DNA of 64,000 nucleotides from Cryobacterium suzukii (GTDB lineage: Bacteria; Actinomycetota; Actinomycetes; Actinomycetales; Microbacteriaceae): assembly GCF_004403185.1 (NCBI RefSeq), contig NZ_SOHJ01000014.1, positions 62,001-126,000 on the forward strand, read 5' to 3'. This document shows positions 1 through 64,000 of the stretch, piece by piece (the stretch's first letter is position 1; each line of letters begins with the position of its first letter). The position numbers and the translations under genes are program-made. The notes below the pieces were generated by a model that made no database searches, was not told the DNA's origin, and worked only from the letters and a program-made list of their open reading frames with translations.

Positions 1-586
1 CCTGGCTCAAGGCAATGGCCTTCTCTACGAGCGGCAGGTACTCAATGATGCGACCGGGTTCGAGACCACCGGATGCCGTGACGATGACACTGGGACGAGC
101 ATCATCAATGCGCACGGCGAGTTCCGTCGCGGCGAAACCGCCGAATACAACGGAGTGCACCGCGCCGATGCGAGCGCAGGCGAGCATGGCGACGACGGCT
201 TCGGGGATCATCGGCAGGTAGATGATGACCCGGTCGCCCGTACCGACGCCGTTGGCGCGAAGGGCGCCGGCGAATTTAGCGACCCGACCGAGCAGGTCAA
301 GGTAGCTGATCTGCACGCGGGTGCCGGTCATCGCGGAGTCGTAGATCAATGCCGTGTGGGCGCCGCGGCCGGCCAAAACGTGCCGGTCGAGAGCGTTGTA
401 GCTCGTGTTGAGTGTTCCCCCGGGAAACCAGCTTCCGGTTGCCGTGCCCTTGCCGTCAACGGCAAGGGCACTCGTGGGCTGCGTGATCCACTCGATGCCG
501 GCGGCAGCCTCCAGCCAGAAGTCCTCCGGCGCCGACATGCTGCGTCGCCAAGCCTCCCGGTAGCCCCCGCCTGATTCGCCGTTCAT
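1..586 (-). CDS. prpE: Propionyl-CoA (or acetyl-CoA) synthetase, N-terminal part
   Basis: Acyl-CoA synthetase that would activate propionate (or acetate) to its CoA thioester using ATP, in the cytoplasm. Only the first 195 codons are inside the window; the gene runs off the left edge. The visible part has the acetyl-CoA synthetase N-terminal segment (YREAWRRSMSAPEDFW) and then the GDRVIIYLPMIPEA and ARIGAVHSVVFGGFA motifs of the family. The ATG at 584-586 follows a GGAGAAGG ribosome site. It diverges from the GntR regulator and the prpDBC genes, which favours propionate as substrate. An acetate-specific Acs cannot be excluded from this fragment. Confidence 0.88.
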   Translation of the reverse strand, partial: MNGESGGGYREAWRRSMSAPEDFWLEAAAGIEWITQPTSALAVDGKGTATGSWFPGGTLNTSYNALDRHVLAGRGAHTALIYDSAMTGTRVQISYLDLLGRVAKFAGALRANGVGTGDRVIIYLPMIPEAVVAMLACARIGAVHSVVFGGFAATELAVRIDDARPSVIVTASGGLEPGRIIEYLPLVEKAIALSQ

Positions 587-612
587 GTAAACCTTCTCCA
601 TCGAAGTTGCTC

Positions 613-620
613 TGTATACA
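613..620. promoter_or_regulatory. Palindromic operator half of the prp locus
   Basis: Perfect 8-bp palindrome TGTATACA in the divergent region, about 27 bp upstream of the prpE start codon. The identical palindrome recurs at 676-683, a centre-to-centre distance of 63 bp (six helical turns). GntR/FCD proteins often bind such short palindromes, so this is a probable site for the adjacent regulator. That binding is inference. Confidence 0.5.
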
Positions 621-636
621 AAGAGTGCTTGAAGTA

Positions 637-667
637 TTGCATATAACCCGGCAATGTGGAATAGGAT
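637..667 (+). promoter_or_regulatory. Leaderless promoter of the GntR regulator
   Basis: TTGCAT at 637-642 and TAGGAT at 662-667, separated by 19 bp, followed after seven bases by an in-frame GTG at 675. The spacing places the transcription start at or next to the start codon. Confidence 0.45.
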
Positions 668-674
668 CGCTCTT

Positions 675-1364
675 GTGTATACAGAAACCGCAATGGTGGG
701 GTTAGGCGCACCGCTTCGAGCCAGCGAGCGGGCGTACCGTCAGTTGCGCGGGGAGATTCTCAACGGACTCCTCGCCCCCGGCGCAGCCCTGCTTGAAGTC
801 GAACAGGCAGAGCGCATTGGCGTATCCCGCACTCCGCTGCGCGAAGCCGTGGCTCGATTAATCGCCGACGGCCTCGTCGTGGGACGCCGCGGTCGTGGCT
901 TCGAGGTGACCGACATCTCCGTTGACAGTATCTCCGAACTGTACGAACTGCGCCAGGCGCTCGAGGTGCAGGCCATTCGTTTGGCTGCCACTCGGCGCGA
1001 CCCCGCACCGTTTCTGGAACTCCGCGACGCCTTTGTGACGGCCCCTGAGCTTCTGGACCAGGGCGATATCGGTGTGCACCGCTACTACGTGCTCATCGAC
1101 GAACTCGAAGACGCCGTCGATGCGGCCGTCGAAAATCCTTTTCTGGTCGGCGCCCTGCGCGCCGTTCGCACCCACCTGGCCCGCATTCGTCGGCTGGCCC
1201 GCAGAAATCCGCTGCGGCTTCGTGCCGCAGCCGCCGAGCACCTGCTGATTATCGACGCCATTATTGCCGGCGACCCGTCGCTGGCAGCCCATGCCACCCA
1301 TATTCATCTTCACCAAAGCCTCTTGAGCGTCCTCGCGGCGATCGAAGAGGACTCGGAACAGTAG
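675..1364 (+). CDS. GntR-family (FCD) regulator of propionate metabolism
   Basis: Probable transcriptional regulator of the flanking prp genes. The N-terminal winged helix-turn-helix (about residues 20-80) contains ERIGVSRTPLREAVARL, the classic GntR recognition region. The rest is an FCD ligand domain with the HRYYVLIDELEDAV and EHLLIIDAI segments. I chose GTG 675 (229 residues) because TAGGAT lies seven bases upstream and there is no ribosome site; ATG 693 in the same frame is the alternative. It sits between prpE and prpDBC, with two TGTATACA palindromes bracketing its promoter. The effector (methylcitrate, propionyl-CoA or other) is unknown. Confidence 0.85.
   Translation: MYTETAMVGLGAPLRASERAYRQLRGEILNGLLAPGAALLEVEQAERIGVSRTPLREAVARLIADGLVVGRRGRGFEVTDISVDSISELYELRQALEVQAIRLAATRRDPAPFLELRDAFVTAPELLDQGDIGVHRYYVLIDELEDAVDAAVENPFLVGALRAVRTHLARIRRLARRNPLRLRAAAAEHLLIIDAIIAGDPSLAAHATHIHLHQSLLSVLAAIEEDSEQ
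676..683. promoter_or_regulatory. Second TGTATACA operator of the prp locus
   Basis: Identical to the palindrome at 613-620 and lying over the predicted transcription and translation start of the regulator. Binding here would block the regulator's own transcription. Confidence 0.5.
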
Positions 1365-1403
1365 TCGACTAACGACTTCGGCCGACCAACGAAGGGATCC
1401 ACC

Positions 1404-2939
1404 GTGCAGCAATACCATGTTCGAGTTCACAAGAGCGACGAGAATCTGGCCCGCGAGGACCAGCTGGCCTGGAAGATCGCCGAGGTCGCCGCCGACCCCG
1501 CTGCGGTCTCCGAGGAAGTGACCGAGATGGTCATCAACCGCGTGATCGACAACGCTTCCGTTGCCGCGGCCAGCCTGACCCGTCGCCCGGTGATCGCTGC
1601 TCGCTCGCAGGCACTCGCACACCCGCGTTCCAACGGTGGCGATGGCGCGAGCGTGTTCGGCCTCCCACCGGCACGCCGGGTTTCCCCGGAGTGGGCAGCC
1701 TGGGCCAACGGCGTCGCCGTTCGCGAACTCGACTACCACGACACCTTTCTGGCCGCCGAATATTCCCACCCGGGCGACAACATCCCACCGATCACGGCCG
1801 TCGCCCAGCACCTCGCGGCGTCGCGCGGCCTGACCGGCAGCGACCTGATTCGCGGCATCGCTACCGGCTACGAGATCCAGATTGACCTGGTGAAATCGAT
1901 CAGCCTGCACGCGCACAAGATCGACCACGTTGCCCACCTCGGCCCGTCGGTCGCTGCCGGCATCGGAACCCTCCTCGGCCTCGACAAGGAAATCATCTTC
2001 CAAGCCGTCGGCCAGGCACTGCACACCACGACCGCCACTCGCCAGTCGAGAAAGGGCGAAATCTCCTCCTGGAAGGCGCACGCGCCGGCATTCGCAGGCA
2101 AGATGGCCGTCGAAGCCGTTGACCGTGCGCTCCGCGGTGAAACCAGCCCGACTCCGATCTACGAGGGCGAGGATGGCGTCATCGCCTGGCTGCTCGACGG
2201 ACCAGACGGCTCCTACGACGTGTCGCTGCCAGCCGCCGGCAGCATCAAACGCGCCATTCTCGACAGTTACACCAAGGAGCACTCGGCCGAGTACCAGGCG
2301 CAGGCCTGGATCGACCTCGCCCGCAGGCTGCATAACGAGCACCCCGAGCTTCTCGTGGCCGGCGCGATTAAGAACATCGTCATCCATACCAGCCACCACA
2401 CGCACTACGTGATCGGTTCCGGCGCCAACGACCCGCAGAAATATGACCCCACCGCGAGCCGCGAAACCCTCGACCACTCCATTCCCTATATCTTCACGGT
2501 GGCCCTGCAGGACGGAACCTGGAACCACGTCGACTCCTACAGCCCCGAGCGTGCCGGCCGCCCCGACACGATCGCGCTGTGGAACACCGTCACTACGACC
2601 GAAGACCAGGAATGGACGCGTCGTTACCACTCCCTGGACCCGGCCGAGAAGGCCTTCGGCGGTCGCGTCGAAATCGAACTCAGCAATGGAACCCGCCTGG
2701 TTGACGAGATCGCCGTCGCCGACGCGCATCCGCTCGGCGCTCGTCCCTTCGCTCGCGCGGAGTACATCAACAAATTCCGCACGCTGGCCGCGCCGGTGAT
2801 GGAGGAATTCGAGATCGAACGGTTCCTCGCCCTGGCGCAGCGCCTACCGGAGCTTGGGGCCCCCGACCTTGGCGGGCTGACCATCGTGGCCAAGCCGGGA
2901 CTGCTCTCCGCCCTCGCCACCCCGAAGGGGATCTTCTAA
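1404..2939 (+). CDS. prpD: 2-methylcitrate dehydratase
   Basis: MmgE/PrpD-family enzyme that dehydrates 2-methylcitrate in the methylcitrate cycle. The 511-residue length fits PrpD. Conserved stretches include RELDYHDTF (residues 107-115) and SHPGDN (121-126). Translation starts at GTG 1404, preceded by GAAGGGA with six-base spacing. Its TAA stop overlaps the ATG of prpB by one base, so the two are translationally coupled. The order prpD-prpB-prpC is the usual actinobacterial one. Confidence 0.93.
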
Positions 2940-3886
2940 TGCTGTACGCCGGCACGACCGCCGCTGATAAGCGCATTGCCCTGCGCGCGGGATTGGCGAG
3001 CGGAAAGATTCTGCGCTATCCCGGCGCGTTCAACCCGCTCTCCGCCAAGCTCATCCAAAAGAAGGGATTCGAGGGCGTCTACATCTCGGGCGCCGTGCTC
3101 TCGGCCGATCTGGGCCTGCCCGACATCGGCCTGACCACCCTCACCGAGGTGGCCGGCCGGTCGCAGCAGATCGCCCGCATGACCGACCTGCCGGCGATCG
3201 TCGACGCCGATACCGGATTTGGCGAGCCGATGAACGTGGCACGCACCATCCAGACCCTCGAAGACGCGGGACTTGCCGGCATGCACATCGAGGACCAGGT
3301 CAACCCGAAACGCTGCGGCCACCTCGATGGCAAGCAGGTCGTGGACGCCGACACCGCGATCAAGCGCATCCGCGCCGCGGTCGATGCGCGCCGGGACGCG
3401 AACTTCCTCGTGATGGCGCGCACCGATATCCGTGCCGTTGATGGCCTGGATGCCGCCGTCACCAGGGCCAAGCAGCTGCAGGATGCCGGGGCTGACGCGA
3501 TCTTCCCCGAGGCGATGGGCAGCCTGGCCGAGTTCGAAACGATTCGGGCCGCCGTGTCGGTGCCGATCCTGGCGAACATGACCGAGTTCGGCAAGGGCGA
3601 GCTGTACACCGTGCAGCAGCTCGAAGACGTGGGCATGAACCTGGTGATCTTTCCGGTGTCGTTGCTACGCCTCGCGATGGGCTCCGCCGCACGCGGACTC
3701 GACGCGATCGAACAGACGGGCTCTCTCACCACGATGCTGCCCGAGATGCAGCACCGCGCCGACCTGTACGAATTGCTCGACTATGCGTCGTATAGCCAGT
3801 TCGATTCGGGTATCTTCGATTTCACTCTGAACCCACACATTTCGACGCTCAGTTCGGCGCGAGGTCTAAAGGAGCACCATGTCTGA
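2939..3886 (+). CDS. prpB: 2-methylisocitrate lyase
   Basis: Cleaves 2-methylisocitrate to pyruvate and succinate, the last step of the methylcitrate cycle. The 315-residue protein has the isocitrate-lyase superfamily motifs DADTGFG (residues 89-95, Mg binding) and the catalytic-cysteine loop KRCGH (124-128). The K-R-C-G-H form is typical of methylisocitrate lyase. It is coupled to prpD by a 1-bp overlap and to prpC by an 8-bp overlap. Confidence 0.95.
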   Translation: MLYAGTTAADKRIALRAGLASGKILRYPGAFNPLSAKLIQKKGFEGVYISGAVLSADLGLPDIGLTTLTEVAGRSQQIARMTDLPAIVDADTGFGEPMNVARTIQTLEDAGLAGMHIEDQVNPKRCGHLDGKQVVDADTAIKRIRAAVDARRDANFLVMARTDIRAVDGLDAAVTRAKQLQDAGADAIFPEAMGSLAEFETIRAAVSVPILANMTEFGKGELYTVQQLEDVGMNLVIFPVSLLRLAMGSAARGLDAIEQTGSLTTMLPEMQHRADLYELLDYASYSQFDSGIFDFTLNPHISTLSSARGLKEHHV

Positions 3887-5018
3887 CACCGAAACACTGG
3901 CACCACACGTCTATAAGGGTCTCACCGGCGTCGTCGTCGACACGACAGCGGTCTCCAAGGTGAACCCGGAGACCAACTCGCTGCTGTACCGGGGCTATCC
4001 GGTGCAGGAGCTCGCGGCCAAGAAGAGCTTCGAAGAGGTCGCCTACCTGCTCTGGCACGGAGAGCTTCCCACCGACTCGCAGCTCGCCGACTTCGAGGCG
4101 CTCGAGCGGTCGCTGCGCCATCTGAGCCCGGTAGTGAAGCGAATCATCGACGAGCTGCCGCTGACCGCGCACCCGATGGACGTCGTGCGCACCGCGGTGA
4201 GCGTCATCGGCGCGAGCGACCCGGATGCCGAGGACCCCTCGCCGGAATCCGACCTCGCCAAATCGATTCGCCTGCTCGCGCAGCTGCCCGCGATCGTCTC
4301 CTACGACCAGCGGCGTCGGCACGGTCTCGATCTGGTCGAACCGCGCGACGATCTCGGTTACTCGGCGAACTTTCTGCACATGACCTTCGGTGAGGTGCCG
4401 GAACTCGTCGTCGTCAACGCCTTCGACGTGTCGATGATTCTCTATGCCGAGCACTCGTTCAACGCCTCCACATTCACCGCACGGGTCATCACCTCGACCC
4501 TGTCCGATTTGTATTCGGCCGTGACCGGTGCGGTCGGGGCGCTCAAGGGAGCCCTGCACGGCGGCGCCAACGAGGCCGTCATGCACACCTTCACCGAGAT
4601 CGGTCTCGGTCAAGGTGCGGCAGAGCGGGCCGAACCGTGGCTGGCCCAGGCGCTCGCCGAAAAGCGCAAGATCATGGGCTTCGGGCACCGCGTCTACAAG
4701 AACGGCGACTCGCGGGTTCCGACGATGCGTGCCTCGCTCGTCACCCTGGTCGAGCACTACCAGAAGCCGGAGCTGCTCGAACTCTACGAAGCCCTCGAGA
4801 CGGCGATGACCACCCGAAAGGCCATCTTGCCCAACCTCGACTACCCGTCGGGTCCCGCCTATCACCTGATGGGCTTCGACACCCTCACCTTCACGCCCAT
4901 CTTCGTCGCGGCGCGGATCACCGGGTGGACGGCGCACATCATGGAGCAGAAGAAGAGCAACGCGCTCATCCGCCCGCTGTCGGCCTATAACGGCGTCGAC
5001 CAGCGCCAGGTTCCGTAG
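3879..5018 (+). CDS. prpC: 2-methylcitrate synthase (citrate synthase family)
   Basis: Condenses propionyl-CoA with oxaloacetate. The 379-residue protein has the family's catalytic His in ALHGGANEA (H227) and the citrate synthase signature GFGHRVYKNGDSR (267-279), with LPNLDYPSG carrying the catalytic Asp. ATG 3879 lies inside the end of prpB and has AAAGGAG upstream. The prp context argues for methylcitrate synthase rather than the housekeeping citrate synthase, though such enzymes often accept acetyl-CoA too. The operon ends at a long hairpin just downstream. Confidence 0.93.
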   Translation: MSDTETLAPHVYKGLTGVVVDTTAVSKVNPETNSLLYRGYPVQELAAKKSFEEVAYLLWHGELPTDSQLADFEALERSLRHLSPVVKRIIDELPLTAHPMDVVRTAVSVIGASDPDAEDPSPESDLAKSIRLLAQLPAIVSYDQRRRHGLDLVEPRDDLGYSANFLHMTFGEVPELVVVNAFDVSMILYAEHSFNASTFTARVITSTLSDLYSAVTGAVGALKGALHGGANEAVMHTFTEIGLGQGAAERAEPWLAQALAEKRKIMGFGHRVYKNGDSRVPTMRASLVTLVEHYQKPELLELYEALETAMTTRKAILPNLDYPSGPAYHLMGFDTLTFTPIFVAARITGWTAHIMEQKKSNALIRPLSAYNGVDQRQVP

Positions 5019-5030
5019 CGCTTCTTTCGA

Positions 5031-5072
5031 AAGCGGGTGCTGCGCGGCCAGCTGGCCGCGCAGCACCCGCTT
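5031..5072 (+). terminator. Perfect 42-bp palindrome ending the prpDBC operon
   Basis: Starting 12 bp after the prpC stop, a perfect inverted repeat with arms AAGCGGGTGCTGCGCGGCCA and its complement meets with only GC at the centre. The RNA would form about a 19-bp GC-rich stem. There is only a weak T run after it, as is common for actinobacterial terminators. Confidence 0.75.
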
Positions 5073-5092
5073 CGTGCGAGCTCAGACATAGC

Positions 5093-5098
5093 TAGCAT
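5093..5098 (+). promoter_or_regulatory. Leaderless -10 box
   Basis: TAGCAT followed by exactly six bases and the ATG at 5105. No ribosome site is present between them. Confidence 0.5.
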
Positions 5099-5104
5099 TG
5101 ACGG

Positions 5105-5668
5105 ATGACACTTGATGCCCAGGATGCGCCCACTCCGCCCGTGATCGACCGCGAAATTCTGCAGTGGACCGACTTCGCGGCCGCGTCCCGCGAGTTGGCC
5201 GTGCGCGTGCGGGCGAGCGGTTTTCACCCGGATGTCGTGATCGCCATCGCCCGCGGCGGACTGCTGCTGGCCGGCGCCGTGTCGTATGCGCTCGGCACGA
5301 AGAACTGCGGCAGCATCAACGTGGAGTTCTACACCGGCATCGACGAACGACTGCCAGAGCCGGTGTTGTCGGCCCCGATGCTCGACGCCCCGGCCCTCGC
5401 CGGCAAGCGGGTTCTGCTCGTCGACGACGTCTCCGACTCTGGCCACACCCTCGCGCTCGTGCTGCGCCTGCTCGGCGAGACGGCTATGGAGGTGCGCACC
5501 GCGACGCTCTATACCAAGCCGCGCACGGTGCATGCGCCCGATTTCACCTGGCGCGAGACCGACAAGTGGATCGTGTTCCCCTGGTCGGCGCTGCCGCCGG
5601 TTGCGGGCGCCCCCGACAGCATCGTGTCTGAAGCGCTCACCGCAGCGACGGCCGAGGTCGCCGCGTGA
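5105..5668 (+). CDS. Xanthine/hypoxanthine-type phosphoribosyltransferase
   Basis: Type I phosphoribosyltransferase of 187 residues, probably salvaging a purine base with PRPP. The PRPP-binding loop VLLVDDVSDSGHTL is at residues 103-116, and the N-terminal half carries VVIAIARGGLLLAG. Substrate choice cannot be read from sequence; xanthine/guanine-type enzymes are the closest match I recognise. The start is leaderless (TAGCAT-N6-ATG). Its stop overlaps the GTG of the next gene by four bases (GTGA), so it begins a coupled run of four genes. Confidence 0.75.
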   Translation: MTLDAQDAPTPPVIDREILQWTDFAAASRELAVRVRASGFHPDVVIAIARGGLLLAGAVSYALGTKNCGSINVEFYTGIDERLPEPVLSAPMLDAPALAGKRVLLVDDVSDSGHTLALVLRLLGETAMEVRTATLYTKPRTVHAPDFTWRETDKWIVFPWSALPPVAGAPDSIVSEALTAATAEVAA

Positions 5669-6372
5669 GCGTGCATCTGGTCGGCGGCGGGGGAGATCCC
5701 GCGCACGACGCCGAAATCTTCGAAACGTTCCTGTCCGAGATCACGGCTCAGGCCTCCGGGGCCGGCCGCGACGAACCGATTGTCGCGATAATTACCGTGG
5801 GTCCCGGCAGCGCCCACGCCGAGGAACTGGCCGAGTCGCTCGGCGACAGCGTGCAGACCCGCCGCACCGTTCTCGCTCCCGGCGATACCGCCGCCCTCAC
5901 GGCGATTTCCGCGGTCGACGGGATCATTATCGGCGGCGGGGTGACGCCCGACTATCTCGCCGCAGTGCTGCCGATTGCCGGCGAGATTCGTCGTCAGGTG
6001 TCCAGTGGCGTGCCCTACCTCGGCTTCTCGGCCGGCGCCATGATCGCGGCCGAACGTGCCCTCGTCGGCGGCTGGCGTATCGGCGGCGTCGAGGTCACGC
6101 CGGAACACGTCTCGGAGGGCCTCGATGAAATCACCCTGGCCCAGGGGATCGGCCTGCTCGACGTCACGGTCGACGTGCACGCTGCCCAGTCCGGCAGCCT
6201 GTCCCGACTGATCGCGGCGACCGAGGCCGGCCTGATCGACGGCGGCCTGGCCATCGACGAAAATACCGTGCTCGTGGTCGGCGAGGGCGCGCTCGGTGTG
6301 CTCGGCGCCGGCAGCGTCTGGCGGGTCAGTCAGGCCGACGGTGGCGTGCTCGTGAGCACCATCGGCGCCTGA
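5665..6372 (+). CDS. S51-family (peptidase E/cyanophycinase-like) protein
   Basis: Class I glutamine-amidotransferase-like fold with a serine nucleophile. [11 protein letters not shown] (Ser122) matches the nucleophile elbow of peptidase E and cyanophycinase, and [12 protein letters not shown] (residues 87-98) precedes it as in that family. It has 235 residues, the size of peptidase E. The natural substrate (alpha-aspartyl dipeptides or other) is unknown. It starts at a GTG that overlaps the stop of the phosphoribosyltransferase gene, and ung begins 7 bp after its stop. Confidence 0.7.
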
Positions 6373-6379
6373 CCGACTC

Positions 6380-7102
6380 GTGAACCTCGATGCGCTCGCA
6401 GCGACCGGGCAGATCGACCCGGGCTGGGCGAGGGCGCTCGCTCCCGTGGCCGACGACCTGGCCCGGGTGGGCGATTTTCTGGCGAGCGAACGGGCGGCCG
6501 GCCATACGGTGTTGCCAGCGCCCGAGCACCTGCTGCGCGCTTTTCGGCAACCGTTCGATGCTGTGCGGGTGCTCATCGTCGGCCAGGACCCCTACCCCAC
6601 GCCGGGGCATCCGATCGGTTTGGCCTTCGCCGTAAACGCCGACGTGCGGCCGGTGCCGCGCAGCCTTGGCAACATCTACACCGAGCTCGAGGCCGATTTG
6701 GGCTTGCCGCGGCCCGAGCACGGCAACCTCTCGGCGTGGTCCGATCAGGGGGTATTGCTGCTCAACCGCGTGCTCAGCGTCCGGGCCGGCGCAGCCGGAT
6801 CGCATCGCCGCCGCGGCTGGGAAAGCGTGACCGACCAGGCGATCCGTGCACTGGTGCTGCGGCAGCATCCGCTCGTCGCCATTTTGTGGGGCAAGGATGC
6901 CGGCGCGCTTCGGCCGCTGCTCGGCGACACCCCCGTCATTGAATCGGCGCACCCGAGCCCCCTGTCCGCCCGTCGCGGCTTTTTCGGCTCCCGGCCGTTC
7001 AGCGGCGCCAACCGGCTGCTCACCGTGCAGGGGGCGGCACCGGTGCAGTGGGCTCTTCCGGTAATCTGGAATCAACCAGAAAGGGGAGTGCCCGGTGCTT
7101 GA
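6380..7102 (+). CDS. ung: Uracil-DNA glycosylase, family 1
   Basis: Removes uracil from DNA in base-excision repair. The catalytic water-activating motif GQDPYP is at residues 68-73 (Asp70) and the DNA-intercalation motif HPSPLS at 191-196. The 240-residue length fits Ung. It starts at GTG 6380. The 3' end overlaps the start of the GNAT gene by 8 bp. Confidence 0.96.
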
Positions 7103-7673
7103 GGAAGAATACGAGACTCGTCGTCGGCTGCCCCGCCACCTGCGGCCGGACGTGGCTCCCGAGACGCCATTCGAATACACGATGCGCGAGGTTCGAGCAA
7201 CGGATCTGCCGCACATTCGCGAGATCTACAACTATTACGTCGCCAACAGCACCGTGACCTTTGACGAAGACGCGATGACGCTCGCCGAGTGGCGCGACAA
7301 GTTCTACTACCTGAACAAGCAGGGTATGCCGTTCATCGTTGCCGTCTCTCCGGCCGGTCAGATTCTCGGTTATGCCCTGGTCAGCCCGTGGAAGCAGAAG
7401 AAGGCCTTCCGATTCACGGTGGAGAATTCGATCTACCTCGGCGCGGCGTCGACGGGTAAAGGTCTCGGCCGCGAGCTGCTGGGCGAGCTGATCAAACGGT
7501 CTAAAGCGGCCGGTCTGAAGGAGATCATCGCCGTCATCGCCGACCAGGGAGCGGATGCCTCGATCAAGCTGCACCGCGATTTCGGCTTCGACGAGATCGG
7601 TCGCATGGGCAAGGTCGGGTTCAAGTTCGAGCGCTGGCTCGGCACGATTCTGCTGCAAAAAAGCCTGAAGTAG
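7095..7673 (+). CDS. GNAT-family N-acetyltransferase
   Basis: Acetyl-CoA-dependent acetyltransferase of 192 residues, resembling the phosphinothricin/methionine-sulfoximine acetyltransferase group: [15 protein letters not shown] near the N-terminus, the acetyl-CoA loop GKGLGREL at 121-128, then [16 protein letters not shown] 7095 lies inside the end of ung, with AAGGGGAG upstream. About 25 residues precede the usual domain start. The acceptor substrate is unknown. Confidence 0.8.
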
Positions 7674-7750
7674 CTCTGCCGCGCCGGCTGCGAGTGCGGC
7701 CCCAGCGATCGTGCGCGCTAGCCGAGCGCTTCTGGACTTTTCGCCTTTGA

Positions 7751-8404
7751 TTACCGTTCGACGTCGACCCATTCGTGGCCGAGGGCCTCCAGCTCCGCGG
7801 TTCCGGCCGTTACCTGGGCGACGATCGCGGTGAGCCGCGCCGCGTCGTCATCGGCAATCTTCAGCACCGCGTCGAGCCCATACTCCGTACCCAGGATGAG
7901 CACTCCGCGCTGGCGCAGCTCGGCCTCGATGCGACCGGCATCCGCGTGGGGCAGGGCGAGCGTGAACAATTCACGGCGTTCGCGCTCCACGACCAGTCCC
8001 AGGGACTGAGCCGCGTCGATCGCGGTCAGAACGGCCTCTGAGTACGCGCGCACCAGGCCGCCAGCACCGAGAAGGGTGCCACCGAAGTAGCGGGTGACGA
8101 CGGCCACGCAGTCGACGAAACCTCGCCCGGACAGCGCCTCGAGCATGGGCCGCCCGGCGGTTCCCGACGGTTCGCCGTCGTCATTCGAACGACGCACCTG
8201 ATCGGGAGCACCGGATGACCCGAGCACGAAGGCCGAGCAGTGGTGGCGAGCACCCCAGTGCGCCTTCCGTGCCTCATCGACCGCGGCGCGCGCGGCATCC
8301 TCTGTCTCCGTTCTGACCAGGCGACACAGAAATCTGGATCGCTTCACTTCGATCTCGGCGTCAACCCGGCTGCCGACGCCGCCGTGCAAAGTGAGATCGG
8401 CCAT
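7751..8404 (-). CDS. YigZ/IMPACT-family protein (UPF0029)
   Basis: Conserved protein of 217 residues with the family signature DDGEPSGTAGRP at 75-86, followed by VTRYFGGTLLGAGGLVRAYSEA. Relatives are linked to translation regulation or proline-peptide handling, but the bacterial role is unsettled. I used the ATG at 8404 rather than the upstream in-frame ATG at 8422, because the family begins close to MADLTLHGG. It is convergent with the GNAT gene and has no obvious partner. Confidence 0.8.
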   Translation of the reverse strand: MADLTLHGGVGSRVDAEIEVKRSRFLCRLVRTETEDAARAAVDEARKAHWGARHHCSAFVLGSSGAPDQVRRSNDDGEPSGTAGRPMLEALSGRGFVDCVAVVTRYFGGTLLGAGGLVRAYSEAVLTAIDAAQSLGLVVERERRELFTLALPHADAGRIEAELRQRGVLILGTEYGLDAVLKIADDDAARLTAIVAQVTAGTAELEALGHEWVDVER

Positions 8405-8473
8405 GCGTCCAGTCTCGCGCATCCGCGTGATCGGTGCCCGATCGGTCGGTATCTTCGCCAGGGGTCGAGTTTG

Positions 8474-9298
8474 TTACCGCGTGGCGCGTGGCGTGTTCAT
8501 CCGCCCGACGGCGTTCAGCACGGCGCGCCTCGGATAAATGCTGGCCGCACGGGCGAGCAGCGCGTTGCGGGCGCCTACCAGCACGACCGACGGCGTCACC
8601 GAGCGGTCCAGGGCGGCGAAGGAGGCACGCATGACCTCGTCGACGGTCAATGGCCTGCCCTTCTTGCCGCCGCTGGTCTGGGCGATTTCGAAGAACTCGG
8701 TGTCGGCGGGGCCCGGGCAGATCGCGGTGACCTTGAGGCCGCTCGCGCGGGTCTCATAGCTGACCGCTTCGGTGTAGCTGAGCACGTAGGCCTTGGTCGC
8801 CCCGTAGACCGCCATGCGCGGCACCGGCTGGAACGCTGCCGTGCTCGCGAGATTTACGAGCGCCGCGGTGTGCGGATGCAGCGAGGCCGTCTCGACCAGA
8901 TCGGGCAGGAAGGCATGGGTGAGCGCGGTCAGTGCGTGCACGTTGAGGGCGACCTGCTCCGCTTCCCGGGCCTGGTCGGAGTCGAGTACGGTTCCGAAGG
9001 TGCCGAAACCGGCGTTGTTGACGAGGGTGCCAATGGTGATCGCCCGCTCGCGGAGGTCGGAGACCAGCTCGGGGACGGCATCCGCTGTGGTGAGATCCAG
9101 CGGGATCACGGTGGAGACCGTGCCGTATTTCTCGGCCAGGTCGACCGCGAGCGCCTCCAGGCGGGCCTGCCTGCGGGCGACGAGCACGAGATCCGCGCCG
9201 CGCTGGGCAAGCTCGTGCGCGTATCCGACGCCGAGTCCGCTGGACGCTCCGGTGATGAGCGCGGTGGTGCCGATGGGATTGTACAAAGCGCTGGCCAT
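8474..9298 (-). CDS. Short-chain dehydrogenase/reductase
   Basis: Classical NAD(P)-dependent SDR of 274 residues: cofactor motif TGASSGLG (16-23), NNAG (94-97), and the catalytic Ser152 and Tyr165-x3-Lys169 (YGATKAY). The VARRQARLE segment after the second strand suggests NADP preference. The start is leaderless: TAACCT lies six bases before the ATG. It diverges from the amidase gene. Substrate unknown. Confidence 0.88.
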   Translation of the reverse strand: MASALYNPIGTTALITGASSGLGVGYAHELAQRGADLVLVARRQARLEALAVDLAEKYGTVSTVIPLDLTTADAVPELVSDLRERAITIGTLVNNAGFGTFGTVLDSDQAREAEQVALNVHALTALTHAFLPDLVETASLHPHTAALVNLASTAAFQPVPRMAVYGATKAYVLSYTEAVSYETRASGLKVTAICPGPADTEFFEIAQTSGGKKGRPLTVDEVMRASFAALDRSVTPSVVLVGARNALLARAASIYPRRAVLNAVGRMNTPRATR

Positions 9299-9304
9299 GG
9301 CTTG

Positions 9305-9310
9305 AGGTTA
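9305..9310 (-). promoter_or_regulatory. Leaderless -10 box of the SDR gene
   Basis: TAACCT on the minus strand, six bases upstream of the ATG at 9298. Confidence 0.45.
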
Positions 9311-9363
9311 GCCGTCCCGAACGTACATGACCAGAGATGGCCGGTCACCGGGCCGAGTCGAAC

Positions 9364-9369
9364 TAGGCT
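9364..9369 (+). promoter_or_regulatory. Leaderless -10 box of the amidase gene
   Basis: TAGGCT followed by CGGATC and the ATG at 9376. The same TANNNT-N6-ATG layout is used by the divergent SDR gene, so both strands are read as leaderless messages. Confidence 0.5.
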
Positions 9370-9375
9370 CGGATC

Positions 9376-10806
9376 ATGGCTGATCCACACGAATTAACCG
9401 CCCTGGAACAATGGCAGGCCCTGCAGCGGCGCGAGATCAGTCCGAGCGAGCTCACCGAGCACTACCTGGCCCGCATCGAAAAATTCAATCCAGCGCTCGG
9501 TGCCTTCGTGACCGTGACCGCGGATGCCGCCCGCGCCAGGGCCCGCCTGGTCGAGGAGCGGGTGCCCCGCACCGCGCCGCTCTGGGGCCTCCCCTTCGCC
9601 GACAAAGACCTACACCTGCGTGCGGGGGTTCACGCCGGGTTCGGGTCGCGCCTGTTCGCCGACTATCTGCCCGACCGGTCCGACGACCTGGTGCAGGCAC
9701 TCGATGACGCCGGGGGAGTCAGCCTCGGCAAAACCAACACGCCCGAATTCGGGCTCGCCTCCTACACCGAAAGCCTGGCGTCACCGCCCGCCCGCACCCC
9801 GTGGAACCTCGCGCTCGGTGCCGGTGGATCCAGCGGCGGCGCCGCTGTCGCCGTCGCAGCGCGCTTGCTCCCGTTCGCGCCCGGCTCCGACGGCGGCGGG
9901 TCCATCCGCATTCCAGCGGCCGCCTGTGGCCTCGTCGGCCTCAAGCCCAGCCGCGGGCGTGTGCCGGCAGCCTCCGGCATCGACAAGCTCGGCGGCCTCC
10001 CTGTCGGTGGTCCACTCGCCCGCACTGTAGCGGATGCCGCTCTCCTGCTCGATGCCATGATCGCGCCCCGAGACGGTCACCCCGACCACTATTTCGCACT
10101 GCGGGCTCCCGGCGATGAGACGCCGCTGCTGGCCGCCGCCGTGCGCGGCGAAGGCCGGTTTCAGCTGGGCGTCATGACTACCTCGGCCTGGGACAACGAC
10201 TACTCCATCGAAATCGCCCCCGAAGCGCGGGAGGCGCTCGACCTGGCCGTTGCCGGATTCGCCGCGCTGAACCACGGACTCGAAGAGACGGCGCTTGAGC
10301 CCGACTTGAGCTACGCGCCGGCTTTTCGCACCATCTGGCAGGCTGGCGCGGCGAGCATCCCGGCCGAGACCGAGGCCGAGATCGCCCTCCTGGAACCGTT
10401 GACCCAGTGGCTGCTTGCCCGGGGCCGAAGCCTCAGCGCCCGAGACCTCGCTGAGGCGCTCGCCGCGCTGACCGCATTCGAGCGTTCGTTTATTCACCAA
10501 CTGTCGAAATTCGATGCCGTGCTGACCCCGGCCATGGCCCTGACCCCGCGGCCTGTCGGATGGTACGACGCGCACGATGCCGAGGAGAACTTCGCCCAGC
10601 AGGTGCAGTACACGCCGTTCACCTCGATGATCAACGTGAGCGGACTGCCGGCGATCGTGCTTCCGGTGCACCAGACCGAGAACGGCCTGCCGATGGGGGT
10701 GCAGCTCATTGGCCGGCCGGGCGGCGAGGCCACGCTGCTCGCGCTTGGCGCGCAGCTGGAGCGGCGCATCCGCTGGCAGGATCGGGTACCGCCAGAGCCG
10801 GCCTAG
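9376..10806 (+). CDS. Amidase-signature family amidase
   Basis: Hydrolyses an amide bond through a Ser-cisSer-Lys triad. Lys77 (PFADKDLHL), Ser152/153 (GAGGSSGGAA) and Ser176 (SDGGGSIRIP) are all in place. The 476-residue length is normal for a stand-alone amidase and differs from GatA, which would be expected beside gatB/gatC. Substrate unknown. Leaderless start. It converges on the MMPL gene, with only 18 bp between stops. Confidence 0.88.
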   Translation: MADPHELTALEQWQALQRREISPSELTEHYLARIEKFNPALGAFVTVTADAARARARLVEERVPRTAPLWGLPFADKDLHLRAGVHAGFGSRLFADYLPDRSDDLVQALDDAGGVSLGKTNTPEFGLASYTESLASPPARTPWNLALGAGGSSGGAAVAVAARLLPFAPGSDGGGSIRIPAAACGLVGLKPSRGRVPAASGIDKLGGLPVGGPLARTVADAALLLDAMIAPRDGHPDHYFALRAPGDETPLLAAAVRGEGRFQLGVMTTSAWDNDYSIEIAPEAREALDLAVAGFAALNHGLEETALEPDLSYAPAFRTIWQAGAASIPAETEAEIALLEPLTQWLLARGRSLSARDLAEALAALTAFERSFIHQLSKFDAVLTPAMALTPRPVGWYDAHDAEENFAQQVQYTPFTSMINVSGLPAIVLPVHQTENGLPMGVQLIGRPGGEATLLALGAQLERRIRWQDRVPPEPA

Positions 10807-10824
10807 AGCGTCTGGCAGGGCCGG

Positions 10825-12882
10825 CTACTGACGCGTCGCCACCGGGTTGGACGGCCACCAGAACCGGTCATCGACCAGAAAAACCAGCGCCGGTACGAGC
10901 ACGGTGCGCACGACCAGGGTGTCCAGCAACACACCGATGCAGACGATCACGCCGATCTGGGTGAGAGCAACGACGGGCAGCACCCCGAGCACGGCGAACA
11001 CGGCCGCGATCAAAATTCCGGCGCTCGTGATCACGGCACCGGTCGAGGAGAGCGCCCGCACCATGCCCTCGCGGGTGCCGTAACGCCGCGCCTCTTCGCG
11101 GGCGCGCGTGGTCAGAAAGATATTGTAGTCCACACCGAGCGCCACCAGAAACAGGAACGCAAACAAAACGACGTTGGTGTCGAATGCGGCAAATCCGAGC
11201 AGATTCTGAAAGATCAGGTTGGAGGCGCCGAGGCTGGCGAAGAAGGTGGCGAGTACCGTCGCAATGAGCAGTATCGGTGCCACGAGCGAGCGTAGTAACA
11301 GCGCCAGAATCAGAAAGACGATGCCGAGGATCAACGGCAGTATTAGACCCTGATCGCGCTCGGCGCTGGTCCTCGTATCGAGGGCCGTGGCATCGCTGCC
11401 ACCGACCAGCGATTGCGAAACGGCGCCGGGGGCATCCGCTAAATCGGTGCGCAGTGCGGCGATGGTCGCAAACGTTGTGTCGCTGCCCGGTTCACTGTCG
11501 AGCGTGACGTCGATGCGAGTCAGGCCGCCGGCGTTTTCGCCGGCCACCGCCGCAGAAACCCCCGGGGTGGTCAGAGCGACCGCCACTGTGTCAGCGGATG
11601 CCGCCTCCGGCGCCAACACAACGGTCTGGCTGGTCAGCCCCGCCGAAAACGACGCGTCCACGATGCGCTGTGCAACGACCGACTCCGGGTTGCCGAGCAG
11701 CTGGTCGGCCTGGGACAGCCCGACCGCGGCGCCGTTCAGCCCCAGTGCGAGAGCCCCGATCGCCAGAACGGAGACGACCGTGATGATCGCCGGGTGCTTG
11801 GACACGCCCCGGCCGAGCCGGGTCCAAAAACCGGCGCGCACCGGCGCGGCCTGAGCCTGCACGCGCGGAATGAACGGCCAGAACAGACCGCGCCCACACA
11901 CCACGAGCGCCGCCGGCAGCACGAGCAGGGCGAACAGGATGGCGATGATCACGCCGATGGCGCACGCGATACCGAGGGCCCGGTTTCCGGCGAGTTCTGC
12001 GAACATCAAGGTGAGAAGGCTCAGCGCTACCGTGCCACCGCTGGCCGCGATGGCCGGGCCGGCGCTCGTCACCGCGGTGCGCATCGCGACGTTGCGATTC
12101 TCGGTGTGCAGCAGTTCTTCGCGGTAGCGCGCCACGAGCAGCAGGGCGTAGTTGGTACCGGCGCCGAACACGAGCACGGAGAGTATTCCCGAAATCGAGG
12201 CATCGAGGGCGAAACCGAGCGGTTCGGCCAGCGCGCCGGCGACCTTGCCGGCCAGGCCGTCGGCGAGGCCCACCACGACGAGCGGCACGATCCACAGCAC
12301 CGGGCTGCGATAGGTAACGATGAGCAGCACCGCGACGACGATCACGGTCACCAGCAGCAGGCGAAAGTCGGCTCCGGCGAAGGCATTGGTGATGTCGGCC
12401 TGAAAACCCACCGGCCCGGTAACGTAGGCGGTCAGGCCGCCCGGTAGCGCGGTCGATGCCGTAGAGCGGATATCGGTGGCCGCCTTCTCAATATCGGCCG
12501 TCGCCGCGAGGGCCTCCAGCGGCATCACGCTCAGCGCCGCCTGGCCGTCGTCGCTGAACCGCGGCGTTGCGGCGCGCGGGGCGATCGATGCGGCACCGAG
12601 CTTCGCGGCCGCAGCGGTGATTGCCGTCTTGTCGGCCGCGGTCAGGTCGGCGCCGTCCCGGGACCAGACCACGATCGCGGCGGTCTGGTCGGCGGAGGGA
12701 AACGTGCTGAGCAGCTCGGTGACCCGGGCGGCTTGACTGCCTTCCGGCAACCCCGCGGCCGGAAAATCCGCGGAGTCATTGGCCGGAAGCACGGTGAACA
12801 GCAGTCCGACGGCCACGATTGTGCCGAGCAATACCGCCCAGGCGGTGCGTTTGCCGGAGATGAAGCGGGTGATCGCAAGCAC
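10825..12882 (-). CDS. MMPL/RND-family membrane transporter
   Basis: 685-residue proton-driven exporter of the MMPL type. The N-terminal membrane helix (about 12-34) is followed by a large outer loop, a helix bundle with FGAGTNYALLLVARYREEL, then a second loop and bundle with LGVDYNIFLTTRAREE. The two bundles show the internal duplication of the family. GTG 12882 is preceded by GGGAGGA. The gene diverges from the Fur-like regulator, whose palindromic operator lies between them, so metal or peroxide control is possible. The exported substrate is unknown. Confidence 0.85.
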   Translation of the reverse strand: MLAITRFISGKRTAWAVLLGTIVAVGLLFTVLPANDSADFPAAGLPEGSQAARVTELLSTFPSADQTAAIVVWSRDGADLTAADKTAITAAAAKLGAASIAPRAATPRFSDDGQAALSVMPLEALAATADIEKAATDIRSTASTALPGGLTAYVTGPVGFQADITNAFAGADFRLLLVTVIVVAVLLIVTYRSPVLWIVPLVVVGLADGLAGKVAGALAEPLGFALDASISGILSVLVFGAGTNYALLLVARYREELLHTENRNVAMRTAVTSAGPAIAASGGTVALSLLTLMFAELAGNRALGIACAIGVIIAILFALLVLPAALVVCGRGLFWPFIPRVQAQAAPVRAGFWTRLGRGVSKHPAIITVVSVLAIGALALGLNGAAVGLSQADQLLGNPESVVAQRIVDASFSAGLTSQTVVLAPEAASADTVAVALTTPGVSAAVAGENAGGLTRIDVTLDSEPGSDTTFATIAALRTDLADAPGAVSQSLVGGSDATALDTRTSAERDQGLILPLILGIVFLILALLLRSLVAPILLIATVLATFFASLGASNLIFQNLLGFAAFDTNVVLFAFLFLVALGVDYNIFLTTRAREEARRYGTREGMVRALSSTGAVITSAGILIAAVFAVLGVLPVVALTQIGVIVCIGVLLDTLVVRTVLVPALVFLVDDRFWWPSNPVATRQ

Positions 12883-12937
12883 TGTTCCTCCCAGAATGTC
12901 ACTGATCGCTATCCTAGCTAGCTACACGATTACGGAA

Positions 12938-12960
12938 TTGTTTTGAGTTACTCAAAACAA
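12938..12960. promoter_or_regulatory. Fur/PerR-like palindromic operator
   Basis: Perfect inverted repeat: TTGTTTTGAG, spacer TTA, CTCAAAACAA. It contains the -35 element of the regulator gene and lies about 55 bp upstream of the divergent MMPL start. Its place and symmetry fit an autoregulatory Fur-family site. Confidence 0.75.
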
Positions 12961-12971
12961 AATGCTAGGGT
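12943..12971 (+). promoter_or_regulatory. Leaderless promoter of the Fur-like gene
   Basis: TTGAGT (12943-12948) and TAGGGT (12966-12971) with a 17-bp spacer, then six bases to ATG 12978. The -35 box lies inside the operator palindrome, so bound repressor would exclude RNA polymerase. Confidence 0.65.
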
Positions 12972-12977
12972 CAAAAC

Positions 12978-13457
12978 ATGACGACACCCAACCTGAGCGG
13001 CGGCGCGGGCCTGCACCCGGCCGCGGCCGACGCCGGGTTGCTTGCGGGCGGCATCCGCTCGGCTGGACTCAAGGTGACAGCGCCACGTCTGGCCGTGCTG
13101 AGGGCCCTCACCGACAGGCCGCATGCGACCGCCGATGCCCTGTTTGGCGCGGTGCGCGCAGACCTGCCGGGCACATCACTCCAAGCGGTCTATGGCGTGC
13201 TGGCCTCGTTCACCACCGCCGGGCTCGTACGCAAGATCGAACCCGCCGGCTCGCCCGCGCTGTTTGAACGCCGGGTTGGTGACAACCACCACCACATCGT
13301 CTGCACCGGCTGCGGCGTAGTCCACGACGTGGACTGCGCCGTCGGTCATGCTCCCTGCCTCACCCCAGCGGATGCGCTCGGCTTTGACGTGCGCGCCGCC
13401 GAGGTTATCTACTGGGGCCTCTGCGCACAGTGCCAAGCCGAAACCGCTCTACCCTAA
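12978..13457 (+). CDS. Fur-family transcriptional repressor (FurA/PerR-like)
   Basis: Metal-dependent repressor of 159 residues placed directly before catalase, the arrangement of furA-katG and perR-katA pairs. An N-terminal winged helix ([18 protein letters not shown]) is followed by the metal motif HHH (104-106), C109xxC112 and a second pair C149xxC152, the structural zinc site. Leaderless start; a strong palindrome covers its promoter. It is probably a peroxide or iron sensor controlling itself and katA. The metal specificity cannot be told from sequence. Confidence 0.9.
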
Positions 13458-13503
13458 CTTTCTCCGTCAACGTCGCGTTGCTGATCCACACTCAAGGAGC
13501 ACT

Positions 13504-14994
13504 ATGACTATCAAGCCCACTACCGACCAGACGGGAACGCCCGTCGCCAGCGACGCGCACTCCCTCACCGTCGGCGCCGACGGCGTCACCGCACTGCACG
13601 ACCGTTACCTGGTCGAGAAGCTCGCCCAGTTCAACCGCGAGCGCATCCCGGAGCGCATCGTGCACGCCAAGGGCGGCGGAGCGCACGGCGAATTCGTCGT
13701 CACCGGCGATGTCTCGAAGTACACGCGCGCGGCCGTTTTCCAGCCGGGCACCGTCACCCCGACCCTGCAGCGTTTTTCGAGCGTGGCCGGTGAACAGGGC
13801 AGTCCGGACACCTGGCGCGACGTGCGCGGCTTCTCGGTCAAGTTCTACACGACCGAGGGCAACTATGACATCGTCGGTAACAACACGCCGGTGTTCTTCA
13901 TTCGCGACGGCATCAAGTTTCCCGACTTCATCCACTCGCAGAAGCGTCTGCCGGGCACGGGCCTGCGCGACGACACCATGCAGTGGGACTTCTGGACCCT
14001 CTCCCCGGAGTCAGCTCACCAGGTCACCTACGTCATGGGCGACCGTGGTCTGCCGACTTCGTGGCGCACAATGCCCGGCTTCGGCTCGCACACCTACCAG
14101 TGGATCAACGCTCTCGGCGAGCGCTTCTGGGTGAAGTACCACTTCGAATCCAACCAGGGCAACATCGAGATGGAAGGGTCAGAGGCCGAGCTCATTGCCG
14201 GAGCGGATGCCGACTACTACCGTCGCGACCTGTCCAACGCCATTGCCGCCGGCAACTTCCCGTCCTGGAACGTCTCCGTGCAGGTCATGCCGTACGAGCA
14301 GGCCAAGACGTACCGGTTCAACCCGTTCGACGTGACCAAGGTCTGGCCGCACGCTGATTTCCCGCTGATCCCGGTCGGCACCCACACCCTCAACCGCAAC
14401 CCGGAGAATTTCTTCGCCGAGATCGAGCAGGCGGCGTTCTCGCCGGCCAACCTCGTTCCGGGTATCGCGGCGAGCCCCGACAAAATGCTCATGGCGCGCA
14501 TCTTCTCTTATCCGGACGCCCAGCGCTACCGCGTCGGCACGAACTACGCGCAGCTGCCGATCAACGCTCCCAAGAGCCCGGTCAACAACTACTCGCAGGA
14601 TGGCGCGCAGCGTCACTACTTCAACGCGCCGACCGAACCGAACTACGCGCCCAACTCCCTCGGCGGGCCGGTCGCCGACCCCGCCGCTGCTGGCGAGGGT
14701 TCCTGGGAGAACGACGGCGAGCTGCTGCGCTCCGCCGCGACCCTGCGCAGCGACGACAGCGATTTCGGCCAGGCCGGAACGCTCTACCGCGAGGTCTATG
14801 ACGACGCCGCCAAGGCGCGGTTCCTCGACACCATCACCGGTGCCATCAGCGGAGTGACCCGTCCAGAGGTGACCGAGCGGGCCATTTGGTACTGGACCAG
14901 CGTTGACGCCGACCTCGGTGCCAAGCTGCGCGCGAACCTCGCCGTTTTCGCCGAGGCTGCAGCGGTCGACGCCGCGTACGTCGCCGGCCAGTAG
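13504..14994 (+). CDS. katA: Monofunctional haem catalase
   Basis: Decomposes hydrogen peroxide. The 496-residue length is that of the small-subunit catalases. The distal catalytic His is in RIVHAKG (H54), Asn127 is in [11 protein letters not shown], and the proximal haem ligand is Tyr336 in [16 protein letters not shown] 13504 has CAAGGAGC just upstream; an in-frame extension to 13348 overlaps the Fur gene and is not supported. It lies 46 bp after the Fur-like repressor, probably on the same transcript, and ends at a strong terminator. Confidence 0.96.
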
Positions 14995-15012
14995 TAGCAC
15001 CCGCACGAACAG

Positions 15013-15048
15013 AAACCGCCCGGCCTGTTGCAGGCCGGGCGGTTTTGT
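15013..15048 (+). terminator. Intrinsic terminator after katA
   Basis: Perfect stem AACCGCCCGGCCTG, loop TTG, then the complement and TTTTGTGT. It lies 20 bp after the katA stop. Confidence 0.9.
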
Positions 15049-15066
15049 GTGGTCTTCCGCTCGCGA

Positions 15067-15117
15067 GGGGTCACAAATCGACCGTTCGCGGGGTATTGCG
15101 GGTCGATCTGCGACCCC
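15067..15117. repeat. Imperfect inverted repeat, REP-like
   Basis: Arms at 15067-15083 (GGGGTCACAAATCGACC) and 15101-15117 (GGTCGATCTGCGACCCC) pair with two mismatches across a 17-base loop. The element lies between katA and the convergent small gene. It may be a bidirectional terminator or a repetitive extragenic palindrome. Confidence 0.5.
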
Positions 15118-15178
15118 GTCACGCGGCGGATGGCTCTGGTCCCGAGACCTGGCCGCCGCGGCGCAGGCAGCCGCTGTC

Positions 15179-15538
15179 CTAATGCAGGTAGCCGCCCTTT
15201 TCCAGGCCGGCCTCGATTTCAAAACGATTCTTCAACGGATTGCGCCCGGCGACCGCGTACAGCAGCGGAAAGACCATGCCGAACCGTTGCCACTGGCGTT
15301 TGTGCACGGCTTCATGCTCCAGGACAGCGGCGGTGACGTTCTGGTTGGTGAGGTAGCAGCCGCCAACGCAGGAGCCGCCGCGACCGAAGGTCCACGGTGG
15401 CATGCCGCGAAACACGAACAAGCCTGCCCTCTTCTCGACCCGCCCAGTACTCCAAATCGATCCCCAGACCAGTCCGAACGCGGTGGCGTAAAGGTAGCCC
15501 GCCCGGCTGACCGATGAATCAAAGAGAATGCGACGCAT
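15179..15538 (-). CDS. Small HEXXH (zincin-like) protein
   Basis: 119-residue protein of unknown function. It has an HEAVH motif at residues 75-79 (the HEXXH zinc-protease signature), with candidate third ligands Glu107 or Glu109 in NRFEIEAGLE. A hydrophobic stretch lies at about 14-29, and two cysteines sit in GGSCVGGCYL. Similar short actinobacterial proteins are sometimes named Fe-S oxidoreductase, which I cannot support. It starts 4 bp after the flavoprotein gene and is almost certainly co-transcribed with it. Confidence 0.65.
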   Translation of the reverse strand: MRRILFDSSVSRAGYLYATAFGLVWGSIWSTGRVEKRAGLFVFRGMPPWTFGRGGSCVGGCYLTNQNVTAAVLEHEAVHKRQWQRFGMVFPLLYAVAGRNPLKNRFEIEAGLEKGGYLH

Positions 15539-15541
15539 GCC

Positions 15542-17005
15542 TTACCGTGCAGCCTCGGTGGTGAACCCCGGGCGTCCATAGGCTTCGAGCAGGCGCAGCC
15601 ACACCTCGCTCAGCGTCGGGTAGCTCGGCACTGCGTGCCACAAACGGTTGATGGGAACTTCGCCGACAATCGCGACCGTGGCCGAGTGCAGCAGCTCAGC
15701 GACGTCCTGGCCAACAAAGGTGACGCCGAGGAGAACCTCCCGGTCGAGATCGACGATCGCCCGGGCCTTGCCGACGTAGCCGACCGCGAGTACCGAGGCT
15801 CCGCCCAGGTTGGCGAGGTCATAATCCAGTATGCGGATGCGATACCCCGCCTTCACGGCGGACGCGGCGGTCAGTCCCACCGAGGCAACCTCCGGGTCGG
15901 TAAAGGTCACCTGCGGAACGGCGGCGTGGTCGGCCGTCGCCACGTGCGCGCCCCACGGCGCATCATCGACAGGGGTGCCGGCCGCGCGGGTCACGATGGC
16001 GTCGCCGGCCGCGCGGGCCTGGTATTTGCCCTGGTGTGTGAGGAGTGCTCGGTGGTTGACGTCGCCGGTGGCATAGAGCCAGTCGCCGGTCAGCGCGGGG
16101 GAGTCGCCCTGTATGAGCAGCGTGTCGTCGACGACGAGCCAGTCGCCCGTGTCGAGGCCGACCGTGTCGAGGCCGAGGTCGTGGGTGCGCGCGGTGCGAC
16201 CGATGGCCACGAGAACCTCGTCGGCTGCGACGGTGGTGCCGTCATCGAGCGTGAGCGTGACTGTACCGTTTTCATCGCGGTGCGCTTTCGTGGTGGACGG
16301 GCCGACGAGCACGGTCACCCCATTCTCCTTGAGTGCGGCGGTGATGAGTTCGCCGGCGAAGGGTTCCTGCCCGCCGAGCAGCGGGCTGCGGGCAATCACG
16401 GTCACCGTCGAGCCGAGCGAGGCGTAGGCGGCGGCCATCTCGGCGGCGACGACGCCGCCGCCGATCACGGCGAGGCGTTCCGGAATCTGCTGGGCGCTCG
16501 TCGCATCGCGGCTGGTCCACGGCTCGATCTCTTTGAGCCCGTCAATGTCGGGCAGCAACGCCGCCGACCCAGTGCTGACGACCACCGCGTGGGTGGCGGT
16601 CAAAACGGTCACCGCGCCATCCGCTGCGGTCACGGTGACCTCTTTAGCGCCCGTGAGGCGGGCATGGCCACGCACGAGGCCGATACCGGCCGACTCCAGC
16701 CATTTTGCCTGGCCGTCGTCCTTCCAGTTGCTGGCAATGGAGTCGCGTTGCTTCAGGGCCGCCCGCACGTCGATGCTTCCGGTGACGGCTTCGGCGGCGC
16801 CCGGAACCCGGCGGGCCGCGGCGAGGGCGGCGCCGCTGCGTAGCAGCGCTTTCGACGGCATGCAGGCCCAATACGAACACTCGCCGCCGACCAGATCGCT
16901 CTCGACGACGACCGTGCGAAGTCCGCCCTGGGCTGTTCGGTCGGCAACGTTCTCCCCGACGGCGCCGCCGCCGATGACGATGACGTCGTAGATCTGACTC
17001 GACAT
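15542..17005 (-). CDS. FAD-dependent disulfide oxidoreductase (Lpd/MerA-like)
   Basis: 487-residue pyridine nucleotide-disulfide oxidoreductase. FAD-binding GGGAVG is at 12-17, and the redox-active pair Cys43/Cys48 sits in GGECSYWACMPSK. The second dinucleotide motif is VIGGGVVAAEMA, and YATGDVNHRALLTHQGKYQ follows. The C-terminal catalytic HPTxSE motif reads YPTLSE, so the usual His of the His-Glu pair is a Tyr. That argues against lipoamide or glutathione reductase; mycothione reductase or a quinone reductase are options. AAGGAG precedes ATG 17005. Confidence 0.82.
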   Translation of the reverse strand: MSSQIYDVIVIGGGAVGENVADRTAQGGLRTVVVESDLVGGECSYWACMPSKALLRSGAALAAARRVPGAAEAVTGSIDVRAALKQRDSIASNWKDDGQAKWLESAGIGLVRGHARLTGAKEVTVTAADGAVTVLTATHAVVVSTGSAALLPDIDGLKEIEPWTSRDATSAQQIPERLAVIGGGVVAAEMAAAYASLGSTVTVIARSPLLGGQEPFAGELITAALKENGVTVLVGPSTTKAHRDENGTVTLTLDDGTTVAADEVLVAIGRTARTHDLGLDTVGLDTGDWLVVDDTLLIQGDSPALTGDWLYATGDVNHRALLTHQGKYQARAAGDAIVTRAAGTPVDDAPWGAHVATADHAAVPQVTFTDPEVASVGLTAASAVKAGYRIRILDYDLANLGGASVLAVGYVGKARAIVDLDREVLLGVTFVGQDVAELLHSATVAIVGEVPINRLWHAVPSYPTLSEVWLRLLEAYGRPGFTTEAAR

Positions 17006-17199
17006 TGAATCTCCTTGATTCGGGGCATACCGGCCTGGCGACGAAGAACTGGTCTCGGCTGCTCGGGCTGGTGGTCGCTGGGCCGGGACGCGGAGAGCTT
17101 GGATCAGAGCAGCCTACCCTGACGTTCTTACTCGGTGTGGGAGTTTGTTTGGGACGACGATGCCTGCCGCAAACTCTTCAAATGCGATTCAAAGCCCGC

Positions 17200-17205
17200 T
17201 AATGT
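17200..17205 (+). promoter_or_regulatory. Leaderless -10 box
   Basis: TAATGT followed by ATCTGC and ATG 17212. Confidence 0.5.
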
Positions 17206-17211
17206 ATCTGC

Positions 17212-18201
17212 ATGTCAGCCCAACCGATATCTCCCGATGCGCAACGCCGGCGCGCTGCTGTCGTGTACAACCCAATCAAGGTCGATTTGGATGCGTTGAA
17301 GGCTATCGTCGCGCAGGCGGAAGCGGAAAACGACTGGGATCAGACCATCTGGCTTTCAACGAGCGAGGATGATCCAGGGCAGGGTCGCGCGGCGGAAGCG
17401 CTCGAGTCGGGCGCTGCGGTAGTGATCGTTGCCGGCGGCGATGGCACGGTTCGCGCCGTCGCCGAGGGGCTCAAGGACGGATCCATCCCCATGGCGCTGA
17501 TTCCGTCTGGAACGGGAAACCTTCTGGCCCGAAATCTCGACCTCAGTCTGGATGACGCCGAACTCTCCGTGCGCACCGCCTTCACCGGCGTCGACCGTAA
17601 GATCGACCTGGGCCTGATCGAGATCACGCGTGCAGACCGGGCCAAGACGAGTCACGTATTCCTCGTCATGGCCGGGCTGGGACTGGACGCGAAAATGCTG
17701 GCGAACACCGATGACGACCTGAAGAAGAAGGCCGGTTGGCTGGCCTACGTAACGGCTCTCGCCACGACCCTGCGCGACAAACATGAGTTGAGGTTTCGGT
17801 ACTCCCTCAATCGTGGCCCTTTTCGTGCCACCCGGGCGCACACCATTATCATCGCCAATTGCGGATCCCTCCCCTCGAACATCGTGCTGCTGCCCGACGC
17901 TGCAGTCGACGACGGGCAGTTCGACATCGCGCTGCTTCGCCCGGAGGGATTCGTGGGCTGGGTGCAAATTTTCGTCAAGGTCATTTGGGAAAACGGAGTC
18001 CTCCGCCGGACGAAGGTCGGTCGGGCCCTCATGACCAAAGAAATCAGCGCTCTGCGTTATGTGCGCGCTGAAGAACTCAGTGTTCGCCTCGAACGAGCGG
18101 AACAGATCGAACTAGACGGCGACGGTTTTGGGGAAGCGATGGGGTTCGACGTCGAGGTGCTGCCGGCCGGCCTAACCATTAAGTTCCCACCGACCGCATG
18201 A
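17212..18201 (+). CDS. Diacylglycerol/lipid kinase family protein
   Basis: ATP-dependent lipid kinase of the DAGK catalytic family, 329 residues. It has the nucleotide motif GGDGT (75-79) and PSGTGNLLAR (98-107), and the C-terminal half contains LLPDAAVDDGQFDIALLRP as in YegS/DgkB relatives. Likely membrane-associated, acting on diacylglycerol or a related lipid. Leaderless start. Its stop overlaps the next gene by four bases (ATGA), which begins a three-gene unit with two hydrolases. Confidence 0.85.
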   Translation: MSAQPISPDAQRRRAAVVYNPIKVDLDALKAIVAQAEAENDWDQTIWLSTSEDDPGQGRAAEALESGAAVVIVAGGDGTVRAVAEGLKDGSIPMALIPSGTGNLLARNLDLSLDDAELSVRTAFTGVDRKIDLGLIEITRADRAKTSHVFLVMAGLGLDAKMLANTDDDLKKKAGWLAYVTALATTLRDKHELRFRYSLNRGPFRATRAHTIIIANCGSLPSNIVLLPDAAVDDGQFDIALLRPEGFVGWVQIFVKVIWENGVLRRTKVGRALMTKEISALRYVRAEELSVRLERAEQIELDGDGFGEAMGFDVEVLPAGLTIKFPPTA

Positions 18202-19016
18202 CGACTCCGGTATCCCCGCAGCCGCTGGGCCTCGGGGCGGATCTCCCACGACTGGCCCCGAAGACCCGTCGGATACGAATTGACGGTTACGAATTCGGCG
18301 TTCAGTATTCACCGGGACCGTCAGCAGCGGTCACCGCGCCCGTGTTCGTGATCGTGCACGGCATTGGAACCTCACACCGGTATTCCGTTCCACTGCACCG
18401 CGCAATCGCCACCAGGCATGGCACCTATTCGTTGGATCTGCCCGGGTTTGGCGGGATGAGTACACCGCGACACCGATTACGGGTCGAAAACTATGCGGTC
18501 CTGCTCGGCACCCTCCTGGACACGCTCGGCGTGACGAGCTGCGTGATCATCGGCCATTCGATGGGGGCCCAATTCGTCACCGAACTGGCCGTGCAACGGC
18601 CCGAGCTGGTCTCGCAGGTCGTGCTGATCGGGCCGGTTACCGACGCCCATCGTCGAACTGCCGTTGCGCAGGCCGTCGACCTGTACCGCGACACGCTCAA
18701 AGAGCCCGTGCGCGCCAATCTGTTGGTCTTCGGCGACTACGCGCGCTGCGGCACGCGGTGGTACACCAAAACGCTCAGCGCCATGCTCGCCTATGCGACC
18801 GATGAGCACATTGCGCGCGTGGCCGCGCCCGTGCTCGTCATCCGGGGAAGCGACGACCCTATAGCGCGACGCGGCTGGTGCAATAGCCTCGTGCACAATT
18901 CTCTTGACGGGCGTCTCGTTGAAATACCGGGGCACCGTCACCTCGTTCACTACAGTGCTGCCGATCGGGTCGCGGACCACATCGTGGAGTTCGCGGGTGT
19001 CGGCGCGCGCCCGTGA
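18198..19016 (+). CDS. Alpha/beta hydrolase
   Basis: 272-residue hydrolase with the nucleophile elbow GHSMG (Ser121), an acid in RGSDDP (Asp219/220) and the catalytic His in PGHRHLVHY (His246 or His248). The oxyanion segment is VHGIGTSH. Substrate unknown. Coupling to a lipid kinase suggests a lipid ester or lysophospholipid. It overlaps the kinase gene by 4 bp and the next hydrolase starts 2 bp after its stop. Confidence 0.82.
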   Translation: MTTPVSPQPLGLGADLPRLAPKTRRIRIDGYEFGVQYSPGPSAAVTAPVFVIVHGIGTSHRYSVPLHRAIATRHGTYSLDLPGFGGMSTPRHRLRVENYAVLLGTLLDTLGVTSCVIIGHSMGAQFVTELAVQRPELVSQVVLIGPVTDAHRRTAVAQAVDLYRDTLKEPVRANLLVFGDYARCGTRWYTKTLSAMLAYATDEHIARVAAPVLVIRGSDDPIARRGWCNSLVHNSLDGRLVEIPGHRHLVHYSAADRVADHIVEFAGVGARP

Positions 19017-19017
19017 A

Positions 19018-19722
19018 ATGACCGTCGGCATCCGTGATGTGCAGTGGTGGGTTCGGGACTACGCCTACGCCGCCACGCGGCAGGTGCGCGCGCTCACATC
19101 GCGCGCTCGCCCCGACGGGTTTAAGACCGGCGACCAGTGTCCGGTCGTGATCATCCCTGGAATCTATGAAACGTGGAAGTTTCTCCAGCCGCTGATTACC
19201 CGGGTGCACGATGCCGGCCACCCCGTATACGTCGTCGACAAGCTGGCCTGGAATATCGCATCCGTGCCCGACGCCGCTCGGCACGTCGCTGACCTTATCG
19301 CCGAGCAGCGTTTGACGGGCGTTGTCCTGCTCGCGCACAGCAAGGGCGGCCTCATCGGAAAATTTGTGATGATCGGGCACGACGCCGACTCGCGCATTGC
19401 AGGAATGATCGCAGTAGCTGTCCCCTTCTCCGGTTCGAGCTATGCAAAATATATGCTTCCGCCGAGCCTCCGCTCCTTTGCGGCGAGCAACGAACACATC
19501 ACCGGCCTGAATGAGAACACCGTAACCAACGCCAGAATTGCCTCCATCTTTGCTCGGTTCGACCCGCATATTCCGGAGGGAAGTACTTTAGCCGGTGCGA
19601 GAAACATCCAGATCGACACCGGTGGGCACTTTCGTCTCCTCGCGGATGTGCGGGTGGTCGATGTCGTTATGACGGTGTTGGCCGGTTTCGGTCACCCCCA
19701 CGACCTCACCAGCGCCGAATGA
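19018..19722 (+). CDS. Second alpha/beta hydrolase (lipase-like)
   Basis: 234-residue protein with VVIIPGIYETWKFLQPL near the N-terminus and the nucleophile elbow AHSKGG (Ser108), the form seen in PGAP1/class-2 lipase-like hydrolases. GGHFRLLADVRV near the end carries the likely catalytic His. I use ATG 19018, one base after the preceding stop; the in-frame upstream start at 18904 lies within the previous gene. It is the third gene of the lipid kinase unit. Confidence 0.78.
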   Translation: MTVGIRDVQWWVRDYAYAATRQVRALTSRARPDGFKTGDQCPVVIIPGIYETWKFLQPLITRVHDAGHPVYVVDKLAWNIASVPDAARHVADLIAEQRLTGVVLLAHSKGGLIGKFVMIGHDADSRIAGMIAVAVPFSGSSYAKYMLPPSLRSFAASNEHITGLNENTVTNARIASIFARFDPHIPEGSTLAGARNIQIDTGGHFRLLADVRVVDVVMTVLAGFGHPHDLTSAE

Positions 19723-19815
19723 CGACCTCGCTAAGGCTCCGGGCCCACCTTATGACCGCGGCGCCAGTTTGTAAGCTGGGCCAGGGCCCGTTCCAGACGT
19801 AATGGGGCGTGGGCG

Positions 19816-20604
19816 CTAGCGGCCGAGGAACACGGCAGGGGTTCGGGTTAGGAACGACTGCATTCCGATGCGGGAGTCCTCGGTCGCCACCAGGCGCGCG
19901 AGAGCCGGCTGCAGCGTTGCTTCAGCGGATGCCGGACCGCTCCGCTGGGCCAGACGCGCGTTGGCCAGGGTGGCTTGGATGGCGAGCGGGGCCTGGGCGG
20001 CGATCTTCTCGGCGAGCTCGAGCGCGCGGTCGAACTGGGAGCCGTCCGGCACGATTTCCTGCACGAGTCCCAGGCGGCGCGCCTCGGCGGCATCAAACAG
20101 GTCGCCGGTGAGCAGCCAGCGCATGGCGTTGCCCCAGCCGGCCGCACGCGGAAATCGAATCGTCGCACCCCCGAACGGCAGAATTCCCCTGGCGACTTCG
20201 ATCTGACCGAACCGGGTCGATTCGGCGGCGACCACGATATCGCTCGCGAGCATCAGCTCGATGCCGAGGGTGAGGCAGGTGCCCTGCACAGCGATGACGA
20301 CCGGTTTGCTGAGGGATTGGCCATCCACTTGCCATGGGTTGATGCCGCCCTCCGGCACCATTTCGAGCCCGTTCGGGCCGAGCCGTGGGCCAATATCGGC
20401 GAGGTCGAGTCCGGCTGTGAAGTGCTCCCCGACCGCGTAGACCAGGCCGACGCGCAGCTCGGGGTCGCGGTCGAGCTCACCGTAGGCGAGCGCGAGCTGC
20501 TGCAGCAGCGAGAAATCGGCGGCATTGCGTTTCTCGGGCCGGTTAAACCCGATCAGCAGAATATGGCCGCGACGCTCGGTGAGAATGCGGGGCTGGTCGG
20601 TCAT
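19816..20604 (-). CDS. Enoyl-CoA hydratase/isomerase (crotonase) family
   Basis: 262-residue crotonase-fold protein acting on an acyl-CoA. It has NRPEKRNAADFSLL, the oxyanion segment GEHFTAGLDLADI and VQGTCLTLGIELMLASDI. The second conserved region, RFGQIEVARGILPFGGAT, has Glu where hydratases carry one of the two catalytic acids, but the other acidic position is unclear. ATG 20604 follows GGAGG and is preferred over the longer in-frame start at 20634. It stands alone with no fatty-acid genes nearby. Confidence 0.82.
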   Translation of the reverse strand: MTDQPRILTERRGHILLIGFNRPEKRNAADFSLLQQLALAYGELDRDPELRVGLVYAVGEHFTAGLDLADIGPRLGPNGLEMVPEGGINPWQVDGQSLSKPVVIAVQGTCLTLGIELMLASDIVVAAESTRFGQIEVARGILPFGGATIRFPRAAGWGNAMRWLLTGDLFDAAEARRLGLVQEIVPDGSQFDRALELAEKIAAQAPLAIQATLANARLAQRSGPASAEATLQPALARLVATEDSRIGMQSFLTRTPAVFLGR

Positions 20605-20678
20605 GGGGTCCTCCATTGGCTGGGGTGAATTCATGTATTTCTGGCCGGACTAGTTGCCCGTGTGATCCCGCGCACGTA

Positions 20679-20769
20679 CATAACTCCTGCGATTCGCGTG
20701 GGAGTCCCGGGGAGTTGCCCGGAATGACGCGGGTGTGTTGCTGACCAGCCGGAAATTGCAGGAGTTATG
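20679..20769. repeat. REP-like intergenic inverted repeat
   Basis: Perfect 12-bp inverted repeat: CATAACTCCTGC at 20679-20690 and GCAGGAGTTATG at 20758-20769. Between the arms there are more ACTCC/GGAGT words (GGGAGT, GGGGAGTTG). The 11-mer GGAGTTATGCG recurs at 61445-61455 in another intergenic region, which suggests a dispersed family. Confidence 0.5.
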
Positions 20770-20827
20770 CGGCATCTACGGCGTTCCCCGCTGACTCAGT
20801 CCGGTCACCTGGCCAGCCCACGCCGGA

Positions 20828-21661
20828 TCAGCGCGTCAGCGCGCCGATGATGCGCAGAATGCTCGGCAGGTCGTCGGCCGCCGCCGCCGGGGAGGCGGGC
20901 GCGAACCCGGTGATGGTCGCGCCGGCGAGGGTGAAGTTGGCGCGCAGGGCGGTGATCGCGCCGCCGAGGTCGGCCACGCTCAGCCCGAACGGAATGAGAT
21001 CGCTGAGGCCATCCAGCGCCGACGGATCGAGCACGTCGAGGTCGATGTGCACGAAAACGTGGGTGGCGCCGATTGCAGCAACCGCAGCGATGAGCGCAGC
21101 CGGGTCGGCCAGCTCGGAGCACGACACGCTCACCAGGCCGCGCTCGTTCAGCAGTACGTCTTCGGCGTCGTCGACGTCACGAATGCCGGCCAGAACGACG
21201 TTCTGCAGCTGCACGCTGCTCGCGGCGGCCAGGTCGAGCTCGGCCGGCCCCTCGCCGCTGATCGCGCGCAAGACCATGCCGCAAAACCCGCCAGACGGCG
21301 AGGATCCTGGCGTGTGCAGGTCGGGGTGGGCGTCAAACCAAACGACGGCCAAATCGCCCGGATGCGTGCGCGCCGCGTGTTCCACCGCGGCCAGCGCAAT
21401 GCCGCAGTCACCACCGATCGAGAGTGCCCAGTCGGTGGTGTCCTTCAAGACCCTGGTGTGGCGCTCGCGCACCACCTGAATCGCCGAGAACCGGTGCACC
21501 CCGGTATCGAGCGCATCACCGGCCTCGACCGGCACATCGACCAGGCGCGTGGCCGAGAAGGGGAGGTCGCCCTGAATGGCCGCCGCCCCGTCGACCAAAC
21601 GCATTGCGCGCGGAGAAATTGAACCCTGCCACTGCGGCACTACAACGAAGGTGGGAGCCAT
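20828..21661 (-). CDS. Arginase/agmatinase-family protein with an altered metal motif
   Basis: Ureohydrolase-fold protein of 277 residues. The manganese-binding motifs WFDAHPDLHTP (Asp110, His112, Asp114) and HIDLDVLDP (Asp207, Asp209) are intact. The first motif reads GGDC (Cys86) instead of GGDH, so one metal ligand is changed. Actual activity (arginase, formiminoglutamase or another) is therefore open. An 18-bp inverted repeat, GCCATAC-CTCA-GTATGGC at 21657-21674, spans the start codon. No arginine catabolism genes are adjacent. Confidence 0.75.
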   Translation of the reverse strand: MAPTFVVVPQWQGSISPRAMRLVDGAAAIQGDLPFSATRLVDVPVEAGDALDTGVHRFSAIQVVRERHTRVLKDTTDWALSIGGDCGIALAAVEHAARTHPGDLAVVWFDAHPDLHTPGSSPSGGFCGMVLRAISGEGPAELDLAAASSVQLQNVVLAGIRDVDDAEDVLLNERGLVSVSCSELADPAALIAAVAAIGATHVFVHIDLDVLDPSALDGLSDLIPFGLSVADLGGAITALRANFTLAGATITGFAPASPAAAADDLPSILRIIGALTR

Positions 21662-21815
21662 ACCTCAGTATGGCGCAGTGACCGGGCAGGTCAGCATCCG
21701 CTTCGCCAGCAGCGAATTTCTTGCAGTCGGTGACGGAGCGGATGCTCGAAAGCTCACTGGACGAATTTGTCGGGTGTCACCGGGTCCTGACCAGTCAAAG
21801 TCGTCGACTCAGCCA

Positions 21816-22547
21816 TTATCTTTCGATGGCGGCGGTGTTGCCGGCTTTCAGAGCGGCGAGGCGGGCATCCACTTCGGTGAGTTCGCCGAGGTCGTCGAGG
21901 CTTTCGAACTGGGCATCGAGGCTGGATGCGGCGAGTTCCTGAGCGCCGCGCACGCGGGCTTCCTCGCGACGGATCTTGTCTTCGAAGCGATTGACCTCGC
22001 TCGTGGGGTCCATCATATCGATGCTCTTGACGGCGTCCATCACCTGCGCCTGGGCCTTGGCGGTCTTGGAGCGCGCGATCAGTTCAGCGCGCTTATTGGT
22101 CAGCTGCACCAGCTTCTCTTTCATGGCGTTCAGGCCGGTCTTGAGCTGGTTGACGATGGCGGTCTGAGCCTGAATCTGCGGCTCGGCGGACTTCGCTTCT
22201 TTTTCGGAGGTGAGCTGCCGCCCCAGCGCGACCTTGGCGAGGTTGTCGAACTTGTCGGCGTCGGCAGCATTGCCGACCATCCGCAGCTCGTCGGCCTTAC
22301 GGCTCGCAGCGAGGGCCTTGTCGCCCCACTCCACGGCGGCTTCCTGGTCTTCGCGGTGGTCGTCTTCGAGCAGCCGCAGGTTGCCGATGGTCTCGGCGAT
22401 CGCGCTCTCAGCATCGGAGATGCTGCTCGAGAAATCACGCACCATCTGGTCGAGCATTTTGGCCGGGTCTTCCGCCGAGTCCAGGATGGCGTTGATGTTC
22501 GCCTTCGCGAGCTGGGAGATACGGCCGAAGATGGACTGCTTGGTCAT
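21816..22547 (-). CDS. pspA: PspA/IM30-family membrane-stress protein
   Basis: 243-residue, highly charged, predominantly helical coiled-coil protein. The N-terminus SIFGRISQLAKANINAILD is typical of PspA/IM30. The family forms rings or filaments on the inner face of stressed membranes. ATG 22547 is preceded by AAAGGACC. No pspB, pspC or LiaI-type gene adjoins it. Confidence 0.88.
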   Translation of the reverse strand: MTKQSIFGRISQLAKANINAILDSAEDPAKMLDQMVRDFSSSISDAESAIAETIGNLRLLEDDHREDQEAAVEWGDKALAASRKADELRMVGNAADADKFDNLAKVALGRQLTSEKEAKSAEPQIQAQTAIVNQLKTGLNAMKEKLVQLTNKRAELIARSKTAKAQAQVMDAVKSIDMMDPTSEVNRFEDKIRREEARVRGAQELAASSLDAQFESLDDLGELTEVDARLAALKAGNTAAIER

Positions 22548-22782
22548 TCGGAGGTCCTTTCACAGAGAGTGACCCTGGCCGAGGGATTCCGCCAGGAAAG
22601 TGCGTGTCTATTGCAAAGTTTAGGGTGACCGGCGGACCCGAGTCTGGGAACCTCCAAAATCGGACCTGAGCGATGTTGCCCCGTGTTACAGGACCGCTCG
22701 CACACTACGCGCGTGCCGCCCAAAATGGAACGAACGCGGCCGTGATACGGCACAGCGCAATCGACACCGACGGGAGCCCCGC

Positions 22783-23538
22783 ATGAACGAAGAATTCACG
22801 AACCGCATGCTCGTCGTCGTCGAGGTCACGACCGCGCGTCCCGACCGGCCCGCGTACCACGCCAAGGTGCAGGTGCTCAACTCTCGCGTCGTCGCTGAGG
22901 CCAAAACAGCCGGCTGGTCTGTCACCCGCGTCGCAGCCGCCGACGTCACGCCCGCCGACCTGTCGCGCCTAACAGCGGATGCCGACGCCCTCGTGATCGT
23001 CGGCGGCGAAGATATCACCCCCAGCTATTACGGCGGCACAACCGGCTACGAGGGCGAGACGGCACACTTTGCCATCGCCGACGAGGGCCAGATAGCCCTC
23101 GTACAACGTGCCTTCGCCCTCGGGACCCCGCTGCTGGGCATTTGCCGCGGCCTGCAAATCATCAACGTCGCCCTCGGCGGCACCCTCGTGCAGCACATCG
23201 ACGACGGTATCCACAAGAACGTCGACGTGTCGATCGACCAGATCCTCTCTACCCACGACGTCACACTGGCCACCGGCAGCACCCTCGCGTCGAGCCTTGG
23301 CCGGGTTGATATCTCGGTGCAGAGCGCCCACCACCAGATTGTCGACCGCCTGGGCGCTGGACTGGTGGCCGCCGCCCACGCCCCCGACGGTCTGATCGAA
23401 GCCCTCGAACACGACAGCGCGCCGATCGTTGGGGTGCAGTGGCACCCCGAAGCGCCCGATTCCCCGGCCGATCAGCTCGCCCTGCTCCTGGCCGGCCTGG
23501 CCGCTGCGCACGACTCCCGCACGCGGGTTGAGGCCTAA
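22783..23538 (+). CDS. Class I glutamine amidotransferase-like hydrolase (peptidase C26)
   Basis: 251-residue gamma-glutamyl hydrolase-like protein of the PuuD group, which cleaves gamma-glutamyl amides. The nucleophile is Cys121 in LLGICRGLQ, and the catalytic pair is His221 and Glu223 in GVQWHPEAP. VIVGGEDITPSYYG is the family's loop. It diverges from pspA. A gamma-glutamyltransferase gene lies about 2 kb downstream on the other strand, so both may deal with gamma-glutamyl compounds, but this is only proximity. Confidence 0.82.
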   Translation: MNEEFTNRMLVVVEVTTARPDRPAYHAKVQVLNSRVVAEAKTAGWSVTRVAAADVTPADLSRLTADADALVIVGGEDITPSYYGGTTGYEGETAHFAIADEGQIALVQRAFALGTPLLGICRGLQIINVALGGTLVQHIDDGIHKNVDVSIDQILSTHDVTLATGSTLASSLGRVDISVQSAHHQIVDRLGAGLVAAAHAPDGLIEALEHDSAPIVGVQWHPEAPDSPADQLALLLAGLAAAHDSRTRVEA

Positions 23539-23574
23539 ATCACGAGCGCCCTCGCCGCCTAGCCCCGAGTCCGG

Positions 23575-24825
23575 CTAGAGAACGGCGGCGTCAAAGGTGG
23601 CATCGAGGGCCGCCGCGAGATCTGCCACCAGGTCAATGGTGTCTTCGAGGCCCACCGAGAAGCGAAGGTGCCCGAACTCGCGGAACGTCGCAGGGTAGGC
23701 AGCAACGCGCGGCCCGGAGTTATCGACGTGCACGATGAGCGACTCATCGTGCCCGAGCGATACGGCCGAGGTGATCACGCGCAGGTTCGCGACAAACCGG
23801 TTCTGCGCCGCCTTGTCTCCATTGACGGCGAAGGCGAGCACCCCGCCGAAACCGTTCGGTAGCTGCCGCAGGGCCACACCGTGCTGCGGATGCGAGGCCA
23901 ACCCCGGGTAGGCGACGTACGCGACCCGCGGGTCGGCCTCGAGAAAGCGGGCGATGGCTAGTGCGGACTCGCAGTGCTGCCGGATGCGCAGCGGGAGCGT
24001 AACCGAGCCGCGCATGATCAGCCAGGCGTTGAACGGGCTGATCACACCGCCCACGTCGACCATCGCGTCACTTTTGATCCGGCGAATCAGCGCCGCGCTG
24101 CCGATGACGGCGCCACCCATCGCGTCGCCGTGCCCGTTGATGTACTTCGTCAACGAGTGCACGACGAGGTCGGCTTCGTGCTCGAGGGGGCGAAACAGCG
24201 GCGGCGGCGTGAACGTGTTGTCGATAGACAGCAGGGCGCCAGCCTCGTGCGCGATACGGGCGACGCCCGCGACATCCGTCACCGCGGTCGTGGGGTTACC
24301 GACCGTCTCAATGTGAATCAGGCGCGTCGTAGAGCGGATGGCGGCCCGCACCGCAGCCAGATCCGTCGCGTCCACAAAGGTGGCCTCGATTCCGTATTTG
24401 TTCGGCAAAAGCTCGGTGAAGAGCCGATAGGAGGCCTCGTAGGTGACGTTGGCGACGACGACGTGGTCGCCGGTCTTGAGCAGTGTGAAGAACACGGCGT
24501 GCAGGGCGGCGACACCGCTGGCCAGGACCACGGCGTCTTCGCCGCGCTCGAGCACGGCGAGCTTGTGCTGCAGGCCCTGCTGATTTGTGCCGGTGTTGCG
24601 GGTGTAGAGGCCGGGTGTCGCGCCCGACCAGCTCATCGTTGACGGGTCGTCGGGCAGAGCGTAGGAGTTGGCCATCACGATCGGTGTGCGCAGCGCCCCT
24701 GACCCGACATCGATCGCGTTGCCCGCGTGGACCGACTGGGTCTGAAAGCCCAGCGTGGCCGGATCGTGCTTGTTCGGCCGCGGTGCAGGGTTCGAGGCGG
24801 GAGTCGGTTCGGTGAGAGAGGTCAT
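23575..24825 (-). CDS. Trans-sulfuration PLP enzyme (cystathionine gamma-synthase/methionine gamma-lyase family)
   Basis: 416-residue Cys/Met-metabolism PLP enzyme. The PLP lysine is Lys227 in HSLTKYINGHGD, with YTRNTGTNQQ and ERGEDAVVLASGVAA upstream, as in the family. Members include cystathionine gamma-synthase, gamma-lyase, O-acetylhomoserine sulfhydrylase and methionine gamma-lyase, which cannot be separated by eye. The start is leaderless: TAGCGT, six bases, ATG 24825. The six bases are GGAGGA, too close to the ATG for a normal ribosome site. Confidence 0.85.
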   Translation of the reverse strand: MTSLTEPTPASNPAPRPNKHDPATLGFQTQSVHAGNAIDVGSGALRTPIVMANSYALPDDPSTMSWSGATPGLYTRNTGTNQQGLQHKLAVLERGEDAVVLASGVAALHAVFFTLLKTGDHVVVANVTYEASYRLFTELLPNKYGIEATFVDATDLAAVRAAIRSTTRLIHIETVGNPTTAVTDVAGVARIAHEAGALLSIDNTFTPPPLFRPLEHEADLVVHSLTKYINGHGDAMGGAVIGSAALIRRIKSDAMVDVGGVISPFNAWLIMRGSVTLPLRIRQHCESALAIARFLEADPRVAYVAYPGLASHPQHGVALRQLPNGFGGVLAFAVNGDKAAQNRFVANLRVITSAVSLGHDESLIVHVDNSGPRVAAYPATFREFGHLRFSVGLEDTIDLVADLAAALDATFDAAVL

Positions 24826-24831
24826 TCCTCC

Positions 24832-24837
24832 ACGCTA
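24832..24837 (-). promoter_or_regulatory. Leaderless -10 box of the PLP enzyme gene
   Basis: TAGCGT on the minus strand, six bases before the ATG. The promoter therefore lies downstream of the terminator at 24893-24950, which cannot attenuate this transcript. Confidence 0.45.
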
Positions 24838-24892
24838 GACCCGCCGCAGCATCCAACATTGAACGTTACGCCGGGGGTGATCGCTGGGGTAC

Positions 24893-24950
24893 GACAACGA
24901 AAAAGCCCCGGCACTTCTCGCCTGGGGGGAGGTGAGAAATATGCCGGGGC
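24893..24950 (-). terminator. Strong intrinsic terminator, minus strand
   Basis: Read on the minus strand, GCCCCGGCA pairs with TGCCGGGGC around an inner TTTCTC/GAGAA stem, followed by TTTTTCG. It would stop transcription arriving from the small CxxC gene 300 bp upstream. Confidence 0.7.
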
Positions 24951-25153
24951 CAATCGTTGGAGTGGGGGAACTCCGTATGCAAGCGTACGGGGGATGGCCT
25001 GAGAAGAGGCTGATAAAAATGAAAACCGGAGTCTACCCCCTGTTGCGTAACGGGCACCTCCCGGTCGGTCGGTTTGTTATGCATCCGTTGTAACCGCGGT
25101 TCGACCGAGGCCTCGTACTCGGGCCGCGCGTTGGATGGTCGGGCCGCGTTAAA

Positions 25154-25204
25154 CCAGACGGGGCGGTGCCGTCCCTGCAACTCGGGGGGCGCCGCCTCGT
25201 CTGG
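25154..25204. other. Structured intergenic segment
   Basis: The 440-bp gap 24826-25267 holds no convincing gene. Besides the terminator it contains a long hairpin: CCAGACG (25154-25160) pairs with CGTCTGG (25198-25204), and an inner GGCGG.GCC arm pairs with GGCGCCGCC. It could be the end of the transcript from the CxxC gene or a non-coding RNA. I could not match it to a known riboswitch. Confidence 0.35.
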
Positions 25205-25267
25205 TGACCGATGGCGTCAGCTTCTGGGGTTAGCCGATGGCATCGATCGATGGGTCAAGAAGTCGGG

Positions 25268-25573
25268 TCAGGCGGCCTGGTGTTTGTCGGCGCCAACCTC
25301 GGTCGTGGAGTGCGTCCAGGCGAGCAGCTCCGCCTGCGCGCGGCGACGGCTCGCGGCAGTCTGTTTGGGGGGTACCGGAACGTTCATTCGGGAGCCGGGG
25401 CAGTCCTTCGCCGAGTCGGCCAGCGAGTGATAGGTCGCAAACCGCGTATCCGACGTGATCCACACCATTTGCTGGCATTCTGGGCACTCTGTCTGCAACA
25501 TTTTCACGATTGTCCGTCCCATCGCCGACTCAGGTAATCGGTTCGATAGCTTCAATCTAGTGGGGATAGACAA
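25268..25573 (-). CDS. Small CxxC protein, unknown function
   Basis: Up to 101 residues. It contains a zinc-ribbon-like half site Cys30-x2-Cys33 (TECPECQQMVW) and a further Cys in AKDCPGSR, with a basic C-terminal part. The start given is a TTG preceded by GGGGAGGAC; ATG 25522 or ATG 25501 in the same frame are alternatives and would give 84 or 77 residues. It follows ggt on the same strand, after that gene's terminator. I do not recognise a family. Confidence 0.5.
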   Translation of the reverse strand: MSIPTRLKLSNRLPESAMGRTIVKMLQTECPECQQMVWITSDTRFATYHSLADSAKDCPGSRMNVPVPPKQTAASRRRAQAELLAWTHSTTEVGADKHQAA

Positions 25574-25603
25574 GTCAATGTCCTCCCCATTCGTGGGGAC
25601 AGA

Positions 25604-25628
25604 AAAATACCCGAAACGGTGGTATTTT
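25604..25628 (-). terminator. Intrinsic terminator after ggt
   Basis: On the minus strand, AAAATACC pairs with GGTATTTT across a nine-base loop and continues into TTTTTC. It begins 10 bp after the ggt stop. Confidence 0.7.
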
Positions 25629-25637
25629 GCTGCAGGG

Positions 25638-27509
25638 TTAGCGACCGGCCGCGTATCCCTGGGCCCCGCGTGCGTTCGCCGCCGCTTGCAGCAGCCCGCT
25701 CTGCGGGTCGCGGGTGACCGCTGAAATGCGACCGAGCGCCCAGTCGCCGGCCCGGGTGACCCGGTGGCCGCGCACTTCCAGCTCGGCGATGACTGTCTCG
25801 CCGAGGCGATCTTCGACTACGGCGCCGCCGGGTTCCCAGGTGCGAGGCCAGAACGACCCCGGAAACGAGGTGCTGTGAAAGGCGGGCGCATCGATCGCCT
25901 GCTGCGGCGTGTACCCGCCGACGATCGTGCGCAGCAGATACAGCAACTGCCATTGGTCCTGCTGGTCGCCGCCGGGGGACCCGAGCGCCGTCACCGCCTG
26001 CCCGTCCTTCAGTACGAGGGTTGGGGTGAGGGTCGTGCGCGGGCGCTTACCGCCGGTCAGCGCCGACGGCGCGCCGGGCTCGAGCCAGGTCATCTGCAGG
26101 CGTGAACCGAGACAGAACCCCAACTCGGGAATGGTCGGGGATGACTGCAGCCAGCCGCCAGACGGAGTCGCCGAGACCATGTTGCCCCAGCGATCGACGA
26201 CGTCGATGTGGCAGGTGTCGCCGCGCATTTCACCGGTCGAGAGGGCTTCGGGCTCAGCTTCGGTGCGGGCCGGTGCGGCGACCGTCGGTTCGCCGACCGC
26301 AGCGGATGCCTCCGCACCCTGCTTCGTCAGTGCCTCGGTCGTGTACTCGGTGCGCAGCACCGGGTAGTACGGGGTGTGGCCGGGTACGACGCCAGGGCGA
26401 AACTCGTGCGAGGCGGCCTCTGTGATGAGCGCTCGACGGGTGGCCGCGTAGTCGGCCGACAGGAGGTAACCCAGCGGTACGGTGTCAAGCGGTACCCCTG
26501 CGTCGCCGTAGTAGGCCTCCCGGTCGGCGATCGCCAACTTCTGGGCCTCCAGGATGGTGTGCACGCCGAGTGCGGTCGACGGGTCGAGCTCGGCGTCGCT
26601 GAACCCCTCCAGGATCGTCAGGGTCTGGAGCAACGCCGGTCCTTGCCCCCAGGCGCCGGTTTTGGCGATCGTGTGGCCGCGAAAAACGACCGTTGTGGCG
26701 TCCTCGATGCTCGCTTCGAAACCGGACAGGTCGGCCAGGGTCATGACGCCGGCATGGTCTGTGCCGGAAGAATGCCGGTGCGGAGTCTGCCCGAAGTCGA
26801 CGATGGCACGGGCCACGAACCCGTCCCGCCACTCCCGTCGGGCCGCGTCGATGTGCCCCTCCCTGGTCGCGACGGCCGCTGTGGCGCTGGCCGCGAGCAG
26901 GCGCTCGAGACTCCTCGCCCAGGCTTCATTGGTCACAAGGTCACCGGCTGCGGGCAGGTGGCCATTCGGCATCCACTGTGCTGCCGAGGTGGGCCAGTGC
27001 TCGGCGAACAGGGCTGCGACCGAGCTGATCGTGGCGACGACCCGCCCCAGAATAGGATGCCCGTCGCGGGCGTAGCCCAGGGCGAACGCGAGCACCTCTG
27101 GCAGCTCCCAGGTACCGAAGTCGCGCAGCAGTACGAGCCAGGCGTCGACCGCGCCGGGAACGGCCGCTGCGAGCGCCCCCGATCCGGGAACGAGGTCGAG
27201 GCCCTCTGACCGATAGTGGTCGATGGTGGCTGCCTGTGGGGCCGGGCCCTGCCCCATCAGCACGCGCGGAACATCCGGTTCACTGGCTGTCACGAAGACG
27301 CCGGTCATATCGCCGCCGGGTCCGTTCAGGTGGGGTTCCACGATGTGCAGAACGAAGGCGCCGGCCACGGCCGCATCGAAGGCGTTGCCGCCCCGTTCGA
27401 GCACGGCCTGGGAGCAGGCCGTCGCGAGCCAATGCGTGGAGGCGGTCATTCCGAATGTTCCCTGCAGTGTCGGACGGGTGGTGAAGACGTTCGGCGGGGT
27501 ATAGGTCAC
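25638..27509 (-). CDS. ggt: Gamma-glutamyltransferase family protein
   Basis: N-terminal nucleophile hydrolase that splits gamma-glutamyl compounds such as glutathione. 623 residues, the size of the precursor. The expected autoprocessing threonine is Thr432 in GDTCHIDVVDRWGN (usual form T-T-H), so the second Thr is Cys here. Family segments HLNGPGGDM, GALAAAVPGAVDAW and SPGGDQQDQW are present. No signal peptide is visible, so a cytoplasmic location is possible. Actinobacteria of this group usually use mycothiol rather than glutathione, so the substrate is open. GTG 27509 has AAAGG upstream. Confidence 0.85.
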   Translation of the reverse strand: MTYTPPNVFTTRPTLQGTFGMTASTHWLATACSQAVLERGGNAFDAAVAGAFVLHIVEPHLNGPGGDMTGVFVTASEPDVPRVLMGQGPAPQAATIDHYRSEGLDLVPGSGALAAAVPGAVDAWLVLLRDFGTWELPEVLAFALGYARDGHPILGRVVATISSVAALFAEHWPTSAAQWMPNGHLPAAGDLVTNEAWARSLERLLAASATAAVATREGHIDAARREWRDGFVARAIVDFGQTPHRHSSGTDHAGVMTLADLSGFEASIEDATTVVFRGHTIAKTGAWGQGPALLQTLTILEGFSDAELDPSTALGVHTILEAQKLAIADREAYYGDAGVPLDTVPLGYLLSADYAATRRALITEAASHEFRPGVVPGHTPYYPVLRTEYTTEALTKQGAEASAAVGEPTVAAPARTEAEPEALSTGEMRGDTCHIDVVDRWGNMVSATPSGGWLQSSPTIPELGFCLGSRLQMTWLEPGAPSALTGGKRPRTTLTPTLVLKDGQAVTALGSPGGDQQDQWQLLYLLRTIVGGYTPQQAIDAPAFHSTSFPGSFWPRTWEPGGAVVEDRLGETVIAELEVRGHRVTRAGDWALGRISAVTRDPQSGLLQAAANARGAQGYAAGR

Positions 27510-27713
27510 CCGTCTACCTTTGCACGAGAGCTGCGCTGGCCGCTGACGAGCGGATGCCGACGGCCGGATACTTCGAATTATTTGCGTCGAAGCAGGTCGA
27601 TTCGTGCAATGATCAGGCCACTAACTGCGCGCTCAGGTCGCAGATCTCCGGCGATTGTGGGCGAGCGTAACCGGCACGGCACGGAGCAAACTCGACACCG
27701 GGAGAGACGCACC

Positions 27714-28220
27714 ATGAACTTTGACTGGGAATTCAACGGATTGCCGTTGCACGTGCTCATCGTGCACGCGGTCGTGATCGTGGTTCCGCTGGCAGCCCTG
27801 TGCGCGGTGCTCACCGCGTTCTGGCCGGCCGCTCGTCGGCGCCTCGGCATCGTGACGCCGCTCGCGGCCCTTGCCGCGCTGGTTTTGGTTCCGTTAGCGG
27901 TGCAGGCGGGCGAGTGGCTGCAATCACGCCTCGTCAACGTCACCCCGCTGCTCGGTGCCCACACGTCGCTCGGTCGCACCCTGCTGCCATGGGTGATCGC
28001 CCTGTTCCTCGTGGCCGTTTTGCAGTGGGTCTGGTATCGCTATCTTGTCGGTGAAGGCGGCCGCTTCGCATCCGCTTCGCCGACCCGCACCGGGCGTCTG
28101 GTGGGCATCATCATTCTCGACCTAGCCGTTGTGGTCAGCGCGATCGGCGCTGTGGTGACGGTGGCGCTCATCGGAGAATCGGGATCACGCGCGGTCTGGA
28201 CCGGTCTCTTCACGTCGTAG
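27714..28220 (+). CDS. DUF2231-like integral membrane protein
   Basis: 168-residue protein with four predicted membrane helices, beginning with the family-like LPLHVLIVHAVVIVVPLAAL. A second helix holds LGIVTPLAALAALVLVPLAV. Histidines in the first helices and at AHTSLGR could bind haem or metal, as suggested for DUF2231 proteins, but this is not proven. ATG 27714 follows GGGAGAG. It diverges from ggt and ends at a hairpin facing the FHA gene. Confidence 0.7.
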   Translation: MNFDWEFNGLPLHVLIVHAVVIVVPLAALCAVLTAFWPAARRRLGIVTPLAALAALVLVPLAVQAGEWLQSRLVNVTPLLGAHTSLGRTLLPWVIALFLVAVLQWVWYRYLVGEGGRFASASPTRTGRLVGIIILDLAVVVSAIGAVVTVALIGESGSRAVWTGLFTS

Positions 28221-28245
28221 GGTGCCGCACCGAAGTACGGCACCC
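28220..28245. terminator. Hairpin between convergent genes
   Basis: GGGTGCCG at 28220-28227 pairs with CGGCACCC at 28238-28245, overlapping the stop of the membrane protein gene. Without a clear T run it is a probable bidirectional terminator. Confidence 0.6.
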
Positions 28246-28261
28246 CGCTCTCGCCTGCTGG

Positions 28262-29263
28262 TCAGGCGCGACGCCTGGGCGGCTGAGGCTTTTGCACGGC
28301 CAGTTCGCCGCCCACTCGTCCGCCGAACGGACGGCCGTGGTCGGCGAACTCCTCGCGAAAGTAGCCCATTCGCCACGGGCCCATTTCGAGTCGTGAACCG
28401 GTGCGCAAAATCTGCCCGTCGCCGATGCTCCGACCGTCGTCGGACGGTCGAGAGCTACCCGCGACGTCACCGGTGGCAAACAGACGATACTCGTCATTGT
28501 CATCGTGGCGAATCTCGGCGTGCAATGGTTTCAATCCCGGCAATTGCAGGTCAGCCTCGGCCGAGGAACCGATCGTTGTGGTGCCCGGCAGCAGATTGAA
28601 TTCCCGGGGCATCTGCCCGTTCCAGTTCTCTGAACCGACGACGAAAATGAGGCGAGGACGCCCGCTTCCTGGCGTGTAGTGGGTCGTCGTGACACGGCGG
28701 CGACTGCGCCGGTCGAAGGTCGGAGCGAGCGGGAATACGGTTGACGGCGGAAGCGGAATTGCCACGGGCATTCGCGACTGTCCGCGCACCCGCGCTTGCA
28801 CCAGCGGGCCCAAAGCGGTTCGAGAGCCAAGTGTGATGTGCGGCGACCGCGTCACGAGACGTTGCGTGACGGATGCCTGCACGTCGCCCAGACGCGCGAT
28901 CAGTCCGACCGGCCCGGTGATGGAGACGGTCAGACCTCGACTGGCCAACTCGGACGCGAGCGCGCGCAGCGGTTCCAGATTAAGTGCTCGGCCCTGCACG
29001 AACATTTCGGGGTTGCTCGTAAAGACGGTGATCTCCGTACCATCGGCGGTCACCGTGCCGTGCATGGAATCCTCTGCCCCGAACGAATCACCGAATGCTG
29101 AACCGGTCGAATCCGTATCAGGGTCAGCTTTCGATGCGCCGACTGCGCCGGTGGGCTCTACCAGGGAGAAGTCGATATCGATGTTCAGCTTGACGCGGGA
29201 AGGTGTCGGTTTGACGTACGGCACTTTCGAGTTCCCGGTTGGGGAGCCCGCTTGGGCGTTCAC
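28262..29263 (-). CDS. FHA-domain protein
   Basis: 333-residue protein. The C-terminal third is an FHA phosphothreonine-binding domain: FNLLPGTTTIGSSAEADLQL, then LKPLHAEIRHD in place of the usual SxxH core, and DGRSIGDGQIL. The N-terminal two thirds has no recognised family: an acidic Asp/Ser stretch at about 45-70 and a segment resembling a phosphoacceptor or nucleotide domain (GRALNLEPLRALASELA). It starts at GTG 29263, one base after the stop of the small upstream gene. No Ser/Thr kinase gene lies in the window. Confidence 0.72.
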   Translation of the reverse strand: MNAQAGSPTGNSKVPYVKPTPSRVKLNIDIDFSLVEPTGAVGASKADPDTDSTGSAFGDSFGAEDSMHGTVTADGTEITVFTSNPEMFVQGRALNLEPLRALASELASRGLTVSITGPVGLIARLGDVQASVTQRLVTRSPHITLGSRTALGPLVQARVRGQSRMPVAIPLPPSTVFPLAPTFDRRSRRRVTTTHYTPGSGRPRLIFVVGSENWNGQMPREFNLLPGTTTIGSSAEADLQLPGLKPLHAEIRHDDNDEYRLFATGDVAGSSRPSDDGRSIGDGQILRTGSRLEMGPWRMGYFREEFADHGRPFGGRVGGELAVQKPQPPRRRA

Positions 29264-29264
29264 G

Positions 29265-29537
29265 CTAGTTCCGAAGAGGGTCGGAGCCGACTGACTTCTC
29301 GTCGCTCGTCGTGACCCGCAGGGTCCCGTTGAATTTCCACACTGCGCGCGGGGCGTCGGGGCCGATGTCGCGGGGAACCTCGACGACCATATCAACGAAG
29401 CTGTAGTTGATAGCGGCGCCCTTGCCCGTGAGGTACGACCACATTTCCTGGCCAAGGTCGGTCCAGTCTTTGATGGTGTGCTCCGCGTTGTCAGGGGAGC
29501 TTTCGACATTACCCAGGTACGTCTGTCGTTCGGTCAC
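29265..29537 (-). CDS. Small conserved partner of the FHA protein, unknown function
   Basis: 90-residue soluble protein, start GTG 29537 preceded by AAAAGGAAAC; an in-frame GTG at 29597 is less likely. It has INYSFVDMVVEVPRD and RAVWKFNGTLRVTTSDEKS, which look like a short beta-rich fold. I recognise no family. It ends one base before the FHA start, so the pair is translationally coupled and should act together. Confidence 0.6.
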   Translation of the reverse strand: MTERQTYLGNVESSPDNAEHTIKDWTDLGQEMWSYLTGKGAAINYSFVDMVVEVPRDIGPDAPRAVWKFNGTLRVTTSDEKSVGSDPLRN

Positions 29538-29677
29538 GGTAGTTTCCTTTTCGCTCGCAGGGAGAATGTTGCCGGTTGCGGTAGGTGCGCCGGTCACGAG
29601 GACGAACCTCGAGATTTACCTAGCCTAGCTACCTAGTTGTGCAACGTAAAGGATTCCACGCAAATGGGGAACGGGTA

Positions 29678-29956
29678 TTATTCGGCGTCGAGGTCGGTCT
29701 CGAGAATCTTGACGAGGGAGTCGAGAGCCTCGTCGGCGCCGTCGCCCTCGGCTCGCAGCACCACGGTGTCGCCGTTGGAGGCGCCGAGGCTCATGATCGA
29801 AAGAATGCTCGAGGCATCCATGGCGTCGTCGGCCGGTTCGCCGGCCATGGCGATGGTGACCTCGATGGGCAGCTCGCCTACGGCAGCGACAAAAATACCG
29901 GCCGGGCGTGCATGCAGGCCGACGCGACTGGCAATGACGGCGGTTCGTTCAGACAT
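29678..29956 (-). CDS. ptsH: Phosphocarrier protein HPr
   Basis: 92-residue PTS phosphocarrier. The phosphorylated His15 lies in VGLHARPAG, and the Ser region is MDASSILSIMSLGAS. It takes phosphate from EI and passes it to the EIIA domain of FruA. ATG 29956 follows AGGAGG; an in-frame N-terminal extension is not supported. Last gene of the fru operon, 58 bp after ptsI. Confidence 0.95.
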   Translation of the reverse strand: MSERTAVIASRVGLHARPAGIFVAAVGELPIEVTIAMAGEPADDAMDASSILSIMSLGASNGDTVVLRAEGDGADEALDSLVKILETDLDAE

Positions 29957-30014
29957 GGGGTCCTCCTGGGTAGGCGTGTGAAAAAGTTGGTGCGATGAAA
30001 CGGGGTGCGACGGG

Positions 30015-31790
30015 TTAGAGACCCAGCGTATTAAGTATGGGTAGTTTCTCGCGAACCAAACGACGGGCATCCGTTGCCGAGTGCGCCGTCAGGGCCAGCT
30101 TGGCGAGCTGCTGCGCCTCCGGGAGTGTCACGCTGGCCAGTACCGCGGCGACGGCTGAAAGCGCCCGCGCTGTCATGGACAGTGTTGCCACGCCGAGTCC
30201 GACGAGCACGACCGCCAGAGCGGGATCGGCCGCGGCCTCGCCGCAGACACCGACCGGTTTGTCGTGGCCCTCGTCGTGCGACCCGTTCACGGTTAGACGA
30301 ACCAGCTGCAGAACGGCCGGCTGCCACGGCGTGTTGAGCGCGGCGAGCGGGCCGAGCTGGCGGTCGGCGGCCATGGCGTACTGGGTGAGGTCGTTGGTGC
30401 CCAGACTCACGAAATCGACGTGCTCGAGAATACTCGCAGCGGTCAGCGCGGCCGAGGGAACTTCGACCATGACGCCGGGTGTAGCGAGGCCGGCAGCACT
30501 GCAGAGTGAGGCAAAGTGCTCGGCCTCCTCCGCTGTGGAGATCATGGGGGCCATCACCCACACGTGCGCTTCGGTGCCCTCAGCGGCCTGAGCGATAGCG
30601 GAGAGCTGACGCTCGAGCACGCCGGGCGAGGTGAAATCGGTGCGGTAGCCGCGCACGCCGAGGGCCGGGTTTGGCTCGGAGGCATCCGTCAGAAACGGCA
30701 GCGGCTTGTCGGCGCCGGCATCGAGGGTGCGCACGACGACCTTTTTGCCGGGAAAAGCATCGAACACCCCGCGGTAAGCCTCCACCTGTTCAGCGATGGA
30801 CGGCTCGGTGTCGCGTTCCAGAAAACAAAACTCAGTACGCAGCAGTCCAACGCCCTCTGCACCGGCTGCCGCGGCCTTATCCGCATCCCTCGCGCCGCCG
30901 ACATTGGAGAGCAGCGGAACCAGATGGCCGTCCTTTAGCCGCCCGGTGCCGTCGAACACGGCCAGGGCTGCGCTGCTCGTCTCCCAAGCCTTGGCGAGGG
31001 CGACCTCGTCGGCGCCGGGATCGACCAGAATGGTGCCGGCAGCCCCGTCGACGAAGATGCGGGTGCCATCGGCGAGGGCGCCGACCCCCACAGCGGCGAC
31101 CACGGCGGGCAGCCCGAGCGCACGGGCGATGATAGCGGTGTGGGACTGCGGTCCGCCGCTCGAGGTGACGAGGGCGATCACCTTCGCTGGGTCGAGGGTA
31201 GCGGTGTCGGCCGGTGCGAGGTCCTCGGCGACCAGAATGAACGGGGTATCAGAATAGGGAATGCCGGGGGCAGGGACGCCGCGCAGTTCGGCGACGATGC
31301 GCCCGCGCACGTCGAGCACATCGGTCGCTCGCTCGGCCATGTAGCCCCCGAGATTGTGCAGCATCTCGGCCACCGACGCCGCCGCGTCCCAAATGGCCCG
31401 CTCCGGCGAGGCGCCGTTGGTGATGAGCTTGACGGCGGCCTTGACGAGCATGGGGTCGTTCGCCATCAGAGCCGTCGCCTCCAGCACCTCCCGGCCGGCA
31501 CCCGAGGCAGAGATTGAACGGTCGGTGAGGTCGGTCTGCACGGCTTTCGCTGCGGTGCGTAGGGCAGCGGATGCCTCCTCCGACGACGTTCCCTCGGCCA
31601 GCCGCTCGCCCACGGCGGGTTCGCGCACGGCTGCCGGCATCAGGAGAACGGGGCCGATGATGCGGCCAGGACTGACTCCGATTCCGGCGAAGGTGCGGCC
31701 GATTTCGGTCGCGTCTGCAGGTGCCCGACTCGCATCGGCACTATTGGAAAGCGTCTGCACGATCGTCCTCGATTTCTTCATCCCCAGCAT
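30015..31790 (-). CDS. ptsI: PTS enzyme I
   Basis: PEP-protein phosphotransferase that starts the PTS phosphorelay. 591 residues. The active His217 is in GGPQSHTAIIARALG; the PEP-binding region includes GLLRTEFCFLERD, and the C-terminal end has VMVEVPSAAL and SLGTNDLTQYAMA. An N-terminal extension of about 30 residues precedes FAGIGVSPG, so the true start (31790 or the ATG at 31781) is uncertain. It lies between fruA and ptsH. Having the general PTS proteins inside the fructose operon suggests fructose is a main PTS sugar here. Confidence 0.94.
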   Translation of the reverse strand: MLGMKKSRTIVQTLSNSADASRAPADATEIGRTFAGIGVSPGRIIGPVLLMPAAVREPAVGERLAEGTSSEEASAALRTAAKAVQTDLTDRSISASGAGREVLEATALMANDPMLVKAAVKLITNGASPERAIWDAAASVAEMLHNLGGYMAERATDVLDVRGRIVAELRGVPAPGIPYSDTPFILVAEDLAPADTATLDPAKVIALVTSSGGPQSHTAIIARALGLPAVVAAVGVGALADGTRIFVDGAAGTILVDPGADEVALAKAWETSSAALAVFDGTGRLKDGHLVPLLSNVGGARDADKAAAAGAEGVGLLRTEFCFLERDTEPSIAEQVEAYRGVFDAFPGKKVVVRTLDAGADKPLPFLTDASEPNPALGVRGYRTDFTSPGVLERQLSAIAQAAEGTEAHVWVMAPMISTAEEAEHFASLCSAAGLATPGVMVEVPSAALTAASILEHVDFVSLGTNDLTQYAMAADRQLGPLAALNTPWQPAVLQLVRLTVNGSHDEGHDKPVGVCGEAAADPALAVVLVGLGVATLSMTARALSAVAAVLASVTLPEAQQLAKLALTAHSATDARRLVREKLPILNTLGL

Positions 31791-31847
31791 TCGGCTGGCG
31801 TTGCTGTACTGCGTGGCGTTATGTTCGGGCAGTTGCTGCTGGTCGGA

Positions 31848-33854
31848 TCAGGCGTTGACCATGGCGACTGGAGTGGCCTCAACGGGACGCTTCCGCACGG
31901 CGTAGCGCTTGAGCCCGACAACTGCGAACGCCGATACAACAGTACCGATCACAACGGCGAGCAAAAACAACCAGAAGTTGTCGATGGCGAAGAACACGAA
32001 TACTCCACCGTGCGGCGCCTTGCTCGTGACGTTCCAGGCCATCGAGAGACCGCCGGTGACCGCGGCACCGAGCATGCTGGCCGGAATCACCCGGAAAACG
32101 TCGGCGGCGGCGAACGGAATGGCGCCCTCGGAGATGAACGAGGCACCGAGCAGCCAGGCGGCCTTGCCGTTTTCGCGTTCGGCCAGGCTGAACAGCTTCT
32201 TGTCGACAGCGGTGGCGAGGGCCATCGCGAGCGGCGGCACCATGCCGGCGGCCATGACCGCGGCCATGATCTGCCATGGCGCCTGGTTGGTAAGGCTTGC
32301 AGCGCCGAGGCCGGCGACGGCGAAGGCGTAGGCGACCTTGTTCACCGGGCCACCGAGGTCGAACGCCATCATGAGGCCGAGAATGACGCCGAGAATCACA
32401 GCGGATGCTCCGGTCATGCCGTTCAGCCAGGTACCCAGCCCCACGGTCAGTAGCGCAATCGGCCCGCCGAGCACGATGAACATCAGGCCGGAAGCGACGA
32501 TCGACGCGATCAATGGAATGATCACGACGGGCATGAGACTGCGGAGCCAGCGGGGGACGTTGATCTTCGCAATACTCACGGCCACGACGCCGGCGAGCAG
32601 GCCGCCGACGATGCCGCCGAGGAACCCGGCGCCCATGAAGCCGGCGACCGAACCGGCCACGAAGCCCGGGGCGATTCCTGGTCGGTCGGCGATGGCGAAG
32701 GAGATATAACCAGCCAGCGCTGGAATCAAAAATGCCATCGACAGGCCGCCGATTTTGGAGAAGACCGCGCCGAGGTAGATGGCCAGTCCACCCTCCGGCA
32801 GGTCAAACAGGCTGTTGTTCAGTACGACTGTGTCAGCGATCTTGCCGATTTCGAATCCACCGAGCAGAAAGCCGAGGGCAATGAGCAGGCCGCCGCCGGC
32901 AACGAACGGAATCATGTAGCTCACGCCGGTGAGCAGCGCGCGCTTGAGTTTCTGGCCCAGGTGCTCACTCTTCTCTTCGGATGACCCGCCGACGTCCACG
33001 GTGCCGCTGACCCGACGCGCGTTCGGATTGAGCGCGGCAGCGAGGGCCTCCTCGATCAAACGGCCGGGTTCGTCGATTCCGCGCTTGACCGGTGCGTTGA
33101 TGACGGGCAGGCCGGCGAAACGTTCCCGGCCACGCACGTCGACGTCGACGGCGAAAATGACGGCGTCGGCGGCGGCAATGACGGCGGGGTCGAGCGGGGT
33201 GAGGCCGGCCGAACCCTGGGTTTCCACCTGCAGATCGACACCGACGGCCTTCGCAGCGGCGACGAGGGAATCGGCGGCCATGTAGGTGTGTGCGATGCCG
33301 GTGGGGCAGGCCGTGACCGCGACGATGCGCTTCATGCCGCTCGACGCGGTACCGGTACCGGCATTGGCGTTGTCACCGGACTGGGCACCAGCGGCTACCG
33401 GTACCGGGGCGACCACGTTGTTGACGAGGTCAACGATCTGCTGCGTGCTTGACGCATCGCGCAGTGCCGAGGTGAAATCCTTCTTCATGAGCGATCGGGC
33501 CAGCTTGGCCAGAATCTTCAGGTGTTCCTGGTCGGCGCCCTCCGGCGCCGCGATGAGAAAGACCAGGTCGGCCGGGCCGTCCTTGGAGCCGAAATCAACC
33601 GGGGACGACAGGCGGGCCAGCGCGAGCGTGGGCTCCAGCACGGCCGAGGAGCGGCAGTGTGGGATGGCGAGCCCACCGGGGATGCCGGTGGCCGTCTTCG
33701 CTTCGCGGGCGAGGGCATCCGCATAGAGAGCGTCGATCTCGGTGGCCCGGCCCGACGCGACGACGAGCTCGGCCAGGTGCCGAATGACGTCTTTCGGCTC
33801 GGTGCCGAGGTTGGTGTCCAGAGCAACGAGCTCCGCGGTAATCAGTGCACTCAC
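31848..33854 (-). CDS. fruA: Fructose PTS permease EIIABC
   Basis: Membrane permease that imports fructose as fructose 1-phosphate. 668 residues in the order A-B-C: the EIIA His66 in GGLAIPHCR, an Ala/Gly/Asn linker near 150-172, the EIIB Cys183 in VTACPTGIAHTY, then a long EIIC membrane region beginning near 290 (SYMIPFVAGGGLLIALGF). The fused A-B-C form is common in actinobacteria. It overlaps fruK by 4 bp (ATGA). Confidence 0.95.
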   Translation of the reverse strand: MSALITAELVALDTNLGTEPKDVIRHLAELVVASGRATEIDALYADALAREAKTATGIPGGLAIPHCRSSAVLEPTLALARLSSPVDFGSKDGPADLVFLIAAPEGADQEHLKILAKLARSLMKKDFTSALRDASSTQQIVDLVNNVVAPVPVAAGAQSGDNANAGTGTASSGMKRIVAVTACPTGIAHTYMAADSLVAAAKAVGVDLQVETQGSAGLTPLDPAVIAAADAVIFAVDVDVRGRERFAGLPVINAPVKRGIDEPGRLIEEALAAALNPNARRVSGTVDVGGSSEEKSEHLGQKLKRALLTGVSYMIPFVAGGGLLIALGFLLGGFEIGKIADTVVLNNSLFDLPEGGLAIYLGAVFSKIGGLSMAFLIPALAGYISFAIADRPGIAPGFVAGSVAGFMGAGFLGGIVGGLLAGVVAVSIAKINVPRWLRSLMPVVIIPLIASIVASGLMFIVLGGPIALLTVGLGTWLNGMTGASAVILGVILGLMMAFDLGGPVNKVAYAFAVAGLGAASLTNQAPWQIMAAVMAAGMVPPLAMALATAVDKKLFSLAERENGKAAWLLGASFISEGAIPFAAADVFRVIPASMLGAAVTGGLSMAWNVTSKAPHGGVFVFFAIDNFWLFLLAVVIGTVVSAFAVVGLKRYAVRKRPVEATPVAMVNA

Positions 33855-34852
33855 TGGTCATCCTCCTTTGGATGTGTGGCCGAAACCGGTCGCAGGGCCG
33901 ATACGGGGGGCAGCGGCGTCACGGTGACGGCGCCGGGGTTGGTTTGATGCAGGGCGGGAACGGTTGAACCAGGCAGGGATGCTGCTGCGGCGCCGTGGGC
34001 AGCTGCCTGGCGCAGGCAGTCGGGAGCACTCGCTCCCGAGTTGCTCTGCAGCAGATAGCCGGCCAGGGCCGAGTCGCCGGCGCCGACGGTGCTGACGGCA
34101 CGGATCGGGGGAGTCGTGGCAAGCCAGCTTCCCTCTGCGGTGACCAGAACGGCGCCCTTGGCTCCGAGGGTGGCCAGCACGGCGCCGACACCACCGGCGA
34201 TGAGAACGCGGGCCGCGTCGACGACGAGGTCGGTGTTCGCCTCGAGGGTGTCACCGTCAAACATCCCGCTCAGTTCGGCGAGTTCTTCACCGTTGGGCTT
34301 GAGCAGATCGGGGTGGGCCAATGCGGCGGCGGCGAGTGGTCCGCCGGACGAGTCCACGGCCACCTTCGGAGCGCGGCTGCCGAGTCTGGCGCGCAACTCG
34401 CGAATGATCCGGGCGTAGAAATCGTCGGGCACTCCGGGCGGTACCGACCCGGCCAGCACGAGCCAGCTGGCACCGACCGACTGCTCCAGCACGAGGTCGA
34501 TGAGGGCACGCTGCTGTTGAAGGCTCAAAATTGGGCCGGGTTCATTGACTTTGGTCGTCGTGCCGTCGGGTTCGGTGATCGCAACGTTGCTGCGAAGCGG
34601 CGCGCCGATCGGCAGGCCGACGTGCGGTACCCCGTGGTTGGCGAGGGCCAGGAGCACCGGGTCGTCGGGGTCGCCCGGCAGAATGGCCAGGGTTGCGATG
34701 CCACTCGCTTCGAGGGCGCGGCAGATGTTGACGCCCTTACCGCCGGGCTCGCCGTGAGCGGCGACGGCTCGCTGCACCTCGCCGCGCTCCAGCGGGCCGG
34801 CCAACGCGATGGTCCGATCGAGGCTGGGGTTGGGGGTCAGCGTGACGATCAT
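33851..34852 (-). CDS. fruK: 1-phosphofructokinase
   Basis: PfkB-family kinase converting fructose 1-phosphate to the 1,6-bisphosphate. 333 residues. N-terminal VTLTPNPSLDRTI, sugar-binding GGKGVNICRAL and the catalytic base Asp in STVGAGDSALAGYLL are all typical. Overlaps of 4 bp link it to fruR upstream and fruA downstream. Confidence 0.94.
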   Translation of the reverse strand: MIVTLTPNPSLDRTIALAGPLERGEVQRAVAAHGEPGGKGVNICRALEASGIATLAILPGDPDDPVLLALANHGVPHVGLPIGAPLRSNVAITEPDGTTTKVNEPGPILSLQQQRALIDLVLEQSVGASWLVLAGSVPPGVPDDFYARIIRELRARLGSRAPKVAVDSSGGPLAAAALAHPDLLKPNGEELAELSGMFDGDTLEANTDLVVDAARVLIAGGVGAVLATLGAKGAVLVTAEGSWLATTPPIRAVSTVGAGDSALAGYLLQSNSGASAPDCLRQAAAHGAAAASLPGSTVPALHQTNPGAVTVTPLPPVSALRPVSATHPKEDDQ

Positions 34853-35637
34853 GCGATCACCACGTCGACGTCGGCCGCGGCGAGGGCGGCGGCAAGGTCA
34901 GCGGATGGCGCAGCATCCGTTACGAGGGTGTCGATCGCTGCGAGCGCGGCAAAGCAGACCAGCGTCTCCTGGTCGAGCTTGCTGGAGTCGGCGAGCACAA
35001 TGACGCGACGGGCCGACCGCACGATGGCCGATTTGACGGCCGCTTCGACCGAGTCAGGGGTGCTGAGGCCGAAGGTGGCGCTGACGCCGTTGGCGCCGAT
35101 GAAGGCGATGTCGGGGCGGAGCGCCCCGAGCTGCGCGACGGTGCCGGCACCGACGATGGCACTGGTCAGGCCGCGTACGCGCCCGCCCAGAATGTGCAGT
35201 TGAATTGCCTCGTTGCGGGAGAGCTTGCTGGCGATCGGCACCGCATTCGTGATCACGAGCAACTGGTCGCCGGCAACTGCGGGCGCGTAGCCGCCCAGAC
35301 GGTCAGCGAGGCGCTCGGTGGTACTGCCGGCATCGAGCACGATCGAACCGGTGCGGCTGGTGGGGATCATGCGCATTGCGGCGTCAGCAATGCGCGACTT
35401 CTCGTCGAGACGCTGCGTCTGGCGTTCATCGAGGCTCGGCTCAGACAGGCTCAGGCGGTCGATGGCTACCGCGCCGCCGTGCACGCGACGCAGCTGGCGC
35501 GCGGCCTCGAGGGTGTCGAGGTCGCGGCGTACCGTCTCGGCGGTGATGGCGAAACGCGCGGCGAGGTCGGTCACGGTGACTCGACCCTCGGTTGCCACGA
35601 GCGCGGCGATCAAGAGTTGACGTTCTTCGGCGAACAT
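34849..35637 (-). CDS. fruR: DeoR-family fructose operon regulator
   Basis: 262-residue DeoR-type repressor. The N-terminal helix-turn-helix reads ARFAITAETVRRDLDTLE, and the sugar-phosphate sensor domain includes LDAGSTTERLA and ADSSKLDQ. It probably responds to fructose 1-phosphate and represses its own operon. ATG 35637 follows GGAGG and is preferred over an in-frame start at 35670. First gene of fruR-fruK-fruA-ptsI-ptsH. Confidence 0.92.
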   Translation of the reverse strand: MFAEERQLLIAALVATEGRVTVTDLAARFAITAETVRRDLDTLEAARQLRRVHGGAVAIDRLSLSEPSLDERQTQRLDEKSRIADAAMRMIPTSRTGSIVLDAGSTTERLADRLGGYAPAVAGDQLLVITNAVPIASKLSRNEAIQLHILGGRVRGLTSAIVGAGTVAQLGALRPDIAFIGANGVSATFGLSTPDSVEAAVKSAIVRSARRVIVLADSSKLDQETLVCFAALAAIDTLVTDAAPSADLAAALAAADVDVVIA

Positions 35638-35686
35638 GAATGCCTCCGGGCGGTGAGCGAGGTAAGTCACGAAGTTGGTTTCATCG

Positions 35687-35716
35687 ACTTTAGCTGTGTT
35701 TGTTTTTGTTTGTCAA
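35687..35716 (-). promoter_or_regulatory. fru operon promoter with CAAACA repeats
   Basis: On the minus strand, consensus TTGACA (35711-35716) and TAAAGT (35687-35692) with an 18-bp spacer. The spacer and -35 edge contain two CAAACA words ten bases apart (35697-35712), candidate FruR half sites. The region is strikingly AT-rich for this genome. Confidence 0.65.
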
Positions 35717-35775
35717 GAAAAAAGAAGATAAACAAAGAACTACCGCTGTCGGTCGGCGCTGTCGGTGGGCCCCGG

Positions 35776-35781
35776 TAGCGT
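35776..35781 (+). promoter_or_regulatory. Leaderless -10 box of sbcD
   Basis: TAGCGT followed by AAATAAC and ATG 35789. Confidence 0.5.
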
Positions 35782-35788
35782 AAATAAC

Positions 35789-36970
35789 ATGAAGATTCTG
35801 CACACCTCGGACTGGCACATCGGGCGCACCTTCCATACCCATTCCACGCTCGAGCACCTGGGACTCGTGCTGGATGCTCTCGTCGCGGTGGTGGCGGAAC
35901 GCGCTGTCGACGTGGTGGCCGTGGCGGGCGATGTGTTCGATTCCGCGATGCCCTCAAGAGAGAGCTATGCGCTGCTGACCGACACGTTGCGGCGGTTGAA
36001 GGAGGCCGGGGCGTCCGTTGTGATGACGAGCGGCAATCACGACTCGGCGACCCGGCTCGGCTTTCAGTCGGAGTGGGCGGCACTGGCCGGCATCCACGTG
36101 GTGACCCGGCCCGAGCAATACACCTCGCCCGTCACCATCACCGACGAGCATGGTCCAGTGCATTTTTACGGCATCCCGTATCTCGAGCCCGCACTCATTC
36201 GCCACCTGCACCCGGGGGTATCGCTGAAAACGCACGAACAGGTTCTCGATTTCGCCATGACCCGTATTCGCGACGATCTGGCACTGCGCCGCCTCACGGA
36301 GAGCGGCGGCCGCAGCGTCGTACTCTCGCACTGCTTTGCGGCCGGCGTCGCCCCGGCCGCTGAGTCGAGCGATGTTGAGCGCGACATCACCGCCGGCGGA
36401 CTCGACGTCGTACCGCTCGGGGTTTTCGACGGCTGCGACTACGTCGCCCTCGGCCACATTCACGGGCGGGCCACTCTGACCCAGCGGGTGCGCTACTCCG
36501 GAGCGCCGCTGCACTACTCCTTCGCCGAAGCCAGCAAGCCGCGCGGCGCCTGGCTGGTCGAACTCGAAGCCGATGGCCTCGGCCCGATCGAGTGGGTCGA
36601 CCTGCCCGTTCCGCGCCGGCTCGCGGTTCTTACCGGTGAACTCGCCGATCTGCTCGCTGACGAGGCATACGCCGACAACGAGGGCGACTGGGTGAAAGCC
36701 ATCATCACCGACCAGGTGCGGCCGCTCGACGCCATGCGCGCACTTCACTCCCGATTTGCGCACGCGGTTGCGCTCGAACACCGGCCTGCGATCACCGTCG
36801 AAGCGGATGGCTCGACCTACGCCGAGCGCATTCGCGCGGCCACCGGCGACCCCGAGATTGTGGCGGGTTTTCTGGCGTTCGTGCGAAACGGGGTCGGGCC
36901 CAGCGAGTTTGAACGAGCGTTGGTTGCGGAGCTGCTTGCTGAGCAAAATGCCACGGAGGTCAACGCATGA
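35789..36970 (+). CDS. sbcD: Exonuclease subunit SbcD (Mre11-type)
   Basis: Metallophosphoesterase nuclease subunit that, with SbcC, opens hairpins and trims DNA ends. 393 residues. Metal motifs: TSDWHIG (Asp8, His10), AGDVFD, SGNHDS and GHIHG. I chose ATG 35789 because TAGCGT lies seven bases upstream and the family starts with MKILHTSDWH. It overlaps sbcC by 4 bp (ATGA). Confidence 0.95.
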   Translation: MKILHTSDWHIGRTFHTHSTLEHLGLVLDALVAVVAERAVDVVAVAGDVFDSAMPSRESYALLTDTLRRLKEAGASVVMTSGNHDSATRLGFQSEWAALAGIHVVTRPEQYTSPVTITDEHGPVHFYGIPYLEPALIRHLHPGVSLKTHEQVLDFAMTRIRDDLALRRLTESGGRSVVLSHCFAAGVAPAAESSDVERDITAGGLDVVPLGVFDGCDYVALGHIHGRATLTQRVRYSGAPLHYSFAEASKPRGAWLVELEADGLGPIEWVDLPVPRRLAVLTGELADLLADEAYADNEGDWVKAIITDQVRPLDAMRALHSRFAHAVALEHRPAITVEADGSTYAERIRAATGDPEIVAGFLAFVRNGVGPSEFERALVAELLAEQNATEVNA

Positions 36971-39900
36971 AGATCAAGCGGTTGCGTCTGGCCGGGTTCG
37001 GACCGTTCAAGAACGAACAGGTCGTCGATTTTGAACGCTTTGATGCCGACGGAATCTTCCTCATCACCGGCAAAACCGGCGCGGGCAAGTCCAGCATCCT
37101 CGATGCCATCAGTTTTGCCCTCTATGACCAGGTGCCGCGATTCTCCGACGTCGCGCCGCGTCTGCGCAGCGATTACTGCGAGCCCGATGATCCCACCTTC
37201 GTCGAACTCGACTTCAGCCTGCGCGGGCGCGATTACCGTATCCTGCGCCGCCCGGCCTATGAGCGAGCAAAGATGAACGGTACCGGGACGACCACCGCAG
37301 CGCCCACCGCTGTACTGCAGGTTCTACACGGCACCGAATGGCGGGGCCTTGCGGCCAAACCAAAGGCGGTCGGCCTTGAACTGAGCGCGATCCTGCCCTT
37401 GAAGGCTGACCAATTCCTCCAGGTGATCCTGCTCGCCCAAAACCGGTTCCAATACTTTCTGCTGGCCAAAACCGATGAACGGCGTGCCGTGCTACGCAGC
37501 CTGTTCGGGACCACGCGGTTCGAACAACTGGAAACCGCGCTCGTGCTGCGCCGCAAATCACTCGACGATCGGCTCGCCGACGTACAGCGTGGTGTCGCGC
37601 AACAGATCACCGCTGCCATGCATCAGCTTCGGCTTTTGGAAGCACCGGTCGCGCCCGACCTCGGCTGGTTTAGCGACGCGCTGGCCGGCCTGAATAGCGC
37701 AGTCGATGTCGCCTCGGCGGAGGCTGCCAGTGCGGCAGTTCGGCTGTCCGCTGCAACCGAGAATCATAGAGCGGCAGCGGAGACTCAGCGACGTCAGGTT
37801 CGACGCGTCCTGGCTGACACCGCGCTGGTCGTCCTCGACGGCCGCCACACCGAGATCGAGGCACACCGAGGCACGCTGCTGCGCGCGGCCCGGGCGGCAC
37901 GGGTCTGGCCGCACATTCGGAGCAGCCGGGCCGCGACTGCCGAATGGCAGACAGCCCTGGCCGATGAAACCACGGCCAGGACCGCATGGTTGCCTTTCGG
38001 CGACGGCGACAGCGACGGCGACAGCGACAGCGGCGGCGACGGCGACGGCGGCGGCGACGGCGGCGCCAGTGACAGCGCTTGCGCTTCGCAGCGGGCGCTT
38101 CGTCCGATCATGGATGCCCTGGTGGGACGGCTCGGAGCGCTCGCGGAGGTGCTCGCGGAGGAAAAACAGCTCCCTGCCCTGAACCGAGAGATCACGGCCT
38201 TGTTCGACGCGCTTGCCGGTCACACCGATGGCCTGACGCGTGCCCAGCAGCGAATCGATGAGCTGCCCCAACAGATAGATTTCATCGGCGAGCAACTCGC
38301 TGCGGCGACCCTCGCCGCAGCCGGGGAGAACGAGGCCGCCGAGGCCGTGCGCCGGGCCGAAATCGGGTTAGCGGCCGCCGAAGACGTGGTGGCCTTGCTG
38401 AGGGAACTGGCCGGGGCCGGCACGCAGTTACTGGACCGCAGTCGTGACAACGCGGCGGCCGCCGTCGCCTACGAGGCGCTCGTGACCCGCCGGTTCGCTG
38501 GGCAGGCGTCTGAACTAGCCAGCCGCCTGGTCGAAGGTGATCCCTGCGCGGTCTGCGGGGCCATTGACCACCCTGCTCCGGCAGCAGCGCAGGGCGAGCT
38601 GGTCACCGCAGCCGACCTCAGCACGGCCCGACAGTACATGCAGGGCCGCCAACAGGAACTGGCCGATGCCCAGGAAACCGCGACCTCGCTGACGAATCGT
38701 CTCGGGCAGGCGCAGGCGCTGGCCGGGCAGCGAAGCGTCGGTGAGCTGCAAGCCGAGTGCTTTGCCGCCCGTGCCCGGTTGGCTACCGCGCAGACGGCCG
38801 CCGACCTTGTCGGCGGGCTTCGGCACGAACAAGCCGACCTTCGGGAGTCCCAGACCACTGCCCAGACCGCACTGTTAGGCCTCCGCGCGGCACGCGATAC
38901 GGCGGCCGACATTCACAGTGAGCGTTCCGGGCAGCGCGACCTGCTCGTGGCCCGCGTGGGCGCGCAGCGTGGTGGAAGCGATACCGTGACCGATCAGGTA
39001 CGCGCACTGCAGCAGGAACTGGACTGCGCGCGCAGACTCGACGACGCCCTCGTACTCAGCCAGCAACGCGCGGACGCCCGCGATGCGGCCACTCTCGACC
39101 TCGCGAACCAGCTGGCGGAGGAAGCCTTCGATGATGAGGAGACGGCTGCCGGGGCGCGGCTTGACGAGGGCCATGCCATCCAGCTGGCCAACGTCGTACG
39201 GTCCTATGACGACCAACGTGCAGCGGCCCTGGCGGCTGTGGCCGATCCTGAGCTGGTCGATCTTCCTTCAGCTCCGATCGATCTCGAGCCGTCCCTGCGA
39301 GCCTTCGATGCCGCGAGCACCGCGCGCGATGACGCTGTGAGCTCGCACAGCTCGCTCGCCGAACGTGCCGGCCAGTTGCACGTGATCGTGCGGGAAGTTG
39401 CGACGCGATTCGCGGCATCCGCTGACCTGATGGACGAGCACTCTCAGGTGCGTCAGCTGGCCGACGTAATGCAGGGCGACGAACCAAACACGAAACGGAT
39501 GCGGCTGGAGACTTATGTCCTCGCCGCCCAGCTGGAAGAAATCGTCGTGGCGGCGAACGTGCGGCTGCGCACGATGACAAGCGGACGCTACACCCTCGAA
39601 CACGATGACTCGCGTGTAAAGGGTGGCGCTCGGTCGGGTCTGGGGCTGGCGATCCGAGATGAGTTCACCGGTCGAGCTCGGCCAACGCATTCTCTGTCAG
39701 GTGGCGAGACATTCCTTGCTTCTCTCGCCCTCGCGCTCGGACTAGCCGAGGTGGTGACCGGGCAAGCGGGTGGTATCACCCTCGATACCCTGTTCGTCGA
39801 TGAGGGCTTCGGCTCGCTCGACGGCGAGACGCTCGAGACGGCCATGAGCACCCTTGACACCCTGCGCGCCGGCGGACGCACGATCGGCCTGATCAGTCAC

Positions 39901-39996
39901 GTTGACTCAATGAAAGAACAGATTCCGGCGACGCTGCGCATCTCGGTCACCGACCAGGGCTACAGCCGAATCGAGGCCGACACTCCCATTACGTGA
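36967..39996 (+). CDS. sbcC: Exonuclease subunit SbcC (Rad50-type ATPase)
   Basis: SMC-like ATPase of 1009 residues. Walker A GKTGAGKS is at 35-42. Long coiled-coil arms flank a zinc hook, Cys527-x2-Cys530 (GDPCAVCGAIDHP). The ABC signature LSGGETFLASLALALG and the Walker B region LDTLFVDEGFGSLD are near the C-terminus. About residues 345-371 are a Gly-Asp-Ser-only tract encoded by repeated GGCGAC units, which interrupts the first coiled coil and is not usual for SbcC. It is coupled to sbcD. Confidence 0.95.
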   Translation: MKIKRLRLAGFGPFKNEQVVDFERFDADGIFLITGKTGAGKSSILDAISFALYDQVPRFSDVAPRLRSDYCEPDDPTFVELDFSLRGRDYRILRRPAYERAKMNGTGTTTAAPTAVLQVLHGTEWRGLAAKPKAVGLELSAILPLKADQFLQVILLAQNRFQYFLLAKTDERRAVLRSLFGTTRFEQLETALVLRRKSLDDRLADVQRGVAQQITAAMHQLRLLEAPVAPDLGWFSDALAGLNSAVDVASAEAASAAVRLSAATENHRAAAETQRRQVRRVLADTALVVLDGRHTEIEAHRGTLLRAARAARVWPHIRSSRAATAEWQTALADETTARTAWLPFGDGDSDGDSDSGGDGDGGGDGGASDSACASQRALRPIMDALVGRLGALAEVLAEEKQLPALNREITALFDALAGHTDGLTRAQQRIDELPQQIDFIGEQLAAATLAAAGENEAAEAVRRAEIGLAAAEDVVALLRELAGAGTQLLDRSRDNAAAAVAYEALVTRRFAGQASELASRLVEGDPCAVCGAIDHPAPAAAQGELVTAADLSTARQYMQGRQQELADAQETATSLTNRLGQAQALAGQRSVGELQAECFAARARLATAQTAADLVGGLRHEQADLRESQTTAQTALLGLRAARDTAADIHSERSGQRDLLVARVGAQRGGSDTVTDQVRALQQELDCARRLDDALVLSQQRADARDAATLDLANQLAEEAFDDEETAAGARLDEGHAIQLANVVRSYDDQRAAALAAVADPELVDLPSAPIDLEPSLRAFDAASTARDDAVSSHSSLAERAGQLHVIVREVATRFAASADLMDEHSQVRQLADVMQGDEPNTKRMRLETYVLAAQLEEIVVAANVRLRTMTSGRYTLEHDDSRVKGGARSGLGLAIRDEFTGRARPTHSLSGGETFLASLALALGLAEVVTGQAGGITLDTLFVDEGFGSLDGETLETAMSTLDTLRAGGRTIGLISHVDSMKEQIPATLRISVTDQGYSRIEADTPIT
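37999..38076 (+). repeat. GGCGAC microsatellite inside sbcC
   Basis: About 78 bp built from GGCGAC, AGCGAC and GGCGGC units, all in frame, coding for a Gly/Asp/Ser tract. Slippage by whole units would keep the reading frame. Confidence 0.85.
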
Positions 39997-40142
39997 CTCT
40001 CCAACAGCCGCAATCGCTCCGCTTAAAGGCCGCGTAGGTCAGTCGATCTGACGAAATGGGGGCTTGGCCATTGCCGATCCGTGGTGAGCCTGTCACGATC
40101 GGAGCGTTGCCGCAACGAAGCGAGCCGCGCCAGGGAGCCCGA

Positions 40143-40685
40143 ATGAAAAAGATTCTTTATATCGACCTCGACAACACCCTCGTCAACGTGCAATCGGGAA
40201 TCGATCGACTCACCAACGCCGAGTACTCTCGCTACGAGAAAAGGCTCGACGAAGTGCCCGGAATTTTCGCCCGCATGGAACCTATCAGCGGTGCCATCGA
40301 CGCCTTTCACACCCTCGCCCAATCGTTCGACACTTATATTCTCTCGATGGCACCGTGGGGCAACGCGAGTGCGTGGCAACACAAGCTCGAGTGGGTGCAG
40401 GAGCACCTCGGAGCGGATGCCGGTGGACCGGCCTACAAGCGTCTCATTCTGTCGCACCACAAACATCTCAATCGCGGCGACTTTCTCGTAGATGATGGAT
40501 CAGCCGTTGGTGCTGACCGGTTCGAGGGCGAACTGATCAAGTTTCTAACCCCCCTGTTTCCCGACTGGAACACGGTGACGCGCTATCTGCTTGAGCGTGC
40601 CGGCTCGCCGTACCCGGGCGCGGCGCGCCGGACCGGGAAGCGACCGGCGCTACAGGGCGGAGCCACTTTTTCTCGAAAGCTGTGA
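40143..40685 (+). CDS. 5'-nucleotidase (deoxyribonucleotidase-type HAD enzyme)
   Basis: 180-residue HAD-superfamily phosphatase. The nucleophile motif is YIDLDNTLVNV (DxDxT form), followed by the cap helix EYSRYEKRLDEVPGIFARM and LSMAPWGNASAW. GDFLVDDGSAVGADRF holds the final acidic motif. This matches the 5'(3')-deoxyribonucleotidase (NT5C) family, which removes phosphate from dNMPs. ATG 40143 follows AGGGAG; the longer in-frame start at 40056 lacks support. Confidence 0.82.
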   Translation: MKKILYIDLDNTLVNVQSGIDRLTNAEYSRYEKRLDEVPGIFARMEPISGAIDAFHTLAQSFDTYILSMAPWGNASAWQHKLEWVQEHLGADAGGPAYKRLILSHHKHLNRGDFLVDDGSAVGADRFEGELIKFLTPLFPDWNTVTRYLLERAGSPYPGAARRTGKRPALQGGATFSRKL

Positions 40686-40765
40686 CTGTTTCGCTATTCT
40701 GATGTCGTTCGACCGGCCACAACCCGCTTGTGTTAATCCCGTAACGGGAAAGTTGGACTCAGCCC

Positions 40766-40794
40766 TTGAGCGCCCGCGTGTGGCGTTGTATATT
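40766..40794 (+). promoter_or_regulatory. Strong sigma-70-type promoter next to a terminator
   Basis: TTGAGC (40766-40771), 17-bp spacer, TATATT (40789-40794). The predicted start near 40801 is only about six bases before the stem of an intrinsic terminator. Confidence 0.6.
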
Positions 40795-40799
40795 AACGT

Positions 40800-40846
40800 T
40801 CGCTTGGACCAGTCCGATTGCCCTGCCGAACGGACTGGTCTTTTCT
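40800..40846 (+). ncRNA. Possible very short RNA, essentially a terminator hairpin
   Basis: From the predicted start, the RNA would consist of a few bases, then GACCAGTCCG (40807-40816), a 14-base loop, CGGACTGGTC (40831-40840) and TTTTCTT. It is either a tiny abundant RNA or an attenuated leader for genes downstream. The hairpin may alternatively be the terminator of the 5'-nucleotidase gene 120 bp upstream. Confidence 0.35.
40807..40846 (+). terminator. Intrinsic terminator
   Basis: Perfect 10-bp stem GACCAGTCCG/CGGACTGGTC with a 14-base loop, followed by TTTTCTT. Confidence 0.85.
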
Positions 40847-40908
40847 TGCCTGCTTCACTCGGTCCCGTTTCGTCGCACCATACTTGATCTGGATCTCTTC
40901 GCTAGGGG

Positions 40909-40937
40909 TTTACCCACATGTAAATATGGGGTAATCT
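40909..40937 (+). promoter_or_regulatory. Promoter with inverted repeat upstream of the toxin-antitoxin-like pair
   Basis: TTTACC (40909-40914), 17-bp spacer, TAATCT (40932-40937). TTACCC at 40910-40915 and GGGTAA at 40929-40934 form an inverted repeat from the -35 to the -10, and TTTACCC recurs at 40971. This is the layout expected for antitoxin autoregulation. Confidence 0.5.
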
Positions 40938-41032
40938 CACTTTTAGATTGGCGCGGATCGGCCTCGGTGATTTACCCGGACTGGTGCGGGCCACCAAGTG
41001 ATCGGGTGAAGATGATGGTGGAACTGAAGAAG

Positions 41033-41362
41033 ATGACGGAACTCAAATCGGATTTCATTCCGATGGGCGAGGTGAGTGCCGATGAGCGCTCGAGAATGGC
41101 CTTCGGAAAAGCGGGTGTGCACCGCGACGACCGGTACGCCGTGGCCGTAAACGCCGAGGGTGAGATTCTGCTGACCCCGCTCGTGTCTATCCCGCGCCGT
41201 GAGCTTCTGGTCTGGGACGACGAGGGCATCCGCGCCGCCCTGGTACGCGGCCTCGAACACAGCAGCAAGGACGAGACCGCCGAGGGTGGCGACTTCACTC
41301 GGTTCGCCGATGAGGAGCACGCGGTCGATGAGTCGGCCGCTCCCGCCGAGCCCCAGTCATGA
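41033..41362 (+). CDS. Putative antitoxin-like protein
   Basis: 109-residue protein of unknown family. It begins ELKSDFIPMGEVSADERSRM, continues with RYAVAVNAEGEILLTPLVSIPRRELLVWDD, which resembles a small swapped-hairpin beta domain, and ends in an acidic, Glu/Asp/Ala-rich tail. An acidic tail that neutralises a basic partner is common in antitoxins. Start uncertain: in-frame ATGs at 41012 and 41015 are possible. It overlaps the RelE-like gene by 4 bp (ATGA). I assign the role from context only. Confidence 0.5.
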   Translation: MTELKSDFIPMGEVSADERSRMAFGKAGVHRDDRYAVAVNAEGEILLTPLVSIPRRELLVWDDEGIRAALVRGLEHSSKDETAEGGDFTRFADEEHAVDESAAPAEPQS

Positions 41363-41655
41363 GTTTTACGCTCCTACTCACGAGGGAAGCGGCATCGGGA
41401 CTGTCCATTCTCGAAACGAAACCTCAACTGGTCGGTCGACTGAAGCGGGTTCGCACCGCTCTCGGACGGCTTCAGCTCAACCCCGAAGATCCCGCACTGC
41501 GCTCGCACAAGTACGTGTCGCTAACCGGTAAAAAGGGCGAGGCTGTCTGGGACTCCTACATCGAGCATCGAACGCCGACCGCCGGCCGCATTTACTGGCA
41601 CTACGGCCCTGGGCTCGACCGCATCACCGTTGTGATCATCACGCCGCACCCGTAG
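41359..41655 (+). CDS. RelE/ParE-like toxin candidate
   Basis: 98-residue basic protein. It shows the RelE/ParE-type pattern: an N-terminal strand (SFTLLLTREA), two helices rich in Lys/Arg (RLKRVRTALGRLQ), and C-terminal strands GRIYWHYGPGLDRITVVII ending in HPHP-like TPHP. If it acts like RelE it would be a ribosome-dependent mRNA interferase. It is coupled to the upstream gene by a 4-bp overlap. No mobile element genes surround the pair. Confidence 0.55.
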   Translation: MSFTLLLTREAASGLSILETKPQLVGRLKRVRTALGRLQLNPEDPALRSHKYVSLTGKKGEAVWDSYIEHRTPTAGRIYWHYGPGLDRITVVIITPHP

Positions 41656-41680
41656 GTCTTCGCGTGCTGGCTGCTGTGCC

Positions 41681-42541
41681 CTAGAACGGGTGGAGCAGCC
41701 GGTGCAGAAACTGGCGGGTGCGTTCCTGTTGCGGGTGCCGCAGCAACTGTTTCGGCTCGCCATGCTCGACGATGACGCCGCCGTCCACGAAGGCGATCTC
41801 GTGTGCGACCTCGCGGGCGAACTCGAGTTCATGTGTGACGATGACCATGCTCCAGCCTTCGTCGGCCAGCTCCTTGATCAGGCGCAGTACATCGCCGACG
41901 AGCTCCGGATCGAGGGCCGAGGTCGGCTCGTCGAACAAGAGCAGCTGTGGGCGCAGCGCGAGGGCCCGCACAATGCCGACCCGCTGCTGCTGGCCGCCGG
42001 AGAGTTCGAACGGAAAGCTGCCCTGTTTGTCTGTCAGGCCGACCCGCGCTAGCAGGGCGAGCGCCTCGGCCGTGACCTCAGCGGCCGGGCGGCGTTGCAC
42101 GATGACCGGTCCTTCGATCACGTTCTGCAGCACGGTCTTATGCGGAAACAGGTTGTAGTGCTGAAAAACCATGGCCGACCGGTCGCGCAGGGCGCCGAGC
42201 TGTTTCGGCGAGGTCTTCGCAGCGAAGTCAAAGGTCACCGACGCGGACGACGCGGCGCCGCGTCCGGCAGCGGTGCCGCCACCAACCCGGTCAGCAACCA
42301 ATGCAGCCGCGACCTCGATGGTACCTCCGTCGGGCAACTCCAACCCATTCAGGCAACGCAAAATGGTGGTCTTACCGGAGCCGGACGGCCCGATCAAGGC
42401 CAGCACCCGGCCGCGGCCCACCGTGAGGTCCACCGACTCCAGCACCCGGTTGCTGCCGAAACTCTTCTGCAGGCCGCGCACGCGGAGCAGGGGGGCAGCA
42501 TCCGTTTGGCCGGTTGTAGTGGAGGGATCAGCGGGCGACAT
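41681..42541 (-). CDS. Amino-acid (cystine-type) ABC transporter ATPase
   Basis: 286-residue ATPase of the polar amino-acid uptake family. Walker A GPSGSGKTT, signature LSGGQQQRVG and Walker B LLLFDEPTSALD are intact, and FQHYNLFPHKTVLQNVI is the family's Q-loop region. A Gly/Ala-rich insertion of about 30 residues lies between the first subdomain and the Q-loop. I use ATG 42541, giving a 14-bp overlap with the permease gene. Confidence 0.92.
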   Translation of the reverse strand: MSPADPSTTTGQTDAAPLLRVRGLQKSFGSNRVLESVDLTVGRGRVLALIGPSGSGKTTILRCLNGLELPDGGTIEVAAALVADRVGGGTAAGRGAASSASVTFDFAAKTSPKQLGALRDRSAMVFQHYNLFPHKTVLQNVIEGPVIVQRRPAAEVTAEALALLARVGLTDKQGSFPFELSGGQQQRVGIVRALALRPQLLLFDEPTSALDPELVGDVLRLIKELADEGWSMVIVTHELEFAREVAHEIAFVDGGVIVEHGEPKQLLRHPQQERTRQFLHRLLHPF

Positions 42542-43196
42542 AGCGGTCCAATCGCTTCTCAAGAAAACCCTGCCCGGTGGACAGCACCAGGCAGATAATC
42601 CAGTAGATGAGCGCTGCTTCGAGGTAGATCAGCATGAACTCGTTACTGAAGGATGCGATCTGCTGAGCCTCACGGAACAGGTCGGTGACCAGAATCAGCG
42701 AGGCGAGGGAGGTGTCCTTGACCAGGCTGATGAACGTGTTTGACAGCGGAGGCACCGAGACCCGAGCCGCCTGCGGCAGGATGATGCGGGTTAGGGCCCG
42801 ACGGTGCGACATGCCGATCATGTAGGCGGCCTCCCACTGGCCCTTAGGCACGGAGAGAATCGCGGCCCGGATGACCTCGGCGGCGTATCCGCCGACGTTG
42901 ATCGAGAACGCCACGATAGCGCTCGGCCACGGGTCGATGAGCACGCCGACCGAGGGCAATCCGTAGAAGATCACGAACAGCTGTACGAGCAAGGGGGTAC
43001 CGCGCACGATCGAGATGTAGCCGCGAGCGATGCCCGACAACCAGCGCTTCGTCGATAACCGCATGAGCGCGAGAACGAGAGCGAGCACGAGGCCGATCGC
43101 GAACGACATCAGGGCAAGGGGAATCGTGCCCCGCACAGCGCCGTCCACCATCGGCCAGAACGAGCCGAAGAACAACTCCCAATCAGGCTGGATCAT
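42528..43196 (-). CDS. Amino-acid (cystine-type) ABC transporter permease
   Basis: 222-residue membrane subunit with about five helices. The His/Glu/Gln/Arg permease signature GGYAAEVIRAAILSVPKGQWEAA and the ATPase-coupling loop RIILPQAARVSVPPLSN are present. It starts 12 bp after the binding-protein gene and overlaps the ATPase gene. Confidence 0.93.
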   Translation of the reverse strand: MIQPDWELFFGSFWPMVDGAVRGTIPLALMSFAIGLVLALVLALMRLSTKRWLSGIARGYISIVRGTPLLVQLFVIFYGLPSVGVLIDPWPSAIVAFSINVGGYAAEVIRAAILSVPKGQWEAAYMIGMSHRRALTRIILPQAARVSVPPLSNTFISLVKDTSLASLILVTDLFREAQQIASFSNEFMLIYLEAALIYWIICLVLSTGQGFLEKRLDRYVAR

Positions 43197-43208
43197 CGAA
43201 TCGTCGGG

Positions 43209-44012
43209 TTACTGGCTGACGTCGGCGCCGAAGTACTCATCGGAGAGCTCGGCGAGCGTTCCATCGTTGCTGAGGCTTGCCAGAGCCTCGCTCACGGCGT
43301 CGGCCAGCGCGGTGCCGTCTTTTGCGAAAGCGAACGCACTCTCGGAGCGCTCCTCGGTCTCGGCCGCGATCTTCAGGTTGTCGGCGTCGTTGGTCTTCTG
43401 GTACTCCAGAAAGGTCAGCTTGTCGTTGACCGTGGCATCCACTCGGCCCTGTTCGACCAGGGCGACCGACTGGGCCCAGCCCTCGATGTGCTGCACGTTC
43501 GCGCCGCTCTCGGTCGCCAGGGTGTCCCAGTTGCTGGACAGCGACTGCGCCGTCGTCAGGCCGTCGAGGCTCGCGAACGACGTGATCGACGTGTTGTCGG
43601 CGAGAACCACGATGACACCGGGGGAGTAGGTATACGGCGTCGAGAACTCGTAAGCCTCCAGGCGCTCCGGGGTCATCGACACCTGGTTGGCGATGGTGTC
43701 CCAGCGGCCGGCGGTGAGGCCCGCAAAAATGCCGTCCCACTGGGTTTCTTCAAACACGGCGTCAACGCCGAGCTCGGCGGCAACGGCGCGGGCCACCTCG
43801 ACGTCGTAGCCGGTGAGTTTGCCCGAACCGTCTTCATGGAACGAGAACGGCCGGTAGGTGCCCTCGGTGCCGATCGTGAGGGTGCCAGAGTCGAGCACAC
43901 GGCTCAGCGAGTCGTCGGCGGCAGGTGTGCTGTCGCCATTAGAGGCGGAGCAGCCGGCGAGGGTGAGGGCGACGACACTGAGCAGGGCAGCCGGAATGAG
44001 TCTGAACTTCAT
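43209..44012 (-). CDS. Cystine-binding-type lipoprotein of the ABC transporter
   Basis: 267-residue extracytoplasmic solute-binding lipoprotein. The lipobox LAGC places the lipidated Cys at 21. Family 3 binding-protein motifs include GTEGTYRPFSFHEDGSGKLT and GYDVEVARAVAAELG, and NQVSMTPERLEAYEFSTPY closely follows the pattern of E. coli FliY/TcyJ, so cystine is the likely ligand. No clear ribosome site precedes ATG 44012. First gene of the three-gene transporter operon. Confidence 0.88.
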   Translation of the reverse strand: MKFRLIPAALLSVVALTLAGCSASNGDSTPAADDSLSRVLDSGTLTIGTEGTYRPFSFHEDGSGKLTGYDVEVARAVAAELGVDAVFEETQWDGIFAGLTAGRWDTIANQVSMTPERLEAYEFSTPYTYSPGVIVVLADNTSITSFASLDGLTTAQSLSSNWDTLATESGANVQHIEGWAQSVALVEQGRVDATVNDKLTFLEYQKTNDADNLKIAAETEERSESAFAFAKDGTALADAVSEALASLSNDGTLAELSDEYFGADVSQ

Positions 44013-44067
44013 GGAAAGAATCGCCTAACAAGCTAGGTGGGGGTCGTGTCGCCCCCGAATGGTGCGG

Positions 44068-44086
44068 AGGCCGCGGGTAGCGGCCT
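44068..44086. terminator. Hairpin between recQ and the ABC operon
   Basis: AGGCCGC-GGGTA-GCGGCCT. It lies 58 bp after the recQ stop on the minus strand. No T run follows. Moderate support as the recQ terminator. Confidence 0.45.
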
Positions 44087-44143
44087 GCTTAGATTATCAA
44101 GGAGCCGCAAGCCCCAATTATTCCGGTTCAGCTCGATAATGGC

Positions 44144-46285
44144 CTACGAGCGCAGGGCCAGGGTGAACGGAAGTACCGCCGATACGCCGTGCCGGCGCAG
44201 CACGCGCGCAGCCACGGTCAGGGTCCACCGGCTGTCGGCGTGGTCGTCGATCAGCAAAATGGGGCGGCCGGTGAACGGGATGAGTGCCTCAGTCAGCTCG
44301 GGGCCGACATCGAAGCGGTCCCACACGCTGGACAGCCGGTAGGCGCTGTTGCCGCCCGGCTCCCCGCTGGGGCCGCCGTTCGCCCAGTCCAGGGTGCCGA
44401 GCAGTGGCAACCGACCGACGTCTGCCAACGATCGTGCCACCGAATCGATGATGAGTGGATGCCGCCGCGACGGCATCGAGACGATGGCTGCCGGACGCTC
44501 TGCCCACCCCCACTCGGCGAGCACGCGCACACAGGCGGCCAGCATGGCCGGCGAGGCTACGGCATCCGCTGCCTGGGCGTCGAACAGATCACGCAGCGGA
44601 CCGCCCCAGCCGAGGTCGGTCAGGCGGGCCAGCGCGCGGCCGGGCTCGGCGCGTTCGCCGAGCGCAATTTTGCCGGTGGCCGCGACGCCGAGGCTGCTCA
44701 TGCCGGTCGGCCACTGCGCACGCACATCGATGGCGACGCCGACGCGATCGAGCGATTGCGTGGCCGTCGCCACGGCTCCCTCTGCCACATCACTCGGATA
44801 CCAGGCACCCCGGCAATTGTCACAGCGCCCGCACGCCACCGCAGTCTCATCGTCGAGGGCGCGCTGCAGAAACTCCATGCGGCATCCACTGGTGGTTTCA
44901 AATTCGAGCATGGCCTGCTGCTCACCGAGCCGGGCAGCCGCGATGCGTTCGTAACGCTCCCCGTCGTAGACCCAGGGCCGCCCGGTGGACTGCCAGCCGC
45001 CCTTGACCCGGTGCACCGCGCCGTCGACGTCGAGCACCTTGAGCAGCAGCTCAAGCGGAGTGCGCTTGAGGTCGACCCTGGCTTCGAGCGCCGGTGTGGA
45101 CAGGGGGACGCCAGCGGCTTCGAGCTCGCCAATCACGGCGAGGGCCTTGGCCTGATTGGGCATTGAGGCGGTGGCGAAATAGTGCCAGATGGCCTCATCT
45201 TCGGCGCCGGGCAGCAGCAATACGTCGGCCGAGGCGGTGGCACGGCCGGCGCGACCGACCTGCTGGTAGTAGGCAACGGGGGAGGACGGCGCGCCCAGAT
45301 GCAGCACAAACCCGAGGTCTGGTTTGTCGAATCCCATTCCGAGGGCGCTCGTGGCGATGAGCGCTTTGACCTGGTTGGTCTTGAGCAACTCCTCGGATTC
45401 TTCGCGTTCGGCGGTGTCGGTCTGGCCGGTGTAGGCGCGCACCGCGTGACCCGCCTCGCGCAGCAGCCGAGCGGTGTCTTCGGCGGCCGCCACGGTGAGG
45501 GTGTAGATGATGCCGCTGCCGGGCAGTTCGGCGAGGTGGCTGAGCAGCCAGGCCAGGCGGGCGCGCGAATCGGGCAGGCGCAGCACACCCAGCCGCAGCG
45601 ATGAGCGGGCGAGCGGGCCACGAATGGTGACGACTTCAGCGGTTCCGGCGGTGGCGCCATCGAAGCCGGTGGCGACCATGCCCACCTGCTCCGCGACATC
45701 CTGCACGACGCGGCTATTGGCCGTGGCCGTGGTGGCGAGCACGGGCACGCCGGGCGGCATCTGGGCGATCAGGTCGCGCAGGCGGCGGTAGTCCGGGCGA
45801 AAATCGTGGCCCCAATCGGAGATGCAGTGCGCCTCATCGACCACGAGCAGGCCGACCCGAGAGATCAAGGCGGGCAGCTGCTCATCGCGGAAAGACGGGT
45901 TGTTCAATCGTTCGGGCGACACCAGCAGCACGTCGACCTCGTCGGCGTCGAGCTTCTGAAGCACGTCGCTCCACTCGTGCGCGTTCGACGAGTTGATCGA
46001 CACCGCCCGCACCCCCGCCCGGGCCGCGGCGGCGACCTGATCACGCATGAGGGCGAGCAGCGGCGAGACCAGGATGGTCGGGCCCGCGCCTTGGCGTCGC
46101 AGCAGCAGGGTCGCCACAAAGTACACGGCCGATTTGCCCCACCCGGTGCGCTGCACGACGAGCGCGCGGCGGCGGTGGTCGACCAGGGTTTCGATGGCCT
46201 CGAACTGTCCGTCATGCCAGGAGGCGTCGGCTCGCCCCACGAGGGGGCGCAGAATGGCCAGAGCGGATGCGCGGGTGTCGGTCAT
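44144..46285 (-). CDS. recQ: RecQ-family DNA helicase with phosphoribosyltransferase-like tail
   Basis: 713-residue 3'-5' helicase. Motif I reads QRTGWGKSAVYF, motif II VVDEAHCISDWGHDFRPDY, and motif VI QQVGRAGRA. The RecQ zinc-binding region has CRMEF and then CGRCDNC. The last 40 residues contain RPILLIDDHADSRWTLTVAA, which resembles the PRPP loop of type I phosphoribosyltransferases, as in ComF-like proteins, but with Arg-Trp where Gly-x would be expected. This tail replaces the usual HRDC domain. Single gene, divergent from a membrane protein gene. Confidence 0.88.
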   Translation of the reverse strand: MTDTRASALAILRPLVGRADASWHDGQFEAIETLVDHRRRALVVQRTGWGKSAVYFVATLLLRRQGAGPTILVSPLLALMRDQVAAAARAGVRAVSINSSNAHEWSDVLQKLDADEVDVLLVSPERLNNPSFRDEQLPALISRVGLLVVDEAHCISDWGHDFRPDYRRLRDLIAQMPPGVPVLATTATANSRVVQDVAEQVGMVATGFDGATAGTAEVVTIRGPLARSSLRLGVLRLPDSRARLAWLLSHLAELPGSGIIYTLTVAAAEDTARLLREAGHAVRAYTGQTDTAEREESEELLKTNQVKALIATSALGMGFDKPDLGFVLHLGAPSSPVAYYQQVGRAGRATASADVLLLPGAEDEAIWHYFATASMPNQAKALAVIGELEAAGVPLSTPALEARVDLKRTPLELLLKVLDVDGAVHRVKGGWQSTGRPWVYDGERYERIAAARLGEQQAMLEFETTSGCRMEFLQRALDDETAVACGRCDNCRGAWYPSDVAEGAVATATQSLDRVGVAIDVRAQWPTGMSSLGVAATGKIALGERAEPGRALARLTDLGWGGPLRDLFDAQAADAVASPAMLAACVRVLAEWGWAERPAAIVSMPSRRHPLIIDSVARSLADVGRLPLLGTLDWANGGPSGEPGGNSAYRLSSVWDRFDVGPELTEALIPFTGRPILLIDDHADSRWTLTVAARVLRRHGVSAVLPFTLALRS

Positions 46286-46474
46286 CCTTCAAGGGTGCCA
46301 GATGCCACCGACATCCCTGTTCCGCACTCAGCTTGTCCCTGGCCGGCAAAAATCGACACGTGTGCCCGGAGGATCCATTTTGCTCAGCCGACTTTGCGCG
46401 TACTGTTCAGGGCAGCTTGACCGTGACCGGCTCGCCATTCCTGCCAGCGCGGAACTTGGCCGGAGGAGTGCACC

Positions 46475-47224
46475 ATGAGGGCAAGCAGCGCGGCGCCGAC
46501 GCAGACAGAGGTGGCCGGAACCATCGATCGGGGAGCGCTGCGTGCGGGGGGACTAGCCGCCCTGATCGCCGGGCTCGGCGGCATCGTGTGGTTCATTCTC
46601 GAGCTTCTGCCGCCGGCTTTCGGTTTCGACGATATCGACAACCCCGCTGTGAGCCTGGATTATCTGCGTCAATATCCGCAGTTTTATCCCCTGGCCGGGG
46701 TCGTGCTTTTCATCATGGCTATCGCGTTCGTCGTGGCGAGTTTCGCCGTCTCAGATGCGCTGGCACCACATGCCAGCAGTATCACTCGCCGGAGCCTGAG
46801 CGCGCTCGGCATCTTGTCGGCTGCATTCTTGGTCATGCACGGGGTTCTGCGGGAGTCCATGGGACCGTTGCTCTACGTCGACGGGCTGAACAGGGCATGG
46901 GGTGAGTCGGCCTACCTCGCCATTCTGATGTTGGGAACCCATGGTTTTGCGCAAGCAAGTCTCCTGACGCTCTGTGTCTGGGTTGTGGGGGTCAGTGTCG
47001 CCGGGGTACGCTCCCACGCCCTTCCGATCTGGTTGTGCGTACTGGGAATCATCACCGGCCTTCGGCTCGTGACACTGATCGCTGGTCCGTTGCTGACGGC
47101 GACAAGCGTCTCTCTGCCCGAGATTTTCTGGCTTGGCTCTGTGGCTCTGATCCCGCTGGGGATGCTGTGGTGGCTTGGGCTCGGCGCTGTGCTGCTGGTC
47201 AAATCCCGCGCCTACCACGACTAG
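46475..47224 (+). CDS. Integral membrane protein, unknown function
   Basis: 249 residues with six to seven predicted membrane helices, the first at about 27-48 (GGLAALIAGLGGIVWFILEL). A short outer loop, FGFDDIDNPAVSLDYLRQYP, follows. I do not recognise the family with certainty; the pattern is like DUF4386-type proteins. ATG 46475 is preceded by GGAGGAG. It diverges from recQ. Confidence 0.65.
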   Translation: MRASSAAPTQTEVAGTIDRGALRAGGLAALIAGLGGIVWFILELLPPAFGFDDIDNPAVSLDYLRQYPQFYPLAGVVLFIMAIAFVVASFAVSDALAPHASSITRRSLSALGILSAAFLVMHGVLRESMGPLLYVDGLNRAWGESAYLAILMLGTHGFAQASLLTLCVWVVGVSVAGVRSHALPIWLCVLGIITGLRLVTLIAGPLLTATSVSLPEIFWLGSVALIPLGMLWWLGLGAVLLVKSRAYHD

Positions 47225-47383
47225 CGACCGGCAATCCGGTTGCCAGCCACCTGCCCTGCGCAACCTACCGAAACAGCGTGGCTCCACTGCGTGTATTTGG
47301 CATTTATGGGGCGCATACCGGCGCGGGCTGGGCTTACGCTGCGTGTCGCAGCACTTTCGTCGCCTTCGAGCGGGATCGCTCAG

Positions 47384-47389
47384 TAGGCT
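47384..47389 (+). promoter_or_regulatory. Leaderless -10 box
   Basis: TAGGCT followed by CGGTGG and the start GTG at 47396. Confidence 0.5.
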
Positions 47390-47395
47390 CGGTGG

Positions 47396-48130
47396 GTGAA
47401 CGTGATTCAGGAGATCGAAACGCGGCTGCCGGAACAGGCCGTTGTCGGTTTTCGCCGACTCATCGGGCAGGCACGGGTGAAAGATCCGATCCTGCTGCAG
47501 GAGCGCGCCATGGCCCGCATGGTGGCCCCGGCGCAGTGGATTCTGACCCGGGTCGGGGCCGACGGCATCCGTTTGACCAAGGCGGGACATCTGCCGCCGG
47601 CGGTCGTCCTTGAAGCATCGGCCGAGCTCGACTGGGGCTGGCCGATCAGCGTGAACCGCGAGGCGCACCTGCGTCCGTTGCAGGAACTGCGCGGCCACCT
47701 GCGCGACGTCGGGCTGCTGCGAGTCAGCAAGGGGATGCTCGTGCTCACCAAGAAGGGCAGCTCGCTCTCCGGCGCCCCCCGCGAACTCTGGTGGCATCTC
47801 GCCGGCACCATTCACCACAGCCGTACCCCGGCCGTGGGTGACGCCACCCGCCTGTTGCTGCTGTTTGTCGCGACCCGCAGCCTGGCCCGCCGCGAGGACT
47901 ACCTCGCGACCCTGTCGCGCGCGCTCGGTTCTCTCGGCTGGGTGCAGTCCGACGGCCAGGAACCAACGACGCAGTCGGTCTGGCACGTCGTCGACATCAA
48001 GTGGCGCCTGCTCGACCGACTCGGGGTGTTCGAGCAGACCGAGGAATGGCACGGTGACCGCGGCACGGTGACCGTCGGCGGCGCCGCCTTCGCGCGGGCC
48101 GCGTTGCAGTCCGACGCGCCCGCCGAGTAG
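47396..48130 (+). CDS. Conserved hypothetical protein
   Basis: 244-residue soluble protein of unknown function. The pattern of short helices and RVGADGIRLTKAG..LRVSKGMLVLTKKG suggests two winged-helix-like repeats (LTKAG and LTKKG), but no catalytic motif is visible. Leaderless start at GTG 47396. It stands 51 bp before the aminopeptidase gene on the same strand. Confidence 0.6.
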   Translation: MNVIQEIETRLPEQAVVGFRRLIGQARVKDPILLQERAMARMVAPAQWILTRVGADGIRLTKAGHLPPAVVLEASAELDWGWPISVNREAHLRPLQELRGHLRDVGLLRVSKGMLVLTKKGSSLSGAPRELWWHLAGTIHHSRTPAVGDATRLLLLFVATRSLARREDYLATLSRALGSLGWVQSDGQEPTTQSVWHVVDIKWRLLDRLGVFEQTEEWHGDRGTVTVGGAAFARAALQSDAPAE

Positions 48131-48181
48131 GAGCACGCCGGGCGGCATCCGCTGCCCCCGCGCGGGTGGTTGGATGGGTGA

Positions 48182-49465
48182 ATGGACGCCACACTCGACT
48201 ACATCGCCGATTTTTCCGCTTTTCTGCAAGCATCACCGTCGTCGTACCACGCCGCTGCAGAAGTGGCCCGGCGGCTGGATGCGGCCGGCTTCACCCGGCG
48301 GGACGAGTCGGAGAACTGGACGATCGACGAGGCCGCTGGCCACTACGTCGTGCGCGATGGCGCCGTCATCGCCTGGTCGCAGCCGACTGGCGCTGGGCCG
48401 ACGACACCGTTTCGCATTCTCGGCGCCCACACCGACTCCCCGGGTTTCAAGCTCAAGCCGAAGCCCACGATCGGCTCGCACGGCTGGCTGCAGGCTGGAG
48501 TCGAGGTCTACGGCGGGCCGCTGCAGAACTCATGGCTGGACCGTGAGCTCGAACTTGCTGGCCGGCTGGTCACGCGTGACGGTACCGAACGCCTCGTGCG
48601 CACGGGGCCGTTTTTGCGGATTCCGCAGCTCGCCGTGCACCTCGACCGCGAGGTGAACAACGGCCTGACCCTCGACCGGCAGCGCCACCTCACGCCCGTC
48701 TTCGGTGTCGGCGATCCGTCCGAGGCCGACCTGGTCGCCCACCTGGCCGGCTTGGCCGGGATTCGGGCAGCGGATGTCGCCGGTTACGATATTCTCACCG
48801 CCGACACCAACCCGCCGGCGACCTTCGGTCTCGGCGACGAACTGTTCGCCGCCGGCCGCCTCGACAATCTCTCGTCGGTCTACGCGGGCCTGCACGCGCT
48901 CATCGCGACCAGTCATCCGGCAACGGGGGGTTCGATCAGCGTGCTCGCGGCCTTCGACCATGAAGAGCTCGGTTCGGAGTCCCGTTCTGGGGCGAGCGGC
49001 CCGTTCTTGGACGACATTCTCACCCGCATCGGTCACGGCCTCGGCGCGACCGGGTCGAATCGGTTGCGAGCCTACGCCGAGTCGTGGTGTCTCTCCGCTG
49101 ACGCCGGCCATGCCGTGCACCCGAACTATCCCGAGCGCCACGATCCGGCCAATCAGCCCATTCTCGGCGGCGGCCCGCTACTGAAAATCAATGCCAACCA
49201 GCGTTACGCGACGGATGCCCATGGCGCCGCCCTGTGGGCGCGCACGTGCGCCCAGGCGAACGTGGACTACCAGGAGTTCGTCTCCAGTAACACGGTTCCC
49301 TGCGGTTCGACCATCGGACCGCTGACCGCGACGCGGCTGGGCATCCGCGTGGTCGACGTGGGTGTGCCGCTGCTGTCCATGCATTCCGCGCGGGAACTGT
49401 GCCACGTCAACGATCCGCAAGCGCTAGCGGCTGCGACCGCGGCCTTCTTCGCACCCGAGGTCTAA
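48182..49465 (+). CDS. M18-family aminopeptidase
   Basis: Zinc aminopeptidase removing acidic or neutral N-terminal residues, cytoplasmic. 427 residues. The metal and catalytic residues are His83 and Asp85 (GAHTDSPGFKLKP), Asp in GRLDNLSSVYAG, Glu-Glu in DHEELGSES and the last His in LLSMHSARE. The length and SSYHAAAEVA N-terminus match bacterial M18 (ApeB/PepX) enzymes. No strong ribosome site precedes the ATG. Confidence 0.92.
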   Translation: MDATLDYIADFSAFLQASPSSYHAAAEVARRLDAAGFTRRDESENWTIDEAAGHYVVRDGAVIAWSQPTGAGPTTPFRILGAHTDSPGFKLKPKPTIGSHGWLQAGVEVYGGPLQNSWLDRELELAGRLVTRDGTERLVRTGPFLRIPQLAVHLDREVNNGLTLDRQRHLTPVFGVGDPSEADLVAHLAGLAGIRAADVAGYDILTADTNPPATFGLGDELFAAGRLDNLSSVYAGLHALIATSHPATGGSISVLAAFDHEELGSESRSGASGPFLDDILTRIGHGLGATGSNRLRAYAESWCLSADAGHAVHPNYPERHDPANQPILGGGPLLKINANQRYATDAHGAALWARTCAQANVDYQEFVSSNTVPCGSTIGPLTATRLGIRVVDVGVPLLSMHSARELCHVNDPQALAAATAAFFAPEV

Positions 49466-49476
49466 TCCGCTCACTA

Positions 49477-49506
49477 TAGACACCGTGACTATCGGATAGT
49501 TACACT
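49477..49506 (+). promoter_or_regulatory. MerR-type promoter and operator
   Basis: TAGACA (49477-49482), an 18-bp spacer, TACACT (49501-49506), then six bases to ATG 49513. The spacer contains the palindrome ACTATC-G-GATAGT (49488-49500), and a third ACTATC copy overlaps the -10. A long spacer with the operator inside is the MerR-family pattern. Confidence 0.6.
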
Positions 49507-49512
49507 ATCCAT

Positions 49513-50151
49513 ATGAAGATGGCCGAGTTGAGTGCGGTGAGCGGGGTTCCCGTCGCCACCATCAAGTTCTACCTGCGCGAAAACCTGCTCGCGTCGGGGG
49601 AGCGCACTGCGCCCAACCAGGCGGATTACGGCCCTACGCACGTCGCCCGCCTGCGCCTGATCCGCAGCCTGATCGAGGTGGGCGGCCTGGCGGTCGCCGA
49701 CGCCCGCGAGGTGCTCGCCGCCATTGACTCCGACCTGCCCCTGCAAGACACTTTCGCGATCGCACAGCGCACGGTGTCGGAACATATCGACCCAGACGGA
49801 ATCGACCGCCGAGCGCTTGATCGAATTGACGCGGTTCTCAACGGATGGCTCGTTTCCGCCGAGAATCCCGGTCGCCTGGCCGCCGCGCGGGTTATCGAGT
49901 CCCTCGATGAGGTCGGTCAACTGGATGCCCGCGGCTGGATCGACCGCTACGCGCACGCTGCTCTCCTGGTCGCCGAAGCCGATATCGACGAGATCGCCGC
50001 CCTCTCCGACCGGGCCGCCCAGGCCCAGACCGTTGTCGTGGGAACAGTGCTCGGCGACACCCTGTTCGCGGCACTACGCCGCGCCGCCCAGGAGCACGTC
50101 TCCGCCCTGCGCTATTCCGCCGTTCCTCGCGCCACCACCCAGACCCCGTAG
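49513..50151 (+). CDS. MerR-family transcriptional regulator
   Basis: 212-residue regulator. The N-terminal MerR helix-turn-helix reads MAELSAVSGVPVATIKFYLREN, with the wing residues AQADYGPTHVARLRLI in the form NQADYGPTH. The C-terminal ligand region has no metal-binding cysteines and no recognised drug-binding domain. Leaderless start. Its own promoter carries a palindrome, so it is probably autoregulated, and it likely controls the membrane protein gene 78 bp downstream. Confidence 0.85.
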   Translation: MKMAELSAVSGVPVATIKFYLRENLLASGERTAPNQADYGPTHVARLRLIRSLIEVGGLAVADAREVLAAIDSDLPLQDTFAIAQRTVSEHIDPDGIDRRALDRIDAVLNGWLVSAENPGRLAAARVIESLDEVGQLDARGWIDRYAHAALLVAEADIDEIAALSDRAAQAQTVVVGTVLGDTLFAALRRAAQEHVSALRYSAVPRATTQTP

Positions 50152-50229
50152 CACCGCCCACTCCCGAAACCGAGTCGCCCCAGAACCCGGACCGTCCGCC
50201 CCGAAACCCTTCTGACTGAAGGAGCTATC

Positions 50230-51279
50230 ATGTTCCGCACCAGCACTTCTACCGCCGCCACCTCACAGTCCGGTGAACTCCCCGCCAGCGTCGCCTGGCA
50301 TCGTCCGCTGCTCGCGGTCGCCGCCGCCATGGCGGTTCTTGCGATCGTGAGCAGCATCGGGCTGGTCGTCGATCACCGTGAGGTGACCGGCCTTCCACTC
50401 TGGACCAAACCGCTCAAATTCGCGCTGTCCATCGTGATCTACAGCGTCACCCTGGCCTGGCTGATCGGCCTCGTCCGGCGCGGACGACGCTTGGCCTGGT
50501 GGGCCGGCACGATCAGTGCCGTGCTCCTCCTGGTGGAAATGGTCGCGATCGTCGGGGCCGCCGCGGGCGACACGACGAGCCATTTCAATGTCTCCACATC
50601 GTTTCAGGCCGCGATCTGGGGCATCATGGCGGTGTCGATCGTCACCGTCTGGTTCGCGGCGATGGTCGTCGCCGCGCTGCTCGTGTTCGGCGGGCGACAT
50701 GGCGGCGCCGCCCTCGGCGACCGCGCGCGCACCGTCGCCATCCGCTCGGGAATTGTGATCGCCGTCATCGGAATGGGCCTCGCCTTTCTCATGACCAGCC
50801 CAACCGCGGCCCAGCTCGACAATTTCCAGGGCATCGCCGGCGCCCATACCGTTGGCTTGGCCGACGGCGGCCCGGGTATCCCCGTTCTCGGCTGGAGCAC
50901 GGTGGCCGGCGACCTGCGCATTCCCCACTTCGTCGGCATGCACGCCCTGCAGCTGATTCCGCTCGCGGCCGTGGTGCTCGAACTGCTCATGAAACGGATG
51001 CCAATACTCCGGCCCGAACGCACCCGCGTCGCGATCGTGATCACGTTTACCGCCCTCTACAGCGGCATTCTTCTCCTGCTCACCTGGCAGGCGCTGGCCG
51101 GTGAATCCATCGTGCGCCCGAGCGCGCTCACGATCATCGTCGCTACCATCCTGTATCTGAGCGCCGCGTTCGCCATCACGATGTTTTTGGCGCTGGGCGT
51201 GCGGGGTCGGGCCCAGCGTGGGCAGAAGGCGCTGTCGATCGCGGAACCCGCAAACTCACGGTCCGCTGGGGTGCTCTAG
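50230..51279 (+). CDS. Multi-pass membrane protein, unknown function
   Basis: 349 residues with about eight predicted helices; the first is LLAVAAAMAVLAIVSSIGLV. Loops carry PLWTKPLKFALS and AGAHTVGLADGGPGIPVLGW, then GDLRIPHFVGMHALQLIPL, whose conserved-looking His residues might bind a cofactor. Family not recognised. AAGGAG precedes ATG 50230. It follows the MerR gene and its 3' end overlaps the convergent MpaB-like gene by 24 bp. Confidence 0.65.
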   Translation: MFRTSTSTAATSQSGELPASVAWHRPLLAVAAAMAVLAIVSSIGLVVDHREVTGLPLWTKPLKFALSIVIYSVTLAWLIGLVRRGRRLAWWAGTISAVLLLVEMVAIVGAAAGDTTSHFNVSTSFQAAIWGIMAVSIVTVWFAAMVVAALLVFGGRHGGAALGDRARTVAIRSGIVIAVIGMGLAFLMTSPTAAQLDNFQGIAGAHTVGLADGGPGIPVLGWSTVAGDLRIPHFVGMHALQLIPLAAVVLELLMKRMPILRPERTRVAIVITFTALYSGILLLLTWQALAGESIVRPSALTIIVATILYLSAAFAITMFLALGVRGRAQRGQKALSIAEPANSRSAGVL

Positions 51280-52176
51280 CTGTTCCGTTGCGGCGATGCG
51301 CGCGAGCCGCACCCGGGCGGCATCCTCCGAGGTCGACGAAGGGCCCAGTAGAGAGCGCACGATACCGAGGACCAGTCGGGTAGTCCAGATCGTTGGCAGG
51401 AGGGATCGTTTTAGGCCGAGCATGTCGCGATACTCGCGGGGGATCGACGCCACGGCGCCGGCGAACATGATGCGGTAGAACGGCAGCATTCCGCGGCTGA
51501 GCGGTGGGTAGCGGATGAACCGCACCGCTTCGGCCACGCGGGCGTCACTCTTGAGAGTTCCGGCACTGCGAAAAGCCTCAAGCTGTGCGGCCAGTTCGGC
51601 CGCCGAGTGTGGGGCGTCCTGCACGCCGATGAGCTCCCCGGCGATCGCCCATTCGTCGACGTAGCGGTCGGCGCCACCGGGAATGGCGTCGCCCCAGAGC
51701 AGGTGCGACTGCAGAAAAGCATCGGTGAAGACAACGTGCACCCACGATAGAAGGTCGGGATCGTCTGCGGAATAGGGACGTTCCTCGCCCCGCGCATCAA
51801 GATAGGTGCCGCTCACACGCTCGTGAAAGTACGCGACCCTTCCCGATTCCCGCTTGGCGACGACGGTGTCGGCGAAGGTCACCGTGATGAGCCACTGGAT
51901 GGTGCCGGAGAGGCGTCCGAGCGGGTCTTCGTGGTAGCGCGACCAGTCGTGCACGCCGGCCATGGCACCCGGGTGCAGGGTTTGCATGAGCAGCGCGCGA
52001 ATGCCGGCAACCATAGTCGCCATACCACCGTGCACGGTCCAGACCGCGCTTCCCGGGCCGAAGAAGCCAGCGTCATCTCCCGTGACAATCTGGCCGACCC
52101 ATTTGGGTCGCCCCTCGCTGTTCCCCGAGAGGGTAACCAAGAGGTGCGAGCGCCAGCTGTCCGTGAATCTCCCCAT
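51256..52176 (-). CDS. Oxygenase MpaB-like protein (DUF2236)
   Basis: 306-residue protein of the MpaB/latex-clearing-protein-like family, of which some members are haem oxygenases. It has GPGSAVWTVHGGMATMVAG, LLMQTLHPGAMAGVHDWSRY and WVHVVFTDAFLQSHL, with the conserved His residues of the family. Function in this organism unknown. Leaderless start at ATG 52176 (TACCAT six bases before); an upstream in-frame ATG at 52239 is unlikely. Confidence 0.8.
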   Translation of the reverse strand: MGRFTDSWRSHLLVTLSGNSEGRPKWVGQIVTGDDAGFFGPGSAVWTVHGGMATMVAGIRALLMQTLHPGAMAGVHDWSRYHEDPLGRLSGTIQWLITVTFADTVVAKRESGRVAYFHERVSGTYLDARGEERPYSADDPDLLSWVHVVFTDAFLQSHLLWGDAIPGGADRYVDEWAIAGELIGVQDAPHSAAELAAQLEAFRSAGTLKSDARVAEAVRFIRYPPLSRGMLPFYRIMFAGAVASIPREYRDMLGLKRSLLPTIWTTRLVLGIVRSLLGPSSTSEDAARVRLARIAATEQLEHPSGP

Positions 52177-52182
52177 CTTCGG

Positions 52183-52188
52183 ATGGTA
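52183..52188 (-). promoter_or_regulatory. Leaderless -10 box
   Basis: TACCAT on the minus strand, six bases upstream of ATG 52176. Confidence 0.45.
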
Positions 52189-52283
52189 GCCCCGCCTCGC
52201 TGGACGCGCGCCGTACGCGGCTGCCAGTCTGACGCACACCCGATTATTTGCCTGCCCGGCGCGGCATCCGCTGACACCCGAAG

Positions 52284-52289
52284 TAGGCT
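52284..52289 (+). promoter_or_regulatory. -10 box producing a leaderless mini-ORF message
   Basis: TAGGCT, then AGTCAG, then a GTG at 52296 that opens an eight-codon ORF ending on the transporter start codon. The spacing equals that of the other leaderless promoters in the window. Confidence 0.5.
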
Positions 52290-52295
52290 AGTCAG

Positions 52296-52322
52296 GTGAT
52301 CAATCGATACCCAGCACGATGA
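52296..52322 (+). CDS. Leaderless eight-codon upstream ORF
   Basis: GTG-ATC-AAT-CGA-TAC-CCA-GCA-CGA-TGA, peptide MINRYPAR. The stop codon TGA overlaps the ATG of the sugar transporter (ATGA). The transporter start has no recognisable ribosome site, so ribosomes that load on the 5' GTG could reinitiate on it. The peptide itself may matter only as a device for coupling. Confidence 0.45.
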   Translation: MINRYPAR

Positions 52323-53779
52323 ACGCGTCCACGAAGCCGACTGACCTCGCACCCGGATCGAACAGAAAAGTCATCGCGCTGGCCGTCGCCGGTGCTCTCG
52401 GCGGATTTCTATTCGGGTTCGACTCCTCGGTTATTAACGGGGCCGTCAACGCGGTTCAGGAGGAATTCGGGCTGAACGCTACCCTCACCGGTTTCGCGGT
52501 GGCCTGCGCGCTGCTCGGCGCGGCAGCCGGTGCGTTCTTCGGGGGCCGCTTCGCCGACCGCTACGGGCGCATTCCCATGATGGTGCTCGGCGGCGTGGTG
52601 TTTCTGGTCAGCTCGATCGGCTCAGGTTTCGCGTTCGGCGTCGTTGACCTGATCATCTGGCGAATCATCGGCGGGCTCGGTATCGGTCTCGCATCTGTCG
52701 TCGCACCGGCTTATATCGCTGAAATTTCACCGCGGCACATGCGCGGACGACTCGGCTCCCTCCAACAGCTTGCGATCACGCTCGGTATCTTCACCGCGCT
52801 ACTCTCCGACGCCGTTTTCGCCGAGAGTGCGGGCGGAGCCGCCGGCGAGTTCTGGTTCGGACTGGAAGCCTGGCGCTGGATGTTCCTCGCCGGCGCCGTG
52901 CCGGCCGTCGTCTATGGCGGCATCGCATTCATCCTGCCGGAATCCCCGCGTTTCCTCATTCTCAAAGACAAAGAAGCGGATGCCCGCGCCGTGTTCACCC
53001 GCCTCTGGCCGAGCGGGGACGTCGACCGGGAGATTCGCGACATGCGTCGCTCGATCGAGGTCGATGCGCGGTCGCAGAAGTCTGGGTCTCTGCGAGGCAG
53101 TACCTTCGGGCTCAAGCCCATTGTCTGGGTCGGCATCATTTTGTCGGTGTTCCAGCAGTTCGTCGGTATCAACGTGATCTTCTACTACTCGACCACCCTG
53201 TGGAGCGCGGTGGGCTTCGAGGAATCGAACTCGCTGACCATCTCGGTGATCACCTCGGTGACCAACATTCTGGTCACCCTCGTCGCAATCGCCCTGGTCG
53301 ACCGGATCGGCCGGCGGCCGATCCTATTGGCCGGCTCCATCGGCATGACGGTGTCGCTGGCAACGATGGCGGCGGCGTTCAGCCAGTCGGTCACGGTCGA
53401 CGGCGCGCTCAGCCTGCCGGGCGCCTGGGCGCCGATCGCGCTCGTTGCCGCAAACCTGTTCGTGATCTCCTTCGGAGCCTCGTGGGGACCGGTGGTGTGG
53501 GTGCTCCTCGGGGAGATGTTCCCCAACTCGATTCGCGCCAAGGCCCTCGGGCTGGCCGCAGCCGCCCAATGGATCGCAAACTTCTTGATCACGGTCAGCT
53601 TTCCGCCGATGGCGGATGCTTCTCTGCCCATCACCTACGCACTGTACGCCCTGTTCGCCGGACTGTCCTTCTGGTTCGTGCTGCGTAAGGTACCCGAAAC
53701 CAATGGGATGTCGCTGGAGGAAGCAGACACTCTGTTACCCCCGAAGAACTCGGCGCGGAAGGCCACCTCCGCCAGCTAG
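52319..53779 (+). CDS. Sugar-porter MFS transporter
   Basis: 486-residue, 12-helix transporter of the sugar porter family (proton-sugar symport likely). Signatures: GGFLFGFDSSVINGA in helix 1, GRFADRYGRIPMM, the APAYIAEISPRHMRGRL motif after helix 4, and QQFVGINVIFYYS in helix 7; VPETNGMSLEE closes the last helix. The closest known pattern is the xylose/arabinose/glucose group, but the sugar is not assignable. It follows an eight-codon ORF whose stop overlaps its ATG. Confidence 0.9.
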   Translation: MNASTKPTDLAPGSNRKVIALAVAGALGGFLFGFDSSVINGAVNAVQEEFGLNATLTGFAVACALLGAAAGAFFGGRFADRYGRIPMMVLGGVVFLVSSIGSGFAFGVVDLIIWRIIGGLGIGLASVVAPAYIAEISPRHMRGRLGSLQQLAITLGIFTALLSDAVFAESAGGAAGEFWFGLEAWRWMFLAGAVPAVVYGGIAFILPESPRFLILKDKEADARAVFTRLWPSGDVDREIRDMRRSIEVDARSQKSGSLRGSTFGLKPIVWVGIILSVFQQFVGINVIFYYSTTLWSAVGFEESNSLTISVITSVTNILVTLVAIALVDRIGRRPILLAGSIGMTVSLATMAAAFSQSVTVDGALSLPGAWAPIALVAANLFVISFGASWGPVVWVLLGEMFPNSIRAKALGLAAAAQWIANFLITVSFPPMADASLPITYALYALFAGLSFWFVLRKVPETNGMSLEEADTLLPPKNSARKATSAS

Positions 53780-53782
53780 GCA

Positions 53783-53802
53783 TTTAAGCACTCGTACTTA
53801 AA
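53783..53802. repeat. Imperfect palindrome after the transporter gene
   Basis: TTTAAGCAC and GTACTTAAA pair with one mismatch around TC. It lies 3 bp after the transporter stop. It could be a weak terminator or an operator for the next gene. Confidence 0.35.
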
Positions 53803-53857
53803 CAGTGCGCGGCGATACCCACAAGCCCCCGAACGGGCTGTCGCGATGCGATCGGTT

Positions 53858-53866
53858 TGTGGATAA
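53858..53866 (-). promoter_or_regulatory. Isolated DnaA-box-like 9-mer
   Basis: Perfect TTATCCACA on the minus strand, 31 bp before the BRCT-protein start codon. Only one copy is present, so it is not an origin. A role in control of the next gene is speculative. Confidence 0.25.
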
Positions 53867-53896
53867 CTTCACAGGACAAGATTGTGGAGTGTGACC

Positions 53897-55135
53897 ATGC
53901 CCGAACGTGGATACGCCGTTATAAGTTTGAAAACTACTGGACTGTTCCCGTATCAACGGGATCGGGTCGTCGAGGTCGCAGTGGTGCACCTCGACGAGGG
54001 TGGTCACATTGCTGCGCGCTGGGAAACCGTTGTGAACCCCGGAAGCAACGCCGGGGACGTGGCGATTCACGGCGTCAGCACGGCCGAACTCCTGCGCGCG
54101 CCGACGTTCGAGCAGATTGCACCGCGCCTGGTCGACCTGCTTCGTGGCCGAGTATTGGTGACGCACAACGCCCAGTTCGTCACCGGATTTCTCATGCGCG
54201 AGTTCGAGCTGATTGGTTATGCTCCCGGCCGTGGACTTGAGGCCGTCTGCACCATGCACCTGGCCCGCACCTATCTGCCGGGGGCTGGTCGGCTGCTGGT
54301 CGATTGTTGTGCTGCCTACGACATCGAAATCGAGCCCGGACCGGGCGCCCTGGTGCAGGCCGTGGCCTGTGCGAGCCTTCTGGCCGCCTACGTGCACGGT
54401 TCGCCCAGCGTCGCACCGTGGATCAACGCTCTCGACCGCGCCGAGCGATCCGCCTGGCCGAGACTCGCCGCTGCCACCGACGCAGAGTGGGTGCAGCGCG
54501 ACCCGTCAATACCTGAGGAGACGGAGGCGACGCCGAGCTTCCTGGCCCGGGCGGCCGTGAAACTCCCCGACTACACCGGCCCCGAGGAACACCTCGACTA
54601 CCTGGCCCTGCTTGATTTGTGCCTGCTCGATCATGTTCTCTCGGCTCAGGAAACACGTGAACTTCGGGTCCTGTCCGAATTTTGCGGCATCAGTGCCACG
54701 GATTGCACGGCGCTGCATCGCCGGTACTTTGAGGACCTCGTGCGGGTTGCCTGGTCGGGCGAAGCTCTCAGCGTCGCGGATTCCGCTGATCTGATCGCGG
54801 TTGCCCGCATGCTCGATATCGCTCCAGACGTCGTTGCCGCAGCACTGGCGGCACCCGCTTCGGTGGTACAGCTACCGATCATTTCGATCGACACCGTGCT
54901 GCTGGAGCAGGGCGACATAGTCGTGCTCACCGGTGACATGGCGCGTGCCCGCTCCGACTGGGGCCGGGAACTGGTCGCACGGGGGTTGTCCCTGGGTACG
55001 GCGGTCACCCTGCGCACTCGGCTTCTCGTTGCCGCCGACCCCGCTTCGATCACCGGCAAGACCGGCAAGGCGCGGGACTACGGCATTCCGATCGTCTCCG
55101 AATTCGGCCTGCGCTCTCTCATCGGAGTGCGCTGA
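53897..55135 (+). CDS. Catalytically dead DnaQ-like exonuclease with BRCT-like C-terminus
   Basis: 412-residue protein with the overall plan of the actinobacterial DnaQ-type exonuclease-BRCT family. Motif I, normally DxETTGL, reads SLKTTGL (Ser10, Lys12). Motif II, normally HNxxFD, reads HNAQFV (Val95). Motif III, normally HxxLxDA, reads PGALVQA (Pro149, Gln154). All five DEDDh positions are thus replaced while the surrounding fold is kept. The C-terminal 75 residues (GDIVVLTGDMARARSDW, RLLVAADPASITGKTGKA) look like a BRCT domain. The reading frame is long and intact, so it is probably a functional non-enzyme. GGAG precedes ATG 53897. Confidence 0.8.
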   Translation: MPERGYAVISLKTTGLFPYQRDRVVEVAVVHLDEGGHIAARWETVVNPGSNAGDVAIHGVSTAELLRAPTFEQIAPRLVDLLRGRVLVTHNAQFVTGFLMREFELIGYAPGRGLEAVCTMHLARTYLPGAGRLLVDCCAAYDIEIEPGPGALVQAVACASLLAAYVHGSPSVAPWINALDRAERSAWPRLAAATDAEWVQRDPSIPEETEATPSFLARAAVKLPDYTGPEEHLDYLALLDLCLLDHVLSAQETRELRVLSEFCGISATDCTALHRRYFEDLVRVAWSGEALSVADSADLIAVARMLDIAPDVVAAALAAPASVVQLPIISIDTVLLEQGDIVVLTGDMARARSDWGRELVARGLSLGTAVTLRTRLLVAADPASITGKTGKARDYGIPIVSEFGLRSLIGVR

Positions 55136-55270
55136 CCGCGTCTATTCGTGGTGTGAGCCGAAGCCGGCCGATATTTTCTCACGCGGCCGAACTGCCAGGC
55201 GGCGAGGGCGATGATCCAGGCGAGGGCCAACGTGGCGACCACCGCAAAACCTACGTTCCCCGGGTCGGCA

Positions 55271-55657
55271 CTAACGCCGGCGCGGGGCGACCTTCTCGGC
55301 GCACATCATGCAGAGGTCGGCGGCCGGTTTGATCTCCAGTCGGCCCTCGGGGATGCGCTCACCGCAGTGTACGCACAGGCCGAAGGTGCCGTCGACGATG
55401 CGCTGCAGAGCCCGATCGATGGCCGCGAGCTCTTCGACGGCCTCACCCTGGAACCTCGACATGCGTGACCATTCGGTGCGCAGCGAGGAGGCCTCAGCGT
55501 CGTGGGCGCCATCGGCCGAGCCGTCGCTGCGGGAACTCTGCACGCGGGCATTGGTGTCGGCGAGGCGCTGGGACTCGACGGTCAGTTCGCGGCGGCGTTC
55601 AGCGAGAGCGGTCTCGAAGGCGTGCAGTTGTGCGGGGTCAAAGGGAGAAACGGTCAT
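55271..55657 (-). CDS. TraR/DksA-type zinc finger protein
   Basis: 128-residue protein: an N-terminal helical hairpin (QLHAFETALAERRRELTVES onward) and a C-terminal four-Cys zinc finger, CVHCGER and DLCMMC. Family members bind RNA polymerase's secondary channel; actinobacterial ones include RbpA-independent DksA-like factors. The tip of the coiled coil lacks an obvious DxxDxA motif. ATG 55657 is used; an in-frame GTG at 55672 is possible. It begins a few bases after the RNase HI stop and is co-transcribed. The 135 bp that follow, to 55136, show no clear gene. Confidence 0.8.
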   Translation of the reverse strand: MTVSPFDPAQLHAFETALAERRRELTVESQRLADTNARVQSSRSDGSADGAHDAEASSLRTEWSRMSRFQGEAVEELAAIDRALQRIVDGTFGLCVHCGERIPEGRLEIKPAADLCMMCAEKVAPRRR

Positions 55658-55675
55658 GTTCCATGGTCCCACGGC

Positions 55676-56482
55676 TCAGATCTGGCCGCGCAGGTACTCC
55701 TCGATCGTCACTCCGCGGGCTGCAGCGCGCTGCACCAGACGCCGGTGTTCCTCGGCGCTGAGCGAGAGCGTCACCCGGTGCCGCTCGCTCGTGCCGCGCA
55801 TCGCGTCGGGGCCGTGCGGGTCGGTGAGCTCGCGGTGGTCCTCGCCGATATCGTCACCAATATCGTCACCGAGGTCGTCGAACGAGAACAGCTCGTCGTG
55901 TGGGTAGGCTGTGGCCCGCTCGGTGACCCGGCCAGTGGGAAGTGTGGGCGAGCCAGAGGCACTCTGGCCGACGGATACCGCAACTCGCGCCCGCACCACT
56001 GGTTCGGCTACCGCAGAAGCCCCGGCAAAACCCGGCCCGGCCGGTGCCGATCGGCCACGCTGAAACGCCTCGGCCGCGCCGCGCGCACGCTCATCGGCAG
56101 CCTCGTTGAGCGGATGCCCGACGTGACCCTTGACCCACTCGAACCTGTATCGGCGCCCGGCGATGGCTTCATCGATCTCCTTCAGCAGGTCGAGGTTCAT
56201 GACCGGTTTGCCATCGCCCTTGCGCCAGCCCTTGGCCTTCCAGCCCTTCATCCACTTGGTGACCGAGTTGATCACGTACTGGCTGTCGCACAGCACCAAA
56301 AGATCGTCGTCGATGTGCGCGGTGGCGCGAAATAGCTCGAGCACGGCCTTCAACTCGCCCTGATTGTTCGTGGCGTGCTTCCAGCCACCAGCGGCCCAGC
56401 AGGAATCGTCGACGTACCAGGCCCAGCCGGCTGGTCCGGGGTTTCCGAGGGCAGAACCGTCGGCGGCGGCGGTGATCGTCAT
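55676..56482 (-). CDS. rnhA: Ribonuclease HI with C-terminal ribbon-helix-helix-like extension
   Basis: Degrades RNA in RNA-DNA hybrids. 268 residues. The catalytic acids are Asp8 (AADGSALGNPGPAGW), Glu43 (NNQGELKAVL), Asp66 (LCDSQYVIN) and Asp130 (NEAADERARG). The RNase domain ends near 150. A disordered linker with repeated DDIG acidic units follows (about 195-222). Residues 234-268 (RHRVTLSLSAEEHRRLV ... GVTIEEYLRGQI) look like a CopG/Arc-type DNA-binding segment. I chose ATG 56482, which has GAAAGG upstream. Confidence 0.87.
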   Translation of the reverse strand: MTITAAADGSALGNPGPAGWAWYVDDSCWAAGGWKHATNNQGELKAVLELFRATAHIDDDLLVLCDSQYVINSVTKWMKGWKAKGWRKGDGKPVMNLDLLKEIDEAIAGRRYRFEWVKGHVGHPLNEAADERARGAAEAFQRGRSAPAGPGFAGASAVAEPVVRARVAVSVGQSASGSPTLPTGRVTERATAYPHDELFSFDDLGDDIGDDIGEDHRELTDPHGPDAMRGTSERHRVTLSLSAEEHRRLVQRAAARGVTIEEYLRGQI

Positions 56483-56598
56483 ATGCGGGCCTTTCAAACA
56501 GCGGATGCGCGGGCGCAGGTCGTCTAATTCTGCCACCCTCGACCTGCGCTGCCCGAATCACCGGACCCCAGAGCGGAATGTGTCCGTCAGGTAACGCC

Positions 56599-56800
56599 AT
56601 GTCTGAACACAGCACATCTGAAACGCGAAGCCCCGAGCACATCGTGCTCGTCGGGTACGGCCCGGTGGGGGGCCCGCGGAGCGGATGCCGCCACCCTCGA
56701 CACCAACGGCGCCCGCTCCCGCGCGGGGTCACCGTGCTGCGCGACCTCGATGACGCCCAGCGGCCACCCGAGCTGGCACCGGATGTGGCGGGTGCAAAAT
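56599..56800 (+). pseudogene. Probable remnant of a FAD/NAD(P)-dependent oxidoreductase (nirB-like)
   Basis: MSEHSTSETRSPEHIVLVGY starts like the N-terminus of NirB-type nitrite reductases, with the dinucleotide motif GYGPVG. The frame then turns into Arg/Pro-rich nonsense and recovers VTVLRDLDDAQR (about 56728-56763), which resembles the VxxLRxLDDAxxL segment found about 100 residues further on in that family. Nothing recognisable follows. An internal deletion and loss of the 3' end would explain this. The rest of the gap to 56981 holds only AT-rich sequence and the tatA promoter region. Confidence 0.4.
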
Positions 56801-56981
56801 GCGCATCGGCGAGGTTCTCGAACGCTTCGCAACGTTCGGGTCTACGCCCTGACAGCGTGAATTCTATCGCCGGGACGAAGAAATATCTTACAGGCGAAAA
56901 AAATGATGAGATTTACCCGGTTTTATCTCCGGTGAGACCGTTACACTGCTGCACGACCGACTCACTAGAGGGAGAAATCGC

Positions 56982-57263
56982 ATGCTGAGCAACCTGACCG
57001 GATGGCATTTCCTAATTATTCTCGTCGTGATCCTGCTGTTGTTCGGCGCACCGAAACTGCCGGGGCTCGCCCGCAGTCTCGGTCAGTCCATGAAGATTTT
57101 CAAAAGCGAGATCACCCCGGAACGCACCGACGACGGTACGCCCGTTAGTTCGGCCGACAGCGCTCGCGCCGACAGTGCTCGCGCCGACAGTGCTCGCGCC
57201 GACAGTGCTCGCGCCGACATTCCTCGCGCAGACTCGAGCGGCACGCCGAACCCGAAAGCCTAG
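56982..57263 (+). CDS. tatA: Twin-arginine translocase subunit TatA
   Basis: 93-residue pore-forming subunit: a single N-terminal helix (LTGWHFLIILVVILLLFG), the hinge APKLPGLARSLGQSMKIFKSE and an amphipathic helix. The C-terminal tail is unusual, with five tandem ADSAR-type pentapeptides coded by 15-bp DNA repeats. GAGGGAGA precedes ATG 56982. tatC begins 6 bp after the stop. Confidence 0.93.
   Translation: MLSNLTGWHFLIILVVILLLFGAPKLPGLARSLGQSMKIFKSEITPERTDDGTPVSSADSARADSARADSARADSARADIPRADSSGTPNPKA
57153..57236 (+). repeat. 15-bp tandem repeat in the tatA tail
   Basis: Units GCCGACAGTGCTCGC start at 57153, 57168, 57183, 57198 and 57213, with a degenerate sixth from 57228. Copies two to four are identical; copies one and five differ by one to three bases. 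Each unit codes for Ala-Asp-Ser-Ala-Arg and keeps the frame. Confidence 0.92.
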
Positions 57264-57269
57264 GAAATC

Positions 57270-58067
57270 GTGGTGGTGGAGGGCGTGCGTACCGCGCCCG
57301 CCAAGAAAAAGATGTCGCTTGGGCAGCACCTGCTTGAGCTGCGCAAGCGACTCTTTCTCGCCGCTGCGGGCATCCTCGTCGGTGCCATTGCCGGCTGGTT
57401 GCTTTCCGGCTTCGTCTGGGATGGTCTGCGCGAGCCGATCTACGCCATCGTCCGCGCCCAGAACCGCAATGCGCAGATCAATTACCCAGATATCACGAGC
57501 GCGTTTGACCTCAAACTGCGCATCTCCTTCTACGTCGGACTGATCGTCTCGAGCCCGATGTGGCTGTATCAGGTCTTTGCTTTTCTGATGCCCGGTCTGA
57601 CGCGCAAAGAGAAGCAATACACCTTCGGGTTCTTTTTTTCGGCCGTACCGCTGTTCCTGATCGGGTGCGCGTCCGGCTGGTTTGTGTTGCCGCACGTCGT
57701 TGAACTCATGACGAGTTTCGCGCCCCAGCAGGACGCCGCGCTGATTAATGCGGGAAATTACTTCGACTTCGTGCTCAAACTGATGATTGCCATCGGGATC
57801 GCGTTCGTCCTGCCGGTATTTATTGTGTTGTTGAACTTTGCCGGGGTGATCAGTGCCAGCTCGATTATCAAATCCTGGCGTCTGGCCATCCTGGTGATCG
57901 TCCTGTTCACGGCCATTGCAACCCCGGCGGCCGATGTCGTGTCCATGTTCCTGCTCGCCGTGCCGATGGTGGTGCTCTATTTCACCGCCTACGGAATTGC
58001 TCTGCTTCACGACCGCCGTGTCGCCCGCCGGGTGCCGCGAGTGGGTGCAGACGGCCTGCTGCTCTAA
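57270..58067 (+). CDS. tatC: Twin-arginine translocase subunit TatC
   Basis: 265-residue signal-peptide receptor of the Tat pathway with six membrane helices. Typical elements are MSLGQHLLELRKRL at the N-terminus, SSPMWLYQVFAFLMPGLTRKEK, and the conserved acidic outer region before helix 5. GTG 57270 follows AGGAAA. It forms an operon with tatA, and a Tat-dependent protein is encoded next. Confidence 0.95.
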   Translation: MVVEGVRTAPAKKKMSLGQHLLELRKRLFLAAAGILVGAIAGWLLSGFVWDGLREPIYAIVRAQNRNAQINYPDITSAFDLKLRISFYVGLIVSSPMWLYQVFAFLMPGLTRKEKQYTFGFFFSAVPLFLIGCASGWFVLPHVVELMTSFAPQQDAALINAGNYFDFVLKLMIAIGIAFVLPVFIVLLNFAGVISASSIIKSWRLAILVIVLFTAIATPAADVVSMFLLAVPMVVLYFTAYGIALLHDRRVARRVPRVGADGLLL

Positions 58068-58283
58068 TCTGCAACCGCTCCGACTCGAAGATTTCACCGG
58101 AACTGCACGCAAGTTCGGCGCGCTCAAATAGCGCAGACACGGGCTCATGCATAAAAGTGAGATTTATTCTTATCGTTTGCTTACAACCTTTGTCCACCCC
58201 TGCACGAAATTGATTTGCAAGGGTACGTTACCGATGTTACTGAGCCACCCCCGGCACGTTCACTTACCGTCAGGAGAACCAGG

Positions 58284-59237
58284 ATGTTTGATCAGGGATT
58301 TATTACCAATGCCATCAATCGCAGTGCGGAGAATTCTTCGGATCGCCGAAACTTTCTTCGGGCGGCGGGCGTGGCTGGCTTCGGTGTAGGGGCAGCGGTG
58401 CTTGCTACCGGCGGTCCGGCAATGGCTGTCGATTCCACCGGACCGGCAGAGGCACCGAGCGATGCGGCCATTTTGAACTTCGCCCTCAACCTCGAATACC
58501 TCGAGGCCGAGTTCTACCTGCGGGCAACGACCGGCCAGGGCCTGCCCGACAGCATGACGACGGGAACCGGTACGCGCGGCGGTGTGACCGGCGGGCGCAT
58601 GGTGCACTTCAAGACCTCAATCATCAAGAAGTACGCCGATGAAATCGCCGCCGACGAGAAGGCCCACGTGGCCTTCCTGCGGTCCGCACTGGGCAGCGCG
58701 AAGGTGTCTCGCCCGAAGATCAACCTCGACGCGAGCTTCACGGCTGCTGCCCAGGCGGCCGGTCTGGTCAAGCCCGGCCAGAAATTCGACGTGTACGCCA
58801 ACGAGGCGAACTTCCTCTTCGGGGCGTTCATCTTCGAGGACGTCGGAGTCACCGCGTACAAGGGTGCCGCGCCGCTGATCACGAACAAGACATTCCTCGA
58901 AGCGGCCGCCGGGCTGCTTGCGGTCGAGGCATATCACGCCGGTGTCATCCGCAGCACGCTGTACGCACTCGGCATCGCGCTTCCCTCGGTATACACGACC
59001 GCGCAGGCGATCTCCAATTTGCGCGACGCCGTCGATGGCCCGACCGATCTTGATCAGGGCATTGGCAACGCGTCGAAGGCGAACCTGGTGCCGACAGACG
59101 CCAACGGCCTGGTCTACAGCCGCAGTGCCGCCCAGGTGCTCAACATCACCTACCTGAATGCGGCGCCGGTGAAGTCGGGCGGGTTCTTCCCGGCCGGTGT
59201 GAACGGTGTCATCAACACCAGTGGGGCCAACGGCTAG
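58284..59237 (+). CDS. Tat-exported ferritin-like domain protein
   Basis: 317-residue protein. It begins with a twin-arginine signal (SSDRRNFLRAAGVAGFGVGA, cleavage probably after AMA near 50). The mature part has the ferritin-like pattern of carboxylates: NLEYLEAEFYLRAT, ADEIAADEKAHVAFLR and AVEAYHAGVIRS, matching the family of desiccation-related ferritin-like proteins. It may bind iron or act as an extracellular oxidoreductase; the role is unproven. GGAGAACC precedes ATG 58284. It lies about 215 bp after tatC behind an AT-rich upstream region. Confidence 0.8.
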   Translation: MFDQGFITNAINRSAENSSDRRNFLRAAGVAGFGVGAAVLATGGPAMAVDSTGPAEAPSDAAILNFALNLEYLEAEFYLRATTGQGLPDSMTTGTGTRGGVTGGRMVHFKTSIIKKYADEIAADEKAHVAFLRSALGSAKVSRPKINLDASFTAAAQAAGLVKPGQKFDVYANEANFLFGAFIFEDVGVTAYKGAAPLITNKTFLEAAAGLLAVEAYHAGVIRSTLYALGIALPSVYTTAQAISNLRDAVDGPTDLDQGIGNASKANLVPTDANGLVYSRSAAQVLNITYLNAAPVKSGGFFPAGVNGVINTSGANG

Positions 59238-59265
59238 GAAACTCAGGCGTTACCTGGCGCAGGAG

Positions 59266-59309
59266 TAGCGTCGCTGCGCGGGAGGTAGAACTCCCGCGCA
59301 GCGGCGCTA
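59266..59309 (+). terminator. Long hairpin after the ferritin-like gene
   Basis: Nearly perfect 19-bp stem with the core CGCTGCGCGGGAG, loop GTAGAA and CTCCCGCGCAGCG. It starts 29 bp after the stop. No T run. Confidence 0.7.
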
Positions 59310-59325
59310 TTCCCGCACACCGCCT

Positions 59326-59362
59326 GGCGGGGGAGTTCTGGTCACACCAGAACTCCCCCGCC
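59326..59362. terminator. Second hairpin in the same gap
   Basis: Perfect 16-bp stem GGCGGGGGAGTTCTGG, loop TCACA, and its complement. Probably part of a bidirectional termination zone between the ferritin-like gene and the molybdoenzyme gene. Confidence 0.65.
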
Positions 59363-59389
59363 GTGGCGTAACCCCCGCGCATCGCGGTG

Positions 59390-59557
59390 TCGCCTGGCTC
59401 TCCTGCGCGGCAGGACCCGCGCCCGACGGGATCAGCGGGGCTGAGTAAGCGCCCCGCATCCGCTCAACGGGCATCGCCTGGCTCTCCTGCGCGGCAGGAC
59501 CCGCGCCCGACGGGATCAGCGGGGCTGAGTAAGCGCCCCGCATCCGCTCAACGGGCA
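59390..59557. repeat. Exact 84-bp tandem duplication
   Basis: Two identical 84-bp copies (59390-59473 and 59474-59557), each starting TCGCCTGGCTCTCCTGCGCG. Each copy holds small palindromes such as GCGGGGC...GCCCCGC. It lies in the 470-bp gap 59238-59707, where I see hairpins but no convincing gene. A minus-strand frame through it would code for 28-residue repeats but is probably not translated. Confidence 0.85.
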
Positions 59558-59707
59558 TCGCGGCGGGGCGACGGCGCACGCTCATTCGGATGCCGGTGCT
59601 GCTATCCGATCACGGGCCAGGTCGTACCGTGTTCCGTGTGGTGCCCCAATTTACGGGGCGGGCACCGGTTTGGTGGCGGGCGCATGTTCTAGCCTGCGCC
59701 GCGCAGG

Positions 59708-61327
59708 TCACCCCGAGACGGACACCGAGATCTCGTGCAGTCCGGTGGCTCCGTTGGGGGCGACGTCGGCGGTGGCCGACGTCTGTACGAGGCCCGCGGC
59801 ATCCGTTGCCCGCACCTTGACGGTGTGGTCGCCGGCGCTCGCGTTCTGCCAGGTGTAGGCCCACTGTCGCCAGGTGTCGACCGAGATTGCGTCGGCAAGG
59901 GTGGCGTCCTGCCAGGGGCCGTCGTCGATCTGCACGGCGACCGCGCTGATCCCCACGTGCTGCGACCATGCCACGCCGGCGATGACGATCGACCCGGCGG
60001 ATACCGAGGCTCCCTGGCGGGGCACATCGATGCGGGAGGAGAGCTTGATCGGGCCTTGTGCCGACCAACCGCGCGGGGTCCAGTAGCCCTGCTCCTGGTC
60101 GAACCGGGTGAGTTTGAGTTCGACGACCCATTTCGTCGCCGAGACGTAGCCGTACAGGCCGGGCACGACCATGCGCACCGGATAGCCGTGTTCGAGGGGG
60201 AGCGGTTCGCCGTTCATACCGACGGCGAGAATGGCGTTGCGGCCGTCGGTGAGCGCCTCGATCGGGGTGCCGGCCGTGAAACCGTCCTGGCTGGTCGAAA
60301 GCACCATATCGGCATTGCCCGTGGGCTTCGCCCGCGCCAGCAGCTCGCGAATCGGGTAGCCGAGCCAGGTGGCATTGCCGATCAGGTCGCCCCCGACGTA
60401 GTTCGACACGCAGGCCAGGGTGGTCGTGCTCTCTTCAAGCGGCAGGGCGAGCAGCTCGGCGAAGTCGATCTCGACCTCGTTCTCGACCATGCCGGTGATC
60501 TTCAGTCGCCAGTCGCGCGGGTCGATGCGCGGCACGCTCAGGGCGGTGTCGATGCGATAGAAGTCAGCGTTCGGAGTGATCAGCGGGGTGATTCCTGCCA
60601 CGTCGAGGCTCGCCCCGGCCGGAATGGCAGCCGCGCGAACGGATGGCGTGGGCAGGGTGAACAGCGCGCGTGCGGCATCCGCTGCCCGGGTGGCTGCGGC
60701 ACTGAACTGTGTGCCGGCCAGGGCGAGCAGGCCGATGCCGGCGGTGATTCCGGTGTAGACGAGGAAACGGCGACGGTCAGGGCCGCCTTCTTCGAGGTGT
60801 ATCGGTACCTGTTCCGGCGACGATGCCGTGGCGGAGTGCCCGGTGCGGCGATCGACGGGCAGCCTGGTCGTGAGAAAGGTCAGCGCGATCGCCGCTACGC
60901 CCATGGCCACGACGGCCGGGACCGCGTCGAGGGTGGAGGCGCTCGAGCGGGAGAGCGCCGCAAACAGGGCGATCGCGCCGATGAGCACGACCAGTAGGCG
61001 GCCGAAGGGCGGGCGCCGACTCTCGAGAATGCCGGCCAGGCCGGCGACCAGGAGCAGCACGAGCACGATTGTCACGATCAGTACAATCTTGTCGGCCGTG
61101 CCGAACAGGCCAATGACGAGGTCCTTGACGGCGGGTGGAACGATGTCGATGACGAGGGCGCCGACCGTCAGCACCGGGCTCGCGCCGGGGGCTATCCAAG
61201 CCGCGGTCAACTCGGCCACGCCGAGACCCGCGAGGGCGGCAGCTAGCCCGGCGGCCGCCGGGCGCCAGAGCGCCTGGGCAGGGTGTGGTGTAGCAACCGC
61301 AGCGGTGTCAGGAGTGACGTAGACCAT
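59708..61327 (-). CDS. Membrane-bound sulfite-oxidase-like molybdopterin oxidoreductase
   Basis: 539 residues. Four to five N-terminal membrane helices (to about 155) are followed by a cytoplasm-facing DRRRFLVYTG segment that resembles an internal Tat-like motif and a further helix. The catalytic part is of the sulfite oxidase fold with the molybdenum-ligand Cys in TTLACVSNYVGGDLIGNATW. A C-terminal immunoglobulin-like dimerisation domain has GVAWSQHVGISAVAVQIDDG. Substrate unknown. No molybdopterin synthesis genes adjoin it. Confidence 0.88.
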   Translation of the reverse strand: MVYVTPDTAAVATPHPAQALWRPAAAGLAAALAGLGVAELTAAWIAPGASPVLTVGALVIDIVPPAVKDLVIGLFGTADKIVLIVTIVLVLLLVAGLAGILESRRPPFGRLLVVLIGAIALFAALSRSSASTLDAVPAVVAMGVAAIALTFLTTRLPVDRRTGHSATASSPEQVPIHLEEGGPDRRRFLVYTGITAGIGLLALAGTQFSAAATRAADAARALFTLPTPSVRAAAIPAGASLDVAGITPLITPNADFYRIDTALSVPRIDPRDWRLKITGMVENEVEIDFAELLALPLEESTTTLACVSNYVGGDLIGNATWLGYPIRELLARAKPTGNADMVLSTSQDGFTAGTPIEALTDGRNAILAVGMNGEPLPLEHGYPVRMVVPGLYGYVSATKWVVELKLTRFDQEQGYWTPRGWSAQGPIKLSSRIDVPRQGASVSAGSIVIAGVAWSQHVGISAVAVQIDDGPWQDATLADAISVDTWRQWAYTWQNASAGDHTVKVRATDAAGLVQTSATADVAPNGATGLHEISVSVSG

Positions 61328-61553
61328 GTCGTCAGACTAGAACGGGCGGCTGAGATTACCACCCGGCCAGGCGTTTCGGCGGGTTTCGTCAGACATCCGC
61401 AACATATTGAACGTTCGGCTGGGCGGCTGATTCACCAAATTCATGGAGTTATGCGCGATGGCCGGGCCGGCGTGCGCCGAAACGTGACAGATGAAGAGAC
61501 TGAAAGGGGGAGATTCGAGGATACAGTGCGAAGTAGTGCAGTCTTGAGGGACT

Positions 61554-64000
61554 ATGTCTCAGCTTGCGCGCCTTGAAAACGAAACCGACCCCGACGTTCT
61601 CTTCGAGGCGTTCGAAACCTGGGCAACCGAGCAGGGCCTTACTCTCTACCCCGCGCAGGAGGAAGCGGTCATCGAGATCGTCTCGGGGGCCAACCTCATC
61701 CTGAGCACACCGACCGGGACCGGTAAGTCGCTCGTGGCCGTCGGAGCCCATTTTGCGGCGCTCTCCGCCGGTAAACGCAGCTTCTACACCGCGCCGATCA
61801 AGGCCCTCGTGAGTGAGAAGTTCTTCTCGCTGGTCGAAACTTTCGGGGCTGAAAACGTCGGCATGATGACCGGCGACTCGAGCGTCAACGCCGACGCCCC
61901 AATCATCTGCTGCACCGCCGAGATCCTCGCCAACCTCGCGCTGCGAAACGGCGAAGACACCGAGGTCGACCTCGTCGTAATGGACGAGTTCCACTTCTAC
62001 GGGGACCCGGAACGAGGCTGGGCCTGGCAGGTTCCCCTGCTGCTGTTGCCGCGCGTTCAGTTCATTCTCATGTCTGCCACTCTCGGTGACGTGAAATTCA
62101 TCAGCGACGACCTGACCCGGCGTACCGGGCGGGCCACCGCGGTCGTCACCGGGGTGGAGCGCCCGGTTCCGCTCAGCTATTACTACGAGCAGACCCCGGT
62201 GCACGAAACCGTTGAAGAGCTGCTGCACACCGACAAAGCGCCGGTGTACATCGTGCACTTCTCCCAGGCCGCCGCCCTCGAGCGTGCCCAGGCCCTGGCG
62301 AGCGCGAAGGTCGCGTCACGGGAGCAGCGTGACGTTATTGCAGAGCTGATCGGCGAGTTTCGGTTCACCACGAGTTTCGGCAAGACCCTGTCGCGGCTCA
62401 TCCGCATGGGAATCGGCGTGCACCATGCCGGCATGCTGCCGAAATACCGTCGTTTGGTGGAGCAGCTCGCCCAGCGCGGCTACCTGCGGGTGATCTGCGG
62501 CACAGACACCCTCGGCGTCGGCATCAATGTGCCCATTCGCACCGTCCTGTTCACCGCCCTCACCAAATATGACGGTGTGAAAATGCGTCAGGTGAATGTG
62601 CGAGAGTTTCACCAGATCGCGGGCCGGGCCGGGCGGGCCGGCTACGACACCGCGGGAACGGTGGTGATCCAAGCTCCCGAGCACGAGAGCGACAATCTCA
62701 AGGCCATCGAGAAAGCCGGTGATGACCCGAAAAAGAAGCGCAAAATCGTGCGCAAGAAGGCGCCGGACGGTTTCGTCTCCTGGGGCGAACCGAGCTTCCG
62801 CCGCCTGGTCGACGCCGAACCCGAGACCCTCTCCTCGAGCATGCAGATGACCGCGGCGATGCTCATCAACGTGATCGGACGCGGCGGCGATGCCTTCGCC
62901 CACGTGCACTCCCTCGTTTTCGACAACCACGAGCCGTGGAAGCGCCAGCTGGTGCTGGCCCGACGGGCCCTCGGTATCTACAAGACCCTGCGTGAAGCCG
63001 GAATTGTCGAGCAGAGCGCCAGCGGCAGCATCCGCTTGACCGTCGACCTGCAGGCGAACTTTGCGCTCAACCAGCCGCTATCGCCGTTTGCGCTGGCCGC
63101 GTTCGAACTTCTCGACCCCGAAGCGCCCACGTACTCGCTCGACATGATTTCGATTCTGGAGTCAACCCTCGACGACCCGCGGCCGGTGCTCATGGGGCAA
63201 CAATTTGCCGCGCGCGGTGAGGCCGTGAACGCGATGAAGCGTGAGGGCATCGAATACGACGAGCGGATGGCGCTGCTCGAGGAGATCACCTACCCCAAGC
63301 CGCTGGAAGAGCTGCTGAACTACACCTTCGAGACCTACAAGGCATCTCAACCGTGGATCGCCGACTTCGAACTCAGGCCCAAAACCGTCGTGCGTGACAT
63401 GTACGAGCGGGCCATGTCGTTTGGCGAGTTCATCGCGTTCTACAAGCTCGCCCGCAGCGAGGGCGTCGTGCTGCGCTACCTGTCCGACGCCTATCGGGCC
63501 GCCCGGCAGACCATTCCCGACGAAGCGAAGAACGAAGACCTGCTCGACCTGATCGAATGGCTCGGCGAGCTCGTGCGTCAGGTGGACTCGAGCCTGCTCG
63601 ACGAGTGGGAGGAATTGCTACACCCCGACCTCGCCGCGCACGCCGCCGAATCGCACGCGATTCTGCCGCCACCGCCGCGCCGACTGACCACTAACGTGCG
63701 GGCTTTTCGCATTTTGGTGCGCAATGAACTGTTCCGCCGGGTGCAGTTGGCCGCACTTGAGCACTACGACGAGCTCGGCGAACTCGACCGCGAGCACGGC
63801 TACTCGAGTGACGTCTGGGCCGAAGCCATGGACGGCTATTTCGCTGAACACGATGAGTTGCTCACCGGCGGCAACGCGAGAAGTTCTGACCTGCTCATGA
63901 TCGAGGAGGGCGCCGGGGAGTGGACTGTTCGCCAGATTCTCGACGACCCGGCCGGCGACCACGACTGGGGGATCAGCGCGAGCGTGAACCTCGCAGACTC
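61554..64000 (+). CDS. DEAD/DEAH-box helicase with DUF3516-type C-terminus, 5' part
   Basis: Superfamily 2 helicase, probably acting on RNA. 815 codons are visible and the gene leaves the window open. Motif I is STPTGTGKSL (GTGKS at 55-59), motif II reads VVMDEFHFYG, motif III MSATLGD, and motif VI QIAGRAGRAGY. A basic loop KKKRKIVRKK follows. The long region after residue 420 (FRRLVDAEPETLSSSMQMT ... GIYKTLREAGI) matches the DUF3516 extension common in actinobacterial helicases of this type. ATG 61554 has GAGGG upstream. The 226-bp gap before it shows nothing else clear. Confidence 0.88.
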   Translation, partial: MSQLARLENETDPDVLFEAFETWATEQGLTLYPAQEEAVIEIVSGANLILSTPTGTGKSLVAVGAHFAALSAGKRSFYTAPIKALVSEKFFSLVETFGAENVGMMTGDSSVNADAPIICCTAEILANLALRNGEDTEVDLVVMDEFHFYGDPERGWAWQVPLLLLPRVQFILMSATLGDVKFISDDLTRRTGRATAVVTGVERPVPLSYYYEQTPVHETVEELLHTDKAPVYIVHFSQAAALERAQALASAKVASREQRDVIAELIGEFRFTTSFGKTLSRLIRMGIGVHHAGMLPKYRRLVEQLAQRGYLRVICGTDTLGVGINVPIRTVLFTALTKYDGVKMRQVNVREFHQIAGRAGRAGYDTAGTVVIQAPEHESDNLKAIEKAGDDPKKKRKIVRKKAPDGFVSWGEPSFRRLVDAEPETLSSSMQMTAAMLINVIGRGGDAFAHVHSLVFDNHEPWKRQLVLARRALGIYKTLREAGIVEQSASGSIRLTVDLQANFALNQPLSPFALAAFELLDPEAPTYSLDMISILESTLDDPRPVLMGQQFAARGEAVNAMKREGIEYDERMALLEEITYPKPLEELLNYTFETYKASQPWIADFELRPKTVVRDMYERAMSFGEFIAFYKLARSEGVVLRYLSDAYRAARQTIPDEAKNEDLLDLIEWLGELVRQVDSSLLDEWEELLHPDLAAHAAESHAILPPPPRRLTTNVRAFRILVRNELFRRVQLAALEHYDELGELDREHGYSSDVWAEAMDGYFAEHDELLTGGNARSSDLLMIEEGAGEWTVRQILDDPAGDHDWGISASVNLAD

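Follow-up and report, generated by a model that had tools for sequence, protein, structure and literature searches.

Catalytically dead domains of the DnaQ fold are already known in animals and inside polymerases. The DEDD-fold domain of metazoan Maelstrom is described as lacking the catalytic residues, inactive as a nuclease and able to bind single-stranded RNA (PMC4408791). In Actinobacteria, the 3'-5' exonuclease domain of the PolA2/APEX polymerases is described as dead, and PolB2 is also named for its dead DnaQ-like domain (PMC12926913). An epsilon-type subunit of Pol III with a BRCT domain is named among the usual bacterial BRCT proteins (PMC10386641). The isolated BRCT domain of RFC1 is reported to be a tight DNA binder (Kd about 10 nM) with a preference for the 5'-phosphate end; once it is docked on RFC, the phosphate matters little (PMC9293009).

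We analysed a stretch of 64,000 nucleotides from Cryobacterium suzukii (hereafter the window), in which one gene encodes a protein that shares the DnaQ fold with the exonucleases of Pol III epsilon and PolC but lacks their catalytic residues. The window protein scored below the cut-offs of the epsilon models TIGR01406 (dnaQ_proteo; 66.7 against 222.7 bits) and NF004316 (60.1 against 196 bits). Its best NCBIfam match was the DEDDh exonuclease PRK06063 (141.7 bits, best stretch residues 3-189), whose catalytic residues are missing in the window protein; the score was under the curated cut-off of 389 bits, as were those of two active relatives (L064 and L071). A full-length match was found to PDC-S48, a candidate defence family of PADLOC (residues 1-410 to 1-406 of 411, E 2.9e-147, 489 bits), but the intact nuclease site of that family was absent. 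PDC stands for phage defence candidate; a search by terms did not find PDC in two PADLOC papers. All six relatives tested matched PDC-S48 over their length, four of them with an intact motif. Since the degenerate copies L057 and L059 also matched, the profile does not require the nuclease site.

Maelstrom, which kept its DEDD-fold domain after catalytic loss, is the nearest precedent for how the window protein may work. It is, however, described as an animal piRNA protein with a structural zinc site (PMC4408791). The PolA2/APEX proteins likewise keep a dead DnaQ-like domain in Actinobacteria but are described as polymerases (PMC12926913).

Catalytic positions, domains and start region

Family members were collected from 21 loci of named genomes and from two genome sets, 57 from the genus and 299 from the family. 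In the latter set, 64 genomes had a match at 1e-30; the alignment took in part of these matches. It consisted of the window protein and 111 unique family rows, one of which was the window's own gene again. Letters at all five catalytic positions (10, 12, 95, 149 and 154) were present in 106 of the 110 rows that reached 200 aa. The active-type motif was found in 80 of these, as DEDHD (68) or DEEHD (12), some of the 80 being interrupted genes such as the paralogue in the window's own genome. The remaining 26 rows were 22 degenerate copies forming one Cryobacterium clade and four scattered broken copies (DEDHN, EEQPN, DVEHD and DVDDN). Outside the clade, catalytic motifs were separately broken in the Microbacteriaceae copies L143, L145, L157 and L158; for two of these (in G187 and G108), the same contig also carried an intact copy at a distance of about 24-25 kb.

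At the five positions, the window protein has S, K, V, P and Q instead of D, E, D or E, H and D (Table 1). A preliminary description made from the sequence had proposed that all five DEDDh residues were lost, and the positions it gave are indeed the catalytic columns of the family alignment. Misalignment of the catalytic site was rejected, as the columns lined up and no canonical residue was found at nearby aligned positions. Of the three newly conserved acidic positions in the exonuclease domain (3, 104 and 115), none belonged to a catalytic motif, and together they do not resemble a relocated site. The window protein is very probably not a canonical exonuclease, and two-metal hydrolysis of DNA would not be expected of it. 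Its putative empty metal site is read from the alignment, not from the AlphaFold model.

Table 1. Positions in the window of the dead gene, its parts and its neighbours
Feature	Position	Strand	Basis or remark
Sugar transporter, neighbour of the dead gene	52319-53779		
Conserved 5' leader, including GGAG 53886-53889	53818..53896	+	Conservation extends to silent positions, first ~40 codons
Ribosome site GGAG	53886-53889	+	7 nt ahead of ATG
CDS, catalytically dead DEDDh-TerB-BRCT protein, 412 aa + stop	53897..55135	+	Translated frame; 18 open copies in 17 genomes
Exonuclease-fold domain of DnaQ-like (RNase_T) type with replaced catalytic residues, residues 1-165	53897..54391	+	Pfam RNase_T, PolC fold match, dN/dS 0.081
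Codon 10 AGT, Ser (active family Asp)	53924..53926	+	Ser or Cys across 18 copies
Codon 12 AAA, Lys (active family Glu)	53930..53932	+	Lys 17/18, Asn 1/18
Codon 95 GTC, Val (active family Asp or Glu)	54179..54181	+	Val 18/18
Codon 149, Pro (active family His)	54341..54343	+	Pro 17/18, Ser 1/18
Codon 154, Gln (active family Asp)	54356..54358	+	Gln 18/18; no Asp in any of the 22 clade members
TerB-like helical middle domain, residues 215-325	54539..54871	+	Weak TerB matches of relatives, helical in model; loosest of the three domains, dN/dS 0.22
C-terminal BRCT domain, LigA/RFC1 type, residues 333-412	54893..55132	+	Sequence and fold matches, dN/dS 0.074
DksA-type / RNase H pair, other neighbour	55271-56536		

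Pfam RNase_T matched residues 13-145 of the window protein (1.3e-13, 52.3 bits, cut-off 24), and the LigA model dnlj matched residues 337-402 weakly (8.3e-4). Two of four relatives gave weak TerB matches (L064, 0.078; L071, 0.017), which the window protein did not, and three of the four gave BRCT matches, one of them above the cut-off. These matches suggested the architecture exonuclease - TerB-like - BRCT. With a BRCT profile, chains of LigA were matched from 6.3e-08, and RFC1 was also matched by sequence. A scan of the window protein for a clamp motif of simple form gave no match.

The AlphaFold model was of moderate confidence, with a mean pLDDT of 58 (34-60 in the exonuclease part and mostly 66-81 in the BRCT), and the mean fell to 36 when the model was built from the single sequence alone. 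The exonuclease part, a low-confidence part of the model, matched the PolC exonuclease 2p1j_A (Z 10.3, rmsd 2.6, 109 aligned) and epsilon 1j53 (Z 8.5). For the BRCT part, the matches were 9a6z_B (DNLJ, an integrative model; Z 11.7, rmsd 2.1, 75 aligned), RFC1 7u1a_A (Z 10.9, rmsd 2.3, 76 aligned) and the phosphopeptide-binding Rad4 (Z 10.7), which was tied with LigA and RFC1. BRCT rows filled the VIA-align list, which barely covered other folds for the TerB-like part.

In ten aligned BRCT domains, position 345 of the Thr-Gly motif was Thr in eight, Ser in one and Ala in one, and Gly346 was found in all ten. The phosphate pocket reads T-K-K in active rows and T-L-R or T-M-R in the dead copies, so the grip of the BRCT may differ. 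The median net charge of the BRCT domain was +2.5 (active, +2), and that of the dead exonuclease domain was slightly acidic, -3 against -7 in active Cryobacterium copies. The acidity of the exonuclease domain is no argument for strong DNA binding by that domain.

The 412-codon frame with its ribosome site and intact BRCT-like end, as first described, was confirmed. The 18 named loci nearest to the window protein were all from Cryobacterium. Between copies, the codon difference per 20 codons was 0.14-0.21 in the first ~40 codons and 0.28-0.45 from codon 41 on. The segment 53818-54000 folded better than its shuffles (z -2.96), and a control element may overlap the gene start there. A candidate DnaA box, TGTGGATAA at 53858-53866 upstream of the gene, was present in some copies only and is not claimed. 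A simple scan of 53700-54020 detected neither a sigma-70 promoter nor a terminator near the start.

A clade of disarmed copies under purifying selection

The dead motif (S/C, K/N, V, P/S, Q) was found in 18 copies from 17 of the 57 genomes of the genus. All 18 were open, and the others had 77-91% identity to the window protein. Cryobacterium sp. Y50 had two copies in one genome (L009 and L012); at residues about 190-220 of L012, the fast-evolving linker was expanded by a repeated GTALV-like motif. In the tree, the 18 copies with full loss and a sister subclade of four formed the clade of 22 degenerate copies with a branch support of 100/100, and this clade joined an active Cryobacterium group (G005, G042 and G030, the gene of G030 being interrupted) at 98/83.

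The sister subclade was only partly disarmed. Its motifs were EQEQQ (G033), EQDRH (G026), HEGAQ (G047) and DEAHK (G023), so that D10, E12 and H149 were retained in G023, E12 in G047 and D95 in G026, and G033 had E95. The last Asp of DEDDh enzymes, position 154 here, is an essential metal ligand. As it was missing in all 22 clade members, its loss may have been the earliest, the other positions then changing along different paths; parallel loss is also possible.

We calculated pairwise dN/dS (NG86) for the 18 dead copies (153 pairs), taking medians from pairs with dS of 0.05-1.2. The median was 0.153 overall, 0.081 for the exonuclease domain, 0.354 for the linker, 0.220 for the TerB-like part and 0.074 for the BRCT, and the highest value among the 153 pairs was 0.275. 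The corresponding medians of nine active paralogues (36 pairs) were 0.124, 0.116, 0.360, 0.134 and 0.048. Therefore, the dead exonuclease domain was constrained at least as much as the living one, while the TerB-like part was looser and the BRCT slightly looser than in the active copies.

Conservation was also compared position by position. Among 47 exonuclease positions conserved in at least 90% of the 80 active rows, 35 were kept in all 18 dead copies, including the motifs TTG, HNA.F and CT. Six were lost in all 18, namely D10, E12, H149 and D154 of the catalytic set and their neighbours A148 and T158; A89 was retained in one dead copy, and five more varied in one or two copies. Position 95 was not among the 47 because active copies use D or E there. 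This result indicated that the loss was centred on the catalytic site.

The preliminary description had read the gene as a pseudo-enzyme and not as a decaying gene, to be supported if a clade shared the substitutions with dN/dS well below 1. Such a clade was found in the 18 copies, and the reading of a dead, clade-wide, constrained protein with an intact BRCT stood. The description had also suggested that the protein could be a scaffold or competitor at replication forks or nicks. The narrow form of this competitor idea, in which the dead copy restrains a resident active copy, was weakened: the exonuclease dN/dS was 0.087 in dead copies whose genome has an intact active copy (7 copies) and 0.080 where the active copy was lost (10 copies, excluding the window genome, G000). 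The constraint on the dead copy was thus independent of the resident active copy.

Genomic site and active paralogues

In the window, the dead gene lies among ordinary genes, with a sugar transporter on one side and a DksA-type / RNase H pair on the other (Table 1). The RNase H gene adjoined 20 of the 21 other clade copies; the exception, the second copy of Y50 (L009), kept only the tail of the transporter. The transporter was not adjacent in L011, L013, L017 and L059. In three of five non-carrier genomes examined, the transporter and the RNase H gene were adjacent with nothing between them, and in the other two (G012 and G022) the RNase H gene was not seen in the stretch available. When 40 loci were compared, two of them dead, the neighbourhood of the dead gene was absent from all 38 others, which were active or remnant copies at 36 distinct loci. 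Since nearly all dead copies occupied a common site whose flanking genes are adjacent in three of the non-carriers, the gene was most likely inserted once, in an ancestor of the carrier species. The transporter of the four sister-subclade carriers had 86-89% identity to that of the window and the transporter of every non-carrier 82% or less, but by a GTPase marker the non-carriers G022, G012 and G040 (96-97%) were as near as or nearer than the carriers G047 and G023 (97 and 95%). Because the two markers disagree, the gene may have been lost in some lineages, or transferred.

Around the dead gene of the window, no PADLOC defence model matched any of the ten larger ORFs searched within about 6-7 kb. 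At 7.6 kb from the gene, a RecQ-like ORF of 713 aa (44144-46285, minus strand) gave a full-length match to PADLOC PsyrT (7.8e-208); it may be an ordinary RecQ. The search for viral relatives gave 53 pattern matches in viral contigs, none of which was confirmed.

Chosen large ORFs around 11 active-type loci were also searched with PADLOC, at thresholds of 1e-5 or 1e-20, and a strong defence match was found near six of the loci. A type IV restriction enzyme model matched near L060, L061, L068 and L073 (E 4.2e-225 or better; the family gene of L073 is interrupted), AbiU and a DNA methyltransferase were found near L062, and PDC-S41 near L065. Partial helicase-type or MkoA matches only were found near L064, L074 and L076, and no defence match in the one ORF examined at each of L069 and L071. 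On the dead side, this contrast in defence neighbours is drawn from one locus and the shared gene order.

The active paralogue was often decayed in carriers. It was intact in seven of the 17 (G006, G011, G014, G015, G019, G050 and G051) and lost or broken in ten: a remnant in seven (G048, G037, G038, G027, G034, G029 and G020), not found in two (G035 and G046) and interrupted in one, the window genome. There, the paralogue L067 (G000:C9:309396-322595, gene at about 5998-7200, minus strand) kept DEDHD and an intact exonuclease part, and an internal TAG after about 250 codons cut off the BRCT; a decayed tandem remnant lay beside it. Among the genomes of the sister subclade, G023 and G026 had an intact active copy, and G033 and G047 had none. 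An intact active copy was also present in 13 of 36 non-carrier genomes.

Possible roles of the dead protein

The loss in the dead domain is centred on the catalytic site, and the copies form a monophyletic group at a shared site under purifying selection. We consider it rather likely that the window protein is a paralogue of a DEDDh-TerB-BRCT nuclease that was domesticated after losing catalysis, and that it would bind DNA ends, or partners located there, instead of cutting. The probable reason for the replaced cutting site is that binding of DNA or partners is all that the protein still does. With Lys12 in the place of a metal ligand, the retained pocket residues (T13-T14-G15, H90-N91, F94 and F98) might hold a partner, or the 3' end of a nucleic acid, and leave it uncut. 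At a nick, gap or end, the BRCT could grip the side with the 5'-phosphate in the manner of RFC1's BRCT, and the protein would then shield or mark ends and hand them to repair enzymes. Binding to DNA ends, proposed from analogy, is the less certain part of this reading.

It is hardly credible that the gene is a recent pseudogene, open by chance. Active copies of the same family do often decay in the genus, but the 18 open orthologues at 77-91% identity and the low dN/dS (0.15, with a maximum of 0.275 in 153 pairs) ruled out decay or a sequencing artefact. Retained enzymatic function, by altered chemistry or with the metals placed differently, would be consistent with the slow evolution of the exonuclease-like domain along with the BRCT and with the freezing of most other conserved residues, and on sequence grounds some residual activity through another arrangement of metals is conceivable. 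All five positions were changed, however, three of them to residues that do not normally bind metal (Val, Pro and Lys), and newly conserved acidic residues formed no apparent cluster. The four sister members were each altered differently, as expected once catalysis is no longer selected, and we regard continued catalysis as very unlikely. We give somewhat more credit, though still little, to a protein-binding adaptor, in which the BRCT would be a phosphopeptide module and the dead domain a platform, with no role for DNA ends. BRCT domains are described as binding phosphopeptides as well as DNA (PMC10386641), the dead domain is acidic overall, and the Thr-Gly motif is largely kept. By sequence, the nearest BRCT domains nevertheless belong to two proteins that work on DNA, DNA ligase and RFC1; these lead by fold too, but there the tie with Rad4 blunts the distinction.

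The active paralogues bear on a further explanation, in which PDC-S48-type defence nucleases are gained and lost on defence islands and the dead paralogue guards the cell against them, either through mixed inactive complexes or by covering the self DNA ends open to their attack. The active-type copies are at other loci, six of the 11 examined with a strong defence match nearby, and all 18 dead copies are open although seven of the 17 carriers keep an intact active copy; such a guard must persist even when no nuclease is present. On the other hand, mixed complexes are less probable at an identity of only about 48% between the window protein and the active query, an intact active copy occurs without a dead one in 13 non-carrier genomes, and the equal constraint with and without a resident active copy disfavours the strict form, a partner of that copy. 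We therefore hold this explanation to be doubtful. Equally doubtful is the history that would go with it, in which a PDC-S48 nuclease of a defence island was duplicated among ordinary genes and disarmed stepwise into a vertically inherited guard that covers self ends or poisons incoming active PDC-S48. If it were true, the cell could gain and lose PDC-S48 defence genes without self-damage, and in the dead copy the weapon itself would have given rise to an orphan-immunity protein.

Our literature searches found no report on the dead Cryobacterium clade or on a disarmed stand-alone bacterial DEDDh-TerB-BRCT protein, which is no proof of absence. What appears to be new here is a stand-alone bacterial nuclease that was disarmed and became fixed in a clade where active paralogues with a defence link also occur. 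Annotation of the dead copies as an exonuclease or a defence gene is probably wrong. Partly disarmed relatives still exist, and intact copies are present in the same genus. The pair of dead and active proteins makes it testable what this exonuclease fold is kept for without cutting, and also whether the host tames defence nucleases.
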